From Neisseria weaveri (GTDB lineage: Bacteria; Pseudomonadota; Gammaproteobacteria; Burkholderiales; Neisseriaceae), in NCBI RefSeq assembly GCF_900638685.1, contig NZ_LR134533.1, positions 2,170,001 through 2,234,000 of the forward strand: 64,000 nt of DNA, given 5' to 3'. Positions within the stretch are counted from its first letter, which is position 1, and each line of letters begins with the position of its first letter. The notes beneath the pieces are model-generated. The model searched no databases. It saw only the letters and a list, made by a program, of their open reading frames with translations, and had not been told where the DNA came from. Both the position numbers and the translations under genes were made by a program. Below are positions 1-64,000 of the stretch, piece after piece.

Positions 1-228
1 TTTGAAGATACTTTATTTAAAGGTTTACCGGAAGCGGATATTTACTACATTATATGTAATGATAAATCAGGGGTAAAACCGACCATTAATAATAATGTAA
101 TGCAACCTAATTGCAATGGCGGAGCGAAAGACCCGATAAGTATCAAGGTAGCATGGCAACAGAATGTTGAGCGCTCCGATGGAAGCGGCAAGGTTGTTTA
201 CAGTTATCAAGTTCGGGTAGCAGAATAA
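1..228 (+). CDS. pilV: Type IV pilus minor pilin PilV/PilI, C-terminal fragment
   Basis: The first reading frame is open from base 1 to a TAA at 226-228, giving about 75 C-terminal residues. The 5' end lies outside the window. The fragment holds two cysteines (IICND, NCNGG) and ends in an ISIKVAWQQN...YQVRVAE strand pattern, like the C-terminus of PilV-family pilus modification proteins. The assignment rests mainly on position: in Neisseria this protein (PilI/PilV) directly precedes PilJ/PilW. The next gene starts inside its stop codon (TAATG), so the two are translationally coupled. By family it would be a minor pilin at the inner membrane that helps pilus assembly. No N-terminal prepilin signal can be checked. 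Confidence 0.7.
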   Translation, partial: FEDTLFKGLPEADIYYIICNDKSGVKPTINNNVMQPNCNGGAKDPISIKVAWQQNVERSDGSGKVVYSYQVRVAE

Positions 229-1265
229 TGATGAAGCAAAAATATACCAAAAACGTCATAGCACCTTGCAAAGACAAAACCGCAATGTCGGGTTTCAGCT
301 TGATTGAATTTCTGATTGCCAGTGCATTAAGTGTGATTGTGCTGATTGCTGTCGGAACGGGATATTTATCTTCTCGTAAATTGAATGATGGCACTAATTC
401 CCGTTTAGCCGTGCAACAGGATTTGCGTCATGCTTCCAATATGATTGTTCGCGATGCACATATGGCGGGTTTGTTTGGTTGTTTCAACATGTCGTCGCGC
501 ATGAGGGCAGATATCGTTGATAATCAGAGCAGTGCTCAAGAAGCATTTAGATTGGCAGGTTCTACCGATTACCTGATTCCTGTTAAAGAAATTCCTGCAG
601 GTCAATTTTCTGTTAGCGGATTTATTCCTAATTCTCCTGTGTTGGTTTTCCGCTATGGCGTGGGCACGGGATCTATCAATAATCTGACTGAGGATATTCC
701 TGACAATGCACCTTTGGTTTACGGTAATTGCAATAAATTGGTGAGACCGGCAGCTGACGGCACGGCAGGTGTTGACTTGCAGACGGTATCGGCAGCGTTG
801 GGAGCTACCGGACAAATACATGATATTTCCGTGATGCGATATGTGGTTCATGCTTATGCAACAGGAACGGTGGGAGGACAACCAGGGTTATATAGATTCC
901 GATTGGAAAATGGAAATCGTTGGGGATCGCCTCAATTATTGATGAAGCCCAAAGAGATACCTCCATCAATACGGACTTCAAATGATGAAGATCGTATATT
1001 GGAGATGTCGATGGAGTATGTTTACGTAAGTAATTGTCCTGATGGTCATGGACTGTCAGAAAGGTTTGAATACACGACGACCTTAAAAAACAGTATTTCT
1101 GGTGCAACAACTTCAACCGTACCTGCAAATCAGACGGCTTCTCCGGCAATGGTAAGCATCACCATCAAAGAAAAAGAAAATGGAATAGAGACTAAGGATA
1201 CGTTTATTTACAATATTGATGCTTCATTGAAAGGGGGGAATGTATGCGCAGAACGAACATTCTAA
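228..1265 (+). CDS. pilW: Type IV pilus minor pilin PilW (PilJ)
   Basis: This 345-residue prepilin-like protein has a leader of about 23 residues, the peptidase D site G-FSLIE with Glu at +5, and a hydrophobic helix (about residues 24-48). The pattern RLAVQQDLRHASNMIVRDAHMAGLFGC that follows is typical of PilW-family minor pilins. Length and order match meningococcal PilJ/PilW in the pilHIJKX cluster, whose products prime pilus assembly. ATG at 228 overlaps the preceding TAA; a second ATG follows at once, so the start is uncertain by one codon. The 3' end overlaps pilK by 22 bp, indicating one operon. Confidence 0.9.
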   Translation: MMKQKYTKNVIAPCKDKTAMSGFSLIEFLIASALSVIVLIAVGTGYLSSRKLNDGTNSRLAVQQDLRHASNMIVRDAHMAGLFGCFNMSSRMRADIVDNQSSAQEAFRLAGSTDYLIPVKEIPAGQFSVSGFIPNSPVLVFRYGVGTGSINNLTEDIPDNAPLVYGNCNKLVRPAADGTAGVDLQTVSAALGATGQIHDISVMRYVVHAYATGTVGGQPGLYRFRLENGNRWGSPQLLMKPKEIPPSIRTSNDEDRILEMSMEYVYVSNCPDGHGLSERFEYTTTLKNSISGATTSTVPANQTASPAMVSITIKEKENGIETKDTFIYNIDASLKGGNVCAERTF

Positions 1266-1804
1266 AAACAGGCCGTCTGAAATCCAAACAGCAAGAACAG
1301 GGGTTTACGCTGTTTATCGTGATGATGGTAATGATTTTGGTGGCGTTTTTGGTGGTTGCGGCTACACAATCCTACAATACAGAGCAGCGTATCGGTGTGA
1401 ACGATGCAGATAGAAAATTTGCTTTGGAATTGGCAGAGGCTGCATTACGTAAGGGAGAGAATGACATTGTCGATTTTGAAGCGGTAACATTCAGAGCAGA
1501 TTGTCAAGACGGATTATGTGCATCGGCAGGCTCCGCAGCAGTTGTTGTCAACAATCTGACGATTGAAGCAGAGACGGGGAATACCCCTGCCTGGAAGCGT
1601 ATGTGTGATTCCAAGCTTTGTATAGAAACCAATGGTAGAATATATGAAACGGCAGCCAAATTTTCCAGCAAAAAGCCGCGTTACATTATTGAATATATTA
1701 GAACTCAGGACGACGGAGCGGTTATTTTCCGAGTAACTTCCAGAGCATGGGGAAGAAATAAAAATACGGTGGTAACACTCCAATCTTATGTTCAGGTAGG
1801 TTGA
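1244..1804 (+). CDS. pilK: Type IV pilus minor pilin PilK (PilX N-terminal family)
   Basis: This 186-residue protein closely follows meningococcal PilK as I recall it: a GFTLFIVMMVMILVAFLVV helix, then SYNTEQRIGVNDADRKFALELAEAALRKGE, and a C-terminal PRYIIEY...VTLQSYVQ. The prepilin site G-FTLFI lacks Glu at +5. That fits the GspK-like tip role of this family and is not a defect. The start is ATG 1244, with a purine-rich AAAGGGGGG ribosome site about 8 bases upstream, inside pilW. The leader encodes GRLKS through a complete AGGCCGTCTGAA uptake sequence at 1270-1281. pilX begins one base after its TGA. Confidence 0.9.
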   Translation: MRRTNILKTGRLKSKQQEQGFTLFIVMMVMILVAFLVVAATQSYNTEQRIGVNDADRKFALELAEAALRKGENDIVDFEAVTFRADCQDGLCASAGSAAVVVNNLTIEAETGNTPAWKRMCDSKLCIETNGRIYETAAKFSSKKPRYIIEYIRTQDDGAVIFRVTSRAWGRNKNTVVTLQSYVQVG

Positions 1805-1805
1805 T

Positions 1806-2294
1806 ATGCATTTCGACAATAAAAAAATTAATACACGGGGATTTACGCTGCCTGAAATGATGGTGGTGGTGGGGATTATTGCTATTCTGTCTATGATTGC
1901 CATTCCCGTTTATACTGGCTATTTGGAAAAAGGCCGTCTGACCATGGCTCAGGCGGAGTTGATGGATTTGAATAATGTTATCCGGCTTGATCGTGTTAGA
2001 AATCCCGGAAAGAGCAATATTCATGCTGAATACTCGGGAAGCGAGTTGGCAAAAAAATTTAGAGTCCATCCCAAAGTTGCCGAATATTACGATATTTCTG
2101 TTGCACCACCGGGTAATACGGCAGCAAAAAGCACACCGGCTTACTATTTGTTGGCTGTGCCGAATGCCAAATCGGGATACAGTAAAGCGGTTTGGATGAA
2201 AAGCACCGGTGAAGTCTACCGTTGTGATTCCGCAGACAGCGCCAGAAATTTTGAAACCTCCGGTAAATGTGAGCGTGTGGGTGGAGCTGAATAG
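1806..2294 (+). CDS. pilX: Type IV pilus minor pilin, PilX-like
   Basis: This 162-residue type IV pilin has a short leader, the processing site G-FTLPEMMVVVGIIAI with Glu at +5, and the family's N-terminal helix. A C-terminal Cys pair (YRCDSAD and SGKCERV) would form the D-region disulfide. Position (last gene of pilVWKX), size and the tail pattern YLLAVPNAKSGYSKAVWMKSTGEVYRC resemble meningococcal PilX, which promotes aggregation and adhesion. The helix segment EKGRLT is encoded by an 11/12 uptake-sequence match at 1931-1942. It could instead be a PilE-like accessory pilin. A DUS hairpin follows the stop. Confidence 0.82.
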   Translation: MHFDNKKINTRGFTLPEMMVVVGIIAILSMIAIPVYTGYLEKGRLTMAQAELMDLNNVIRLDRVRNPGKSNIHAEYSGSELAKKFRVHPKVAEYYDISVAPPGNTAAKSTPAYYLLAVPNAKSGYSKAVWMKSTGEVYRCDSADSARNFETSGKCERVGGAE

Positions 2295-2337
2295 TTTGCA
2301 AACCGGGATATAGAATTAAATCTGTTTTCGTAATATA

Positions 2338-2370
2338 AAAGGCCGTCTGAAAATTTCAGACGGCCTCTTA
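2338..2370. terminator. DUS inverted-pair terminator between pilX and the phosphatase gene
   Basis: An AGGCCGTCTGAA and its reverse complement meet with almost no loop (2340-2366) and are flanked by A and T runs. It sits between convergent genes, so it can serve both strands. Such paired uptake sequences are the commonest intrinsic terminators in Neisseria. Confidence 0.85.
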
Positions 2371-2381
2371 TATTAAACGAT

Positions 2382-2846
2382 TCAAATTAATTTAAGTTTT
2401 CTCAACAACGCTTCGCTGCCGGTTTTGACCAAATGATAAGTTTCATCAAAGTCTCCGGTATACCAAGGATCGGGAACCATTTGATAGCCTGATTCTGGTA
2501 TTAAATCGGTAAGCTTGAAGATTTTATCAGGGTGCAGACCAAACAGTTTTTCGAGGTCTGCCAGATTGTTGTCGTCCATTGCAACCAAAAAATCATATTC
2601 GGCGAAATCGCTTTGTTTTACTTGGCTGCTGATAAAACCTTGTGTGGAGATATTGTGTTTTTGCAAGGCGGCCAATGTGCCGCGGTGCATATTTTCACCA
2701 TTGTGCCAGCCTGATGTGCCTGCGCTGTCGGTTTGGATACGGTGGCCGATTCCCGATTCTTCGGCTATGTGCCGGCACACATATTCCGCCATAGGCGAGC
2801 GGCAGATATTGCCTAAGCATACAAAAAGAATTTTATAGGCCGACAT
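2382..2846 (-). CDS. Low-molecular-weight protein-tyrosine phosphatase
   Basis: This 154-residue protein has the full LMW-PTP signature: the P-loop CLGNICRSP near residue 11, giving the C-X5-R catalytic loop, and the general-acid loop VPDPWY near residue 123. It hydrolyses phosphotyrosine on cytoplasmic proteins; in many bacteria the partner is a BY-kinase of a polysaccharide system, but none is encoded here. The start codon overlaps the stop of the upstream unknown gene (TAATG), so the two are translationally coupled, making that gene a candidate functional partner. It ends at the shared DUS hairpin. Confidence 0.93.
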   Translation of the reverse strand: MSAYKILFVCLGNICRSPMAEYVCRHIAEESGIGHRIQTDSAGTSGWHNGENMHRGTLAALQKHNISTQGFISSQVKQSDFAEYDFLVAMDDNNLADLEKLFGLHPDKIFKLTDLIPESGYQMVPDPWYTGDFDETYHLVKTGSEALLRKLKLI

Positions 2847-3949
2847 TAGGCTTCCTCTGCAAAAAGCGGATTGTGTCCCGGCAGCTTCAAGGCTTGAGCG
2901 TAGTTTGGCAGTTCGTCCTGATCATGTAGAACGTCATGCAGCAGACGGATATTTTCCACGCGGCATTCCATCATTAAATCGAGAAAATCGCGTTGCACGG
3001 TTTCGATGCGTTCGGAAGGAGAAAGCGGCCATGAGAAGACTTGGGGTTGCAGTTCAAACTGGCTGTCTGTGGCGTTGAAGCCGAATAAAAGCTGACCGTC
3101 TTGGGAAGCCATGACAACACCTACACGCGGACTTTGCAGGCGGATAGCACGGATGGCGTTAGTGGCAAATACGTCTAAAGCCATACGTAATCGCATATGG
3201 TTGCCTTCGGTGAGTGCGCAAAGCGGTGTTGCCGGACTTAGAGGGTTGGTAAATAAGGTAAGGCCGGGCTGGCTTAATGCCTGCTGCCATACTTGCATTA
3301 AAGGTAATGCGGCTTCGCGCAGGTTGCCATTGAGTGCGTCGATTATGGATGCATCGCCGTAACCTAAAGCATATAAGACATGTACGGATTGGTCGGAGGG
3401 AATGTTTAATGTTTGTACGGCGTTGAGTTTCTGAGCCAATTCTTCGGCGGCAGATTGATGGAGCTTGGCGTTAAACCATTGGCCGGCATTGATTTCGGCT
3501 AATTGTTTGGATGTAACCAATGACGGCAGCCAATTCGCGCGCTCTAATATTCTCAAGTGGGGGTAGTTGGCCAAGCAGGCTGAGATTTCCACAGAAGGCG
3601 CGGATAGAGGCAGTGAGATTTCTTGATTGCAGCCGGCTACCAGCACAACAGGCAAGGCAAACCATTGGACTTCGTTTTCTTCTTTGGCCTGCAATACGGA
3701 ATCCAATGCATTCAGCAGAGCGCGGTAGGATTCGGAATTGGGAGCCATGCTCATGGCCACAGACAGATTCAAGTAGAAATTTTGCTTCAACATCATGTAG
3801 ATTTCGGCGTGAAGCGACTCTTCTGCCAATTTGCGTTGTGCCCCGGATTGGTTGGCGGCAATGTGTCCGGCGTGTACCAGCAATTGGTTTTTGACCGGAT
3901 CGGTAGGATAGGGGCGTGAGTCAGGTAGTGTGTGTTGCGGATTGCTCAT
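2846..3949 (-). CDS. Conserved-looking protein of unknown function, coupled to LMW-PTP
   Basis: I do not recognise this 367-residue protein. It appears soluble, with no signal peptide and no clear membrane segment. The N-terminal third is helical and the middle has short beta-like stretches (WFALPVVLVAG, RVGVVMASQDGQLLFGF). The frame extends to an ATG at 3967, but the internal ATG at 3949 (MSNPQHT) has a GAG-type ribosome site just upstream and is preferred. It overlaps the phosphatase start by TAATG. A regulatory or substrate link to the phosphatase is inference only. An inverted DUS pair lies upstream at 3998-4025. Confidence 0.8.
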   Translation of the reverse strand: MSNPQHTLPDSRPYPTDPVKNQLLVHAGHIAANQSGAQRKLAEESLHAEIYMMLKQNFYLNLSVAMSMAPNSESYRALLNALDSVLQAKEENEVQWFALPVVLVAGCNQEISLPLSAPSVEISACLANYPHLRILERANWLPSLVTSKQLAEINAGQWFNAKLHQSAAEELAQKLNAVQTLNIPSDQSVHVLYALGYGDASIIDALNGNLREAALPLMQVWQQALSQPGLTLFTNPLSPATPLCALTEGNHMRLRMALDVFATNAIRAIRLQSPRVGVVMASQDGQLLFGFNATDSQFELQPQVFSWPLSPSERIETVQRDFLDLMMECRVENIRLLHDVLHDQDELPNYAQALKLPGHNPLFAEEA

Positions 3950-3997
3950 CGTATTTCTCGGCTGCATTTAAATAGAAAGAGAGATTATATCAATATC

Positions 3998-4025
3998 AGG
4001 CCGTCTGAAAAGTTTTCAGACGGCG
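3998..4025. repeat. Inverted DUS pair in a divergent intergenic region
   Basis: AGGCCGTCTGAA (3998-4009) faces TTCAGACGGC about 5 bases later. The flanking genes are transcribed away from each other, so it is not at a gene end. It would fold in the leader of the leftward gene, or simply act as an uptake site. Confidence 0.7.
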
Positions 4026-4094
4026 ATAAGGTTTGTTGATGGACACCCAAATAAGATTCAAGCAGTTTGCTGTTGCAGATGCGGGGGGAGTGGA

Positions 4095-4123
4095 TTGGGG
4101 AAATGTTGTTGCTGTGCTATAAT
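4095..4123 (+). promoter_or_regulatory. Candidate extended -10 promoter for ybiT
   Basis: A perfect TATAAT at 4118-4123 is preceded by TGC, giving an extended -10 element. TTGGGG lies 17 bases upstream at 4095-4100. The element is 40 bases before the ybiT ATG, a normal sigma-70 leader length. Confidence 0.55.
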
Positions 4124-4162
4124 CCTGCCCATTTGATTTTAATTTTCGATAAGGCTTGAATA

Positions 4163-5791
4163 ATGATTTCTACTAACGGCATTACCATGCAGTTCGGCGC
4201 GAAGCCGCTGTTTGAAAATGTGTCTGTGAAATTCGGCGAAGGCAACCGCTATGGCTTGATCGGCGCCAACGGATCGGGGAAATCCACCTTTATGAAGATT
4301 TTGGGTGGGGATTTGGAGCAAACCAGCGGAGAGGTGGCGATTGAGCACGGTGTCCGTTTGGGTAAATTGCGCCAGGATCAGTTTGCTTACGAAGATATGC
4401 GCGTGTTGGATGTCGTATTGATGGGGCACACGGAAATGTGGGCGGCGATGACCGAGCGTGATGCGATTTATGCGAATTTGGAAGCGACGGAGGACGATTA
4501 CATGCGTGCCGCCGATTTGGAAGCCAAGTTTGCCGAATATGACGGTTATACAGCCGAAGCGCGTGCAGCGGAATTGTTGAGCGGTGTCGGTATTTCCGAA
4601 GAGCTGCATAACGCCACCATGAGCGAAGTCGCCCCCGGCTTCAAGCTGCGCGTGTTGTTGGCACAGGCTCTGTTTTCCAAACCCGATGTATTACTGCTCG
4701 ACGAGCCGACCAATAATTTGGACATCAATACCATCCGTTGGCTTGAAGGTGTGTTGAACCAGTATGATTCAACGATGATCATTATTTCCCACGACCGCCA
4801 CTTCTTAAATGAAGTATGTACTCACATGGCGGATTTGGATTACAACACCATCACCATTTATCCCGGCAATTACGACGACTATATGCTTGCCTCGGCTCAG
4901 GCGCGCGAGCGTACCATGAAAGACAATGCCAAAGCCAAAGAAAAGCTGCAGGAATTACAAGAATTCGTCGCACGCTTCTCTGCCAACAAATCCAAAGCCC
5001 GTCAGGCGACCAGCCGCTTGAAACAGGCAGATAAAATTAAAGCGGAAATGGTGGAAGTAAAGCCTTCTACCCGCCAAAATCCCTACATCCGATTCGAGAG
5101 CGATGAGAAATCAAAACTCCACCGTCAGGCGGTTGAAGTGGAGGGTTTGAGTAAGCGTTTTGAAACCCAACTGTTTAAAAACTTGAATTTCATTTTGGAA
5201 GCCGGGGAGCGTTTGGCGATTATCGGTCCGAACGGTGCCGGTAAATCAACTTTACTGAAATTGCTGGCAGGTGCATATAACCCTGAATACAGCGAAGGCG
5301 TACAAGCGGATAGCGGCACGATCAAGTGGGCTGAAAAAGCGCAAATCGGTTACTACCCGCAAGATCATGAAAATGATTTTGATGTCGATATGGACTTGAC
5401 CGAATGGATGCGTCAATGGGGTCAGGAGGGTGACGACGAGCAAGTGATCCGCGGTACACTGGGCCGTTTGTTGTTTGGCAGTAATGATGTGGTGAAAAAA
5501 GTCAAAGTGCTGTCGGGCGGAGAGAAAGGCCGCATGCTTTACGGCAAACTGTTGTTGCTGAAGCCAAACGTGCTGATTATGGACGAACCAACCAACCATA
5601 TGGATATGGAAAGTATCGAATCCTTGAATATGGCATTGGAAAAGTATAACGGAACATTGATTTTCGTTTCACACGACCGTCAATTCGTGTCTTCTTTGGC
5701 CACTCAAATTATCGAGCTGGACGGTAAAGGCGGTTACGAACATTATTTGGGCGATTACGAAAGCTATCTGGAGAAAAAAGGCTTGGCATAA
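4163..5791 (+). CDS. ybiT: ABC-F family ATPase, YbiT type
   Basis: This 542-residue protein has two ABC ATPase domains and no membrane segment. Walker A motifs are GANGSGKST (residues 34-42) and GPNGAGKST (near 355). Signatures are a degenerate first ([15 protein letters not shown]) and LSGGEKGRM in the second domain, with Walker [12 protein letters not shown] and [11 protein letters not shown]. The charged linker (about 245-300) is the P-site tRNA interaction motif. It aligns almost throughout with E. coli YbiT as I recall it. ABC-F proteins act on the ribosome. The start is ATG 4163. A DUS hairpin with a T run follows the stop. Confidence 0.93.
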
Positions 5792-5810
5792 GCCGGTGCC
5801 TTTTAGAAAA

Positions 5811-5847
5811 GAGGCCGTCTGAAAATTCAGACGGCCTCTTTCTTTTT
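5811..5847 (+). terminator. DUS-hairpin terminator after ybiT
   Basis: GAGGCCGTCTGAA pairs with TTCAGACGGCCTC (5811-5838) and is followed by a T-rich tail, 20 bases after the ybiT stop codon. Confidence 0.85.
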
Positions 5848-6030
5848 AAGAAAAATCAATTATTCAAAAACTTTCAATATCAAGCAATGCATAATATAAA
5901 TTTATTTCGCATAAATAATTCATTTTTTAAGGCAAATCATCTAATTTTGACCTGTATCAAAAAGCTAAAGCAGTTTTTATCTATAATGAAATCCAATAAT
6001 TTAATAATAAGTCTGAATAGGAACAAAATT

Positions 6031-6165
6031 ATGGAGCTGATTAACGAGTTATTGAAATCGACTATGGGGATTTTATCGTTATTCACCATTACATTTATTA
6101 TTGCAATGGCGATTTTTTTATTTTTCTGGGTGAAAAAACAAGCAGATAAAAAGCCTGGAAACTGA
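6031..6165 (+). CDS. DUF3149-like 44-residue membrane mini-protein
   Basis: The protein starts MELINELLKSTMGILSLF and has one transmembrane helix (about residues 14-33) followed by a basic tail (VKKQADKK). This matches the short DUF3149 membrane proteins of beta-proteobacteria, whose function is unknown. ATG 6031 has an AGGAAC ribosome site about 9 bases upstream. The open frame continues to an ATG at 5887, but that extension is AT-rich, lacks a ribosome site and is not protein-like. A TATAAT at 5982-5987 could be its -10, without a good -35. A hairpin with nine T follows. Confidence 0.75.
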   Translation: MELINELLKSTMGILSLFTITFIIAMAIFLFFWVKKQADKKPGN

Positions 6166-6194
6166 TTTCTCTTTCCTCTTGATGTGTGTGTGTT

Positions 6195-6226
6195 TGGGTG
6201 TGGCCGAGGTCACCCCCTTTTTTTTT
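6195..6226 (+). terminator. Intrinsic terminator after the DUF3149-like gene
   Basis: A GC-rich stem (GGG..TGGCC against GGTCA..CCC, one wobble pair, short loop) is followed by nine T at 6218-6226. It is not DUS-based, unlike most terminators here. A (TG)n stretch precedes it. Confidence 0.6.
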
Positions 6227-6275
6227 GGACATTTGAATTGTATTAATCTGTATTTGAAGTCTTATTCTTATATAG

Positions 6276-7232
<957 letters not shown>

Positions 7233-7265
7233 TTTCTATATCTCGATTTTGAGCATTAATTTGAA

Positions 7266-7299
7266 AGAGGCCGTCTGAATTTTCAGACGGCCTCTTTAT
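7266..7299 (+). terminator. DUS-hairpin terminator after argB
   Basis: AGAGGCCGTCTGAA and TTCAGACGGCCTCT form a perfect inverted pair followed by TTTATG, 33 bases past the argB stop. Confidence 0.85.
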
Positions 7300-7450
7300 G
7301 CTCGATTAAAGATTATCGGAGCAGATTGTTCATTATGCAAGTATTTGACTGAAAATATAGATTATTGCTTTTGTAAAATAGAAAAAAAGGATTTTTAGGA
7401 TTATAATCCGTTAAGTAGGGAATGAATTTTGAAATATTCTGCTTAATTGC

Positions 7451-7478
7451 TTGAAGCAGGGTGTAGGCAGGATATTTT
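7451..7478 (+). promoter_or_regulatory. Weak candidate promoter for putA
   Basis: TTGAAG (7451-7456) and TATTTT (7473-7478) are 16 bases apart, 54 bases before the putA ATG. A perfect TATAAT at 7402-7407 is an alternative but lacks a recognisable -35. Confidence 0.3.
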
Positions 7479-7532
7479 ATTTAATAGTCATACCTTGTTA
7501 GAAAAATTGAAACGATTAGGAGAATTGGTTTT

Positions 7533-10500
7533 ATGTTTGATTTTGCCCAACATAAATCAGAGTTGCGTCAGGCTGTTACGGCAGCGTACAGACGAAATGA
7601 GGCTGAAGCGGTAGCCGATATGCTGAAACAGGCGGAGATGAGTGCGGAAGAAAAAAACGCCGCTGCCGCTCTTGCCCGCCGTTTGGTTACGCAGGTTCGT
7701 GCGAACCGTACCAAAGCCAGCGGTGTGGATGCGCTGATGCACGAATTCTCTTTGTCGAGCGAGGAAGGCGTGGCTTTGATGTGCCTGGCTGAAGCTTTAT
7801 TGCGTATTCCGGATAATGAAACGCGTAATAAATTGATTCAGGATAAATTGGCCGGTGCGGATTGGAAAAGCCATCTGAATAACAGCCCGTCTTTGTTTGT
7901 GAATGCGGCGGCTTGGGGTTTGTTGATTACCGGTAAATTGACAGCGGCAACAGACGAGAAAAGCATGGGTATGGCGTTGACGCGTATGTTGGGTAAGGGC
8001 GGTCAGCCTTTGATCCGAAAAGGCGTTGATTATGCAATGCGCCTGCTCGGTAAACAGTTTGTAACCGGACAGACTATCGAAGAAGCACTGCAAAACGGTA
8101 AAGAGCGGGAAAAACTGGGCTACCGTTTTTCCTTCGATATGTTGGGCGAAGCGGCAATGACTCAGGAAGATGCCGACCGATATTATCAAGATTACGTCAA
8201 TGCCATCCACGCAATCGGTAAAGATGCGGCTAATGCCGGTGTTTATGAGGGTAACGGTATTTCCGTGAAGCTGTCGGCGATTCATCCGCGTTATTCACGC
8301 GCGCAGTATGACCGTGTAATGGGCGAACTGCTGCCGCGCTTGAAAGAGCTGTTTGTCTTGGCAAAACAATACAATATCGGTTTGAACATCGATGCAGAAG
8401 AAGCCAATCGTTTGGAGTTGTCTTTGGATTTGATGGAGGCTTTGGTTTCCGACCCTGACTTGGCTGGCTATAACGGAATCGGTTTTGTAGTTCAGGCCTA
8501 TCAAAAGCGTTGCCCGTTTGTAATTGATTATTTGATTGATTTGGCGCGTAGAAATAATCAGAAGTTGATGATCCGTTTGGTAAAAGGTGCGTATTGGGAC
8601 AGTGAAATCAAATGGGCGCAGGTTGATGGTTTGGAAGGCTATCCTGTTTACACGCGCAAAGTACACACCGACGTTTCTTATTTGGCTTGTGCGCGTAAGT
8701 TGTTAGCTGCGCAAGATGCGGTTTTTCCGCAGTTTGCTACGCATAATGCTTATACTTTGGCAGCCATTTATGAAATGGGTAAAGGAAAAGATTTTGAACA
8801 CCAATGCCTGCACGGTATGGGTGAGACTTTGTACGACCAAGTGGTCGGTCCGCAAAATTTAGGCCGTAGGGTGCGTATTTATGCGCCTGTCGGTACGCAT
8901 GAAACTTTATTGGCCTATTTGGTCCGCCGTTTGTTGGAAAACGGTGCGAACTCCTCATTTGTTAATCAAATTGTGGATGAGAAAGTCAGTATTGATGATT
9001 TGATTAAGTGTCCTTTGGAAACGGCGGCACAAACGCAAGGAACGATGCATGCCGCTTTGCCTTTGCCACGTAATCTTTATGGTAAAGGCCGTCTGAATTC
9101 CCAAGGCTTGGATTTAAGCAATGAGTTTGTTTTAAAACAATTGCAGCAGGATATGAATGAAGCTGCAAACCAAACTTGGCATGCAGAATCTGTTGCGGCG
9201 GTTCCGGTAGAAAACCGACAGCCGCATGCAGTTAAAAATCCTGCGGATCATCACGATGTTGTCGGTCAAGCCGCATTTATTCAGACGGCCTCTATTGCAA
9301 ACGTTATTGGAGCGGCAAAAGCAGCGGAGCGGGAATGGGCCGGAAAAATGCCGTCTGAACGGGCGGAGTGTTTGCGCCGTTTTGCCGATTTATTGGAAAG
9401 CCATACTCCCGCATTGATGATGCTGGCGGTACGGGAAGCCGGTAAAACTTTGAATAACGCGATTGCCGAGGTTCGGGAAGCGGTGGACTTCTGCCGTTAT
9501 TATGCGAATGAAGCAGAGACAACGTGTTCAGGCCGTTTGCCGGTCGGAACGATTGTGGCCGTCAGCCCGTGGAATTTCCCGTTGGCGATTTTTATCGGAG
9601 AAGTGGTAGCGGCTTTGGCTGTGGGCAATACTGTGGTTGCCAAGCCTGCGGAACAAACCAGTTTGATTGCACATTATGCCGTCCGTTTGCTGCATTCTGC
9701 AGGTGTTCCTACCAATGTTTTGCAGTTGGTGTTGGGCGCAGGCGAAGCGGGTGCGGCGTTAACTCAGGATGATCGTATTAACGGCGTCATCTTTACCGGT
9801 TCGACCGAAGTGGCCAAGTTGATTAATCAATCTTTGGCAAAACGCGAAGACAATCCGGTGTTGATTGCAGAAACAGGCGGTCAAAATGCCATGATTGTCG
9901 ACAGCACGGCTTTGGCTGAGCAGGTTTGTATGGATGTATTGAATTCGGCTTTTGACAGTGCCGGTCAGCGTTGTTCCGCATTGCGCGTGTTATGTGTGCA
10001 AGAAGATGTTGCCGACCGAATGTTGAAAATGATTAAAGGTGCGATGCGCGAATTGCGTGTCGGTAATCCTATCGATTTGAAAACCGATGTCGGCCCCGTT
10101 ATCGATATGGAAGCGCAGCAAAATCTGTTGTCACATATCAACCGAATGAAAGGCGTGGCTAAGGCTTATCACGAAATTGCATTGCCCGAAAATGCCGAAA
10201 ATTCAACTTTTGTTGCGCCGATTTTATTTGAGTTAAACAACTTAAACGATTTGCAGCGCGAAGTATTCGGCCCCGTTTTACATGTTGTGCGTTATCGTGC
10301 CAACCAGCTGGATAGTCTGATAGATCAAATCAACAGCAAAGGTTACGCGCTTACACACGGTATTCACAGCCGCATCGACAGTACAATCGAGCATATCAGC
10401 CGCCGTATTGAAGCCGGTAATATTTATGTTAACCGCAATATTGTGGGGGCAGTAGTTGGTGTTCAGCCGTTCGGAGGACACGGTTTGTCGGGAACAGGGC

Positions 10501-11129
10501 CTAAAGCAGGCGGTGCCTTCTATCTGCAGCGCTTGAGTCAAGGTAAACATTGGGAGATTCCTGCGGTATCCAAACCGGGCGTAGCAGAGGAAAAATATTT
10601 GGCTGTTTTGGAAAACTTAATGCGCCAAATGGGTTTTTCCCATGAGCAAAAGGTTCAGTTGGGCGGCCTGATGGGACAAGCTAGAGTGCATAATTTACGT
10701 GAGGCTGAGCAGATGTTGCCGGGGCCGACGGGGGAATACAACTGTGCACGTTGGCATGCGCCTAAGCAGATTTGGCTGTATGGCGGCAATATCGAACAAT
10801 CTTTTGCTGCTTGGATTGCTTTGGCGGCAGCTGGTGTGAAAGTTATTGTTAATCAAAACCATCCTTTGGCAATTTGGCGTGAGCATTCAGACGGCCTGTT
10901 AACCGTCAGCACTCAAAATATTCCGGCTGGTATCAGCCATTTGATTGCTTTGGAAGCTCTGGACATTGAGCTGAAACAGCAGATTGCCTTGCAGGACGGG
11001 GCCATTATTAAAGTGCTGGATGCAACATCGGGCTTGGATATACTGCAAGTGTTCGAGGAGGTTAGTTTGAGTGTAAATACTACTGCTGCAGGCGGTAATG
11101 CAAGTTTGATGGCGATGTCTGAAGTTTGA
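7533..11129 (+). CDS. putA: Bifunctional proline dehydrogenase / P5C dehydrogenase PutA
   Basis: This 1198-residue enzyme oxidises proline to glutamate: an FAD proline dehydrogenase barrel (about 190-480; FSFDMLGEAAMT, RLVKGAYWDSEIK) and an NAD aldehyde dehydrogenase domain (about 570-1010; SPWNFPLAIF, FTGSTEVAKLI, catalytic Cys in SAGQRCSALR). A further C-terminal region of about 190 residues is present. No N-terminal ribbon-helix-helix is seen, so it should not autorepress like E. coli PutA. Four uptake sequences lie inside: 9086-9097, 9280-9291, the AT form at 9348-9359, and 10886-10897; the first three cluster where the two domains join. The start has AGGAG about 10 bases upstream. Confidence 0.96.
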   Translation: MFDFAQHKSELRQAVTAAYRRNEAEAVADMLKQAEMSAEEKNAAAALARRLVTQVRANRTKASGVDALMHEFSLSSEEGVALMCLAEALLRIPDNETRNKLIQDKLAGADWKSHLNNSPSLFVNAAAWGLLITGKLTAATDEKSMGMALTRMLGKGGQPLIRKGVDYAMRLLGKQFVTGQTIEEALQNGKEREKLGYRFSFDMLGEAAMTQEDADRYYQDYVNAIHAIGKDAANAGVYEGNGISVKLSAIHPRYSRAQYDRVMGELLPRLKELFVLAKQYNIGLNIDAEEANRLELSLDLMEALVSDPDLAGYNGIGFVVQAYQKRCPFVIDYLIDLARRNNQKLMIRLVKGAYWDSEIKWAQVDGLEGYPVYTRKVHTDVSYLACARKLLAAQDAVFPQFATHNAYTLAAIYEMGKGKDFEHQCLHGMGETLYDQVVGPQNLGRRVRIYAPVGTHETLLAYLVRRLLENGANSSFVNQIVDEKVSIDDLIKCPLETAAQTQGTMHAALPLPRNLYGKGRLNSQGLDLSNEFVLKQLQQDMNEAANQTWHAESVAAVPVENRQPHAVKNPADHHDVVGQAAFIQTASIANVIGAAKAAEREWAGKMPSERAECLRRFADLLESHTPALMMLAVREAGKTLNNAIAEVREAVDFCRYYANEAETTCSGRLPVGTIVAVSPWNFPLAIFIGEVVAALAVGNTVVAKPAEQTSLIAHYAVRLLHSAGVPTNVLQLVLGAGEAGAALTQDDRINGVIFTGSTEVAKLINQSLAKREDNPVLIAETGGQNAMIVDSTALAEQVCMDVLNSAFDSAGQRCSALRVLCVQEDVADRMLKMIKGAMRELRVGNPIDLKTDVGPVIDMEAQQNLLSHINRMKGVAKAYHEIALPENAENSTFVAPILFELNNLNDLQREVFGPVLHVVRYRANQLDSLIDQINSKGYALTHGIHSRIDSTIEHISRRIEAGNIYVNRNIVGAVVGVQPFGGHGLSGTGPKAGGAFYLQRLSQGKHWEIPAVSKPGVAEEKYLAVLENLMRQMGFSHEQKVQLGGLMGQARVHNLREAEQMLPGPTGEYNCARWHAPKQIWLYGGNIEQSFAAWIALAAAGVKVIVNQNHPLAIWREHSDGLLTVSTQNIPAGISHLIALEALDIELKQQIALQDGAIIKVLDATSGLDILQVFEEVSLSVNTTAAGGNASLMAMSEV

Positions 11130-11146
11130 TTGGGCTGAACCGTAAG

Positions 11147-11182
11147 ATCGGAAGCAATAAGATATTGCTTCCGATTTTTTTT
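11147..11182 (+). terminator. Intrinsic terminator after putA
   Basis: A perfect 12-bp stem (ATCGGAAGCAAT with ATTGCTTCCGAT, 5-base loop) runs into eight T. It contains no uptake sequence. Confidence 0.9.
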
Positions 11183-11239
11183 AATGTTTTTGTTTGGGTA
11201 TAGACCGGAAAAACATCAAATCAGGTTGTAAAGATAAAT

Positions 11240-11282
11240 AAAAAAACAGCAGACTTTTATGAAAAAAGTCTGCTGTTTTTTT
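11240..11282 (-). terminator. Terminator of the tRNA-Leu transcript
   Basis: CAGCAGACTTTT pairs with AAAAGTCTGCTG (11247-11275), flanked by A and T runs. It lies just past the 3' end of the first tRNA on the minus strand. The symmetric A and T runs could also stop rightward read-through. Confidence 0.85.
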
Positions 11283-11288
11283 AAAACT

Positions 11289-11375
11289 TGGTGCCCAGGA
11301 GAAGACTCGAACTTCCACACCCGTTAGGATACTAGCACCTGAAGCTAGCGCGTCTACCAATTCCGCCACCTGGGC
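11289..11375 (-). tRNA. tRNA-Leu (anticodon CAG), copy 1
   Basis: On the minus strand the 87-base cloverleaf begins GCCCAGGTGGCGGAATTGG and ends with an encoded CCA. The anticodon arm is CTAGC-TTCAGGT-GCTAG, giving CAG. A long variable arm (class II) contains CCTAACGGG. It is the promoter-distal copy of a tandem pair. Confidence 0.97.
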
Positions 11376-11435
11376 TTTGTATTTTTAAATTTTTAAACCG
11401 ATGTTTTCAAAATGATTATATATAAAATAATTTTT

Positions 11436-11522
11436 TGGTGCCCAGGAGAAGACTCGAACTTCCACACCCGTGAGGATACTAGCACCTGAAGCTAGCGCGT
11501 CTACCAATTCCGCCACCTGGGC
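11436..11522 (-). tRNA. tRNA-Leu (anticodon CAG), copy 2
   Basis: This 87-base copy is identical to its neighbour except for one base in the variable arm (CCTCACGGG in place of CCTAACGGG). The CCA is encoded. It is promoter-proximal: TTGACA is found on the minus strand at 11557-11552 upstream, though the -10 is weak. The two copies are separated by 60 bases and probably share one transcript. Confidence 0.97.
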
Positions 11523-11618
11523 TTTGCTTTAATTTTTACTTTCGGTTAAAGTGTCAAAGCTTGTCGCTAAAACAAGACGCAAATTATATATTTAAATAAA
11601 AGATTGTCAACCATACAG

Positions 11619-13940
11619 ATGAAAAAAAGTTCTAAATTATTGAGTGTTCGAAAAAAAGAAAATATTCGGAAAAATGATCCGTTTCTTGAGAGAGAGAAAC
11701 AAAAATATGAATTCCCGCTGCCCAGCCGTGAATGGATTATCCAAATTTTGGAAAGAGAAGGCGTACCGCTGAAAATTTCGGCATTGGCGGCAAAATTGGA
11801 TATTACGGATTCGGAAGATGAGTTTTTCGAGCGCCGTATCAAAGCAATGGCCAGAGATGGTCAGGTGCTGATTAACCGGCGTGGTGCAGTGTGCGTAGCT
11901 GAAAAATTAGATTTGGTAAAATGCCGTGTCGAAGCACATAAAGACGGTTTTGGTTTTGCGGTTCCGCTGGATTCCGGCGAAGGAAGCGATTTAGTACTTT
12001 ATGAGCGCCAGATGCGCGGCGTCATGCACGGTGATACTGTAATGGTGCGACCGGCCGGGTTTGATCGCAGAGGCCGTCGCGAAGGTCAGGTTTTGGAAAT
12101 TGTCGAAAGAGGCAATAAACAGGTTGTCGGCCGTTTTTACATCGAACGCGGCGTCGCAATTTTAGAGCCGGCCGATAAGCGTCTGACACAAAGTATTGTA
12201 TTGGAGCCGGAGAGTCTGGCAGGATTTGAACCAAAATCCGGTCAGGTTGTGGTTGGTGAAATTGAGATCTATCCCGATAACCACAGGCCTGCAGTTGCCA
12301 AGCTGACCGAAGTATTGGGGGAATATGCGGACAGCGGCATGGAAATAGAAATCGCTGTAAGAAAACACCAGCTTCCCCATCAGTTTAGCGAAGCATGTTT
12401 GAGAGCTGCCGACAGAATTCCCAGTGAAGTAACGAAGCGCGATTGGTTAGGGCGGGTTGATTTAAGGGATATTCCCTTGGTGACGATAGACGGTGAAACT
12501 GCCCGTGATTTTGATGATGCGGTGTATGCGGAGAAACAAGGCCGCAATTACCGTTTGATTGTTGCCATTGCAGATGTAAGCCATTATGTCCGCCCGGGAG
12601 ATGCAATCGATACGGATGCTGTTGAGCGTACGACCAGTGTGTATTTCCCCCGCAGGGTGATTCCGATGTTACCCGAAAAACTCTCCAACGGTATTTGTTC
12701 GCTGAATCCTAATGTAGACCGCTTGTGTATGGTTTGCGATATGGTGGTAACTTATGCGGGCAACATCAAGGAATATGAATTTTATCCTGCTGTGATGCGC
12801 TCCCAAGCCCGACTGACTTACAACCAAGTTTGGAACTGGATTGAATCCGGTGAGGAACATGATTTAAAACCGCAAATCGATACCTTGTACAAACTGTTTA
12901 ATATTCTGCAGAAAAAACGTTCGCAACGCGGCGCGATGGAGTTTGACAGCGTTGAAACTCAAATGTTGTTTAACGATCAGGGAAAAATCGACCGCATTGT
13001 GCCGGTTGTCCGCAATGACGCGCATAAGTTGATTGAAGAATGTATGTTGGCGGCCAATGTGTGTGCGGCAGATTTTCTGCTTAAAAATAAGCATACTGCC
13101 TTATTTAGAAACCATTTGGGCCCGACAGATGAAAAATTGGCAGTATTAAGGGAGCAGCTGGGTTTGCTCGGTTTGAGTTTGGGAGGCGGGGAAAAGCCGT
13201 CGCCGAAAGATTACGCCGAGTTAGCCGAAAAAATCAAAGACCGCCCGGATAGAGAGCTGTTGCAGGTGATGTTGTTGCGTTCAATGCAGCAGGCTATGTA
13301 CGAACCGCATAACGAAGGGCATTTCGGTTTGGCATATGAGGCGTATGCGCACTTTACTTCGCCGATTCGCCGTTATCCTGATCTGACTGTACACAGGGCG
13401 ATTAAGGCTGTATTGAACCATGAAACTTATCAGCCCGAGTCTTGGCAAAAATTGGGCGTGAATTGCTCCTTGAATGAGCGACGTGCGGATGATGCTTCCA
13501 GAGACGTTGAAAACTGGCTGAAAACTTATTATATGCAGGATAAGTTGGGCGAAGTTTTCCAAGGTCGGGTATCCAGCCTGTCAAATTTCGGGGTGTTTGT
13601 TACTTTAGATGACATTTATATCGAAGGCTTGGTTCATATCAGCGATTTGGGGGAGGATTATTTCAACTTCCGTCCTGAAGTGATGGCCATTGAAGGCGAG
13701 CGTAGCGGCGTTTCTTTCCGCATAGGCGATAGCGTAGTGATTAAAGTGGTTCGTGCCGATTTGGATACGGGTAAAATTGACTTTACTTTAATCAGCGGTG
13801 GACAAAAGCGTAAAAAGAGTGCGTCTAAGGCTGAAGTTTTCAAAAAGAAACGAAGCCGTTCCACTGAAAACCGCAGAACGCGCAAGTCTGAAGAAGCTGG
13901 AAAGCCTCCTCGTAAAGCCAAGCGTAAGAAACACAAATAG
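11619..13940 (+). CDS. rnr: Ribonuclease R
   Basis: This 773-residue exoribonuclease degrades structured RNA 3' to 5'. In order: N-terminal helix-turn-helix (about 30-95), cold-shock domains (about 95-260), an RNB domain with catalytic aspartates in ETARDFDDAVYAEK, an S1 domain (about 645-725; GRVSSLSNFGVFVTL) and a Lys/Arg-rich tail. ATG 11619 (MKKSSKLLS) is chosen over the in-frame TTG at 11604 because it matches the N-terminus of Neisseria RNase R as I recall it; neither has a strong ribosome site. A DUS hairpin follows. Confidence 0.95.
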   Translation: MKKSSKLLSVRKKENIRKNDPFLEREKQKYEFPLPSREWIIQILEREGVPLKISALAAKLDITDSEDEFFERRIKAMARDGQVLINRRGAVCVAEKLDLVKCRVEAHKDGFGFAVPLDSGEGSDLVLYERQMRGVMHGDTVMVRPAGFDRRGRREGQVLEIVERGNKQVVGRFYIERGVAILEPADKRLTQSIVLEPESLAGFEPKSGQVVVGEIEIYPDNHRPAVAKLTEVLGEYADSGMEIEIAVRKHQLPHQFSEACLRAADRIPSEVTKRDWLGRVDLRDIPLVTIDGETARDFDDAVYAEKQGRNYRLIVAIADVSHYVRPGDAIDTDAVERTTSVYFPRRVIPMLPEKLSNGICSLNPNVDRLCMVCDMVVTYAGNIKEYEFYPAVMRSQARLTYNQVWNWIESGEEHDLKPQIDTLYKLFNILQKKRSQRGAMEFDSVETQMLFNDQGKIDRIVPVVRNDAHKLIEECMLAANVCAADFLLKNKHTALFRNHLGPTDEKLAVLREQLGLLGLSLGGGEKPSPKDYAELAEKIKDRPDRELLQVMLLRSMQQAMYEPHNEGHFGLAYEAYAHFTSPIRRYPDLTVHRAIKAVLNHETYQPESWQKLGVNCSLNERRADDASRDVENWLKTYYMQDKLGEVFQGRVSSLSNFGVFVTLDDIYIEGLVHISDLGEDYFNFRPEVMAIEGERSGVSFRIGDSVVIKVVRADLDTGKIDFTLISGGQKRKKSASKAEVFKKKRSRSTENRRTRKSEEAGKPPRKAKRKKHK

Positions 13941-13973
13941 CCGATCTCCGGTTTGTTGATCATTGAAGAATTG

Positions 13974-14005
13974 AAAAGGCCGTCTGAAATTTCAGACGGC
14001 CTTTT
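13974..14005. terminator. DUS-hairpin terminator between rnr and the lysR gene
   Basis: A perfect AAAAGGCCGTCTGAA inverted pair ends in TTTT. It is shared by the convergent genes on either side. Confidence 0.85.
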
Positions 14006-14040
14006 GATTTTAGATAATGGCGATTGAAATGGTTGCCGAC

Positions 14041-14922
14041 TTATTTACCCCAAATAGATTGAACTCCGTCTTTTAAAATGTTTAACACCGGGTCGGCAGC
14101 GTATTCATCTAAATAAATAAAATTCAACGGTAAGGTTTGGCGGTAATCTTCCAGCATAACAATAGGTTTGCCACTTTTGCAGGCGGATAATGCTTTATGC
14201 TCCGGCACCATTGCCACGCCCACGCCCTCGCAGACCAAATCAATGATGGTTTGCGGATAATCGCAGACAATCTGTTGTTTCGGCGAAATATTATGTTGGC
14301 GCCAAAAACGCTGCATATATTTGCGGCTGCTGGAAACTACCGACATTTCAATCCAAGCGTAACGTTCCAAGCTGCAAGGCAGGTCTTTCAATATTGTTTC
14401 AGCATCTCTTTGGTGGCAAATCAGGGAATAATGGATGTCTTCCAAAAAGATGTTTCTCAAACCCCGATGGGTAACCGGGCCTAAAAAGAAACCGCCGTGA
14501 AGCTGCTTTTCCAGAATGCGTTGTTCGATTTCGCCACTCATCCCGTATTGGATATGTAGTTGCAAATTGGAATTGTCTGCCAATATCTTTCGGGTTAGGG
14601 CGGTGATTTTTTCAGGAGGTGCGGGATGGATCAAACCCAATTCAGCTGTTGCAATATAGTGTTGCGACAAAGTTTTGGCAAAACAATCCAATTGGTGATG
14701 ATGTTGCAGCAGAGTTTCCGCCTCGGGGAGAAAAGCTTCTCCGGCAATCGTCAGCATCATGCCGCTGGCTGTTCGGGTAAACAGTGCCACATCCAATTTT
14801 TTTTCCAAAGCTTTGATTTGTGCTGAAACCGCAGGCTGGGAAAGATGCAGCCTTTCTGCCGCTTGGGTTAAGTTTCCGGTATGGGCAACCGTTGTAAAGG
14901 TTTTAAGTAAGGTATAATCCAT
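14041..14922 (-). CDS. LysR-family transcriptional regulator
   Basis: This 293-residue protein has an N-terminal winged helix-turn-helix (residues 1-60; TQAAERLHLSQPAVSAQIKALEKKL) and a LysR effector domain (about 88-290; VCEGVGVAMVPEH). The regulated genes and ligand cannot be read from the sequence. LysR genes often control a divergent neighbour, here yjcH-actP across a 390-bp gap. Acetate or another short acid as ligand is therefore a guess. It ends at the hairpin shared with rnr. Confidence 0.92.
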   Translation of the reverse strand: MDYTLLKTFTTVAHTGNLTQAAERLHLSQPAVSAQIKALEKKLDVALFTRTASGMMLTIAGEAFLPEAETLLQHHHQLDCFAKTLSQHYIATAELGLIHPAPPEKITALTRKILADNSNLQLHIQYGMSGEIEQRILEKQLHGGFFLGPVTHRGLRNIFLEDIHYSLICHQRDAETILKDLPCSLERYAWIEMSVVSSSRKYMQRFWRQHNISPKQQIVCDYPQTIIDLVCEGVGVAMVPEHKALSACKSGKPIVMLEDYRQTLPLNFIYLDEYAADPVLNILKDGVQSIWGK

Positions 14923-15312
14923 AGTTTTCTTAATATATTTACATCAGCTGTACCTTAATAAAGCTTATTTGTTTTAAAGGCAAGCCCGAGAATGTGGCAG
15001 TTGATGATTATTGAGTCGGCATATTTTAAATATATTTATATATATCAATATATTATAAATAGGTATCAGAAAAACGGATTGAAGCTATTAGAAAATAAAA
15101 TTGGTCAATGTGTAAAATTTTCATTTTAATGACGCTACATTTTTTAACAACCGTTTCCATTTTGCGACAAGTATCGGAATAATAACAGCAATAAAGTTGC
15201 TGTGGTTGTAAAATTATGTCTGCCGGGGCAGTTTGACCGGTTGAGCGTCGGGTTGGAGACATGAGCTTCCGTATCCGGCGTTGTGCAGGATTAAAACAAG
15301 GAGAAGAAAAAC
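14923..15312. other. 390-bp divergent intergenic region, lysR/yjcH
   Basis: The region is AT-rich near 15020-15060 (runs of TATATA) and contains no uptake sequence and no convincing ORF. It must hold the divergent promoters of the LysR gene and yjcH-actP. An AAGGAG ribosome site lies at 15298-15303. No LysR T-N11-A box could be assigned with confidence. Confidence 0.5.
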
Positions 15313-15627
15313 ATGGATAAACAGACAGCCGAACGGGTATTAAAACACCCGAAATTCCGTCAAATGGCGCGTCAGAAAGCCCTTATCGGTTGGGGTTTTT
15401 CTGCCGTTATCTTTTTTATGTACGTCATTTATATTTGGATGATCGGTACATCACCCGAAATCTTCGGGCATCCCGTTTCAGAAGGCAGCATTACCACTTG
15501 GGGTATTTATGCCGGCTTATTCGTGATTGTCTTTTCATTCATTACCACCGGTATCTATGTAAGCATTGCCAACGGTAAATTCGAAGACATGACCAAAGAC
15601 GTCGTACGCGAAGCTCAGGGAGAATAA
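15313..15627 (+). CDS. yjcH: DUF485 membrane protein, YjcH type
   Basis: This 104-residue protein has two transmembrane helices (about 25-47 and 61-85) and the DUF485 pattern [23 protein letters not shown]485 genes are nearly always placed directly before the acetate symporter gene, as here: actP begins 2 bases after its stop. In E. coli yjcH lies between acs and actP; no acs is present here. A clear AAGGAG precedes the ATG. The role is presumably accessory to ActP. Confidence 0.93.
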
Positions 15628-15629
15628 GC

Positions 15630-17306
15630 ATGAATAAATTATTAATTACCGCAGCTGCTCTCTTGGCTTCCGGCAGCGTTTGGGCGGATGCCTTCACCGG
15701 CGAAGTTCAAAAACAACCTTTAAACATCGCGGCCATCGTGATGTTCCTGATTTTCGTCGGCGGCACCCTGTTTATTACCAAATGGGCTGCCAAGCAAAAC
15801 AAATCCACCAAAGACTTCTACACTGCCGGCGGCGGTATTTCCGGCTTCCAAAACGGCTTGGCGATTGCCGGCGACTACATGTCTGCCGCGTCGTTTTTGG
15901 GTATTTCCGCCATGGTGTACACCACCGGTTACGACGGCCTGATCTACTCCACCGGCTTCTTGGTGGGCTGGCCGATTGTATTGTTCCTCGTGGCCGAACG
16001 CTTGCGTAACTTGGGTAAATTTACGTTCTCCGACGTAGTTGCCTACCGTCTGAAACAAAAACCCGTGCGCGTGTTTGCGGCCAGCGGTTCGCTGTTGGTG
16101 GTGATTCTGTATCTGATCGCGCAAGTTGTGGGTGCGGGCAAACTGATTCAGTTGCTGTTCGGCATGAGCTACACTTCCGCGGTGATTATCGTGGGCGCGC
16201 TGATGGTGGCGTATGTATTGTTCGGCGGTATGTTGGCAACCACTTGGGTGCAAATCATTAAAGCCGTTCTGCTGCTGTCCGGTGCGACTTTCATGGCGTT
16301 CATGATTCTGAAAGCCAGCGGCTTCAGCTTGGAAGGCATGTTCCTGAAAGCTACCGAAATCCACGAAAAAGGTACGGCGATTATGGCGCCGGGCGGCTTG
16401 GTGTCCAACCCGATCGACGCGCTCTCGTTGGGCTTGGCGTTGATGTTCGGTACCGCCGGTCTGCCGCACATTCTGATGCGTTTCTTCACCGTACCCGATG
16501 CCAAAGAAGCACGTAAATCGGTATTCGTTGCTACCGGCTTTATCGGCTACTTCTACCTGCTCACTTTCGTCATCGGTTTCGGCGCGATCATCTTCGTTAC
16601 CAAAGACAACCCGCAATTCTTCACCACTATGGTAAACGAAGGCAAAACCGTAGTCGAAATGATCGGCGGTACCAACATGGCGGCGGTTCACCTGTCCGGC
16701 GCATTGGGCGGCAACCTGTTCTTGGGCTTCATTTCAGCCGTAGCATTCGCCACCATTTTGGCGGTAGTGGCCGGTTTGACCCTCTCCGGTGCGTCTGCGG
16801 TGAGCCACGACTTGTATTCTTCTGTAATCCGCGAAGGCAAAGCCACTCAAGAAGAAGAAATGCGCGTATCCCGCTTGGCTACTTTGGGCTTGGGCGTTCT
16901 GGCGATTGTGTTGGGCATTGCGTTTGAAAACCAAAACGTAGCGTTTATGGTGGGCTTGGCGTTCGCGCTGGCTGCTTCGGCCAACTTCCCGATTCTGGCT
17001 TTGTCGATGTTCTGGAAAGGCCTGACGACACGCGGCGCGGTGATCGGCGGTTTCTTGGGCTTGTTGGTTGCTTTTGTGCTGATTATCTTAGGCCCGACCG
17101 TTTGGGTGAAAGTGCTGCACAACAAAGAAGCCATCTTCCCGTACAGCAACCCTGCCTTGTTCTCAATTCCGCTGGCCTTTATCGCAGCTTGGTTCTTCTC
17201 GATTACCGACAAATCGAAACAGGCCGAATTGGATAAAGCAGGCTTCGAAGCTCAATATGTACGCTCGATGACCGGTATCGGCGCGGCTGAAGCCAGCGAC
17301 CACTAA
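15630..17306 (+). CDS. actP: Cation/acetate symporter
   Basis: This 558-residue sodium:solute symporter has an N-terminal signal-like helix ([19 protein letters not shown]) and about 13 transmembrane segments. The ActP core pattern includes [31 protein letters not shown] near residues 60-90. It takes up acetate and other short carboxylates at the inner membrane. It is co-transcribed with yjcH. Codons are strongly biased toward frequent C-ending forms compared with neighbouring genes, suggesting high expression. A DUS hairpin follows the stop. Confidence 0.95.
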
Positions 17307-17350
17307 TCGGGCATGATCAGTCATAACGTTTAAAGCAATGGCTTGATTAA

Positions 17351-17379
17351 AAAGGCCGTCTGAAATTTCAGACGGCCTT
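17351..17379 (+). terminator. DUS-hairpin terminator after actP
   Basis: An AAAGGCCGTCTGAA / TTCAGACGGCCTT inverted pair followed by a T-rich tail. It is the first of three DUS hairpins in this gap. Confidence 0.8.
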
Positions 17380-17515
17380 AGTTTTATTTTCTTTATTTAT
17401 TGCAATACAAAGTAAAGCCAAATGGCGGTGTCAATAGAGAGTCTTGATTTTGATGGATTTGATAACAGACTCAATAGATTGGAATGTCTTTATTGATACG
17501 ATCTGAGTTAAGGCA

Positions 17516-17543
17516 TAGGCCGTCTGAATTTTCAGACGGCCTA
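17516..17543. repeat. Second DUS inverted pair between actP and the adhesin gene
   Basis: TAGGCCGTCTGAATTTTCAG and its partner arm form a perfect hairpin about 140 bases after the first. No gene end lies next to it, so it is not an obvious terminator. Confidence 0.75.
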
Positions 17544-17658
17544 AGCTTTTTTCACTGTAAAACAATTTTGCATAAACAGAACCAGAGATAGCGATTAGGA
17601 AGCCGGTCAATTTGATTGAAGATAGTTTATGTGTATATGCTGGTTCTGACTAAGGGGG

Positions 17659-17686
17659 GAGGCCGTCTGAAATTTCAGACGGCCTC
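17659..17686. repeat. Third DUS inverted pair upstream of the adhesin gene
   Basis: GAGGCCGTCTGAA and TTCAGACGGCCTC form a perfect hairpin. From here to 17993 the DNA is very AT-rich and has no ORF other than an unlikely extension of the adhesin frame; it should contain the adhesin promoter, which I could not assign. Confidence 0.75.
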
Positions 17687-17993
17687 TTGGTTTTTCATAA
17701 AAGCAGGAGACGGATACTGTTTGCATAGTGGCATATTAATTGCATGGTAATGCTATGTATTTAAAAAAGAAATGCCTGAATTTCGGGCTGATTCTCATGA
17801 TATTTGCAACTAAACTTGTGATTTATTTGATAAATATAAATATCGTGATTAATTATGTTAATATATTAACCTTATATTAACTATCATTATTTGTTTTTAA
17901 GTGACAATAAATGTCATTTTAGTTACTTTTTATTTTTATATAGTTGCCGCAGGCAGCAAAACATTATCAGCGTCTTTACTCACAGGAAAAAAT

Positions 17994-20900
17994 ATGAATA
18001 AAAGTTACCGCACCATTTGGAACGAGTCTTTAGGAGCATGGGTTGCAGTCTCTGAAATTGAGAAGACAAAGGGGAAACCGTCTAAAGGTTCCGTGGGAAG
18101 CAGCATAAATAACGTAAGCCTTTCCCTGTGGGGTACGGGGCTGCGTACAATGATTGTTTGCTTGGGCATGGCATTTGGCGGAGTTTATCAGGCTCAAGCT
18201 GCCACTTTGTATTGTGAAACTGACAGCTCGGGGTCACCTAGCGGCAATATTAAATGTGGTGCTGGTTCTGCTGCAAATGGTAATCAATCTATAGCAATTG
18301 GCTCTAAAGCAAAGGCTACGGGCGTACAATCTGTTTCAATTGGTGCGGATACGATAGCTTCGGGATCTTCATCAGTTGCCATTGGTGGTGACGATTTGTT
18401 GATTGTTTCGAAAGCGCGGGGAAATAACACTGCTAATACTAGTAATATTGCATTGAAATATCGTGCAGTTACGGGCGATGTTTTATTTCAAAGATATGAT
18501 TCTACCCAATCAGGGGAAGCGGCTGTTGCGGTAGGCGTATCGGCAAAAGCTGCTGATTTAGCGACTGCGTTTGGTACACGATCTAATGCGGCAGGTGCTG
18601 TATCGGTTGCATTGGGTGCCGGCGCACATGCCGATAAAGAGAATGCTGTGGCTATTGGTGCAGGTGCTTCTACAGTCAATACAACTGCAGAAGGTATCAC
18701 TGATGTTGCTCTAAATAGTAATAAAGTTGCCATTACTACGCCTTCGACTGAAGCGCCAGCTTTTTATCGCTTGAGAATTAATAATGTTGACTTCGATTTT
18801 AAAGCCGGCAATAGCGTATCTGATGGGGATATTGTTTCTTTCGGCGCGCAAGGCTTTGAACGGCAATTGAAATATGTTGCGCCGGGTAAGATTTCGGAAA
18901 ACAGTACGGATGCGGTGAACGGCAGCCAGCTGTATACGGTGGTTGATGCTTTGACGGCATTGCGCGGGAATGTAACCAATCTGGAAAATACCAAGACACG
19001 CTTTTACAGCGTGAATAACGCAGGAACTACTGCAGCTACAGGCAACTATGATAATGATGGTGCGAAAAAGCCAAGATCCTTAGCAGCAGGTGTAGAGGCT
19101 CTTGCTAATGGAGATGGCGCAGTATCTGTTGGTTACAGAACGAAATCGACAGCCGGTTCCGCCGTTGCCGTAGGCGATCGTGCCGAAGCCTTGGACAATC
19201 AAGCGATTGCGATTGGTCAGGAAGCCAAAGCAAGTGCTGATTGGGATATTTCGATAGGCCGTCGTGCTGGGTACGGCATACAAAATGTAGCAGAAGAAGG
19301 TAGAAATATCGCAATTGGTGATGGCGCATTAAAACAAGCCGATGCACCTAACAATAATATTGCACTCGGAACGGATGCTGCGGCTTCTTCAAGAGGCAAT
19401 TTTAATGTTGCCATCGGTACTTATGCCAATGCGCCAACTTCATTAGATGCAATTGACGGTATTGCTGTAAAAACTAGGGTACAGGCAGATAGAACAGTTG
19501 CTGTTGGCGATCGGGCGGTTGCTTATACCAGTTCGTCGGTTGGTGTGGGCGCGCGTTCAAAAGCAATAGGTACTATCTCAACTGCAGTGGGGGCAAGTGC
19601 TGAAGCACGTGGAGATTATTCTATAGCCCATGGTTATTCAGCAAAAGCAACCGGTACTTCTTCTATTGCTATCGGCGGTGCACAAAACGTAGGAACCAAT
19701 AGTACCCAGGCGACTGCACATTATGCAGTCGCCGTAGGCTCTGTAGGTACGCAGGCAACGGGCGTGTCTTCTTTGGCTTTGGGTCATGGCGCTCAAGCAA
19801 GCGGCGCGAATGCTATTGCTCAAGGTAAATCTGCCCGTGCCGGGGCTGAAAACAATATTGCGGTGGGTAATAATGCTCAAGCTTCCACAGGTACCAATAC
19901 CATCGCAATCGGTAAAGACGCTTCAGTATCTGCGGCTAATGCAGTTGTTGTCGGACACCGTGCAACAGTTGCCGCTACCGGTGCAGGGTCTGTTGCGGTT
20001 GGTTCTTCAAGTAAAGCGAACGGTGTAAATGCAACGGCAGTTGGTCAAGCTTCCGAAGCGGCCGGTCAAAATTCATTTGCAGGCGGTCAAGACTCCCATG
20101 CGACAGGTAAATCTACCGTGGCGGTCGGCGATGGTGCGAAATCCACGCAAGATTCTGCAGTAGCGGTCGGCGCGTATGCGCATGCAGGCCCTGAAGCTGC
20201 TGATTTGGCGCAAGACCAGAATGCCGGTGCCGGATCGGCTGCGTTCGGCTATTCGGCCAGAGCGGTAACTTACCGCAGTTTGGCTTTGGGGGCGGCAAGT
20301 AAAGCTGCGGGCGGTAACGGCGCATTGGCAATCGGCGATACCGCCCAAGCGTTGGCAGGCGATACTGTGGCTATCGGAACATCATCTTCTGCCGCAGCTG
20401 TTCAGGCTGTGGCGTTGGGGCGGCAATCGAATGCGGCCGGTGCCAAGAGCTTGGCTTTGGGCTATCTGGCCAACACCGGTGCTAATGCAGACAGCGCGAC
20501 TGCCATTGGCCGTGAGGCGCGTGCGGATCTTGCCAATGCGGTTGCTTTAGGTTCAGGCAGCGTAGCCAATACCGCTCATGGTGTGGCCGGTGCGGATCCT
20601 TTGGGTGCGGAAACAAATAAAGCCAACAGCACATGGACGGCAACGACGGCTGCTGTAGCTGTGGGTAAAGGCAGTGAAATTACCCGCCAGATTACCAGCG
20701 TTGCAGCCGGTGCGGCGGATACCGATGCTGTGAACGTGGCGCAATTGAAAGCCGCAGGTTTTAAATTGATTGCGACGGCTTCCGAAGGTACGTTGGAGTC
20801 TGCAGCGGAAACCAAAGTTAAAAACGGTGAAACCGTTACGCTGGATGCGGGTAAAAATATCAAGCTGACTCAAAACGGCAAAACCATCAAAGTTGCGACT

Positions 20901-23900
20901 AAAGATGAAGTTGAGTTTAACCGGGTAACAGTCGGCGATGTCCAAATCGACAGCCAAGGCATTAATGCCGGTAATAAGGTAATCAGCAATGTTGCCGCGC
21001 CAACAGCTGCGAATCATGCTGCAAATAAGGCTTATGTTGATAGCGGACGCACTCAGGTGAAGTCTTCCAACAAAACAGTTACCGTGGTTTCTAAAACTGA
21101 AAACGGCGCCAATGTTTATGACTTATCGGTAGATACTTCATTGTTGGCGCAAGCGGACGGTACCAATATCGCTCTGCAATATGGCGGCGACGGCGGCACT
21201 ACCGGTAGCAGTGCTTTGAGCCAACGCGTTCAATTCAACGGCACCAGCGATGAAATTGTTACCACCGCTACAGACGGTAACGTAACATTTAAGCTGGCAG
21301 ACGCTGTGAAAAATAAAATTGAAGCAGCTAAAAACCAAGCTGAGGCCAATAAAACAAAACTTGCGGATCATGAAACCCGCATTACCGACAATCAGACTGC
21401 GGCTAAAGCTGCAGCCGATAAAGCAGCGGAAAATGCAGGAAAAATCGATCAAAATACCCTTGATATTCAACGCAATGCAGATAAGATTGCCGAAGGTTTG
21501 AATTTCTCGGGCAACAACGGCACGCCGTTTAAGCGCGAGTTGGGTCAAACGGTTGCTGTTAAAGGTGCCGATACCAATATTTCCACAACGGCCGACAACG
21601 GCACGATTACTGTCGAGCTTGCCAAAACGTTGGATTTGGGCGCAACAGGCAGCGTAACAACCGGCAAGACCAAATTATCCGATAACGGCGTAACGATTAC
21701 TCCTACCGGAGCAGGCAATCCGGTTAGCTTAACTTCAGACGGCCTGGACAACGGCAATAAAACAATCCGTAATGTTGCCGACGCACAAAACGAAACCGAT
21801 GCTGTTAACAAACGCCAATTGGATGAAGTGGCAAACAGCGGTTGGAATCTGCATAACAACGGTCAAGCCAAAGATACGGTTAAGCGCAATGATGTCGTTA
21901 ATTTTGCCGATGGCGAAGGTACAACCGCGCTTGTGGAAACCGCAGGAGATACATCGTCTACCGTAAAATTCTCCGTGAATACAGCGGCTCTGAACGTACG
22001 CGACGGCGTGGTTTCTGCCGATAAAACCGGTAATGCGTTTGCAACGGCAACCGATGTTGCCCAAGCAATCAATGCTTCGGAAAAAACGTCTTCCGTGGTT
22101 CAGGGTAATAACACCCGTGTTACCACCGATGTACAAGGTAATCATACGGCTTATACCATTCACGCTGAAAAAACCACGTTGACCGGTTCGGATAAAGTAT
22201 CGGTTACCGCCGGCAATAAAGATAATAATGATGTAACGAATTATGCTGTCGATTTAACCGATGCGGCAAAACAAGACATCGAAAAAGGCGTGCAAGCGAA
22301 AACTGCTATCGACGGTTCCGGCTTGCAGTTGAAAGATGGCGCAGGTGCTTTTTCTTCAGTGAAAAAATTGGGAGAAAGCTTCACGGTAACAGGCGACAGC
22401 AATATCACGACTGCCGCAAATACCGACGGTATTGAAGTCAAACTGAATCCTAATCTTTCAGTAACCAGCGTGAATGCCGGCGGAAGCACATTAAATTCAG
22501 ACGGCCTTACCATCACGGGCGGCCCGAGTGTAACCAAAGCAGGCATTGATTCCGCTAATCAAAAGCTGACAAATCTGGCAGCCGGGCAAGATGACGGTGA
22601 TGCTGTCAATATGTCTCAATTGAAAGACAGCGACAATATTGCCAAAGGCAATATGGCCGCTTTGGGAGGCAAATACGACTCTGCAAACAATACGTACACC
22701 CAACCGAGCTATGCTTTGAAAGATAGCGAAGGTGCGGTTAAAACACCTGTTCATACTGTTCAAGACGCTTTAAGCAGTTTGAATGAAGAAATCGAGAAAC
22801 CGCTGACTTTTGTTGCTGATAAAGGTACGAACAGCAGCCGTAAATTGGGTTCGACCGTTTCTATTAAAGCCGGTAATTTTGCGGGTGCGGCTTCTGTCGA
22901 AAACCTGGTTACCGAGAACGACGGCAACGGAACGATTACCATCAAGCTGGCAGACAATCCGACCTTTAAAGGCAAAGTAACGGCTCAAGGTTTGGATGCG
23001 GGCGGTCAGCAGATTACAGGCGTGGCCAAAGGTAATAAAGAAACGGATGCGGTCAATGTAGGGCAACTTCAGCAAGCCATGAAAGATGTGACTGTAGAGA
23101 ATCTGGCATTGGTGGCTGCCGATTCACCTTTCTCTTATATCAATGGAGCCGGTGAGCAGCTGATCCGTAAAGTCAATGAGCAAGGCCAACCATATTTTTT
23201 AAAGGCAGACGGTATCACTCCTTATAAAGGTACAGACATCTCTATTTCTGCTTTGAATCCGACTGATCCGCAAACTTCCGTGGCAACCCGCGTAACCAAT
23301 GTTTCAAAAGGTATTAAAGATACTGATGCGGTTAACACTGCCCAATTGAAAGACGTTTTGACTGCTTTGGGTACGACGCTCGGAACGGACGGCGTACCGG
23401 TTAAACCGGTTTATGAAATTACCCGTGCCGACGGCTCGCCTATAGGTACGGTGAATACGGTTCAAGAAGCTTTAGGCCATCTGAATACGGCTTTAAAAGA
23501 TCCGATTACCATCAGCGGCAATGCCAATAAAGGCAGCAGCACCATTGTTCAGGGCGGTTCTGATCATAAATTGGGTTCTAAGCTTCAGATTGTCGGCGGT
23601 TTGGCAAGCGATGAAGCGTCTGCCGATAATATCCGTACGGTAGTTTCGGACGGCAAAGTTGAAATCCAGCTTGCCAATGCCCCTACCTTTACCGGCAAGT
23701 TAAGCGCCAAGGGGCTGGATGCGGGTAATGCGAAAATTACCGGTGTGGCAAACGGCAGCGATCCTACTGATGCGGTAAATAAATCTCAGTTGGATGCGGT
23801 TTCCGACAGAGTAAATTTAGGTTGGGGACTGACGGCCAGTGGAGCAAACTTGTCTAAAGTAACGCCTGATGAGACCGTTGATTTAAACAATACCGATAAC

Positions 23901-26900
23901 AATATCGTTATCAGTAAAACCGCCAATAGCAATGATGTTACTTTCAATTTGGCGAAAGATTTGAATGTCGACAGCGTAACCGCAGGCGACAGCGTATTAT
24001 CTTCAGACGGCCTGAAAATCAAAAACGGTCCGAGCGTGACCAAAGCAGGCATTGATGCTGCGGACAAAGCAGTCAGCAATGTGGCAGCCGGCAAAAACGA
24101 CAAAGATGCGGTTAACGTATCCCAGTTGGCTCCGTTGGCCAAAGCCTTGGGGGTAACGGTAGACAGAACCAGCGGAGCGGTTTCCGCACCGGCATTTACC
24201 GTTATGAAAACCGACGGAACGCAATATGATCCGGTAAACAGCATTCAAGGGGCATTCGATCATATCGGCTCGGAAATCAGAAAACCGATTACTTTTGCGG
24301 GTGATAACGGTTCGGGTAATTTCGACCGTAATTTAGGCAGCACCGTCAATCTGAAAGGCGGCGCAGACGCAACCAAGTTGAGTGACCGCAATATCGGTGT
24401 GATCAGCAACGGTCAAGATACTCTGGATATCAAATTGGCTAAAGAATTGACAGAATTGACCAGTGCGGAATTTACCGATGCACAAGGCAACCGCACGACA
24501 GTGGACGGTAACGGAGTGACCGTACGCAATGCCGACGGACAAAATACGGTCAAATTAAATTCAGACGGCCTCCGCATTGAAAACGGCCCGAGCCTGACTA
24601 AAACCGGCTTGGATGCGGCCAATACGGTGATTCGTAATGTTGCCGGCGGTAATGTAGGTGAGAACAGCAATGATGCGGTTAACGGAAGCCAGCTGCACGC
24701 ACACGGCAAAGGCGTTCAAAACGTATTGGGCGGTTCGACCACTTACAATCCTGCCGACGGCTCTTATGCCAATAACAATATCGGCGGCACCGGTAAGAGC
24801 AATATTCACGAAGCCATTGAATCTGTGCGTAACACTGCCGGAGCCGGTTGGAATCTGACTGCCGAAGGTGTTAACAGCAGCAATGTTGCCGCCGGTGAAA
24901 CGGTGGATTTGACCAGTACGGATAAGAATATCGTTATTGCCAAGCAAGCCGATAATGATCAGGTAGCCTTTGATTTGGCCGACGACATCAAGGTCGACAG
25001 CGTGACGGCGGGTGATACGGTGGTCAATGATGACGGCGTAACCGTAAACAGTAAAAACGGTAAAGCTCCGGTGGTTTTAAATTCAGACGGCCTCAACAAC
25101 GGCGGCAATGCCGTAACCAATATTGCTGCAGGTAAAAGCAATACCGACGCGGTGAACGTGTCTCAGCTGAAACCTTTGGCTTCTGCATTGGGCATGGCAT
25201 TTGATGCTGCCAGCGGAAACATCAGCGCACCGGCCATTACTGTTATGCGCACCGACGGTACGGATTATCCTACTGTCAGCACCATTCAAGATGCATTTAA
25301 CCACGTCGGTACGGAAATGCGTAAAGCCATCCGCTTCGACGGCAATACCGGCATGTCTGAACGCAAGCTTGGCGAAACGCTCGTGATTAAAGGTTCTTTG
25401 GCAGATAATGCCCAAGCATCCGATCAAAATATCCGCACTAAAGTAGCCAACAATACGATGACGATTGAGCTGGCGGAAACACCGAAGTTCGGCAAAGTCA
25501 CCGTCAACGACAACGGCAAAATTACCGGTATCGAATCCGGCGAGGTTGCCGACGGCAGCAAAGAAGCGGTTAACGGCAACCAGCTGTACGACCAAGGCAA
25601 AGGCGTGGAAACGCTGATCGGCGGTACAACGGTTTACAATCCTGCTACCGGAACGTATACCAATACCGATATCGGCGGAACCGGCGCGGCAAACATCAAT
25701 GATGCGATTGCTGCGGTTAAAGACAAAGCAACAGCAGGCTGGAATCTGACGGCACAAGGCAAAGACAGCAGCAATGTGCAGCCGGGCGATACGGTTGATT
25801 TGCGCGGTGCCGATCAAAATATCGTGATCACCAAGTCTGCAAACAGCGATACCGTAACCTTTGATTTAGCTGACGATATTACGGTAAACAGCGTGAAATC
25901 GGGCAAAACGACTGTGAATCAAAACGGTGTGCAAGTCGACGACAGCGTAGCCTTGACCGAAGAAGGTCTGAAGGCAGGCAATGTTGCCGTTACCACCAAC
26001 GGCATCAATGCCGGCGACAAGGTAATCAGTAATCTGGCCAAAGGCTTGGTTGCACAAGGCAGCAAAGAGGCTGTAACAGGCGATCAGCTGTTTGCGGTAC
26101 AGGAGCAACTCAATGCCAATATCGGCGTGGTTGAAAAAGGCCTGAATTTCACCGGAAACAGCGGTAATTTCAACCGTAAGCTAGGTGAAAATGTGACCGT
26201 AAAAGGAGGCTTGGCCAATACGGTTGCCGCATCTTCGGATAATGTCCGCACCGTGGCCGACAGCTCCGGCAATATCGATATCTTGCTGGCAGACGCACCT
26301 ACGTTCAAAGGCAAATTGACAGCGCACGGACTGGATGCAGGCGGACAAAGAGTGAATAACGTGCAAAAAGGCCAGGATGATAACGATGCAGTCAACGTAG
26401 AGCAGTTGCGCGAAGCTATGATCAATGCTTCGGTAACAACGCAAACCGTTGTGAATGCGAATGCACCGTTCTCCTATGTAAACGCTAACGGCGATATCTT
26501 GGTTCGTTCGGTAGAAAAAGACGGCACGGTGAAATTCAAGAAAGCTTCTGATAGTTCCGAATATGAAGGTGAAGACATCAGTATTGCCGCTTTGAATGCC
26601 AAAGATCCGCAATCGGCCATTCCGACAGTATTGGGCAATATTGCCGACGGCAAGAAAGCCAATGATGCGGTTAATGTCGGTCAGCTGAAAAATACCGTTA
26701 AAGCATTGGGTGGCGGCGCGGCCATCAATAGCGACGGCACCATCAAAGATCCGGTATTCACCGTTACCGGTACCAACGGCGCTATTTCCACGCTGAATAA
26801 CGTAAGCGACGCCTTGAATGCTTTGAACACCGAAGTGCTCAAACCGCTGACCTTCACCGGAGACAACGTCAGCGAAAAAGTTAACCGCCAATTGGGTGAA

Positions 26901-29225
26901 GAACTAACCATCAAAGGCGGTGCAACCGGAACGTTGACGGATAACAACATCGGTGTAACCGGCAGCGCGGCCGACAATACCTTGTTGGTTAAGTTGGCAG
27001 AAACGGTTAATTTAGGCGAAAACGGCAGCGTAACGACCGGTAAAACGGTGCTTAACAATGACGGTGTCAAAGTCGGCAGCGATGTTGCGTTGAATTCAGA
27101 CGGCCTCAAGGCCGGCAATGTCAACATTACCGCTTCGGGTATTGATGCCGGCGGCAAGCAGATTACCGGTGTCAAAGCGGGTGAAAAAGCAACCGATGCT
27201 GTGAATAAGGCCCAGTTGGATGCCGTGAAAGCAGCGGCCAGCAATAAAGTTGAAGCTCAGGGTAATCTGACCGTTAAAGAAGAAACCAATACCGACGGCA
27301 GCACAACCTACACGCTGGCAACTGCGGATGATGTGAATTTCAACAGTGTAACCGCGGGCAAAGGTGCTAACGAAGTGTTGCTCGACGGTAAAGGCGTATC
27401 GGTCGGCGGCAATACTTACCTGACTGCACAAGGCATCAATGCCAACGGTAAGAAAGTCGCCAATGTGGCAAAAGGCAGCGTTACCGTTGACAGTACCGAT
27501 GCGGTAAACGGCAGCCAGCTTTACAATACTGCGGCTTCTGTAGCCAACCTGTTTGGCGGTGATGCAGCGGTAAATACCGACGGCAGCCTCCGTATGACCA
27601 ATATCGGCGGAACGGGAGCAAACAATATCGACGATGCCATTAAAGCAGTCAATCAGGCTGTTGCAGTCAGCAAAGTAGCCGTGGTACAGGGAGACAACAT
27701 CGTTGTCGACAAAGCGGCAAATCCCGACGGCAGCACCACTTACACGGTTTCTACCGCTAAAGATCTGAAGGTTGACAGTATCTCCGTAGGCAGCAACACC
27801 ACGCTGAACGGCAACGGTATCAGCATTGCCAATGGTCCGAGCCTGACCGATACCGGTTTGAATGCGGCCGGCAAGAAACTGAGCAATGTGGCCGACGGCG
27901 AAATTTCCGCAACCAGCAAAGATGCGGTAAACGGCAGCCAGCTGTATCAGGCTTACCAAGTATTGGGCGGCAACAGTACGTCTATCAATATGACGGATGC
28001 ACCGGCCACAAGCAACTCGGACGGCAGCAGCACACCGGCAGGTACGGTAACCACCGTGGTAACCAACCCTGACGGTACGCAAACCACAACTGTAGAAACC
28101 AACCAGAAAGTTGCGGTATCTGCAGATAAGAGCGGCAAGCAGTACACCTTAACCACTTACAACGTTGAAGGACAAAATACCTACGTGACCAACGACGTCA
28201 TTATGGCCGTCGGCAAAATGAACGAACAAGGTATTAAGTTCTTCCATACTAATGACGGTGAAGTTAAACCTGTCGTACAAGGTAACAACAACGAAGACTC
28301 CAGCGCTTCGGGGGCTTATGCGACAGCCATCGGCTTCCAGTCGTCTGCCAGCGGTCAAGGTGCGGTAGCGCTGGGTAATACCTATCAAACCGAGAAAAAA
28401 GTCGAAGGTGCGCAGCTGAAAGAAGTAGTCGGCGCCGACGGCAAAGTAAGCTACGAACAGCGTACTATGGCCAGCGGTATCCGCTCCATTGCTATGGGTA
28501 CGGGTTCGCAGGCTTTGGCCGAAGACACCATTGCCATCGGTACCGGCAACGTGGTTAGAGGCAAACATTCCGGTGCGATCGGCGACCCTTCCATCATTGA
28601 CGGAGCCAACTCGTATTCAGTCGGCAACAATAACACCGTTGCCACCGACGATACGTTTGTATTGGGTAATAATGTTACGAAGACCATTAAAAACTCAGTG
28701 GTTTTGGGCAGCAGTTCTTCGGCAACAGCCGTACATACCACGGCAGCGGGCGGGCATTACACTTATGCTGGTGCGAATGATGCGAATGTGGCCGGTGTGA
28801 ATGACGTAGTCGGCGTAGTCAGCGTCGGTATGGAAGGTCAAACCCGCCAGATTCAGAACGTGGCGGCAGGGGTGGTATCGCCAACTTCTACCGATGCCAT
28901 CAACGGCAGCCAGCTGTACCATACTAATGAAGCCGTTAATAAGGTCGTGAACCATCTGGGCAATATCCACGCGCGTATCGACGATGTTGAAAACCGCGGT
29001 AATGCCGGAACGGCCACGGCAATGGCCGTAGCCGGACTGCCTCAGGCTTATTTGCCGGGCAAGAGCATGGTTGCTGTAGCAGGCGGTACTTATCGCGGAG
29101 AGAGCGGCTACGCCATCGGCTATTCCAGCATCTCCGACGGTGGCAACTGGGTGGTTAAAGGCTCGGCTACAGGTAACTCGCGCGGTCATTACGGTGCAAC
29201 CGCCGGTGTGGGTTATCAGTGGTAA
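17994..29225 (+). CDS. Giant trimeric autotransporter adhesin (YadA/Hia type)
   Basis: This 3743-residue surface protein starts at ATG 17994 (ribosome site CAGGAAAA); the open frame upstream to 17901 has no ribosome site. The N-terminus is an extended signal peptide (MNKSYRTIWNESLGAWVAVS, then a hydrophobic helix ending QAQA at about residue 65). Then come YadA-like head repeats (about 80-870), a stalk with about 18 DAVNxxQL neck motifs, four GWNL/GWGL Trp-ring-like segments and seven LTFxGxxG...LG..VxIKGG segments, a second short head (about 3430-3600), and a C-terminal YadA anchor beta-barrel ending in Trp. Proteins of this family trimerise and bind host matrix or cells. Six in-frame uptake sequences lie in the stalk. 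The frame is intact. Confidence 0.95.
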   Translation: MNKSYRTIWNESLGAWVAVSEIEKTKGKPSKGSVGSSINNVSLSLWGTGLRTMIVCLGMAFGGVYQAQAATLYCETDSSGSPSGNIKCGAGSAANGNQSIAIGSKAKATGVQSVSIGADTIASGSSSVAIGGDDLLIVSKARGNNTANTSNIALKYRAVTGDVLFQRYDSTQSGEAAVAVGVSAKAADLATAFGTRSNAAGAVSVALGAGAHADKENAVAIGAGASTVNTTAEGITDVALNSNKVAITTPSTEAPAFYRLRINNVDFDFKAGNSVSDGDIVSFGAQGFERQLKYVAPGKISENSTDAVNGSQLYTVVDALTALRGNVTNLENTKTRFYSVNNAGTTAATGNYDNDGAKKPRSLAAGVEALANGDGAVSVGYRTKSTAGSAVAVGDRAEALDNQAIAIGQEAKASADWDISIGRRAGYGIQNVAEEGRNIAIGDGALKQADAPNNNIALGTDAAASSRGNFNVAIGTYANAPTSLDAIDGIAVKTRVQADRTVAVGDRAVAYTSSSVGVGARSKAIGTISTAVGASAEARGDYSIAHGYSAKATGTSSIAIGGAQNVGTNSTQATAHYAVAVGSVGTQATGVSSLALGHGAQASGANAIAQGKSARAGAENNIAVGNNAQASTGTNTIAIGKDASVSAANAVVVGHRATVAATGAGSVAVGSSSKANGVNATAVGQASEAAGQNSFAGGQDSHATGKSTVAVGDGAKSTQDSAVAVGAYAHAGPEAADLAQDQNAGAGSAAFGYSARAVTYRSLALGAASKAAGGNGALAIGDTAQALAGDTVAIGTSSSAAAVQAVALGRQSNAAGAKSLALGYLANTGANADSATAIGREARADLANAVALGSGSVANTAHGVAGADPLGAETNKANSTWTATTAAVAVGKGSEITRQITSVAAGAADTDAVNVAQLKAAGFKLIATASEGTLESAAETKVKNGETVTLDAGKNIKLTQNGKTIKVATKDEVEFNRVTVGDVQIDSQGINAGNKVISNVAAPTAANHAANKAYVDSGRTQVKSSNKTVTVVSKTENGANVYDLSVDTSLLAQADGTNIALQYGGDGGTTGSSALSQRVQFNGTSDEIVTTATDGNVTFKLADAVKNKIEAAKNQAEANKTKLADHETRITDNQTAAKAAADKAAENAGKIDQNTLDIQRNADKIAEGLNFSGNNGTPFKRELGQTVAVKGADTNISTTADNGTITVELAKTLDLGATGSVTTGKTKLSDNGVTITPTGAGNPVSLTSDGLDNGNKTIRNVADAQNETDAVNKRQLDEVANSGWNLHNNGQAKDTVKRNDVVNFADGEGTTALVETAGDTSSTVKFSVNTAALNVRDGVVSADKTGNAFATATDVAQAINASEKTSSVVQGNNTRVTTDVQGNHTAYTIHAEKTTLTGSDKVSVTAGNKDNNDVTNYAVDLTDAAKQDIEKGVQAKTAIDGSGLQLKDGAGAFSSVKKLGESFTVTGDSNITTAANTDGIEVKLNPNLSVTSVNAGGSTLNSDGLTITGGPSVTKAGIDSANQKLTNLAAGQDDGDAVNMSQLKDSDNIAKGNMAALGGKYDSANNTYTQPSYALKDSEGAVKTPVHTVQDALSSLNEEIEKPLTFVADKGTNSSRKLGSTVSIKAGNFAGAASVENLVTENDGNGTITIKLADNPTFKGKVTAQGLDAGGQQITGVAKGNKETDAVNVGQLQQAMKDVTVENLALVAADSPFSYINGAGEQLIRKVNEQGQPYFLKADGITPYKGTDISISALNPTDPQTSVATRVTNVSKGIKDTDAVNTAQLKDVLTALGTTLGTDGVPVKPVYEITRADGSPIGTVNTVQEALGHLNTALKDPITISGNANKGSSTIVQGGSDHKLGSKLQIVGGLASDEASADNIRTVVSDGKVEIQLANAPTFTGKLSAKGLDAGNAKITGVANGSDPTDAVNKSQLDAVSDRVNLGWGLTASGANLSKVTPDETVDLNNTDNNIVISKTANSNDVTFNLAKDLNVDSVTAGDSVLSSDGLKIKNGPSVTKAGIDAADKAVSNVAAGKNDKDAVNVSQLAPLAKALGVTVDRTSGAVSAPAFTVMKTDGTQYDPVNSIQGAFDHIGSEIRKPITFAGDNGSGNFDRNLGSTVNLKGGADATKLSDRNIGVISNGQDTLDIKLAKELTELTSAEFTDAQGNRTTVDGNGVTVRNADGQNTVKLNSDGLRIENGPSLTKTGLDAANTVIRNVAGGNVGENSNDAVNGSQLHAHGKGVQNVLGGSTTYNPADGSYANNNIGGTGKSNIHEAIESVRNTAGAGWNLTAEGVNSSNVAAGETVDLTSTDKNIVIAKQADNDQVAFDLADDIKVDSVTAGDTVVNDDGVTVNSKNGKAPVVLNSDGLNNGGNAVTNIAAGKSNTDAVNVSQLKPLASALGMAFDAASGNISAPAITVMRTDGTDYPTVSTIQDAFNHVGTEMRKAIRFDGNTGMSERKLGETLVIKGSLADNAQASDQNIRTKVANNTMTIELAETPKFGKVTVNDNGKITGIESGEVADGSKEAVNGNQLYDQGKGVETLIGGTTVYNPATGTYTNTDIGGTGAANINDAIAAVKDKATAGWNLTAQGKDSSNVQPGDTVDLRGADQNIVITKSANSDTVTFDLADDITVNSVKSGKTTVNQNGVQVDDSVALTEEGLKAGNVAVTTNGINAGDKVISNLAKGLVAQGSKEAVTGDQLFAVQEQLNANIGVVEKGLNFTGNSGNFNRKLGENVTVKGGLANTVAASSDNVRTVADSSGNIDILLADAPTFKGKLTAHGLDAGGQRVNNVQKGQDDNDAVNVEQLREAMINASVTTQTVVNANAPFSYVNANGDILVRSVEKDGTVKFKKASDSSEYEGEDISIAALNAKDPQSAIPTVLGNIADGKKANDAVNVGQLKNTVKALGGGAAINSDGTIKDPVFTVTGTNGAISTLNNVSDALNALNTEVLKPLTFTGDNVSEKVNRQLGEELTIKGGATGTLTDNNIGVTGSAADNTLLVKLAETVNLGENGSVTTGKTVLNNDGVKVGSDVALNSDGLKAGNVNITASGIDAGGKQITGVKAGEKATDAVNKAQLDAVKAAASNKVEAQGNLTVKEETNTDGSTTYTLATADDVNFNSVTAGKGANEVLLDGKGVSVGGNTYLTAQGINANGKKVANVAKGSVTVDSTDAVNGSQLYNTAASVANLFGGDAAVNTDGSLRMTNIGGTGANNIDDAIKAVNQAVAVSKVAVVQGDNIVVDKAANPDGSTTYTVSTAKDLKVDSISVGSNTTLNGNGISIANGPSLTDTGLNAAGKKLSNVADGEISATSKDAVNGSQLYQAYQVLGGNSTSINMTDAPATSNSDGSSTPAGTVTTVVTNPDGTQTTTVETNQKVAVSADKSGKQYTLTTYNVEGQNTYVTNDVIMAVGKMNEQGIKFFHTNDGEVKPVVQGNNNEDSSASGAYATAIGFQSSASGQGAVALGNTYQTEKKVEGAQLKEVVGADGKVSYEQRTMASGIRSIAMGTGSQALAEDTIAIGTGNVVRGKHSGAIGDPSIIDGANSYSVGNNNTVATDDTFVLGNNVTKTIKNSVVLGSSSSATAVHTTAAGGHYTYAGANDANVAGVNDVVGVVSVGMEGQTRQIQNVAAGVVSPTSTDAINGSQLYHTNEAVNKVVNHLGNIHARIDDVENRGNAGTATAMAVAGLPQAYLPGKSMVAVAGGTYRGESGYAIGYSSISDGGNWVVKGSATGNSRGHYGATAGVGYQW
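18260..20590 (+). repeat. YadA-like head repeat region of the adhesin
   Basis: Repeats of about 14 residues of the type (S/T)xAVAIGxxAxAxGxx recur dozens of times (for example SVSIGADTIASG, AVAVGDRAEALD, TVAVGDGAKSTQ). They form the left-handed beta-roll head in this family. Two longer insertions interrupt them (about 18400-18510 and 18690-19130). Confidence 0.85.
20700..28930 (+). repeat. Stalk modules with about 18 DAVNxxQL neck motifs
   Basis: The neck motif (S/T/N)DA(V/I)NxxQL, or a near variant (EAVN, EAVT), follows I(x)NVAxG and recurs through the stalk. The first copy, at about 18,900, precedes this span and belongs to the head. About six modules encode S-D-G-L with a complete uptake sequence just upstream of the neck. 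A longer unit of about 130 residues, with an SPFSYxNxxG core and ALNxxDPQ, is present twice, at about 22,980-23,375 and 26,320-26,710. Confidence 0.85.
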
Positions 29226-29230
29226 AAAAT

Positions 29231-29271
29231 TTCAGACGGCCTAAAAGCTTTTAAGGCGGAGGCCGTCTGAA
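29231..29271 (+). repeat. DUS inverted pair after the adhesin gene
   Basis: TTCAGACGGCCT (29231-29242) and AGGCCGTCTGAA (29260-29271) are arranged as a hairpin with a 17-base loop, six bases after the adhesin stop. There is no T run, so this is a weak terminator at best; the next hairpin is better. Confidence 0.7.
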
Positions 29272-29302
29272 AAATAATCCCAAATACTTCTCTCATCTTT
29301 TA

Positions 29303-29329
29303 CAGCAGCTTTCAAGCTGCTGTTTTTTT
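29303..29329 (+). terminator. Intrinsic terminator of the adhesin transcript
   Basis: CAGCAGCT-TTCA-AGCTGCTG is a perfect 8-bp GC-rich stem with a 4-base loop, followed by seven T. Confidence 0.88.
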
Positions 29330-29460
29330 ATCCCTGCTGCACCATACTCAAGAAGTTGTGAAGCAGGGCGGTACTTAATGAGTTGCCGGCGGGAAGCGTG
29401 TCGGGAGGAAAGGTTGGCCTACCGGCATTCATCCCGGTTTATTTTTATATAGTCAAACAT

Positions 29461-29500
29461 AAGGCCGTCTGAAAAAACAAACTTGTTTTCAGACGGCCTT
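29461..29500. terminator. DUS hairpin downstream of plsY
   Basis: AAGGCCGTCTGAAAA and TTTTCAGACGGCCTT are separated by a short loop. It is about 95 bases past the plsY stop on the minus strand and may also back up the adhesin terminator. Between 29330 and 29460 I see no gene. Confidence 0.7.
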
Positions 29501-29595
29501 ATATATCGGGCGCTTACCGCTTATCGCATTAACAGGCGGATAAGCCCAAGCGGTTTCGATTGGTCAGTCAAAATGTATTTGCATTGGTAAATGCT

Positions 29596-30204
29596 TTATT
29601 TTCCGGCTTTGTCTCCGATTTTGCTTTCTTTTCCCTGCAATAAATTTTGAATATTACTTTTGTGCCGGTACAGCACCAAAATAGCGATAACGACGGTCGC
29701 GGCCACCCAAGAATCAAAAGGCATAAAGAAGTAAGCGATAACGGGGCTGGCAACTGTTGCAACCAACGCGGCAAGCGAAGAAACTTTGAATCCGAAGGCC
29801 ATCACCAGCCAGATTGCCGCGCAAATCAGGGCAGTCGGCCAAGATAAGGCCAGCAGCACGCCTAAAGCAGTCGCGACGCCTTTTCCGCCTTTAAAGCCGA
29901 AGAACACCGGCCACATGTGGCCGATTAAAGCGGCAACGGCGACCCAGGCAACGGTTGCGTCCGCCAAACCGAGCGAATCTTGGAAAACCCGGGCAAGTAC
30001 GACGGCAACCAGGCCTTTGAGTGCGTCTCCCAACAGAGTCAGTGCCGCGGCTTTTTTCTTTCCGCTGCGCAAAACATTGGTTGCTCCCGGATTGCCGGAG
30101 CCGTAAGAACGGGGATCGTCCATGCCGTAAAAGCGTGAAACGATGACTGCGAATGAAAGCGAGCCTAAGAGATAAGCGGTAAGGACGGCGAAGAAATTTA
30201 ACAT
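29596..30204 (-). CDS. plsY: Glycerol-3-phosphate acyltransferase PlsY
   Basis: This 202-residue inner-membrane protein has about five transmembrane helices and the PlsY motifs SGNPGATNVLR near residue 37 and GFKGGKGVATALG near 107. It transfers an acyl group from acyl-phosphate to glycerol-3-phosphate, the first step of phospholipid synthesis with PlsX. Length is normal. It is divergent from folB, the classical plsY-folB arrangement in proteobacteria, with 44 bases between start codons. Confidence 0.95.
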   Translation of the reverse strand: MLNFFAVLTAYLLGSLSFAVIVSRFYGMDDPRSYGSGNPGATNVLRSGKKKAAALTLLGDALKGLVAVVLARVFQDSLGLADATVAWVAVAALIGHMWPVFFGFKGGKGVATALGVLLALSWPTALICAAIWLVMAFGFKVSSLAALVATVASPVIAYFFMPFDSWVAATVVIAILVLYRHKSNIQNLLQGKESKIGDKAGK

Positions 30205-30248
30205 TATGAATTCTTTGTTTTAGAATGACGTGGTTATTCTAGCGAAAA

Positions 30249-30626
30249 ATGGCGCAAAACAAAATGGACAAAATATTTTTGCACGGTATGAAAGCGGATA
30301 CGCTGATCGGGGTATACGATTGGGAGCGCGAGCGTATGCAGACCCTGATTTTGGATTTGGATATCGGCGTGCCGAAAACTTCGGCACTCTCCGACAATAT
30401 CGAAGATACCGTTCACTACGGCGATGTGTGTGAAGCTGTGCGCAGAAGTATGAAAGAACAGCAATTTTTGCTGCTCGAAGCTTTGGCCGAACACATCGCC
30501 GAGTTGGTTTTCGAGGATTTCAATGCACTTTGGATTCGGGTTCGGATTACCAAGCCGGGTATCTTGCCGAATGTGCGCGAAGTCGGCGTAGAAATCGAGC
30601 GCAGCCGCTCAGACGAGGACGATTGA
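30249..30626 (+). CDS. folB: Dihydroneopterin aldolase
   Basis: This 125-residue enzyme of folate synthesis cleaves 7,8-dihydroneopterin. Family patterns are DKIFLHGMKADTLIGVYDWERE, the catalytic-site Tyr and Glu region near VHYGDVCEAV and LLEALAEHIA, and KPGILPNVREVGVEIER at the C-terminus. The second ATG at 30264 (MDKIFLH) matches the usual N-terminus and may be the true start; neither has a strong ribosome site. An inverted DUS pair separates it from nnrE, which follows on the same strand. Confidence 0.93.
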   Translation: MAQNKMDKIFLHGMKADTLIGVYDWERERMQTLILDLDIGVPKTSALSDNIEDTVHYGDVCEAVRRSMKEQQFLLLEALAEHIAELVFEDFNALWIRVRITKPGILPNVREVGVEIERSRSDEDD

Positions 30627-30629
30627 TTT

Positions 30630-30662
30630 TTCAGACGGCCTAAATTCGAGAGGCCGTCTGAA
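30630..30662. repeat. Inverted DUS pair between folB and nnrE
   Basis: TTCAGACGGCCT (30630-30641) and AGGCCGTCTGAA (30651-30662) flank a 9-base loop. The second arm runs straight into the AAAAAAGGAG ribosome site of nnrE, so folding could attenuate the downstream gene or modulate its translation. Confidence 0.65.
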
Positions 30663-30676
30663 AAAAGGAGACGGAT

Positions 30677-31300
30677 ATGGTTAAGATTTACACTTCCGCA
30701 GAAATGCGTTTGCGCGAACAGATCGCGGTCGATGCTGGCAGCAGTTTCGAGCAGTTGATGGAAAATGCAGGGCAGGCCGCAGCGAAAGATTTGCTGTTGC
30801 GTTTCCCGAATGCGGGGCGCGCGCTGATGGTCTGCGGCAAAGGCAACAACGGCGGAGACGCTTTGGTAATCGCTAGGGTATTGGCGCAAAAGGACTGGCA
30901 AGTTGATGTGTATTTTGTTTTGGGTAATCGGCTTTCCGAGTTATCGGAATTGAACCGGGGCCGTCTGAAAAATCTTGACAGTGTCCGTTTGATAGAGAGT
31001 GATCAGCTTCCATTGGAGATTAAATATGATGTCGTGGTAGACGGCATTTTCGGAACGGGGTTTACCGGTGCGCTGCCCGAACAGGTAGCGGGTGTATGTA
31101 GGCAGTTAAACGGCATAACCGGAGCGAAAATTGCTTTGGATATACCGACCGGTTTGAACGGCGATACCGCCGAATATGATCAAGAAACATTCCAAGCCGA
31201 TATCACATATGCATTCGCGGCTTTGAAACCGGCGCATTTAACGGCTGAAGGAAAACGCTTTTCAGGCGAAGTTATCTGTTTGGATATCGGTATTGATTAA
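30677..31300 (+). CDS. nnrE: NAD(P)H-hydrate epimerase, stand-alone YjeF N-domain
   Basis: This 207-residue protein covers only the YjeF N-terminal domain: ENAGQAAAKDL near residue 29, CGKGNNGGDALVIAR near 53-67, DGIFGTGFTG near 121 and DIPTGLNGDT near 154. It interconverts the R and S forms of hydrated NAD(P)H. The ADP-dependent dehydratase domain (NnrD), fused in E. coli, is absent, so it must be encoded elsewhere. GRLKN is encoded by an 11/12 uptake-sequence match (30958-30969). A strong AAAGGAG precedes the ATG. A DUS hairpin follows. Confidence 0.92.
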   Translation: MVKIYTSAEMRLREQIAVDAGSSFEQLMENAGQAAAKDLLLRFPNAGRALMVCGKGNNGGDALVIARVLAQKDWQVDVYFVLGNRLSELSELNRGRLKNLDSVRLIESDQLPLEIKYDVVVDGIFGTGFTGALPEQVAGVCRQLNGITGAKIALDIPTGLNGDTAEYDQETFQADITYAFAALKPAHLTAEGKRFSGEVICLDIGID

Positions 31301-31305
31301 GCAAT

Positions 31306-31336
31306 AGGCCGTCTGAAAATTTCAGACGGCGTTTCA
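31306..31336 (+). terminator. DUS-hairpin terminator after nnrE
   Basis: AGGCCGTCTGAAAATTTCAG with the closing arm GACGGC begins five bases after the stop codon. The second arm is imperfect (GGCG in place of GGCCT). Confidence 0.75.
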
Positions 31337-31584
31337 ATATTGAATCGGCAATAATTCGTTCCGAAGCGACACTGCTTATAAAGCTTTTTTGTTTTGTTGA
31401 AACCAAATTTTTCTATGCTTGAGAAGTGGTCGAGAAATAACGTAGCATATTTAAATCTATATAAAACAGGATTTTACTGAAAGTCGGAAAGCAGATAAGC
31501 AGCGAAGCACGACTGTTTTGAAAGCAACTTTATTTCCACTGCGATGTTTCATCATCAAAGATTTTTTAAGAATAAAGCCTTAAA
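31337..31584. other. Intergenic stretch without a recognised gene
   Basis: About 250 AT-rich bases lie between nnrE and the end of purL. I find no convincing ORF with a ribosome site, tRNA or repeat. The flanking genes converge here. Confidence 0.5.
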
Positions 31585-31585
31585 A

Positions 31586-31619
31586 ACAAGGCCGTCTGAA
31601 AATTTCAGACGGCCTTGTT
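31586..31619 (-). terminator. DUS-hairpin terminator after purL
   Basis: AACAAGGCCGTCTGAA pairs with TTCAGACGGCCTTGTT, a 16-bp extended inverted pair just past the purL stop on the minus strand. Confidence 0.85.
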
Positions 31620-31631
31620 TGTTTACTCTGC

Positions 31632-34600
31632 TTAACCCAAAGCCTTGCGCGCTCCGGCGAACATTCTGTACCAGCCGGAAAGTTCGCTGTTTTGCCAATC
31701 GTCGGGATGCCAGCTCATTTGGGCGGTGCGGTACACGCGCTCGGGGTGCGGCATCATGATGGTAACGCGGCCGTCGGCATTGGTTACGCCCGCGATACCT
31801 TGCGGCGAGCCGTTGGGGTTGAGCGGGTAGGTTTGGGTAACTGCGCCCAAGCCGTCCACATATTGTAGGGCGATGTTGAGGCCGTCTGAAATCTTGCCGC
31901 CGATATGGGCGAAATCGGCGCGGCCTTCGCCGTGGCTCACCACGACGGGCAGGCTGCTGCCTTGCATTTCGGCCAGAATCAGCGAGGGCGATTTGGGCAC
32001 GTTGACCATGCTCAGGCGGGCTTCAAATTGCTCGCTTTGGTTGCGTTTGAACTTCGGCCAGCCTTGCGTGCCGGGGATGATTTCCGCCAAGTTGCTCACC
32101 ATTTGGCAGCCGTTGCACACGCCCAAAGTGAGCGTGTCGCCGCGCTCGAAGAAGGCTCTGAACTGGTCGCGCAGTTCGGGGTGGAACAGGATGGATTTCG
32201 CCCAGCCTGCGCCCGCACCCAATACGTCGCCGTAGCTGAAACCGCCGCAGGCGGCGAGCATGTGGAAGTCGGCCAGTTTCACGCGGCCGGCCATCAAGTC
32301 GCTCATGTGTACGTCGTAAGCGTCGAAGCCCGCGCGGGTAAAGGCGGCGGCCATTTCCACCTGCCCGTTCACGCCTTGTTCGCGCAATACGGCGATTTTC
32401 GGCTTGGTACCGCTCGCAATAAACGGTGCGGCGATGTCTTCTTTAAGGTCGAATTTCAGGTCGGCAAACAGCGCGCTGCGTTGGTTGTCTGCCAGCAGGG
32501 CAAATTCGCTGTCGGCACATTCAGGGTTGTCGCGCAGGCGTTGGATTTGGTGGCTGGTTTCTTGCCAGGTTTGTTGCAGTTTGATTAGGTTGTCAGAAAT
32601 AAGGTGAGTTTGCCCGTCGCGGATGATTAACGTGTTCTCATCAGTTAACGTACCGATTTCAAAGACATTGTGATGCAGCTTTTGTTGATAGAATAAATTG
32701 ATAATATCGGCAACATCTTGTTTTCTGACTTGGATAACAGCACCCAACTCTTCATTAAATAATGTGCGGGCAATGGTTTCTTGCCATTCAGCCAACGCTT
32801 TTACCTCTTCAGTCCGCAATGATTGAGACAGAGCGGTATGGTTGGTAATGAATGTTTGTGCAAGCAATAAATTTAAATCTATATCCAAGCCGCAACGTGC
32901 CGCAAACGCCATTTCCGCCAACGTAGCAAACAGGCCGCCGTCGCTGCGGTCGTGGTAAGCCAGCAGTTTGTCTTCGGCCACAAGTTTTTGAATCACTTGG
33001 TAAAACGCTTTCAGACGGCCTGCTTCGATATCCGGCGCTTCGCCTGCCATATCGTTATACACTTGGCTTAAGGCCGAGCCGCCCATGCGTGCTTTGCCGA
33101 AGCCCAAATCCACGGCCAGCAATACGCTGTCTGCCGTGTTTTTCAATTCGGGCGTAACGGTTTTGCGCACGTCCTGCACCGGTGCGAAACCGGTAATAAT
33201 CAGGCTTAACGGCGAAGTTACCGATTTTTGTGCGCCGTTGTCTTGCCACACGGTTTTCATCGACAGCGAATCTTTGCCCACGGGAATGCTGATGCCCAGT
33301 TCCTGACAGGCTTGCGACACGGCTTCGACGGTGCGGTAGAGTTTTTCGTCTTCGCCGGCGTTGCCGCAGGCGGCCATCCAGTTGGCAGAAAGTTTGATGT
33401 TGCCGATGTCGCCGATATTCACGCCGGCGAGGTTGGTCAGCGTTTCGCCGATGGCCATGCGGCCGGAAGCGGGCGCGTTAAAGAGGGCGACGGTGGGTTT
33501 TTCGCCCATGGCCATGGTTTCGCCTTTGTGGGTGTTGAAGCCCATCATGGTAACGGCGGCATCGGCTACGGGGGTTTGATATTTGCCGACCATTTGGTCG
33601 CGGTGGGTCATGCCGCCGACGCTGCGGTCGCCGATGGTAATCAGGAAGTTTTTGGCGGCCACGGTGGGCAGGCGCAACACGCGGTAGGCGGCTTCTTTCA
33701 AGTCGATATGGCTACCTGAAAACGGTTTTTCAGACGGCCTTACGGTGTTGTCGCTGCGGGTGGTTTTGGGCGGTTTGCCGAGCAAAACGTTCAGCGGCAA
33801 ATCGACGGGATGGTTGCCGTACAAATCGTCGCGCACTTGCAGATGGCCGTCGTCGGTGGCGGTGCCGACCACGGCAAACGGGCAGCGTTCGCGCTCGCAG
33901 ATTTGGCGGAACAAGTCTAAGTGTTCGGGCAAAATCGACAACACATAACGCTCTTGCGCTTCGTTGCACCAAATCTGCATCGGGCTTAAGCCGTGCTCTT
34001 CCAGCGGCACGTCGCGCAGTTTGAATATTGCACCGCGGCCTGCGTCGTTGACCAATTCGGGGAATGCGTTCGACAAGCCGCCCGCGCCGACATCGTGAAT
34101 GGCGATAATCGGATTGCCTGCGCCCAATTGCCAGCAGCGGTCGATCACTTCCTGCGCACGGCGTTCGATTTCGGGGTTGCCGCGCTGTACCGAGTTGAAG
34201 TCCAAATCGGCGGCGTTGCTGCCGGTATCCATAGACGAAGCCGCACCTCCACCTAAACCGATGAGCATGCCGGGGCCGCCGAGTTGCACCAATAATGCGC
34301 CTTCGGGGATTTGGTCTTTATGGGTTTGCTCTGCCTGAATGTTGCCCAAGCCGCCGGCAATCATAATCGGTTTGTGGTAGCCGCGCATTTGGCCTTCGAA
34401 CTCTTCTTCAAAGGTGCGGAAATAGCCCAAAAGGTTGGGGCGGCCGAATTCGTTGTTGAACGCCGCGCCGCCGATGGGGCCTTCGATCATGATGTCGAGC
34501 GGGCTGCTGATGTGGTCTGGCTTGCCGTAGCCGCCTTCCCACGGTTGTTTGAAATCGGGAATGTTGAGGTTGGACACGGTAAAGCCGGTCAAACCTGCTT

Positions 34601-35597
34601 TCGGGCGCGCGCCGCGTCCGGTGGCACCTTCGTCGCGGATTTCGCCGCCCGCACCGGTGGCTGCACCCGCGAAAGGCGCAATGGCGGTGGGGTGGTTGTG
34701 TGTTTCCACTTTCATCAAGATGTGCGTTTCTTCTTCGCTGAAGCGGTAGCCTTGCTGCTCGTCCGCACGCGGGTAGAAACGCTCGATTTTCGCGCCCTCG
34801 ATAATGGAGGCGTTGTCTTTATAGGCGACTACGGTGCCTTCGGGGTGGGCATTGTGGGTGTCGCGAATCATGCCGAACAGAGATTTGGGCTGTTTTTCGC
34901 CGTTTAAAATGAAGTCGGCATTGAAGATTTTGTGGCGGCAGTGTTCGGAATTGGCCTGCGCGAACATCATCAGTTCGACATCGCTTGGGTTGCGCTGCAA
35001 GGCTTGGTAGTTTTCCAGCAGGTAATCGATTTCGTCGGGCGACAATGCCAAGCCCAGTTCGCTGTTGGCTTGTATTAAAGCGTCTTTGCCTTTGCCTAAA
35101 ACGTCAACGGTGGCGAAGGTTTGCGCTTCGGGGTGGGCGAAGAGTTGGGAGGCCGTCTGAAAATCGGGCAGCACGCTTTCGGTCATGCGGTCGTGCAAGA
35201 GGGCGGCCCATTGCTGTTTTTGCCCGGCGTTCAGTTCGCCTTTCACCCACACCGCCATGCCGCGCTCGATGCGTTCGATTTCGCCCAAGCCGCAGTTGTG
35301 CGCGATGTCGGTGGCTTTGGATGCCCACGGCGAAATGGTGCCGATGCGCGGGGTGATTAAAAACAAATGCAGGCTGTTTTCGGCTTCGGGTGTTTTTTCG
35401 ACACTTTCTGCTTCTAACAAAGCCTGCAATTTCGTTACAGTTTCGTGGTTCAGCGCGGATTCGCTGCTCACAAAATACCAAAATTCGCTGCTTAATTCTG
35501 CTTTCGGCAGGCCGGCGGCCGCGGCTTTTTGCAGGAGTTTTTCGATGCGGAAATCAGACAGGGCGGCAACGCCGCGCAAGGGCAATACGACGGACAT
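31632..35597 (-). CDS. purL: Phosphoribosylformylglycinamidine synthase
   Basis: This 1321-residue large-type PurL catalyses the FGAR to FGAM step of purine synthesis with glutamine as nitrogen donor. The N-terminal domain is followed by two AIRS-like ATP-binding halves ([50 protein letters not shown]) and a C-terminal class I glutaminase with catalytic Cys in LGVCNGCQM and His in MMPHPER. Full length. Four uptake sequences lie inside the gene (31879-31890, 33010-33021, 33729-33740, 35150-35161). It appears monocistronic. Confidence 0.97.
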
Positions 35598-35784
35598 GAA
35601 TCTAGCTCACACATGCGGTTGGAAATGGGCGTAATTGTACGATAAATTCGACTTTTCTGCTTGGCTTTTTCAGGGGAAAAGAATAGCGTGTCTGTGTTTG
35701 GGATTGAAACGGCGTGCAGGGATGGAATTGCTTTATAATGCAGGGTTGTTGACAGTGAAATCATAGATAGGCCGTCTGAAAATT

Positions 35785-36393
35785 ATGGCAAAAAATACCG
35801 ATGCGTTCAGCCGTTTGATTAATGCTTTGAAAATATTGCCCAATGTTGGGCCGAAATCGGCCCAACGGATGGCTTATCAATTGCTGCTGCAAAACAGGCG
35901 GGCCGAAGCCGAGGAATTGGTTGAGGCTTTGCAGAATGCGTTGAAGCAGGTTCATCATTGCAAGCGGTGCAATACCTTTTGCGAAGGCGAAATTTGTGAA
36001 ATTTGTGCGGATAGCGGGCGCGACAGCCACCGTCTGATGATTGTCCATATGCCTGCGGATGTTGCCAGCATGGAGGCGGCAAAATGTCACGACGGCCTGT
36101 ATTTTGTTTTGATGGGGCAGGTGAATCCTGTGCAAGGTATGGATTTGAGCCATATCGCTTTAAACGAACTGGTAGGCCGTCTGAAAAACAGCGAGGTCGA
36201 AGAAGTGATCATTGCTACGAATTTCACGGCGGAAGGCGATGCGACAGCGTATATTTTGGCAGAATTGTTTAAAAACCTGCCTTACAAGGTGAGCCGTTTG
36301 GCTCGGGGTATGCCTTTAGGGGGGGAGTTGGAATATGTTGATGCGGGAACGTTGGCGCAAGCGGTGTATGAGCGGCGGATGTTGAAAGAATAG
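35785..36393 (+). CDS. recR: Recombination mediator RecR
   Basis: This 202-residue protein has the RecR order: helix-hairpin-helix LPNVGPKSAQRMAYQLL (residues 15-32), C4 zinc finger CKRCNTFCEGEICEIC (about 57-72) and a Toprim domain (about 80-175). With RecF and RecO it loads RecA on gapped DNA, and it is needed for recombination in Neisseria. A full uptake sequence ends five bases before the ATG (35769-35780) and replaces a normal ribosome site; a second (36174-36185) encodes GRLK. A TATAAT is at 35734-35739, without a good -35. Confidence 0.95.
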   Translation: MAKNTDAFSRLINALKILPNVGPKSAQRMAYQLLLQNRRAEAEELVEALQNALKQVHHCKRCNTFCEGEICEICADSGRDSHRLMIVHMPADVASMEAAKCHDGLYFVLMGQVNPVQGMDLSHIALNELVGRLKNSEVEEVIIATNFTAEGDATAYILAELFKNLPYKVSRLARGMPLGGELEYVDAGTLAQAVYERRMLKE

Positions 36394-36427
36394 AATGCCG
36401 CGAAATTGTTTTTAAACTTTCTATAAC

Positions 36428-36464
36428 AAGGCCGTCTGAAAAATAGACTTTTTCAGACGGCCTT
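36428..36464. terminator. DUS-hairpin terminator between recR and asd
   Basis: An AAGGCCGTCTGAAAA / TTTTCAGACGGCCTT inverted pair with a short loop, shared by the convergent recR and asd. Confidence 0.85.
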
Positions 36465-36487
36465 TCTTCTTTTATTTAGGAAACGGT

Positions 36488-37606
36488 TTAATCCAAATTA
36501 CCTAAAATAATGCGCAACATACGGCGTAAAGGTTCTGCCGCGCCCCATAATAATTGGTCGCCTACGGTAAAGGCGCTGATGTATTCGCCACCCATGCCCA
36601 TTTTGCGGATACGGCCGACGGGCACGCTTAATGTGCCGGTTACTTTGGCGGGGGTAAGCTCGTTCATGCTGGCTTCTTTTTCGTTCGGAATCACTTTCAC
36701 CCAGTCGTTGGCCGAAGCCAAAAGTTTTTCGATTTCTTCGACAGGTAAATCTTTTTTCAGCTTCAGAGTGATGGCTTGGCTGTGACAGCGCATGGCACCG
36801 ACGCGAACGCATAAGCCGTCGATGACTACGGGATTGTCACCGGTAGCCAGAATTTTGTTGGTTTCCACGCCGCCTTTCCATTCTTCTTTGGATTGGCCGT
36901 TGCCTAAATCCGTGTCAATCCAGGGAATCAGACTGCCTGCCAGGGGTACGCCGAAGTTTGCTTTCGGGTAATCTTCGCTGCGGAGAAAATCGGAGACTTT
37001 GCGGTCGATTTCCAAAATCGCGCCGGCAGGATCGGCCAATTCTTTGGCCACTTCGTCGCGGATGGCACCCATGCCCTCGATTAATTCACGCATATTTTTC
37101 GCACCGGCACCCGAAGCGGCTTGATAAGTCATGCTGGTGGCCCACTCTACCAAACCGTTTTGGAACAAACCGCCCAATGCCATCAGCATCAGGGAAACGG
37201 TGCAGTTGCCGCCGACATAGTTTTTTACGCCGTTTTTCAGGGCTTCGTCGATAACGTTACGGTTAACGGGATCCAAAATGATTACTGCATCGTCTTTCAT
37301 GCGCAGAGAAGAAGCGGCATCAATCCAGTAGCCGTTCCAGCCGCTTTGGCGCAACGGCTCGAAAACGGCTTTGGTGTAGTCGCCGCCTTGGCAGGTAACG
37401 ATGATGTCCATGTTTGCCAGTTGTTGGATATCGTTGGCATCAAGCAGTTGTTTTTCGGTTTGGCCGAAGTCAGGAGCTGCACCGCCGACGTTGGACGTGG
37501 TAAAGAACACGGCTTCAGGAATGTGGGCAAAATCATTTTCTTCCTGCATGCGCTGCATCAATACGGAACCGACCATACCGCGCCAGCCGACAAATCCTAC
37601 TTTCAT
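36488..37606 (-). CDS. asd: Aspartate-semialdehyde dehydrogenase
   Basis: This 372-residue enzyme makes aspartate semialdehyde for lysine, threonine, methionine and diaminopimelate. It begins with the NADP site [17 protein letters not shown]. Catalytic Cys is in [16 protein letters not shown] near residue 134, and the catalytic His region is [12 protein letters not shown] near 274. Size matches the Gram-negative Asd branch. The ATG has AAGGAG upstream. It is probably monocistronic, ending at the hairpin shared with recR. Confidence 0.96.
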
Positions 37607-37775
37607 TCTGTACTCCTTCGATGGAAATGGTTTGTTAAATAATATTAAAAAAGAAATGTTTTAACCTTATACGCTGAAAAAGTAAAGTTTTTTATTTGAA
37701 AACCGGTTTATGGCTTTGAATATGGCTATAAAACTCTTTCAAACGGGTTAAAAAGCATATTTATCGAGACAAAAA

Positions 37776-37812
37776 AGACGGCCTTTTTTATCGGAAGGCC
37801 GTCTGAAAAATA
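37776..37812 (-). terminator. Terminator after uraA
   Basis: AGACGGCCT and AGGCCGTCT form a 9-bp stem with an A/T-rich loop, just past the uraA stop codon. One arm is only a partial uptake sequence. Confidence 0.75.
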
Positions 37813-37819
37813 AAAGGGC

Positions 37820-39043
37820 TTAGTGGCTGTTTTCAGACTGTTTCTGCAAGGGCAGAACCCAGTTTAAAACAATGGCGAGAATAGCGCACAAACCTACGCC
37901 GGCAAAGCTCATGCTGCCGAATTTGATAACCATACCGCCGACGCCGGTCGTCAATACCGAGCTGACGATAACCAGATTTTTCGGCTGCATTAAATCCACT
38001 TTGGCATCAATCAGGGTTTTCAGTCCCAAAGAAGCGATGGTGCCGAACAGCAGAATCATAATGCCGCCCATTACCGGCAAGGGAATCGAAGCCAAAAATG
38101 CATTGAATTTGCCGAAAAACGCCATGCAGATGGCAAAAATTGCCGCCCAAGTCATGATGTAGGGATTGCCGTTTTTCGTAATCATCACTGCGCCGGTTAC
38201 TTCGCCGTAAGTCGTCACCGGCGGACCGCCGATCAAACCGGCAACGCATACGCCCAAGCCGTCGCCTGCCAGCGTTTTATGCAAACCGGGGTCGGCGGCG
38301 TAATCTTTGTCGGTCACTTTGCCGATGGCCATCACGCCGCCGATGTGTTCGATGGCGGGTGCAATGGCAACGGGCAGCATAAACAGTGCGGCTTGCCAGT
38401 TGACTTCGGGGGTAACAAAGTGGGGAACGGCAAACCACGGAGCGGCGGCAATCGGCGCGGTATCTACCAAGCCCATTACCAATGCGGCGGTATAGCCTGC
38501 GGCCACGCCGATCAGAATCGGAATCAGCTTCATCATGCGGCTGCCGAATACGGCCACAACGACGGTAACGGCAAAGGTAAAGCCTGACAGCAATAGGGAT
38601 TGCGTGTAGTCCACAACTTGTTCGCCACCGGCCTGACCCATTGCCATCTGGCTAGCCACAACGGCAACCGACAAGCCGATGACCATAATCACCGGGCCGA
38701 TAACCACAGGCGGCAACAAGCGGTTGACGGCGGCAAGACCGCGCCATTTAACCAGCCCTGCAAACACGAAATACATAAAACCTGCGGCAAACAGGCCGAA
38801 CATGGTAGAGGGCAGCCCCCATTCGGAAATAGAGTAGATAATCGGCGCGATAAAGGCGAAAGACGAGCCGAGAAATACGGGAACTTTCCATTTGGTTACC
38901 GCTTGGAACACCAGCGTGCCGATGCCTGCGCCCAAAAGTGCCATAGCCGGGTTCAGTCCGGTCAGAAGGGGTACGAGTACCATGGCACCGAAAGCGACAA
39001 ACAAAATCTGCATGCCGGAAACGGCCAGTTTGATTTGCTGCAT
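37820..39043 (-). CDS. uraA: Uracil permease (NCS2 family)
   Basis: This 407-residue inner-membrane protein has about 14 membrane segments. NCS2 motifs are VVIGPVIMVIGLSVA (about 127-141), the substrate-site IAPAIEHIGGVMAIGKVTDKDY near 236 with Glu and His, and GGPPVTTYGEVTGAV near 285. Together they identify the UraA branch, which imports uracil with protons. Start at ATG 39043. The divergent neighbour is ytfL. No pyrimidine genes are adjacent. Confidence 0.92.
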   Translation of the reverse strand: MQQIKLAVSGMQILFVAFGAMVLVPLLTGLNPAMALLGAGIGTLVFQAVTKWKVPVFLGSSFAFIAPIIYSISEWGLPSTMFGLFAAGFMYFVFAGLVKWRGLAAVNRLLPPVVIGPVIMVIGLSVAVVASQMAMGQAGGEQVVDYTQSLLLSGFTFAVTVVVAVFGSRMMKLIPILIGVAAGYTAALVMGLVDTAPIAAAPWFAVPHFVTPEVNWQAALFMLPVAIAPAIEHIGGVMAIGKVTDKDYAADPGLHKTLAGDGLGVCVAGLIGGPPVTTYGEVTGAVMITKNGNPYIMTWAAIFAICMAFFGKFNAFLASIPLPVMGGIMILLFGTIASLGLKTLIDAKVDLMQPKNLVIVSSVLTTGVGGMVIKFGSMSFAGVGLCAILAIVLNWVLPLQKQSENSH

Positions 39044-39112
39044 AATAAACTTTCACTTTGGTCGGATGATAAAATGCTGCGGATTATACCGCTGTCGGCA
39101 GGGTTTGTGTTG

Positions 39113-39152
39113 AGGCCGTCTGAAAACCGGGCGTTCTTTTTTCAGACGGCCT
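39113..39152. repeat. Inverted DUS pair between uraA and ytfL (divergent)
   Basis: AGGCCGTCTGAA (39113-39124) and TTCAGACGGCCT (39141-39152) lie between divergent start codons, so they are not at a transcript end. Confidence 0.7.
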
Positions 39153-39205
39153 GCGTGCTTAAAAAATGCTACAATCTCTTCCGTTTACAACAAATTATTA
39201 TTTTT

Positions 39206-40513
39206 ATGAGTATTATTGAAGCAGTTTTTATTTTGTTTTTGCTGATCTTGATCAGCGGTTTTGTTTCCGCCGCCGAATTGTCGTTGGCTTCATCGCGGAA
39301 AATCAAATTGCAGGTAATGGGCAACGAAGGTGATGTACGGGCATTGGAGGTATTGAAAATGCAGGAGCAGCCGGGCAGTTTCATTACCATCGTCCAAATC
39401 GGTTTAAACGCAGTGGCCGTATTGGGCGGTATCATCGGCGAAGCGGCCGTCCGTCCTTTCCTGAGCCGCCTGTTTTCTGCTTACGGCGGCATACCGGCTT
39501 TGGAAACGGCGGCTTCCGTTTTATCTTTTCTTTTGGTAACCGGTTTCTTTATTCTGTTTGCCGATCTGATGCCCAAACGCTTTGCCATGATCAACCCGGA
39601 GAAAGTGGCGGTTCGGGTGGTTCGTCCTTTATTGTTGCTGATTTTTCTGCTGAAACCGTTTGTTTTCGTGTTTGACGGTTTGGCCAACTGGATTTTCAAG
39701 GCTTTGAAAATTTCTACGGTACGCACCGACCAGCTGACTTCCGAAGACATTTATGCCGTAGTGGATGCCGGTGCGCAGGCAGGGGTGTTGAAGCAGCAGG
39801 AGCATTATCTGATTGAAAACATTTTCGATATGCAGGAGCGTACGGTTACTTCAACCATGAATACGCGCGAATATATCGTTTATGTTGATAAAAACGATGA
39901 TGCAGAAACCGTTTTGGCGAAAATGGACGAAGTGCCGCACTCTAAAATTTTGGTGTGTAACGGCGGTTTGGAAAAAGTCATCGGCTATATAGAAAGCCAC
40001 ACTTTCCTGACCCTGTACCTGAAAGAGAAAAATATCCGCCTGACCGACCGCCGCGTCTTGCGCAAAGCGTTGTTTATCCCCGATACGCTGTCGCTGTATG
40101 AGGTTTTGGAAACCTTCAAAAATGCCGGTGAGGATTTTGCCGTAATCATCAACGAATATGCCTTGGTGGTCGGCGTGATTACTTTGAAAGACGTGATGAG
40201 TATCGTGATGGGCGATTTGGTCGCAACCGAAGAAGAGCCGCAAATCATCCGCCGTAACGAAACCTCATGGCTGATTGACGGTGCCACACCTTTGGAAGAC
40301 GTCATGCGGGCATTGGACATCAATACTTTCCCGCATTCGGAGAACTATGAAACCATCGGCGGTTTTATGATGTATTCGTTGCGGAAAGTGCCGAAAAAAA
40401 CCGATTTTGTGGTGTTCGGCAAATACAAATTCGAGATTATCGATACGGATAACCTGAAAATCGACCAATTGTTGGTGTCGATTCATCATGAAACCGAATC
40501 CAAAGAAGATTGA
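39206..40513 (+). CDS. ytfL: CNNM/HlyC-CorC family membrane protein YtfL
   Basis: This 435-residue protein has an N-terminal DUF21/CNNM membrane domain (about 1-180; SAAELSLASSRKIKLQ), paired CBS domains (about 200-330; VVGVITLKDVMSIVMGDL) and a C-terminal CorC/HlyC domain (about 345-425; SWLIDGATPLEDVMRAL). It matches E. coli YtfL throughout as I recall it. Related proteins affect magnesium or polyamine export. The frame stays open far upstream to 38600, but that part is antisense to uraA and composition-odd. ATG 39206 gives the family N-terminus. The ribosome site is weak. Confidence 0.9.
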   Translation: MSIIEAVFILFLLILISGFVSAAELSLASSRKIKLQVMGNEGDVRALEVLKMQEQPGSFITIVQIGLNAVAVLGGIIGEAAVRPFLSRLFSAYGGIPALETAASVLSFLLVTGFFILFADLMPKRFAMINPEKVAVRVVRPLLLLIFLLKPFVFVFDGLANWIFKALKISTVRTDQLTSEDIYAVVDAGAQAGVLKQQEHYLIENIFDMQERTVTSTMNTREYIVYVDKNDDAETVLAKMDEVPHSKILVCNGGLEKVIGYIESHTFLTLYLKEKNIRLTDRRVLRKALFIPDTLSLYEVLETFKNAGEDFAVIINEYALVVGVITLKDVMSIVMGDLVATEEEPQIIRRNETSWLIDGATPLEDVMRALDINTFPHSENYETIGGFMMYSLRKVPKKTDFVVFGKYKFEIIDTDNLKIDQLLVSIHHETESKED

Positions 40514-40527
40514 GGTCGGATTAAACC

Positions 40528-40560
40528 AAAGGCCGTCTGAATTTTCAGACGGCCTTTTTC
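40528..40560. terminator. DUS-hairpin terminator between ytfL and coaBC
   Basis: An AAAGGCCGTCTGAA / TTCAGACGGCCTTT inverted pair followed by T-rich sequence, shared by convergent genes. Confidence 0.85.
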
Positions 40561-40575
40561 TGTTTGCAAAGCCAC

Positions 40576-41772
40576 TTATTTTGCCGAAGCGGATAACAGT
40601 TCGCTGAGTCTGGCTACGATCGCGGCGGCGGCTTCGTCTTTGGAGGTTTCCGGGAACGATGTTTCGGCCGTATCGTCGATGATGGTGATTTGGTTGACCG
40701 GCTTGCCCATCGCCACTGAAACCTGGTTGGCGACAAGCATGGGGATGTTTTTACGCAAGCGTTTGGCGCGGGCGTATTCCACCACGTTTTCGCTTTCTGC
40801 CGCGAAGCCGACGCAGAAGGGGGCATCGGAAAGCGCGGCTACCGAAGCAAGGATATCGGGGTTTTCGGTTAATTCGATAACGGGCGGCGTTCCGGAGCCG
40901 TCTTTTTTCAGTTTTTGGCTGCTGCTGTTTTTTACTTTATAGTCGGCGACGGCAGCAACGGAAATGAAAACGTCTTGCCCTTCGACCGCTTGATGTACGG
41001 CTTCATACATTGCTTGCGCGCTGACGGCTTGTTCGGTGTAGTTTAGGGCAGTGGGCAAGGCGGTTTGGATTTGCCCGTAAATCAGGCTGACTTCTGCACC
41101 GGCGGCACGGCAGGCGCGTGCCAAGGCCATGCCCATTTGTCCGCTGGAAATATTGGTGATGCCGCGCACGGGATCAATGGCTTCGAAGGTTGCGCCGGCG
41201 GTAATCAACACCTTTTTGCCGTGCAGTTTTTTTTCCGTCCAACTGTCTGGCAGCAATTCCGCCAATTCAAACGCTTCCGGCATGCGTCCGACCCCGACTT
41301 CGCCGCAAGCCTGTTCGCCCGAGTTGGGCTGAATCACAGTCACGCCGTCGGCTTGAAGCTGCTTGATGTTGCGCAAATTGGCCGGGTTGAACCACATTTC
41401 GACATTCATTGCAGGCGCGACCACCAACGGGCATTTTCTGGCCGCAGCCAAATTGGTCAGCAGATTGTCGGCGATGCCGTTGGCGATTTTGGCCAAGGTG
41501 TTGGCCGAAGCCGGGGCAATCAGGAAAACGTCGGCATTGCGGGTGAGATTGATGTGTGCCATACCGTTGCCGCCCAAACCGCCGTCGTGCGTGTCGACCA
41601 AAACGGGATTGCCGCTTAGGGCTTGGAAGGTTAGGGGGGCGATAAATTCTGTAGCCGAGCGGCTCATGGCGACGGTAACTTCATGGCCCTGTTTTTTCAA
41701 CAGACGCACCAATTCGCAGGATTTATAGGCGGCAATGCCGCCGCTGATGCCGAGTAGGATATGTTTGCTCAT
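40576..41772 (-). CDS. coaBC: Bifunctional phosphopantothenoylcysteine decarboxylase / synthetase
   Basis: This 398-residue CoA-synthesis enzyme has an N-terminal FMN flavoprotein CoaC domain (ILLGISGGIAAYKSCELVR; PAMNVEMW; catalytic Cys in ACGEVGVGRM near residue 157) and a C-terminal CoaB synthetase domain (ITAGATFEAIDPVRGITNISSGQMG near 189). The frame opens at 41832, but those 20 residues are encoded by a DUS hairpin (41796-41821). ATG 41772 (MSKHILLG) is the family start. Confidence 0.95.
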   Translation of the reverse strand: MSKHILLGISGGIAAYKSCELVRLLKKQGHEVTVAMSRSATEFIAPLTFQALSGNPVLVDTHDGGLGGNGMAHINLTRNADVFLIAPASANTLAKIANGIADNLLTNLAAARKCPLVVAPAMNVEMWFNPANLRNIKQLQADGVTVIQPNSGEQACGEVGVGRMPEAFELAELLPDSWTEKKLHGKKVLITAGATFEAIDPVRGITNISSGQMGMALARACRAAGAEVSLIYGQIQTALPTALNYTEQAVSAQAMYEAVHQAVEGQDVFISVAAVADYKVKNSSSQKLKKDGSGTPPVIELTENPDILASVAALSDAPFCVGFAAESENVVEYARAKRLRKNIPMLVANQVSVAMGKPVNQITIIDDTAETSFPETSKDEAAAAIVARLSELLSASAK

Positions 41773-41795
41773 GTGTCGGAATAGTATAAATAAAA

Positions 41796-41821
41796 AGGCC
41801 GTCTGAAATTTCAGACGGCCT
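41796..41821 (-). terminator. DUS hairpin between copA and coaBC
   Basis: A perfect AGGCCGTCTGAA inverted pair lies 24 bases before the coaBC start and about 160 bases after the copA stop on the same strand. It probably ends the copper operon transcript. A lone DUS lies further upstream near 41880. Confidence 0.65.
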
Positions 41822-41980
41822 AAATATAGCATGAAATCATAGACGGGCTGAATGACTGAATTTTGAAACCGGCTGGAATTTCAGACGGCCTCGATAAACG
41901 GTTTTGGAGATTCCGCAAGAAATCCTAGATCATTCTATCGTTTATCAGCTCAACCGCTGCCGGGCGTATTTCAATCTCCG

Positions 41981-44152
41981 TCATTCAATCTTCACCCGCT
42001 TCAACCTCAAAGCATTTCCCAACACCGACACCGAACTCATCGCCATCGCCGCGCCTGCAATAATCGGGTTCAAAAAGCCGAATGCTGCCAGCGGTATACC
42101 CAAAGTGTTGTAGATAAAGGCGAAAAACAGATTTTGTTTGATGTTTTTCAAAGTGGCGCGGGAAATCAGCAGGGCATCGACCATTTGGTTGACGGAATGC
42201 TGCATCAGCGTGGCGGAGGCGGTGTGTTCGGCAACGTCTGCGCCGTCTTTCATGGCGAAGCTCACGTTGGCGGCGGCGAGCGCGGGGGCATCGTTGATGC
42301 CGTCGCCGACCATGGCAACTACCTTGCCGGCGTTTTTCAATTTTTGCACTTCGGCGGCTTTGTCGCGCGGGCTCATGTTGCCGTAGGCGTGGGCGATGCC
42401 GAGCTGTCCGGCGATGTAGCCGACCACGTTTTGGTTGTCGCCGCTCATGATGTAAACGTCGATGCCGTGGTTTTTCAGACGGCCTATGGCTTCCTGCGTG
42501 TCGGCTTTGAGCGCATCGGCAAGGGCGAATGCGCCGACGGGTTGGTCGTTGACCGACACGGCCACGATGGTGGCGATGCGCCAAACGGAATCAAGGCTGT
42601 CGGGCAGCACGAGATTGCAGTAATCGGGTTTGCCCACTTTCACTAAGCCCGCGCCGTCAATTTCGGCGGAAATGCCCGCGCCGACGGCGGTTTGCGCGTT
42701 TCGGGCTTCGGGAATGTCGATGCCGCGCGATAAGGCCGTCTGAACAATCGCTGCGGCCAGCGGATGGGTGGCGTTTTGTTCGACGGCGGCGGCAAGGCGG
42801 TAGAGTTCGTTTTCGTTTATCGGGTCGTTTTTTTCAGACGGCCTCAACCACACCGCCGCCACCTGCGGTTTGCCTTGCGTGAGCGTGCCGGTTTTGTCCA
42901 GCACCACCGCGTTCACATGAGCCGCTTCTTCCATAGCCGCAGCATCTTTAAACCAAATGCCGTGCTTCACCGCTTTGCCCATGCCGACCATCATTGCGGC
43001 GGGCGTGGCCAAGCCGAGCGCACACGGGCAGGCGATCACCAACACGGCTACGGCGTTCATCAACGCAGTTACCCAATCTGCTTTCACATACCATGTAATC
43101 AAAAAAGTTAACACGGCAATTCCAACCACCACAGGCACAAACACGCCCGCTACTTTGTCGGCAATACGCGCGATTGGCGCTTTGCTGCCCTGCGCTTCAG
43201 ACAAAGCCGCCATCATGTCGCCGAGCAGGGTTTGGCTGCCGAGCTGTTCGGCGCGGTAAACCACGCTGCCGTCGGTCATCACCGCACCTGCCAGCACTTT
43301 GCTGCCCACGGTTTTGGCTTCGGGGTTGGATTCGCCGGTGAGATGGCTTTCGTCTGCCCAGCCGTTGCCGCTTTCCACCGTGCCGTCCGCCGCGATGCGT
43401 TCGCCGTGGTTGGCACGGATTAAATCGCCTATCTGCACTTGGTCGAGCGGTGTTTCCTGCCATTGCCCGCCGCGCTGCACGCTGACCCGCTGCGGTGTGA
43501 GCCTCAACAACAATCCCAAACTGTTGAGGCTGTTTTTCTTGGCGCGGTGTTCGAGAAATTTGCCCAAGCTCACAAAGCCCACTACCATCACGCCCGCTTC
43601 AAAATACACATGCGCCATGTCGCCGTGATGCGCGTGCGGGTGAAAAAACAGCATAAATACCGAGTAGAGATAAATCGCCACCGTACCTACCGTTACCAGC
43701 ACGTCCATATTCGCCAGCCCGCCCCTGATGCTCGCCCACGCGCTTTTATAGAAAGGAATAGCCAGCCAAAGCTGCACGATACTCGCCAGCACAAACTGCC
43801 ACATCGGCGGCATCATCCAATCGTGCCGCCCGATTATCATGCCCGCCATGCCGAATAAAAAAGGTACGTTAATCGCCAGCAGAAGCCACAGCCGCCAGCC
43901 GATATGCGGTTCGGCTTCGATTCGCGGCAGAGCGTCGGTTTTCAGCACAGCGTTAAAGCCTGCTTTTTCAATGATATGAATCAGCGCATCGGCATCGGTG
44001 CGGCTGTCGTCGAACACGACCTGCGCTTCTTCGCCGGCAAAGTTCACCGAGGCCGTCTGAACAAAGTCTTTTTTGTTCAACACTTTTTCAATACGGCTGG
44101 CACAGGCTTGGCAGGTCATGCCGTCGATTTGGAAACGGGCTTTTTGTTGCAT
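41981..44152 (-). CDS. copA: Copper-exporting P1B-type ATPase CopA
   Basis: This 723-residue pump has one N-terminal heavy-metal domain (GMTCQACASRIEKV, residues 11-24), eight membrane segments, the intramembrane CPC metal site in CPCALGLATPAAMMVGMGKA, the phosphorylation motif DKTGTLTQG, and the hinge GDGINDAPALAAA. The last membrane region has the YN and M..S residues (AMAMSSVSVLGNALRLKR) of Cu(I) exporters. It moves Cu(I) from the cytoplasm outward. It is last in the copZ operon, 51 bases after the YczE-like gene. Four uptake sequences are internal (42474, 42733, 42833, 44050). Confidence 0.95.
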   Translation of the reverse strand: MQQKARFQIDGMTCQACASRIEKVLNKKDFVQTASVNFAGEEAQVVFDDSRTDADALIHIIEKAGFNAVLKTDALPRIEAEPHIGWRLWLLLAINVPFLFGMAGMIIGRHDWMMPPMWQFVLASIVQLWLAIPFYKSAWASIRGGLANMDVLVTVGTVAIYLYSVFMLFFHPHAHHGDMAHVYFEAGVMVVGFVSLGKFLEHRAKKNSLNSLGLLLRLTPQRVSVQRGGQWQETPLDQVQIGDLIRANHGERIAADGTVESGNGWADESHLTGESNPEAKTVGSKVLAGAVMTDGSVVYRAEQLGSQTLLGDMMAALSEAQGSKAPIARIADKVAGVFVPVVVGIAVLTFLITWYVKADWVTALMNAVAVLVIACPCALGLATPAAMMVGMGKAVKHGIWFKDAAAMEEAAHVNAVVLDKTGTLTQGKPQVAAVWLRPSEKNDPINENELYRLAAAVEQNATHPLAAAIVQTALSRGIDIPEARNAQTAVGAGISAEIDGAGLVKVGKPDYCNLVLPDSLDSVWRIATIVAVSVNDQPVGAFALADALKADTQEAIGRLKNHGIDVYIMSGDNQNVVGYIAGQLGIAHAYGNMSPRDKAAEVQKLKNAGKVVAMVGDGINDAPALAAANVSFAMKDGADVAEHTASATLMQHSVNQMVDALLISRATLKNIKQNLFFAFIYNTLGIPLAAFGFLNPIIAGAAMAMSSVSVLGNALRLKRVKIE

Positions 44153-44203
44153 GAAGTTCAGCCTTTCAGATTCAAAAACAAGCAGTCGCGGTTTTCAGAC
44201 GGC

Positions 44204-44857
44204 CTAAATCGGATTTTGCGGATAACGTTTGGCAATCTGGTGCAAACTCAACTGCACCACCCAACCGACGCCGAACGCAAACAACAGCGTACCCAATCCC
44301 ACCACGCCGCCGAGCAGCCAGCCGATCAGACATACCGAACTTTCAATCATCGTGCGCACCACGCCTACGCGCCAGCCGGTTTTTTGGCACAAGCCGATCA
44401 TCAGGCCGTCACGCGGGCCGGCACCCAAATAACAAGTCAGATACAGAGACGAAGCAATGCCGATCACCACCACACCGCCCACACATTGCAGCACCCGCCA
44501 CACCCAAGCAACCGGCGGCGGCACCCACTGCACAAACACGCCCAACACCGCGGCAATCAACACCATATTCAATACCGTGCCCAGCCCCGGCCGTTGGCGC
44601 AAAGGCAGCCACAGCATCAATACCGCCGCGCTGATCAAAAACGTAACCGTGCCAATATCGAGGCCGCTTTGCACCACAATGCCCTGCGCCAATACCGTCC
44701 ACGGCGTAGAACCCAAACCGGCGTTCACCAGCATGCCTTCGCCCACGCCGAACAAAACCAGCGCGAAACACAACATCGCCAGAGATTGCGGCCGCAAAGA
44801 CCACCATGCGGGCGCAGACCACGGCGTTTTCGGCAAAATGCGTCGGGCTTGAGCCAT
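44204..44857 (-). CDS. YczE/YitT-like membrane protein inside the copper operon
   Basis: This 217-residue protein has five or six transmembrane helices and the pattern GVGEGMLVNAGLGSTPWTVLAQGI near residues 36-60, with GAGPRDGLMIGL near 147-158. Together these fit the YczE-like membrane protein family of unknown function. It begins 19 bases after copZ ends and stops 51 bases before copA, all on the same strand, so it should be copper-induced. Seen: Met and Cys residues in membrane segments (for example LQCVG, LTCYLG). A copper role is inference from position only. Its coding strand is GC-rich. Confidence 0.85.
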   Translation of the reverse strand: MAQARRILPKTPWSAPAWWSLRPQSLAMLCFALVLFGVGEGMLVNAGLGSTPWTVLAQGIVVQSGLDIGTVTFLISAAVLMLWLPLRQRPGLGTVLNMVLIAAVLGVFVQWVPPPVAWVWRVLQCVGGVVVIGIASSLYLTCYLGAGPRDGLMIGLCQKTGWRVGVVRTMIESSVCLIGWLLGGVVGLGTLLFAFGVGWVVQLSLHQIAKRYPQNPI

Positions 44858-44876
44858 AGAAAACTACCTTTGCGCT

Positions 44877-45092
44877 TTATTGGGACAAAGAAGCGTCAAA
44901 GCCCGCATCTTCAATGGCTTCAACCAATTCGGCAGTTTGTACTTTGGCCGGGTCGAACGTAATTTTTGCAGAGGCAGAGGCCAAATCCACTTCGGCTTTT
45001 TCCACGCCGTTCAAGGCTTCGAGCACTTTGGTAACGCTTTTCACACAGCCTCCGCAAGTCATACCGCCGACGTTGATGTTGATGGTTTCCAT
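44877..45092 (-). CDS. copZ: Copper chaperone CopZ
   Basis: This 71-residue heavy-metal-associated domain protein (METININVGGMTCGGCVKSVTK) has the Cu(I) ligands of MTCGGC at about residues 12-15 and a ferredoxin-like fold. It hands Cu(I) to CopA. The frame opens at 45113, but ATG 45092 has AAGGAAA at the right distance and is preferred. It is the first gene of the operon driven from the CueR-type promoter at 45140-45170. Confidence 0.93.
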   Translation of the reverse strand: METININVGGMTCGGCVKSVTKVLEALNGVEKAEVDLASASAKITFDPAKVQTAELVEAIEDAGFDASLSQ

Positions 45093-45118
45093 GATTTTTC
45101 CTTTCGTAAACAATATGG

Positions 45119-45147
45119 TTGATTTGCCGTACCGGTGCTAATATAAA
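45119..45147 (+). promoter_or_regulatory. Promoter of cueR, facing the copZ promoter
   Basis: TTGATT (45119-45124) and TATAAA (45142-45147) are 17 bases apart on the plus strand. A transcript would start near 45154 inside the CueR operator, with a short leader to the cueR ATG at 45176. Binding of CueR would then repress its own gene. Confidence 0.6.
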
Positions 45148-45170
45148 CCTTTACCCGCAGTTAAGGTCAA
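45140..45170 (-). promoter_or_regulatory. CueR-type promoter/operator of copZ operon
   Basis: On the minus strand TTGACC (45170-45165) and TATATT (45145-45140) are separated by 19 bases, the overlong spacer that defines MerR-family activated promoters. The spacer region contains the dyad ACCTT-N11-AAGGT (45147-45167), the same 21-bp geometry as CueR operators. Copper-bound CueR would untwist it and activate copZ and the genes downstream. Confidence 0.82.
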
Positions 45171-45175
45171 GCCCC

Positions 45176-45562
45176 ATGAACATCAGCGAAGCCGCCCGCC
45201 AAACCGGTTTGTCTGCCAAACAAATCCGCGATTATGAAAAACACGGCCTGCTCGCCCCTACTCCCCGCACCGAAAGCGGCTACCGCCGTTATGAAGAAAA
45301 CGATTTGAAGCGTTTGAAATTCATCCGCCATGCCAGAGAGGTCGGCTTTTCGCTGCAACAAACCGCAGAGTTGCTGAAACTGCAAGACAATCCCGTGCGA
45401 AACAGCCGCGAAGTCAAAGCCCTTACCGCGCGCCACATCGCCGCACTCAATGCACAAATCCTCTCTTTGCAGCAGATGGTGGCCGAGCTTCAATCGCTTC
45501 ACGACGCCTGCAAGGGCGACGACTGCCCGGAGTGTTCGATTTTGGAAGGGCTGGGGAAATAA
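45176..45562 (+). CDS. cueR: MerR-family copper-responsive regulator CueR
   Basis: This 128-residue regulator has the MerR winged helix (NISEAARQTGLSAKQIRDYEKHGLL, then RTESGYRRYEENDLKRLKFI), a dimerisation helix (about 76-107) and the metal loop CKGDDCPEC (about 112-120). In CueR the two loop cysteines C-N7-C bind Cu(I); here Cys spacing is C-x5-C-x2-C. ATG 45176 is used; the right arm of the operator, AAGGT, doubles as its ribosome site. It is divergent from copZ. A DUS hairpin ends it. Confidence 0.92.
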   Translation: MNISEAARQTGLSAKQIRDYEKHGLLAPTPRTESGYRRYEENDLKRLKFIRHAREVGFSLQQTAELLKLQDNPVRNSREVKALTARHIAALNAQILSLQQMVAELQSLHDACKGDDCPECSILEGLGK

Positions 45563-45673
45563 ACAGTTTACCCGCTTGGCCATTCAATGCCGATCTTGTT
45601 TAAGCTGAATAATTTAGGGTAATAAAGTGCGTATTTTAGATTAAACGGCTTATTGATTGATAAAGTGTATTTA

Positions 45674-45705
45674 AAAAGGCCGTCTGAAAATTCAGACGGC
45701 CTCTG
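45674..45705. terminator. DUS-hairpin terminator between cueR and ttcA
   Basis: An AAGGCCGTCTGAA / TTCAGACGGCCT inverted pair (45676-45702) between the convergent cueR and ttcA. Confidence 0.85.
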
Positions 45706-45707
45706 TT

Positions 45708-46646
45708 TTAGGGCTTAGGCTTGCTTGCCAAAATATTGATTACTTTTTTGGTTTCGGTTTGCGGTGTGCTTTCTTCGTCTTCATCCTGAGAGGGGAAGCG
45801 TTGCGGCAGTGTTTCGCGGTCAAATGCCAAGTCGCCGCCGTGTTTCAGTTTTTGGCCTTTCTGCAGTCCGGCAAAGTCAAACAGTTCGATGTCGGCCAAG
45901 TGCGACGGTACGACGTTTTGTAAGGCGGAAAACATGGATTCGATTCTGCCGGGAAAGCGTTTGTCCCAATCTACCAGCATTTCACGGATAACCTGCCTTT
46001 GCAGGTTGGGTTGCGAACCGCATAAATTGCAGGGAATAATCGGAAACTGTTTCAGCTCGGCGTAGCGGATCAAGTCTTTTTCTTTAACATAAGCTAAGGG
46101 ACGGATAACGATATGCTCGCCGTTGTCCGATACCAGCTTGGGCGGCATGGCTTTGAGTTTGCCGCCGTAAAACATATTGAGAAAGAGAGTGCCGAGAATA
46201 TCGTCACGGTGATGGCCGAGAGCGATTTTGGTGCAGCCCAATTCTTTGGCCGTGCGGTAGAGAATGCCGCGACGCAGACGGCTGCACAGTGAGCAGGTGG
46301 TTTTGCCTTCTTCCAATACGCGTTTGACAACCGAATAGGTGTCTTCTTCAACAATTTTGTAGGGCACGCCGATACTTTCCAGGTAATCGGGCAAAACGTG
46401 TTCGGGGAAGCCCGGTTGCTTTTGGTCCAGATTGACGGCAACCAGTTCGAATTCGATGGGTGCGCTGGCTTGCAGTTGGCGCAGGATATCCAATAGGGCG
46501 TAACTGTCTTTTCCGCCCGAAAGGCAGACCATGATTTTGTCGCCGTTTTCAATCATGTTGAAATCATTGATGGCATCGCCGACGGCATGGCGCAGTTTTT
46601 TGTTTAATTTGTTGTTTTCTAATTCTGTTTTGGTTTTCTTAGACAT
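45708..46646 (-). CDS. ttcA: tRNA 2-thiocytidine(32) synthetase TtcA
   Basis: This 312-residue PP-loop ATPase has [13 protein letters not shown] near residue 41, and two CxxC motifs, [10 protein letters not shown] near 117 and CNLCGSQ near 206, which ligate the 4Fe-4S cluster. It thiolates C32 of certain tRNAs. Length agrees with the family, with a Pro/Glu-rich C-terminal extension ending [12 protein letters not shown]. The ATG is 45 bases after an ATAATCCCG stretch; no clear operon partner. A lone uptake sequence lies upstream at about 46697. Confidence 0.95.
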
Positions 46647-46709
46647 GGTTTTGATAGAGGTAAAAATTTAAGTCGGGATTATACCGCAATCAAAACGAGG
46701 CCGTCTGAA

Positions 46710-47219
46710 TCAGCTTTGCTTGCGGGCAATCATTTTAGCGAAAGCCAGACTGTCGGCAATCAGGTTGGCGGTGCTGTCGAACCGGTGTTCGGTCTCAATA
46801 ATCAAAAGGTTGGAGGGGCGGCCGGCATGCAGGCTCATGCGCATTTTCGCCGGTGTGAAGGGCAGTTGATGCAGGGCGGCGAATTCTTTGGCCCGGCGGT
46901 TGGCTAAGCTGAGCATGGGCAGTAAGGTGATGTCCAGATGGAAAAAGCGTACGCCCAAAACCAAAATGCGTGCGGCAAACCAATCTGCTTCTTCGGTGAA
47001 AACGGTCGGGCTGGGGCGGTCGAATTGATGGCGCATGGCGGCAATCAGCGTAGCGGTGGTGCGTATATTCGGCAGCAGGGCTTCGCTGACGGTCGGATGC
47101 TCGGTTTGAGGAATAGATTGGCCGAACAAGTCGTTGCGGTGGACATTGCCGTCTACCACCATATGGCAGCGGTGCAGTGTCGGATTGGGTTCGGTTTTTT
47201 GAATGGTTGCTGCTTGCAT
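46710..47219 (-). CDS. Protein of unknown function, 169 residues
   Basis: I do not recognise this family. The protein is soluble-looking and somewhat basic, with a His-rich start (TLHRCHMVVDGNVHRNDLFGQ) and a helical middle (EADWFAARILVLGVRFFHLDITLLPML). ATG 47219 has AGGAG eight bases upstream; the frame extends to 47381 without support. A 27-codon ORF (47304-47221) ends one base before this ATG, and a strong hairpin overlaps that ORF's start. Its promoter is unclear, because a terminator lies at 47378-47351. Confidence 0.75.
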   Translation of the reverse strand: MQAATIQKTEPNPTLHRCHMVVDGNVHRNDLFGQSIPQTEHPTVSEALLPNIRTTATLIAAMRHQFDRPSPTVFTEEADWFAARILVLGVRFFHLDITLLPMLSLANRRAKEFAALHQLPFTPAKMRMSLHAGRPSNLLIIETEHRFDSTANLIADSLAFAKMIARKQS

Positions 47220-47220
47220 T

Positions 47221-47304
47221 TTATTTGCTCCTGAATTTCTGTTTGGTTTTTCGGTTGGATGGCAGCAAATAAAACAATGCCGCCATTTCTTGGTCTGGCG
47301 GCAT
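47221..47304 (-). CDS. Possible 27-residue leader ORF
   Basis: This short ORF starts MPPDQEMAALFYLL, ends in a basic tail, and stops TAA-A-ATG before the 169-residue protein. Its start codon lies in the arm of a hairpin (ATGCCGCCA with TGGCGGCAT, 47275-47310). There is no clear ribosome site. It could be a translated leader or chance. Confidence 0.2.
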   Translation of the reverse strand: MPPDQEMAALFYLLPSNRKTKQKFRSK

Positions 47305-47312
47305 TTGTTTCG
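47273..47312 (-). promoter_or_regulatory. Leader hairpin upstream of the 169-residue protein
   Basis: On the minus strand a 13-bp stem with a small bulge (ATGCCGCCA and TGGCGGCAT core) is followed by TTGTTTT. It could be an attenuator or a second weak terminator, about 50 bases before the gene's ATG. Confidence 0.45.
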
Positions 47313-47350
47313 CGTTTGCTTAAGGTTTTCTGTCGGTTTCAGACAAGCGC

Positions 47351-47378
47351 AAAAAAGTACCGCACTGTTGTGTGGTAC
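47351..47378 (-). terminator. Terminator of the ubiX transcript
   Basis: On the minus strand GTACCACAC-AACA-GTGCGGTAC, a 9-bp stem with one mismatch, is followed by six T. It is 52 bases beyond the stop of the 26-codon ORF and contains no DUS. Confidence 0.75.
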
Positions 47379-47429
47379 CAATAGTAATAAGCAAATGGGC
47401 GAATGTTTAATGTGTTCATGACGGCTAGG

Positions 47430-47510
47430 TTAAAACAAGAAGTTCAGGATTGTCAACAACCAATTCACAAAATCAACAATCATTCTGATAAATTCCTGTA
47501 TTGCTTCCAT
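47430..47510 (-). CDS. Putative 26-residue amphipathic peptide downstream of ubiX
   Basis: The ORF starts MEAIQEFIRMI, contains DFVNWLLTILNF and ends in Phe. Its ATG is one base after the ubiX TAA (TAA-A-ATG), so it could be translated by termination-reinitiation. The peptide is rich in Ile, Leu, Phe and Val, with one Trp, three acidic residues and one Arg. This resembles a membrane-active helix. Length and the pattern D-x-V-x-W-hydrophobic pair-...-N-x-F recall staphylococcal delta-lysin, but homology is not claimed. A terminator follows at 47378-47351. It has no classical ribosome site and could be chance. Confidence 0.4.
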   Translation of the reverse strand: MEAIQEFIRMIVDFVNWLLTILNFLF

Positions 47511-47511
47511 T

Positions 47512-48129
47512 TTATTTTTCGCCCCACTTGGCCATTAAGGTGTGCGGAATGCGCAGTTGGTCGAGAATTCTGGCGACAACAAAGTCAATCAGATCTTCCA
47601 TGCTTTGAGGATGATGGTAAAAGCCCGGAGAGGGGGGCAGGATAACGGCGCCCAGTTGCGACAGTTTCAATAGGTTTTCCAAATGCAGTGAAGAGAACGG
47701 TGCTTCGCGAGGCACAATAATCAAAGGGCGGCGTTCTTTGATGGCGACATCGGCCGCACGCTCAATCAGATGGTCGGAGGTGCCGTGTGCCATGGCAGCC
47801 ACTACGCCCATGCTGGCCGGACAAACAATCATGGCATCGGCAGGGTTGGTGCCTGAGGCTGGCGGGGCAAACCATTCGTCTTTGCCGAATACGCGCAGCT
47901 GCTGCTCGGATACCTGAAAACGTCCGCATAAAAATGCCTGACACGCTTTGGCATTGGAAGGCAGCGTTAGATTCATTTCCTGTTGGGCGACGACTTGTGC
48001 GGCTTGCGAATAGAGCAGCCATACGTTTTTACCGCTTTGCAGCAGGCATTCCAGCAGACGGATTCCGTAAGGCATACCGGATGCGCCGGTAAAAGCCAGT
48101 GTAACGGTTTGGACGGGATGGTTATGCAT
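47512..48129 (-). CDS. ubiX: Flavin prenyltransferase UbiX
   Basis: This 205-residue flavoprotein has the FMN-binding start LAFTGASGMPYGIRLLE, CPASMGVVAAMAHG near residue 103 and KERRPLIIVPREAPFSSLHLENLLKLSQLGAVILPPSPGFYHHP near 132-175. It makes prenylated FMN for UbiD in ubiquinone synthesis. Full length. It starts 20 bases after the small membrane protein gene upstream, so the two are probably co-transcribed. The putative 26-residue peptide follows one base after its stop. Confidence 0.95.
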   Translation of the reverse strand: MHNHPVQTVTLAFTGASGMPYGIRLLECLLQSGKNVWLLYSQAAQVVAQQEMNLTLPSNAKACQAFLCGRFQVSEQQLRVFGKDEWFAPPASGTNPADAMIVCPASMGVVAAMAHGTSDHLIERAADVAIKERRPLIIVPREAPFSSLHLENLLKLSQLGAVILPPSPGFYHHPQSMEDLIDFVVARILDQLRIPHTLMAKWGEK

Positions 48130-48149
48130 AAGTGTTCTTTTGTGTTGCT

Positions 48150-48431
48150 TTAAAATGCGCCGAAATAGCGGAATAAGTAGGCGACCAACAAGATGATGGG
48201 AATAAATAGAAACAGGGTATGCCGCTGTAAACTGTCTTCGCTTTTTAAATGGTGTTTAACGGCTTTGAACAAAACATATTTGAATAAAAAAGCGGCTTCG
48301 CATGCCAAGATAATGCCGTTGATTAAATATTGGGTATCATCGTGCGGCCCGGTCAACTTTATGAGCAGCAAAGTGATCAGGGGGATAAGGCAGATAATCA
48401 GCCAATGCGGAAGCAGGTTTTTTTGTGGCAT
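48150..48431 (-). CDS. Small membrane protein of unknown function
   Basis: This 93-residue protein has three predicted transmembrane helices (about 8-26, 36-54 and 70-89) and a Lys/His-rich loop (KAVKHHLKSEDSLQRH). I do not recognise a family. It lies 20 bases upstream of ubiX on the same strand and is likely in the same transcript. The ATG (MPQKNLLPHW) has only a weak ribosome site. Confidence 0.65.
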   Translation of the reverse strand: MPQKNLLPHWLIICLIPLITLLLIKLTGPHDDTQYLINGIILACEAAFLFKYVLFKAVKHHLKSEDSLQRHTLFLFIPIILLVAYLFRYFGAF

Positions 48432-48504
48432 GGTTAAGTATTCCGGTGGGGCTTTAAGCCTGAATCATAGCAAAAGCCGCGATGTTTGGCAGCTTGGATA
48501 CAGC

Positions 48505-48531
48505 AGGCCGTCTGAAAATTTCAGACGGCCT
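48505..48531 (-). terminator. DUS-hairpin terminator after uup
   Basis: A perfect AGGCCGTCTGAA inverted pair lies six bases past the uup stop codon on the minus strand. Confidence 0.8.
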
Positions 48532-48536
48532 TCGGG

Positions 48537-50447
48537 TTATTGAATGCCGTTTTGTTTGTTTTCCAAGAATTCCCATCTCTCCAGTTTTTCCAATAACAGC
48601 ATCTCGATTTCTTCGGCGCGCTGTTGCAATGCTCCTGCTTTTTCGTAGTCTTTGAAAATATCCGGATCGGAAAGTTGCCGGTTCAATTGAGCCTGCTCGG
48701 TTTCCAGTGCAGCCAATTCGTCCGGTAAAGCATCCAACTCGCGTTGTTCCTTATAGGATAGTTTTACCGTTCGGTTTGCTTTGGGTTTGACGGCTTTTTC
48801 CGATTCGACAGTTGTATTTTTGTTTTGGATTTCAGTAGCAAACTGTTGTTCGCGGTTTTTTGCGTCGATATAGTCCTGATAGCCGCCGATGTATTCTTTC
48901 AGACGGCCTTTACCTTCGAAGACGATGCTTTGGGTGATGACGTTATCCAGAAACATACGGTCGTGGCTGACGAGAAAGACCGTGCCTTGATAATCGCGCA
49001 ATAGTTCTTCCAACAATTCTTGCGTATCGATATCCAAATCATTGGTCGGCTCGTCCAAAACCAGAATATTGGCCGGACGGGTAAACAGTTTGGCAAGCAG
49101 CAGGCGGTTACGCTCGCCGCCCGATAGCGAGGATACGGGGCTTTGGGCGCGGGCGGGGTGGAAAAGGAAGTCTTCCAGATAACTCATGACGTGTTTTTTC
49201 TTACCGCCGATTTCTACGTAATCGTTCCCTTGGCCCAATGTGTAAAACACGGTGTCGTTTTCGTTTAAGGCGCTGCGGAATTGGTCAAAATAGGCCACTT
49301 CCTGTTTGCTGCCTATGCGTATGCGTCCGTAAGTCGGTTGGAGTTCGCCGAGAATCAATTTCAGGAAAGTGGTTTTGCCGATACCGTTCGGGCCTATCAG
49401 GCCGATTTTGTCGCCGCGTTGGATGATGGCGGAAAATTTATCCATGATGACTTTATCGCCGTATTGGAAAGAGGCATGTTCCAATTCGGCAATGATTTTG
49501 CCGCTTTTTTCGCCGCTGTCGAGTTTGAAGTTGACTTGTCCTTGAATATTCCTGCGTTCTGCACGCTGGCGACGTAATTCTTCCAAACGGCGGACACGGC
49601 CTTCGTTACGGGTTCGGCGGGCTTCAATGCCGCGACGGATCCAAGCTTCTTCTTGGGCATGGAATTTGTCGAACAAGCGGTTGTGTTCGGCTTCTACCGC
49701 CAATTCCTGCTCTTTTTTCTCCCGGTATTTGGTGAATGATCCTGGGTAGGAGCGAAGTGTGCCTCGATCAAGTTCGACAATGCGGGTGGCGATATTATCG
49801 AGAAAACGGCGGTCGTGGGTAATCACGACCAAACTTCCGTTAAATTGTTTTAACAGGTTTTCCAACCAAATAATGGCTTCGATATCCAAATGGTTGGTGG
49901 GTTCGTCCAGCAATAGTACGTTCGGTTTCTGCACCCAGGCGCGCGCCAAAGCCACGCGTTTTTTCTGTCCGCCGGATAGGTTGCCGATTTTTTCCTGCTC
50001 GGGCAAGCCCAATTCGCTGATGCTTTGTTTGACTGCCGCATCGAGCTGCCAGCCGTTACGGGCTTCGATTTCGGATTGCAGCTCGTTCAATTCTTTCAAT
50101 AATTCGGGAGCTTGGCTGCTTTCCAGTAGTCGGCTGATATGATGGTAACGGCTCAGCAAGTCGCGGATTTCGCCTAATCCTTCGGCAACGACATCAAAAA
50201 CGGCGGCATCCTCGGGAAAAAATGATTCTTGGGGAACGTAAACGATTTTGAGGCTGTGTTGAACAATAATCTGCCCGTCGTCCAATTTCTGCACGCCGGC
50301 CAGAATTTTCAGAAAAGAGGATTTTCCCGCTCCGTTGCGGCCGATAAGGCCGATTTTTTCTCCGCTGTCGAGCTGGAACGAGGTTTTATCGAGTAGGGCG
50401 ACATGGCCTACTGCAAAAGAGGCATTTTCAACGGATAGGATATTCAT
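48537..50447 (-). CDS. uup: ABC-F ATPase Uup
   Basis: This 636-residue protein has two ABC domains (Walker A GRNGAGKSS near residue 36 and GPNGIGKTT near 350; signatures LSGGQKKRV and LSGGERNRL; Walker [12 protein letters not shown] and LVLDEPTNDLD), no membrane segments, an arginine-rich linker (about 245-300; RRTRNEGRVRRLEELRRQRAERR) and a C-terminal coiled-coil domain (about 555-630) that binds branched DNA or ribosome in Uup. The third ABC signature set and C-terminal coil distinguish it from ybiT. GRLKE is encoded by an uptake sequence (48898-48909). Confidence 0.94.
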   Translation of the reverse strand: MNILSVENASFAVGHVALLDKTSFQLDSGEKIGLIGRNGAGKSSFLKILAGVQKLDDGQIIVQHSLKIVYVPQESFFPEDAAVFDVVAEGLGEIRDLLSRYHHISRLLESSQAPELLKELNELQSEIEARNGWQLDAAVKQSISELGLPEQEKIGNLSGGQKKRVALARAWVQKPNVLLLDEPTNHLDIEAIIWLENLLKQFNGSLVVITHDRRFLDNIATRIVELDRGTLRSYPGSFTKYREKKEQELAVEAEHNRLFDKFHAQEEAWIRRGIEARRTRNEGRVRRLEELRRQRAERRNIQGQVNFKLDSGEKSGKIIAELEHASFQYGDKVIMDKFSAIIQRGDKIGLIGPNGIGKTTFLKLILGELQPTYGRIRIGSKQEVAYFDQFRSALNENDTVFYTLGQGNDYVEIGGKKKHVMSYLEDFLFHPARAQSPVSSLSGGERNRLLLAKLFTRPANILVLDEPTNDLDIDTQELLEELLRDYQGTVFLVSHDRMFLDNVITQSIVFEGKGRLKEYIGGYQDYIDAKNREQQFATEIQNKNTTVESEKAVKPKANRTVKLSYKEQRELDALPDELAALETEQAQLNRQLSDPDIFKDYEKAGALQQRAEEIEMLLLEKLERWEFLENKQNGIQ

Positions 50448-50486
50448 GTTTTCCGAATGGCAAATAATCTGGAAGGAAAATGGGAA

Positions 50487-50522
50487 AGGCCGTCTGAAAA
50501 AATGATTATTTTCAGACGGCCT
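50487..50522 (-). terminator. DUS-hairpin terminator after efp
   Basis: AGGCCGTCTGAA (50487-50498) and TTCAGACGGCCT (50511-50522) flank a 12-base loop just past the efp stop codon on the minus strand. Confidence 0.8.
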
Positions 50523-50537
50523 GCCGTTTATTTCGGC

Positions 50538-51098
50538 TTATGCGCGTTTGCGGAATTCGCCGGTACGGGTATCGATTTCCACTTTGTCGCCGGTTTCAAC
50601 GTAAGCCATAACTTGGATTTCGGTACCGCCGACCAAACGGGCGTTTTTCATTACTTTGCCTGAAGTGTCGCCCTTAACGGCAGGCTCGGTGTATTCTACT
50701 TCGCGCACGATGATGGTGGGCAGTTCTACGGAGATCGGGTTACCTTCGTAGAAAGTTACTTCGCATACGTCTTCCATGCCGTCTACGATGAATTTCAGTG
50801 CGTCGCCGATGTTTTCGGCTTCGATTTCATATTGGTTGAATTCTTCGTCCATGAATACGTACATGGGGTCGGCAAAGTAGCTGTAAGTACAGTTTTTGCG
50901 GGCCAGAATCACGACGTCGAATTTGTCATCGGCTTTGTAGATGGTTTCGGTGGCTGCGCCGGTCAGCAGGTTTTTCAGTTTCATGCTGACTTTGGCAGAG
51001 CTGCGGCCGCCTTTAATGTATTCGGTTTTTTGTACTACCATCGGGTCGTTGCCGACCATAAATACGTTACCTGCGCGCAGTTCTTGTGCGGTTTTCAT
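50538..51098 (-). CDS. efp: Elongation factor P, Arg32 type
   Basis: This 186-residue factor has three OB/KOW-like domains and relieves ribosome stalling at polyproline. At the tip of domain I the loop reads KGGRSSAK with Arg at position 32, in place of the Lys of E. coli. Arg32 is the residue rhamnosylated by EarP, whose gene is directly upstream on the same strand (48 bases). Ends in GEFRKRA, as expected for the family. Confidence 0.96.
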
Positions 51099-51146
51099 AA
51101 TGTGCTTCCAATCTAAAATCTGTTGATGCGGTTAAAAATAAACGCG

Positions 51147-52304
51147 CTATTTTATATTATCTTCAATAAATTTGGCTAGTTTTTCCGTGGCACTGGCTTG
51201 GTTAAACAAAAAATTTTGCCAGCTTGCCGCACCTTGTTGCCATTGATGTATTTGCTTCCACAGTGTTTGCCATGCTGAAAGGCGCTGCTGTTCAGTCAGC
51301 TCTACGGCTTGATTCAGCTCGTCGGACAAGGCCTGATGGGCGGAGGCGGTTTCTTCCGGGTAATACGGGTAAGCCTTATTCCAAAAGGCGTGCAGCTTAT
51401 CGATATGTATTTTTTCATCTTGCGGATAGATATGCCAGAAGAAAGGTTTGCCTGAAAACTGGGCGCGCACGAAGCTGTCCTCTCCGCGAATCAAGAGGCC
51501 GTCTGAAAGTTGCAACAAGTCGTCAAAACGGTTTTGGGCGACAAACGGTATGCGGATCAGGCGTATACAGCCGATTTGAAAAGTATCGCCGCTTTCGCGC
51601 AGAGCATAATCCGGAAGGGCTCGGTATTCTTTCAGGCTTTCGATAATTTGCGTTCCGGCCAGCATTAACGTCATGGCTTGGCCTGCCTGTTGCCACATAT
51701 CCAGCCATTTGTGCCAAACACCGCTTTTGTATCCGAACAGCAGCCATTCAGGACTGTTTTTCTCCGGCAGTTTCAATTCCCGGCGTAATGCTTGGACGGA
51801 GTGATCGCTTGCCGGCTGAAATCGGTAATTTTTTTCGCGCAACAATCCGCCGCTTTTTTCGGAAAAACCCATAAACCAAAAGTATTTTTGAATGCCGTTT
51901 GCCTGAAGTGAGGGCAGGGCGTGCAAACGTTCGTTGCTGTCTTCTGCGCTCAAATATTCCCAATTTAGCCATAAGGGTTTGCAGGCTTTAATGACGGCGA
52001 TGATGTTGTCCGGCAGATTACAGCCGAATGTTTCGATGACGATTTGCGGGGCATGTTCGGGAAGATCGTAGGCATGATCGGGCTGCCATGTCCGCAGATG
52101 GATATTTTGGTAAGTGCAGGGCAGGGTTGGCAAATCGGGACACAGGGCTTGAAGTGCCGAAGGTTGGTCAACCCATAAACAGACGTTTAAATTCAATTCA
52201 GAATGCAGTATGTTTGCCAATCGCCAAGACACACCGATATCACCGTAATTATCGATAACATTACAAAAAATCCAGCAGTTTTTTTGAGGTAAACAAGCAG
52301 ACAT
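51147..52304 (-). CDS. earP: EF-P arginine rhamnosyltransferase EarP
   Basis: This 385-residue GT-B enzyme (formerly DUF2331) transfers rhamnose from dTDP-rhamnose to Arg32 of EF-P. Features: N-terminal WIFCNVIDNYGDIGVSWRLAN (residues 11-31) with the catalytic Asp region, and the C-terminal nucleotide-binding QLSDGLLIRGEDSFVRAQFSGKPFFWHIYPQDE near 270-302. It lies just upstream of efp, the diagnostic pairing. The internal SDGL is encoded by an uptake sequence (about 51494). The ribosome site is weak. Confidence 0.95.
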   Translation of the reverse strand: MSACLPQKNCWIFCNVIDNYGDIGVSWRLANILHSELNLNVCLWVDQPSALQALCPDLPTLPCTYQNIHLRTWQPDHAYDLPEHAPQIVIETFGCNLPDNIIAVIKACKPLWLNWEYLSAEDSNERLHALPSLQANGIQKYFWFMGFSEKSGGLLREKNYRFQPASDHSVQALRRELKLPEKNSPEWLLFGYKSGVWHKWLDMWQQAGQAMTLMLAGTQIIESLKEYRALPDYALRESGDTFQIGCIRLIRIPFVAQNRFDDLLQLSDGLLIRGEDSFVRAQFSGKPFFWHIYPQDEKIHIDKLHAFWNKAYPYYPEETASAHQALSDELNQAVELTEQQRLSAWQTLWKQIHQWQQGAASWQNFLFNQASATEKLAKFIEDNIK

Positions 52305-52926
52305 AAAACACCGTATTCAGCAAAGCTAGAAGCAGCAAGGTTTTACGCTGATTTTGTTTTTTGTCAAGCTTGAAACTGCTAATTTTTTTGCATTATCCAC
52401 ATTGACAAGGCGGCAGATAATGGCATGCCTATTTTTCTTGATTCAGGATGTTGACAAGTGTGTGAAAAATTTAAATATATGATTTTATTTATAAATAATT
52501 AAAGGCTTATTTTTTATGCAGCAATGGCGGAAGCCGTGATTTTACAAGGCAAAAGCGCTTAGTTCACAATTAATCCACAAAGTTATCCACAAAAGTTGTG
52601 GGTTATTACTCCATATCATTGTCCAGACTGGATTTCGTTAAAAAAGCCGACGCAAAACGGAAAAGCAGTCGCTTTTCAGACGGCCTGAAAAAGTTTTATT
52701 TTACGGAAACGGTTTGCAGGCAGAACGTGTTTTGTTTCCGTTTAAACAAACTTCCAGTTCTTTTTACTTTATCCGATATGGGAAACAGGCCGTCTGAAAC
52801 TCTGAAATCTTCAGACGGCCTATTCATATATTCCACCATCAGCGCGCCGGGAAAACAGACATTAGTTTCAGATGGCCTTTTATGTTAAAATCACCGACTA
52901 TTGTCTTACTGAATCCAAACATAATC
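52305..52926. other. Long intergenic region with DnaA-box-like sites upstream of gyrA
   Basis: This 620-bp stretch holds two TTATCCACA sites (52393-52401 and 52583-52591), TAATCCACA (52571-52579) and an AT-rich block (about 52465-52515) between them. Further right are a lone DUS (52675-52686), an inverted DUS pair (52787-52821) and a variant TTCAGATGGCCT (52867-52878). No gene is seen. It could be a replication-origin-like or DnaA-regulated element. Confidence 0.55.
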
Positions 52927-55674
52927 ATGACTGATGCCACCATCCGAAACGACCACCATTTTGCCAAAGAAACCATTCCCATCAGCTTGGAAGAGGAGAT
53001 GCGCCGCAGCTATCTCGATTATGCGATGAGTGTGATTGTCGGACGCGCGCTGCCCGATGTGCGCGACGGTCTGAAGCCGGTTCACCGCCGCGTCTTATAC
53101 GCCATGCACGAGTTGAAAAACAACTGGAACAGCGCGTATAAGAAATCTGCCCGTATTGTCGGCGACGTAATCGGTAAATACCACCCCCACGGCGACTCAG
53201 CCGTATATGACACGATCGTGCGTATGGCACAGGACTTTTCCATGCGCTATATGCTGGTTGACGGTCAGGGCAACTTCGGTTCGGTAGACGGCGACGGCGC
53301 GGCAGCCATGCGTTATACCGAGATCCGCATGGCGAAAATCGCCCACGAAATGTTGGCGGATATCGAAGAAGAAACCGTTAATTTCGGCCCGAACTACGAC
53401 GGTAGCGAGCATGAACCGTTGGTGTTGCCTACACGTTTCCCTGCATTGCTGGTTAACGGCTCTTCCGGCATTGCCGTCGGCATGGCCACCAATATTCCTC
53501 CGCACAACCTTCCCGATACCATCAATGCATGTCTGCAATTATTGGCAGACCCGCAAACCGATATCGATGTGCTGATCAATACCATCAAAGCACCCGATTT
53601 TCCGACCGGAGCCACGATTTACGGCATGAGCGGTGTGCGCGAAGGCTATAAAACCGGCCGCGGCCGCGTGGTGATGCGCGGTAAAACGCACATTGAGCCT
53701 ATCGGCAAAAACGGCGAACGCGAAGCCATCATCATTGACGAAATTCCTTATCAAGTAAACAAAGCCAAGCTGGTTGAGAAAATCGGCGAGCTGGTGCGCG
53801 ACAAAGTGCTGGAAGGCATCTCCGATTTGCGCGACGAGTCCGACAAATCGGGCATGCGCGTGGTTATCGAACTGAAGCGCAACGAAAATGCCGAAGTGGT
53901 GTTAAACCAGCTTTACAAGCTCACCCAGCTGCAAGACAGCTTCGGCATCAATATGGTGGCGCTGGTGGACGGTCAGCCTCGTTTGCTGAATCTGAAACAG
54001 ATTTTGAGCGAATTTATCCGCCACCGCCGCGAAGTGGTTACCCGCCGCACCTTATTCCGCTTGAAAAAAGCCCGTCACGAAGGCCATATCGCCGAAGGTA
54101 AAGCCGTTGCCTTATCCAATATCGACGAAATGATCCAATTGATCAAAGAATCCGCAGATGCCCCGGAAGCCAAAGAAAAAATGCTGGCCCGTCCGTGGCG
54201 TTCCTCTTTGGTGGAAGAGATGCTGTCGCGCACCGATTTGGATTTGACAATGGCGCGCCCTGAAAACCTTCCGGCGGGACTGGGTTTACAGCAAAACGGC
54301 TATTTCTTAAGCGAACTGCAAGCCGATGCCATTTTGCGCATGAGCCTGCGTAACCTGACCGGTTTGGATCAGGACGAAATCGTTAAAGACTACAAAAGCA
54401 TCATGGCAAACATTATTGATTTGCTGGATATTTTGGCCAAATCGGAACGTATCGACGACATTATCCGCACCGAATTGGAAGAAGTGAAGGCACAGTTCGG
54501 CGACGAACGCCGCAGTGAAATCAACCCGTTCGGCGGCGATATTGCCGACGAAGACCTGATTCCGCCGCGCGAAATGGTGGTAACGCTGACGCACGGAGGC
54601 TATATCAAAACCCAGCCGACTACCGACTATCAAGCCCAGCGTCGCGGCGGACGCGGCAAACAGGCTGCGGCAACCAAAGACGAGGATTTCATTGAAACCC
54701 TGTTTGTTGCCAATACCCATGATTATCTGATGTGCTTCACCAACTTCGGCAAATGCCACTGGATTAAGGTATACAAACTGCCCGAAGGCGGACGCAACAG
54801 CCGAGGCCGTCCGATTAACAATGTGATTCAGTTGGATGAAGGCGAAAAAGTCAGCGCAATCCTGCCGGTACGCGAATTCCCCGAAGACGAATATGTATTC
54901 TTCGCAACCGCGCAAGGCATGGTGAAAAAAATCCAACTGAGCGCATTCAAAAACGTCCGCAGCCAAGGTATTAAAGCGATTGCTTTGAAAGAGGGCGATC
55001 ATTTGGTCGGTGTCGCCAAAACCGGCGGTAACGACGATATCATGCTGTTCTCCAACCTCGGCAAAGCCATCCGCTTCAATGAATATTGGGAACGCAGCAA
55101 CGAAGCGGAAGATGCCGATAGCGAAAACGAAGATTCAGACGGCATCGAAACCGATGCGGCCGAAGACGACAGCAACGAAACTGCCGCACCGAAAGCAAAC
55201 GGCGTACGCCCGTCCGGTCGCGGCAGCGGCGGATTGCGCGGCATGCGCCTGCCTTCAGACGGCCGCATCGTCAGCCTGATTACCTTCTCGCCGGAATGCG
55301 AGCAAGACGCCGCCTTGCAGGTGTTGACTGCCACGGAAAACGGCTACGGCAAGCGCACCCCGATTGCCGACTACAGCCGCAAAGGAAAAGGCGGGCAGGG
55401 CAACATTGCCATCAACACCGGCGAGCGTAACGGCGAATTGGTTGCCGCGACACTGGTGGCGGAAACCGACGATTTGATGCTGATTACCAGCGGCGGCGTA
55501 TTAATCCGCACCAAAGTCGAGCAAATCCGCGAAACAGGCCGAGCTGCGGCAGGGGTGAAGCTGATTAATCTTGATGAAGGAGAGACGCTGGTTAGTCTGG
55601 AACGCGTAGCCGAAGAACCTGAAGAGGCTGCCGTAGAGGAAAACAGCGCATCTCCAGAAAACGTTACAGAATAA
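52927..55674 (+). CDS. gyrA: DNA gyrase subunit A
   Basis: This 915-residue subunit begins [15 protein letters not shown], the Neisseria GyrA start (frame open from 52882). The active-site Tyr is in the [10 protein letters not shown] segment. The quinolone-determining residues read [10 protein letters not shown], with Ser91 and Asp95 wild type. The C-terminal beta-pinwheel has the GyrA-box QRRGGRGKQ near residue 575. An acidic insertion (about 720-760) carries SDGI encoded by ATGCCGTCTGAA in reverse (55134-55145); SDGR near 777 is an 11/12 DUS. The DUS array follows the stop. Confidence 0.97.
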
Positions 55675-55694
55675 TCAAGATTCTATGCGTATAA

Positions 55695-55930
55695 AAGGCC
55701 GTCTGAAAATTTCAGACGGCCTTTTTTTCAGACGGCCTTTTTTTCAGACGGTCTTTTTTTCAGACGGTCTTTTTTTCAGACGGCCTTTTTTTTCAGACGG
55801 CCTTTTTTTCAGACGGCCTTTTTTTCAGACGGCCTTTTTTCAGACGGCCTTTTTTCAGACGGCCTTTTTTCAGACGGCCTTTTTTCAGACGGCCTTTTTT
55901 CAGACGGCCTTTTTTCAGACGGCCTTTTTT
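55695..55930. repeat. Tandem array of 14 uptake sequences after gyrA
   Basis: One AGGCCGTCTGAA is followed by 14 direct copies of its reverse complement, starting at 55713, 55729, 55745, 55761, 55777, 55794, 55810, 55826, 55841, 55856, 55871, 55886, 55901 and 55916 (position of the C in CAGACGG). The period is 16 bp (once 17) in the first half and exactly 15 bp in the last seven intervals. Units 3 and 4 read CAGACGGTCT. The first two copies also form a terminator-like hairpin for gyrA. Confidence 0.95.
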
Positions 55931-56035
55931 GTTCCGACTACCGTTAAAATAAGATAAAGTTTTGACTTATTATGCAAAAAGAGTCAAGCTAGCTGTATCA
56001 GATTCTGTCCGAAACTTTAGTATTAGAGGCATATA

Positions 56036-57727
56036 ATGACTGCAACCCAATTGATTCAATCGCTTACCAAAATTGTCGGCGAAGATTTTATTATTACCGA
56101 TCCTGCAAAAACCGAGCCTTACCGTCAGGGCTACCGTTTTGGCGAGGGCAAAGCGTTGGCGGTTGTCCGGCCGGGCACTTTGTTGGAGCAGTGGCAGGTG
56201 TTGCAGGCTTGTGTGGAAGCGGATGTTATCGTGTTAACTCAGGCGGCGAATACCGGGTTGACGGGCGGTTCGACGCCGGACGGTAATGATTACGACCGCG
56301 ACATTGTGATTGTCAACACCATGCGGATGAACATTATTCAGTTGATTAATAATAACGAGCAGGTGGTGTGTTTGCCGGGTGCGACCTTAAACCGTTTGGA
56401 AAAATTGCTGAAGCCGTTGGGGCGCGAGCCGCATTCGGTAATCGGTTCGTCTTGTATTGGGGCGTCGGTATTGGGCGGGGTGTGCAACAACTCCGGCGGT
56501 GCTTTGGTTCAGCGTGGGCCGGCTTATACGGAAATGGCTCTGTTTGCGCAATTGGATGAAAACGGCAGCCTGCAGTTGGTGAATCACTTGGGCATTGAGT
56601 TGGGCGATACGCCGGAAGAAATTCTGACCAATCTGCAAGGCCATCATTATCAGCGTAAAGACATTAAGTTGGATGCGGGCAAAGGCCACGATCATACTTA
56701 TTGCGACCATGTGCGTTGTGTCGACGAGCCGACTGCGGCGCGTTTCAATGCGGATCCTTCCCGGCATTACGAGGCTTCGGGTTGCGCGGGCAAGCTGATG
56801 GTGTTCGCGGTGCGCTTGGATACGTTCCCCGAAGAAAAAAATACGGCGGTATTTTATATCGGCACGAATGATATCAACGAGCTGACCGATATACGCCGTG
56901 CGGCGTTGGCTCAGTTTGCCAATTTGCCGGTATCGGGCGAGTATATTCATCGCGACGCGTTCGATATTGCCGATGTATACGGCAAGGATACGTTTTTTGT
57001 GATTAAGCAGTTTGGGACGCACAGGCTGCCTGCTTTATTCGACTGGAAGGCTAAAATCGACCGTTTCGGCAGGAATTTCCGCTTTTTGCCTAAGCATTTT
57101 TCCGATAAGGCTTTGCAGTTTGCCGGCCGTTTTCTGCCCGACCATCTGCCGAAGTCGTTACGCAGTTACCGCGACCTTTACGAACACCATTTGATTTTGA
57201 AAATGGGCGGTGACGGTGTGGAAGAGGCGAGAAGTTTTCTGAAAAATTATTTTGCTGCCAAAACGGGGGCTTACTTCGAGTGTAGTCCGGAAGAAACCCA
57301 AGCGGCGATGCTGCACCGTTTTGCCGTTGCTTCCGCAGCCGTGCGCTACCGTGCCGTGCATGATGATGAAGTTGAAGATATTGTGGCTTTGGATATTGCT
57401 TTGCGTCGCGACGATAGGGACTGGTTTGAACGTCTGCCGTCTGAAATCGACAGTAAAATCAGCCATAAGCTGTATTACGGCCATTTTATGTGCCATGTGT
57501 TCCATCAGGATTACATTGTGAAAAAAGGCCATGATTGTGTGGCGTTGGAGCATGAAATGCTGGCCTTGCTGGATCAGCGCGGTGCGCAATATCCTGCGGA
57601 GCATAATGTCGGCCACCTTTATGAAGCGAAGCCTGCTTTGAAGCAGTTTTACCGCAAACTGGATCCGACCAACAGCTTTAATCCGGGCATAGGCAAAACG
57701 TCTAAGAAGAAATATTGGGCTGAATAA
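56036..57727 (+). CDS. dld: Quinone-dependent D-lactate dehydrogenase
   Basis: This 563-residue FAD enzyme oxidises D-lactate at the inner membrane face. The FAD-binding PCMH region (about 38-210) contains TQAANTGLTGGSTPDGNDYDRD and SSCIGASVLGGVCNNSGGALVQRGPAY. The membrane-binding C-terminal part (LFDWKAKIDRFGRN...PKHFSDKALQ) is typical of the E. coli Dld family. Full length. ATG 56036 has AGAGGC upstream (weak). A DUS hairpin follows. A promoter lies to the right of the DUS array, perhaps TAAAGTTTTGACTTATTATG near 55950-55975. Confidence 0.95.
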   Translation: MTATQLIQSLTKIVGEDFIITDPAKTEPYRQGYRFGEGKALAVVRPGTLLEQWQVLQACVEADVIVLTQAANTGLTGGSTPDGNDYDRDIVIVNTMRMNIIQLINNNEQVVCLPGATLNRLEKLLKPLGREPHSVIGSSCIGASVLGGVCNNSGGALVQRGPAYTEMALFAQLDENGSLQLVNHLGIELGDTPEEILTNLQGHHYQRKDIKLDAGKGHDHTYCDHVRCVDEPTAARFNADPSRHYEASGCAGKLMVFAVRLDTFPEEKNTAVFYIGTNDINELTDIRRAALAQFANLPVSGEYIHRDAFDIADVYGKDTFFVIKQFGTHRLPALFDWKAKIDRFGRNFRFLPKHFSDKALQFAGRFLPDHLPKSLRSYRDLYEHHLILKMGGDGVEEARSFLKNYFAAKTGAYFECSPEETQAAMLHRFAVASAAVRYRAVHDDEVEDIVALDIALRRDDRDWFERLPSEIDSKISHKLYYGHFMCHVFHQDYIVKKGHDCVALEHEMLALLDQRGAQYPAEHNVGHLYEAKPALKQFYRKLDPTNSFNPGIGKTSKKKYWAE

Positions 57728-57740
57728 ATCGGGATAATGA

Positions 57741-57773
57741 AAAGGCCGTCTGAAATTTTCAGACGGCCTTTTT
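57741..57773. terminator. DUS-hairpin terminator between dld and pilU
   Basis: An AAAGGCCGTCTGAA / TTCAGACGGCCTTT inverted pair with T run, between convergent genes. Confidence 0.85.
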
Positions 57774-57803
57774 ATATTTGCGTATCGGTTGGAAACGGAT
57801 AAG

Positions 57804-58937
57804 TTAAATCAATTCCAAATCCGGGCCGGCGGTTTGGGCGCGGCGGCTGCGCAATTGGATGTCGGTGCGCAAATCGTGTGCGGAGTCGGCGTTTTTGATG
57901 GCATCTTGGAAGCTGATTTGACCGGTTTCATACAGGTTGTATAAGGCTTGGTCGAATGTCTGCATACCGGATGCGGTGGATTTTTTCATCACTTCTTTAA
58001 TCCCGTGTACGTCGCCTTTCAGAATCAGTTCGGCAATGAGCGGAGAATTCATCAGGATTTCCGCTGCGGCAACACGGCCTCTGCCGCCTTCGCGCGGAAT
58101 CAGGCGTTGGGATACGAAGGCTTGCAGGTTGAGCGACAGGTCGGTGAGCAGTTGGACGCGGCGCTCTTCGGGGAAGAAGTTGATAATGCGGTCCAAAGCC
58201 TGGTTGGTGCTGTTGGCGTGCAGCGTTGCCATACACAAGTGGCCGGTTTCGGCGAAGGCAATGGCATAGTCCATGGTTTCGCGGTCGCGGATTTCGCCGA
58301 TCAGAATCACATCGGGTGCTTGACGCAGGGTGTTTTTCAATGCGGCATGCCAGTTTTCGGTGTCTACGCCGATTTCGCGTTGGGTAACGATACAGTTTTT
58401 GTGTTCGTGGACAAATTCGATCGGGTCTTCGATGGTGATGATGTGGTCGTGGCTGTTTTCATTGCGGAAGTCGATCATGGAAGCCAGCGACGTGGACTTA
58501 CCCGAGCCGGTGCCGCCGACAAAAATCACCAAGCCGCGTTTCTGCATGGCGATGTCTTTTAATACGGGCGGCAGGTTGAGCGTGTCGAACGAAGGAATGT
58601 TGGACGTGATTGAGCGGAAAACCAAAGCGGTTGCGCCTCTTTGCACCATAGCATTGACGCGGAAGCGGCTGGTATTCGGCAGGCTGATGGCGAAGTTGCA
58701 TTCGTTGGTTTGGGTGAATTCTTCGATCTGTTTGGGCGTCATGATGGAAAACGCCATTTCCATGCAGCGTTCCGCGTCCAGCGGCGTATCGCTGATGGGG
58801 GTGATTTTGCCGTCCAGCTTCATGGCGGGCGGGAATTTGGCGGTCACGAATAAATCGGAACCTTTGTATTTATTCAGGTGTTTCAGCCAAGAATAGAGTT
58901 CTTCTTTTGCGGGTAAAGACGTATTAGGATGGTTCAT
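57804..58937 (-). CDS. pilU: PilU-type pilus retraction ATPase
   Basis: This 377-residue hexameric ATPase has the PilT/PilU layout: N-terminal PAS-like domain (1-110), Walker A VGGTGSGKSTSLA near residue 143, Asp box and ITIEDPIEFVHEH, Walker B VILIGEIRD, and His box MATLHANS. It is close to Pseudomonas PilU as I recall it, and its place next to mtnN may correspond to the meningococcal PilT2 gene. It powers or aids pilus retraction at the inner membrane. pilT is not next to it. Confidence 0.9.
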   Translation of the reverse strand: MNHPNTSLPAKEELYSWLKHLNKYKGSDLFVTAKFPPAMKLDGKITPISDTPLDAERCMEMAFSIMTPKQIEEFTQTNECNFAISLPNTSRFRVNAMVQRGATALVFRSITSNIPSFDTLNLPPVLKDIAMQKRGLVIFVGGTGSGKSTSLASMIDFRNENSHDHIITIEDPIEFVHEHKNCIVTQREIGVDTENWHAALKNTLRQAPDVILIGEIRDRETMDYAIAFAETGHLCMATLHANSTNQALDRIINFFPEERRVQLLTDLSLNLQAFVSQRLIPREGGRGRVAAAEILMNSPLIAELILKGDVHGIKEVMKKSTASGMQTFDQALYNLYETGQISFQDAIKNADSAHDLRTDIQLRSRRAQTAGPDLELI

Positions 58938-59110
58938 GGAAGCGTTCCCCAGTTATTTCACTATGTGTAAAGTTACTATGTAAAGATTTGTTTGCATTAT
59001 AGCAAATCCGTGAAAGAAAAGACGTTTTATCGCGTTAAAGTGATGTTTATGGCTTAAATCGGGTGCGGTGCGTATAATACGGGCAGTTTACGGTTTAAGC
59101 GGAGAATAAA

Positions 59111-59830
59111 ATGTCGTCTTTGAGCGTTAAAAAGATAGAAACTGTTGCTGTTGTCGGTGCAATGGAGCAGGAAATTGAATTGCTGAAAAACAGTTTGGGC
59201 AATTTGGAAGAGAAGCGTTTCGGCAATTTCACTTTTTACTGCGGTATGTTGGGCGGTAAACAGGTGGTTTTGGCGTTGAGCGGTATCGGAAAAGTGAATG
59301 CGGCAGTGTCAACGGCACTGTTGGTCGGTAAGTTCAATCCGGATTGCGTGATCAACACCGGCAGCGCGGGCGGTTTGTGCAGCGGCTTGAAAGTGGGCGA
59401 TGTGGTGGTGGGGACACAGATTGCCCATCATGATGTGGACGTAACCGCATTCGGTTATGCTCCGGGTCAGGTGCCGCGTTTGGCCGCACGTTTCGATTCG
59501 GACGAACGGCTGGTGGCGGCTGCGGAAAAAGCGTCGGCGGCATTTGACGGTGCGGCGGTGCATCGCGGTTTGATTGTCAGCGGCGACCAGTTTGTGCACA
59601 GCAGCGAAAAAACGGCGGCCATCCGCAAGCTGTTTGAAGATGTGCGCGTCGTGGAAATGGAAGCGGCGGCGATTGCGCAAACGTGTGTGCAGTTGGATGT
59701 GCCGTTTGTGGTTATCCGTGCGGTTTCGGATTTGGCCGATGAAAAAGCGGACATCAGTTTCGAAGAATTTTTGGAAACGGCCTCGGTGCATTCGGCCGAT
59801 ATGGTCAAACGGATTGTGGCGGAACTGTAA
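59111..59830 (+). CDS. mtnN: 5'-methylthioadenosine/S-adenosylhomocysteine nucleosidase
   Basis: This 239-residue enzyme has the Pfs motifs: VVGAMEQEIELL (catalytic Glu near residue 18), ALSGIGKVNAA, the NTGSAGGL site, VVEMEAAAIAQ and RAVSDLADE with the catalytic Asp. It cleaves MTA and SAH in methionine salvage and LuxS-type recycling. TATAAT at 59073-59078 is upstream. ATG with AGCGGAG ribosome site. A DUS hairpin follows. Confidence 0.95.
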   Translation: MSSLSVKKIETVAVVGAMEQEIELLKNSLGNLEEKRFGNFTFYCGMLGGKQVVLALSGIGKVNAAVSTALLVGKFNPDCVINTGSAGGLCSGLKVGDVVVGTQIAHHDVDVTAFGYAPGQVPRLAARFDSDERLVAAAEKASAAFDGAAVHRGLIVSGDQFVHSSEKTAAIRKLFEDVRVVEMEAAAIAQTCVQLDVPFVVIRAVSDLADEKADISFEEFLETASVHSADMVKRIVAEL

Positions 59831-59840
59831 CTGTAATGAA

Positions 59841-59868
59841 AAGGCCGTCTGAAATTTTCAGACGGCCC
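59841..59868 (+). terminator. DUS-hairpin terminator after mtnN
   Basis: AAGGCCGTCTGAA and TTCAGACGGCC form a hairpin. The T tail is missing, so it may be leaky into recD. Confidence 0.7.
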
Positions 59869-59885
59869 GGGTATTTGGAAAAGCG

Positions 59886-61643
59886 ATGGTTGCGGAAGAA
59901 ACAACAGAATCCGGCAGCGGTGCCGCCAATGCGGCATTGAGGCTGTTCGGCGGGTATGCACCAGAAGCGGCGGAGCAGGTTGCGCCGTTTGTGCGGCGTT
60001 TGTTTGCGGCGTTGAAAGACGGCCACACGTTTATTTGGTTGGACGGCAACGATGCTGCTGCGCTGGGTCATGCTGCGCCGATTGTCGGCGTCGGCACCGA
60101 TGCGCCTTTGGTGTTGGACGGCAGACGTTTGTTTTTGGGGCGGATGTGGCAGCTGGAACGCGACTTGGCCAAAGAAATCGTGCGCCTGGCAACGGCAAAA
60201 ACGGCAGGCGTCGATTGGATGCGGAGCCGCGCGGTGTTGGCGGAGTGGTTTGCAGGCGAAAACAGCAAGGGGCAGCGTGATGCGGCGGCTTTGGCTTTAT
60301 TGCAGCCGTTTATGCTGATCAGTGGCGGCCCGGGAACGGGTAAAACCACCACCGTAGCCAAATTGTTGGGATTGTTGTGTTTAAACAGCGGCAGTCTGCC
60401 GCGTATCGGGTTGGCCGCACCGACCGGCAAAGCGGCGGCGCATATGGCCAAAGCCCTGCACCGTGCTTTGGCAGAATTTCCGCTGCCGGAAGACATCCGT
60501 GCCCATTTGGCCGACAGTGAAGGGAAAACCGTCCACCGGTTGCTGAAATTGCGTCCGCCGCAAATGCAGCCGGTGTTCGGTAAGGAAAAGCCGTTGCCGC
60601 TGGATGTATTGATTGTCGATGAAGCATCGATGTTGGACGTTTCCTTAATGCTGCAATTGTTGCGTGCAGTGCCGGACGGTTGCAGGGTGGTTTTGTTGGG
60701 CGATGAAAACCAACTGCCTTCGGTCGGTGCCGGGGCGGTGTTGGCACAATTGGCGCAGCCGACGCTGCTGGATGAACAAACAGCGGCGGATTTGGCCATG
60801 ATATTGCCGGATCACGGTTTTCAGACGGCCTCTCAGCCTGCGCCTTTGTCGCAAAACACCGCACGCTTGGTGTTCAGCCACCGTTTCGGCGAAGACAGCG
60901 GCATCGGCTGTCTGGCTCGTGCGGTGGTAAACGGTGAAGCCGAATCTGCTTGGCAACAGTTTGAGCGTTTTCCTCAGGAATTGTCGGTTTGCCGCGGCGG
61001 CAGCCGTGAGCAGGCGGAACGGTTGTACGGCCTGCATGAAGCCTATTGGCAAGCGGTAGACGGCGCGGATGTGGCGGCGGCTTTCCGACATCAGGCCGAT
61101 GTGGTGGTGTTGGCGGCGCGGCGCAGCGAGGCGGAGGCATTTAACGAAGCGTATCGGCAATGCCTGCAACGGCACGGCAGGGTGGCCGGAGACGGCAAAT
61201 GGTTTGCCGGCCAAGTGCTGATGATCGAGCGCAACGATTATGCCTTGGATTTGTTTAACGGCGATATCGGTTTGGTGTTGGCTGATCCCGACCATGAACG
61301 GCAGGATTCGGACACGCAGGCTTTGGCCGCTTATTTCCCGATGGCGGACGGATTTAAAAAAATGGCGCTCAGCCGTTTGCCGGAACACCATACCGCTTTT
61401 GCGATGACTGTGCATAAAAGTCAGGGTTCGGAATACCGCGATGTGTGGCTGCTGGCCGAAGAGACGCAAAATCAGGAAGAAGACGGCCGACTCTTGGATA
61501 AAGCCTTGCTGTATACCGCCATCACCCGGGCACGGGCGCGTTTTGTTTTTTGGGGCAGCCAAGCGGTTTTTCAGACGGCCTGTACGTCCGAACAGAAGCG
61601 TAACAGCGCCTTGCGCCCTATGATTGCCGAAGCCTTCGGTTGA
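59886..61643 (+). CDS. recD: RecBCD nuclease/helicase subunit RecD
   Basis: This 585-residue subunit is a 5'-to-3' helicase of superfamily 1B. Motif I GGPGTGKTTTVAKLLG is near residue 147; LIVDEASMLDVSLM and VVLLGDENQLPSVGAG are motifs II and III; C-terminal FAMTVHKSQGSEYRDVWLL and LYTAITRARARFVF are motifs V and VI. It forms RecBCD with RecB (partial here, opposite strand) and RecC (not here). Uptake sequences lie inside at 60820-60831 and 61570-61581. The start is ATG 59886. Confidence 0.94.
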   Translation: MVAEETTESGSGAANAALRLFGGYAPEAAEQVAPFVRRLFAALKDGHTFIWLDGNDAAALGHAAPIVGVGTDAPLVLDGRRLFLGRMWQLERDLAKEIVRLATAKTAGVDWMRSRAVLAEWFAGENSKGQRDAAALALLQPFMLISGGPGTGKTTTVAKLLGLLCLNSGSLPRIGLAAPTGKAAAHMAKALHRALAEFPLPEDIRAHLADSEGKTVHRLLKLRPPQMQPVFGKEKPLPLDVLIVDEASMLDVSLMLQLLRAVPDGCRVVLLGDENQLPSVGAGAVLAQLAQPTLLDEQTAADLAMILPDHGFQTASQPAPLSQNTARLVFSHRFGEDSGIGCLARAVVNGEAESAWQQFERFPQELSVCRGGSREQAERLYGLHEAYWQAVDGADVAAAFRHQADVVVLAARRSEAEAFNEAYRQCLQRHGRVAGDGKWFAGQVLMIERNDYALDLFNGDIGLVLADPDHERQDSDTQALAAYFPMADGFKKMALSRLPEHHTAFAMTVHKSQGSEYRDVWLLAEETQNQEEDGRLLDKALLYTAITRARARFVFWGSQAVFQTACTSEQKRNSALRPMIAEAFG

Positions 61644-61783
61644 GATAGGGCGGAATGCCGTATAGTGAAAACGAAAAGGGCGGTTTGACGTTGAGGCCGT
61701 CTGAAAAAAAACAGCACACCGTATTGCAGATAAAATTGGTAAAAGCAGATACGGCGGTGCGGAATAAAAGGTAAGGAAACGAG

Positions 61784-62443
61784 ATGGAATCTTGGAAAGA
61801 AGCGTTGGGTGCGGAAAAAGAGCTGCCGTATTTCCGGCATATTTTGGAAACCGTTCGCGCGGAGCGTATGCAGGGGGAAGTGGTCTATCCGCCTGCGTCC
61901 GATGTGTTCAATGCTTTTAAAGCGACGGAGTTCGGCCGGGTTAAAGTGGTGATTTTGGGGCAAGACCCTTATCACGGGCCGGGGCAGGCGCACGGATTGG
62001 CATTTTCGGTACGCCCCGATATTCAGATTCCGCCGTCGTTGAAAAATATTTATAAAGAAATGGCAGACGATATCGCCGGATTCCGTATTCCCCATCACGG
62101 CTGTTTGCAGGCTTGGGCGGAGCAGGGCGTATTGCTGTTGAATACGGTATTGACCGTCCGCGCCGGGCAGGCGCATTCGCATGCGGATTTGGGTTGGGAA
62201 ACTTTTACCGACAAAGCGGTGCGGCAACTGGCGGAACACCGCGAACATCTGGTATTCATCTTATGGGGCAGCCATGCCCAGAAAAAAGGGGCGTTTATCG
62301 ACCGCAACCGCCATTTGGTGCTGACATCGGCCCATCCGTCTCCCTTGTCGGCTTACCGCGGTTTTTTCGGCAGCCGTCCGTTTTCCAAAGCCAATGCTTA
62401 TTTGGCGGCACACGGGCAAACGCCGATTGATTGGCAGCTGTAA
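61784..62443 (+). CDS. ung: Uracil-DNA glycosylase
   Basis: This 219-residue family-1 UDG has the catalytic water-activating [17 protein letters not shown] (Asp near residue 62), [14 protein letters not shown], and the DNA-intercalation loop [21 protein letters not shown]. It removes uracil from DNA in base-excision repair. Length matches E. coli Ung. AAGGAA precedes the ATG. A cluster of DUS follows its stop. Confidence 0.96.
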
Positions 62444-62460
62444 GCTTGAAGTTTGAATTT

Positions 62461-62588
62461 TTCAGACGGCCTCTGTGGGATACGGAGGCCGTCTGAAATT
62501 TTATACGGTGTTTATGGCAAATAAGTGTGTTTGCTTTTTTCAGACGGCCTGTTTTTCAGACGGCATTCGGGTAAAAAGGCCGTCTGAA
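62461..62588. repeat. Cluster of five uptake sequences between ung and recB
   Basis: Within 128 bases are TTCAGACGGCCT (62461-62472), AGGCCGTCTGAA (62486-62497), TTCAGACGGCCT (62539-62550), the AT form TTCAGACGGCAT (62555-62566) and AGGCCGTCTGAA (62577-62588). The last two can pair as a recB terminator on the minus strand. Confidence 0.85.
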
Positions 62589-62592
62589 TATT

Positions 62593-64000
62593 TTATTGTG
62601 CCGGTGCTTGCAGCCATTCCTGTAAGTCGGCGGTGTCGATGTCCCATTGCCATATGCCGTTATCGGTGCCGTCCAAACCGCGCAGAAACAGATAGCGTAC
62701 GGAAATGCCGTGCAGCGGACGGCCGCGTACTTGGAAATGCCGGGCAACGGCAATGCTGTAAATCAAAGCCTGAAGGTAATAATGGTGTCCGGCCACGGCT
62801 TCGTCCATTGCCCGACGGGTATAAGCACTGGCATTGTCGCCCAGATGGTTGGATTTGTAGTCGATAATGCAGACATGGCCGTCTGAATATTGGCAAACCA
62901 TATCGATAAAGCCGTTGAGAAAACCTCTAACGGTTTGGAAATCCAGATGTTGTGCGGCGGCAAGGCAGGCGCCGGGCAGGGTCGAGCGTTCAAACCACCG
63001 GCGCAGTTGTGCCAAGTCGAACTGCTCCATATACAGGGTAAACGCCATTTCGGGCAGGCGTTTTTTCGGCGGGATATCGGCCAGCGCATAATTATCGAAC
63101 AGCTTGCTCAAACGGGTTTGCTCGAGCATGGTTTCGACTGAGGGCAGCCAGCTTGCGTCAAAACCGTATTTCTGCAGGCAGGCGGCGGTTTGTTCGCTTT
63201 GCATGGCTGCAGGTTTGGAAAAATCCAAATGCTCCAGCATTTCGTGTAAACACACACCGGCTTTGGTGCCGCGCGGAAAATGATGAATGCTGTCGGGGGA
63301 TACTTCGTAAGCAGCGGAAATTTCAGACGGCCTTACCGTTAACGCGGTTTCGGCAGGATCGATGGCGGGCTGAAGCTCTTCGCGGTTTTCTTCTTCAACG
63401 GCGGAAGTCCGGCTGCTTAAGGCGGTGAAACTGGTGTGTTTGATAAATTCAAACGAACGCTTCGGCAGCGCGGTCGCGTGATAGGCGGTTTGGCGGTTGA
63501 GATCCGGCGTGTAGCCGCTAGGTGTCGGCACGCTGTCGAGCCATTCGCAGCCGCTTTCGGGTTCGGGTATGCCGAGAAAGCGTTGCCAATCTTGTTTCAG
63601 CAGCGACGGGCGGTTGGATTTTTCCAAAGCGGAATAGGCGGCTTCCACTTCGTCGGGTCGGGTTTCTGCGTTGCCGTTCAGTAAGTATGCCAAACTGTTG
63701 TTGGGGGTATCGTTGCAATAGGCGGCATATACGGTTACCTGTTCTTCGGCACGGGTCAGCACCACATAAAGCAGCCTTAGATCTTCGCCTAAATTTTCTT
63801 CGTTAAGCTGTTGTTTGTCATCTTCGCTTAATTGCGAGGCATAGCATAGTTCGGCGGTTTGGTCGCTGCGTTGCAGAATCTGCCAGCCTTCGGGCTGGTT
63901 TTTTTGCGCTTCCCAAGCAAACGGACAATAAACCAGCGGATACTGCAGGCCTTTGGACGCATGGATGGTTACGATTTTGACCAGCTCTTCATCGCTTTCC
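62593..64000 (-). CDS. recB: RecBCD subunit RecB, C-terminal part
   Basis: About 468 C-terminal residues are present, and the frame stays open to the window edge, where the 5' part is cut off. The superfamily 1A helicase motifs IVTIHASKGLQYPLVYCPF (near 63960) and DLRLLYVVLTRAEEQV come first, then the RecB nuclease domain: KAGVCLHEMLEHLDFS, NGFIDMVCQYSDGHVCIIDYKSNHLGD (catalytic D and DYK). RecB holds the 3'-to-5' helicase and nuclease of RecBCD. It converges on recD and ung, so the subunits are not in one operon here. An internal DUS is at 63322-63333. Confidence 0.94.
   Translation of the reverse strand, partial: ESDEELVKIVTIHASKGLQYPLVYCPFAWEAQKNQPEGWQILQRSDQTAELCYASQLSEDDKQQLNEENLGEDLRLLYVVLTRAEEQVTVYAAYCNDTPNNSLAYLLNGNAETRPDEVEAAYSALEKSNRPSLLKQDWQRFLGIPEPESGCEWLDSVPTPSGYTPDLNRQTAYHATALPKRSFEFIKHTSFTALSSRTSAVEEENREELQPAIDPAETALTVRPSEISAAYEVSPDSIHHFPRGTKAGVCLHEMLEHLDFSKPAAMQSEQTAACLQKYGFDASWLPSVETMLEQTRLSKLFDNYALADIPPKKRLPEMAFTLYMEQFDLAQLRRWFERSTLPGACLAAAQHLDFQTVRGFLNGFIDMVCQYSDGHVCIIDYKSNHLGDNASAYTRRAMDEAVAGHHYYLQALIYSIAVARHFQVRGRPLHGISVRYLFLRGLDGTDNGIWQWDIDTADLQEWLQAPAQ

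Follow-up and report, generated by a model that had tools for sequence, protein, structure and literature searches.

Downstream of the gyrA gene of Neisseria weaveri, 14 DNA uptake sequences (DUS) stand head to tail in a single orientation. The window considered here is the whole 64,000-nucleotide stretch of chromosome that was analyzed (2.170-2.234 Mb of the contig), and coordinates of five digits refer to it. The features at the locus are as follows.

52882..55674, + strand: gyrA (DNA gyrase subunit A), the upstream gene; ORF with NCBIfam TIGR01063 and NF004043 above cut-off
55693..55725, + strand: perfect hairpin with a 15-bp stem and a 3-nt loop, then a T-run; formed by the forward AG-DUS (55696-55707) and array unit 1 (55711-55722)
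55696..55707, + strand: lone opposite-facing AG-DUS (AGGCCGTCTGAA), found by sequence reading and by script; its core is at 55698
55711..55930, - strand: AG-DUS tandem array of 14 units, TTCAGACGGCC plus a T-run as read on the + strand
55743..55774, - strand: array units 3 and 4, with one substitution in common (AGACCGTCTGAA, DUS position 3)
55824..55930, - strand: homogeneous block of seven units, 15-bp steps throughout
56036..57727, + strand: dld (D-lactate dehydrogenase), the downstream gene; ORF with NCBIfam NF008387

Following the gyrA stop codon (55674), the order is AGGCCGTCTGAA, AAT, TTCAGACGGCC, and then 13 further copies of TTCAGACGG[C/T]C with T-runs between them, ending at 55930, approximately 105 bp ahead of the dld start. 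Both sequence reading and a script identify the repeated unit as the reverse complement of AG-DUS, so that the array belongs to this dialect, which is also the main one of the genome (447 of 528 cores in a 400-kb sample). The exact 10-base core is present in 12 of the 14 units, and the other two, units 3 and 4, differ at position 3, where GGTC replaces GGCC. Units start at 55711, 55727, 55743, 55759, 55775, 55792, 55808, 55824, 55839, 55854, 55869, 55884, 55899, and 55914, which gives steps of 16, 16, 16, 16, 17, 16, and 16 bp, and then six of 15 bp. Tandem Repeats Finder (TRF) reports 14.1 copies at 55710-55930 with 97% matches. An ORF at 55685-55957 merely runs across the repeats.

An earlier note on this DNA had described 14 copies in one orientation behind gyrA, a period that drops from 16-17 bp to exactly 15 bp, and a substitution held in common by two adjacent copies. 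The first of these claims is borne out by the sequence, the script, and TRF, the second by the unit starts, and the third by units 3 and 4. The interval of that note, 55695..55930, takes in the opposite-facing DUS, which its count of 14 leaves out. Elsewhere in the window, five DUS cores of mixed orientation lie within about 130 bp (62461-62588).

With its short unit (within the range of roughly 10-60 bp) repeated head to tail, the array is a minisatellite. It resembles bacterial minisatellites, or VNTRs, in its short head-to-tail unit, its homogeneous blocks, and its restriction to certain lineages, but its unit is an uptake motif, and DUS arrays are known here from one genome per species. 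CRISPR arrays likewise consist of regular short repeats with spacers. However, their spacers are unique, whereas those of DUS arrays belong to the repeat unit and vary little or not at all within an array.

The lone forward DUS and the first array unit together form the hairpin listed above, which begins 18 bp past the gyrA stop. Its RNA fold is -23.4 kcal/mol (z -8.1), and none of 200 shuffled sequences folded equally well. In sequence, this GC-rich hairpin followed by a T-run has the makeup of an intrinsic (Rho-independent) terminator. A simple terminator scan reported no site at the hairpin, and therefore the evidence for a terminator is the fold and the conserved position. That position was assessed among Neisseria genomes, 45 of 46 of which have a match to the C-terminal part of GyrA. 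We compared 30 of these loci (our own and 29 others). A single inverted DUS pair lies directly 3′ of the gyrA stop at 25 of the 29 other loci (both arms carry a one-base variant in G001, and one arm has one mismatch in G005), and the pair is missing in G026, G041, G039, and G019. None of the 29 has tandem DUS copies within 200 bp of the stop. Among the loci compared, the closest by the GyrA part examined (G028, 95%) has a plain DUS pair. Because the inverted pair is the usual state and tandem copies were found at none of the other loci, we infer that the gyrA array is the amplified arm of an ordinary DUS hairpin. The hairpin itself is predicted to be the usual DUS-pair terminator of gyrA. Like the inverted DUS pairs known as intrinsic terminators in Neisseriaceae, it consists of an opposite copy and unit 1 at the customary position behind gyrA. 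Those pairs comprise two copies, whereas here one arm is present 14 times in one orientation.

Of 30 loci checked for this arrangement, only ours has gyrA within 1.5 kb upstream of dld, and in the other 29, dld is preceded by no same-orientation DUS neighbors, save for one pair in G034. The D-lactate dehydrogenase itself has a whole-length identity of at most 88% to any other genus genome compared. Repeat tracts switch expression in phase-variable neisserial genes, and array length might similarly alter gyrA read-through or the dld promoter. The array does sit between two co-directional genes, and a promoter-like site lies just past it (55944-55973). However, this site matches only 9 of 12 consensus bases and is one of three in the scan (two of them on the other strand), compared with 0.5 in shuffled sequences. 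Other arrays, at the purF and 577 kb loci, are located between convergent ORFs, and thus the arrays have no common regulatory setting. We consider an expression switch quite unlikely.

The earlier note had also suggested counting tandem DUS arrays genome-wide, and the gyrA array turns out to be one of at least ten arrays of five or more units on this chromosome. The census combined pattern searches of the whole genome (among the matches listed) with TRF on fetched stretches, and arrays made purely of altered cores could escape it. The other nine arrays are as follows.

398 kb: 16 units of 17 bp
481 kb: 5 units, two with altered cores
577 kb: 12 units, 4 and then 8 of two spacer classes
797 kb: 12 units, one altered
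1.942 Mb: 15 units, two altered
1.947 Mb: about 69 units of 19 bp
1.979 Mb: 22 units, of which 14 are altered at DUS position 3, then five canonical
2.033 Mb: 21 units
2.126 Mb: 24 units

The ten arrays thus range from 5 to about 69 units and hold approximately 210 DUS or near-DUS units in total, and at least two shorter runs, of 3 and 4 units, exist besides. Each array has its own spacer, which indicates that each grew in place. A three-unit pattern built on the TTCAGACGGY core gives 141+22 overlapping matches in this genome, and chance is excluded because the same pattern read backwards matched nothing in all 46 genus genomes. Ten proteins that flank the arrays were scanned with NCBIfam. They include the products of gyrA, dld, purF, serC, folC, pta, and ruvX, a succinate-semialdehyde dehydrogenase, a ferredoxin-NADP reductase-like protein that falls under the model cut-off, and one protein with no match.

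Six of the ten arrays lie at 1.94-2.24 Mb, the last 13% of the contig, a part that was sampled more fully than the rest. Proximity to the origin was considered as a cause of this cluster and rejected, since dnaA is at 1.491 Mb and does not adjoin it. The same genome also carries a 282-bp repeat of about 20 diverged copies with 66% matches (L349:11422-17252).

It is highly improbable that the arrays are assembly or sequencing artefacts. The lengths of T-runs are where long-read errors gather, but the variants form blocks, ten loci have differing units, and similar arrays are present in other assemblies.

Most genomes conform to the earlier statement that DUS normally occur singly or as inverted pairs. 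The three-unit pattern matched in 6 of 46 genus genomes (G000, which is N. weaveri, and G004, G010, G021, G039, and G044, the last with one triple only), and the 40 without a match indicate that DUS alone are insufficient for arrays to form. Matches occurred in 5 of 25 genomes assembled in one or two contigs versus 1 of 21 fragmented ones, and short-read collapse may therefore hide some arrays. The longest arrays are those of G039, with 90, 47, and 21 units, and its match counts point to more. Of 83 family genomes, 21 matched a looser dialect pattern and 2 (G060 and G062) matched its reversed control. Among the matches listed, many of the genomes found with it have single mixed-dialect triples rather than arrays.

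Two arrays of other composition also emerged. In G003, 16 units of the altered DUS TTCAGACTGCC, changed at position 5, form an array (L333, contig C1, about 1653202-1653467) that adjoins a terminator-like hairpin, and the upstream sequence CAGTCTGAA fits the altered arm. In G063, which belongs to another genus, one run mixes TTCAGGCTGCC and TTCAGGTTGCC units, and TTCAGGCTGCCT is the commonest such motif (4 of 11 matches) in one 12-kb piece.

Three further kinds of repeat were encountered in these searches. Two loci (L302 and L303, in G058 and G061) hold 20-bp repeats (TTCAGGTTGCCTGAACAAAT) with a DUS-like pattern on both strands, which makes them tandem palindromic DUS-like units; one of them sits at the very start of a contig. 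Perfect tetranucleotide tracts, of a type often met in phase-variable genes, are present in G039 (GCAG x34, L212:1517-1651) and G021 (CAGC x34, L221:9966-10103). Viral spread of DUS arrays was considered and set aside, since the only match on a viral contig reads as a coding repeat and not as a DUS array.

On this evidence, we think it probable that the array is a minisatellite built of units that each comprise a DUS and a few flanking bases, derived from an amplified hairpin arm by slippage or unequal recombination, and that it adds little to DNA uptake. The process would begin with the chance duplication of a DUS arm together with its T-tract. Slipped-strand mispairing during replication, or unequal recombination between copies, would then lengthen the array in multi-unit steps, and the same copying would spread single changes as blocks. 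The hairpin would still terminate gyrA, and the extra copies would contribute little or nothing to uptake. The great abundance of DUS between genes might be what makes them the seeds.

Several features of the arrays are consistent with this proposal. The gyrA array contains variant blocks, namely the two GGTC units and, further on, the six short units of 15 bp. Long runs are nearly uniform (87 of 90, 47 of 47, and 50 consecutive units), which is what recent amplification would produce. The array at 1.942 Mb has a spacer change and a core change at its end that recur jointly in its interior, as multi-unit copying would give. The earlier note had read homogeneous blocks as a sign of replication slippage. 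Slippage is indeed a good fit, as is unequal recombination, since blocks also occur in other arrays and spacers are array-specific, and the lone inverted pair that is usual after gyrA supports the claim further. The note also raised the possibility of a length-variable locus; variability of the gyrA array between strains is plausible, and the comparison set holds one genome per species.

Amplification also does not need an intact DUS. For N. meningitidis, transversions at DUS position 3 are reported to have no effect, those at positions 1 and 2 a 5- to 7-fold effect, and positions 4-10 to be critical (PMC3868556). All 16 units in G003 are altered at position 5. The 14 altered units at 1.979 Mb carry their change at position 3 and thus may still work as DUS, so that G003 probably shows more clearly that a nonfunctional motif can be amplified.

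Three other ideas about the arrays did not hold. To detect purifying selection on DUS cores within arrays, we counted interior substitutions, leaving out the first and last units beforehand and disregarding 15 length changes. Seven changes fell in the core and seven in the spacer, against an expected core share of 0.68 for a 12-base core, which is not significant (P = 0.12). Five of the seven core changes are at DUS positions 1-3, a concentration that hints at selection on the core in numbers that are too small. Seeding specifically by hairpins fared no better. An opposite DUS, in some cases degenerate, lies beside 9 of our 10 arrays and 16 of 19 tabulated arrays, which is no clear excess because such a partner lies within 55 nt of 434 of the 630 non-coding DUS in our own sample (P 0.13-0.15 against a background of 0.7). 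Finally, steps of 14-19 bp do not, by inspection, fit helical phasing at 10.5 bp.

A functional alternative is that the array persists for its row of many ComP-binding sites, which would favor uptake of gyrA-dld DNA. AG-DUS is reported to be the motif preferred by the ComP protein of N. subflava (PMC3868556), and the commonest unit retains the 10-base core in 16 of 19 tabulated arrays. The change in the 14 altered units at 1.979 Mb, being at the reported dispensable position, also agrees with this reading. In transformation assays, two dispersed DUS approximately double transformation, but three give no further rise, and DUS 5 nt apart were no better than one in an earlier Neisseria study cited in the same paper (PMC3388099). 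A further finding cited there is that competitive inhibition is linearly related to the number of DUS. For Haemophilus influenzae, two uptake signal sequences (USS) within 100 bp gave no detectable rise in uptake, and a gain from more than one copy is noted for just one of two earlier Neisseria studies (PMC7811141). Given this published lack of gain from close copies, 14 of them are not expected to act as a strong uptake target. Moreover, DUS are already dense in this genome (1,023 cores in 740 kb), and the G003 array consists wholly of critically altered DUS. The earlier suggestion of a strong ComP-binding target is thus left unsupported by published Neisseria and Haemophilus tests and disfavored by G003, and we give selection for uptake only a small chance.

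Whether the amplification is specific to DUS bears on a further alternative. We drew evenly spaced samples from five genomes (740 kb of G000, 400 kb each of G039 and G021, and 200 kb each of G018 and G022) and applied thresholds of our own choosing (period 12-25, at least 4 copies, at least 85% matches), keeping only the best-scoring of overlapping TRF rows. Five arrays passed. Three are DUS arrays, all between genes, and two are non-DUS arrays, both inside ORFs. Two of these three DUS arrays were flagged as coding by an automatic ORF mask, since reading frames extend across the repeats, and the mask was overruled from the flanking genes. One non-DUS array (L247:7394-7580, G022) has a 15-bp unit present 12.5 times in frame, giving GNTDK repeats close to the N-terminus of a lipoprotein-like ORF of 663 aa. 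The other (L224:17721-17856, G021) has a 14-bp unit present 9.7 times at 100% identity in an apparent hydrolase-like gene that now consists of two overlapping ORFs; because 14 is not a multiple of three, changes in copy number would shift the frame.

In the five genomes, 18-base segments around DUS make up 6-10% of non-coding bases, so that by our own arithmetic the chance of all three non-coding arrays being DUS is about 0.001, a value that depends on author-chosen thresholds and a small sample. Arrays outside the thresholds are mostly non-DUS, and the DUS share would drop if all of them were counted. They include, in N. weaveri, 28 copies of 15 bp at 77%, 10 of 21 bp at 69%, and 20 of 282 bp at 66%, and elsewhere a 12-bp x 5 array at 81% (G021) and units of 4-7, 69, and 268 bp (G039 and G021). 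Of these, only the 268-bp unit contains a DUS. Another 177 kb of N. weaveri stretches, chosen to find arrays beyond the matches listed and likewise kept out of this comparison, contained two DUS and two non-DUS arrays of at least 4 copies.

Slippage alone explains neither the three DUS arrays out of three between genes nor the 40 of 46 genomes without a match. Perhaps amplification is instead coupled to transformation, such that DNA imported by way of its DUS recombines out of register with resident copies and arrays grow where import is most frequent, a form of molecular drive. We give this reading a small but real chance of being correct, and the same chance to its extension, in which biased uptake leads in some lineages to runaway amplification of the motif into dozens of near-identical copies (up to 90). 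The occurrence of DUS in all non-coding arrays above threshold, with the non-DUS arrays confined to ORFs, speaks for such drive, and a weaker sign in its favor is that the TTCAGGCTGCC-type units of the G063 array are also the commonest such motif in the 12-kb piece. However, most genus genomes have no three-unit match, and the G003 array is built on an altered motif. The USS of Pasteurellaceae, which resemble DUS as a genome-wide uptake motif under biased uptake, differ in that no tandem Haemophilus-type arrays were found among 36 Pasteurellaceae genomes (two have one triple each), and these numbers are small.

Tandem DUS arrays are the subject of no paper that we found by title or abstract in the open-licence PMC literature, and prior notice elsewhere is possible. 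The papers that describe AG-DUS, also called DUSvar1 (Frye 2013, PMC3630211; Berry 2013, PMC3868556), concern the same 12-mer, AGGCCGTCTGAA, and in the portions available describe dispersed copies and inverted pairs, as opposed to the tandem stacks seen here. The word 'tandem' is absent from the available main text of PMC3630211, PMC2397512, PMC3868556, PMC7643975, PMC10210955, and PMC11316581, and it occurs once in that of PMC7371117, for repeats in general. Minisatellites and DUS pairs are each well known, and the tandem stacking of DUS, as read from these genomes, appears to be new.

DUS biology has so far been built on dispersed single or paired motifs. The ten stacks described here and the 90-copy stack in another species offer natural material to test whether extra adjacent motifs change uptake, and they bear on whether motifs can accumulate through uptake bias alone. 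DUS arrays may also break short-read assemblies and, if their length varies, could serve as strain-typing markers. Even if slippage alone explains the arrays, DUS hairpins would still be seeds of minisatellites. If transformation-coupled drive is responsible, then the arrays would amount to a bacterial equivalent of satellite DNA made by drive, following whichever dialect the genome uses.
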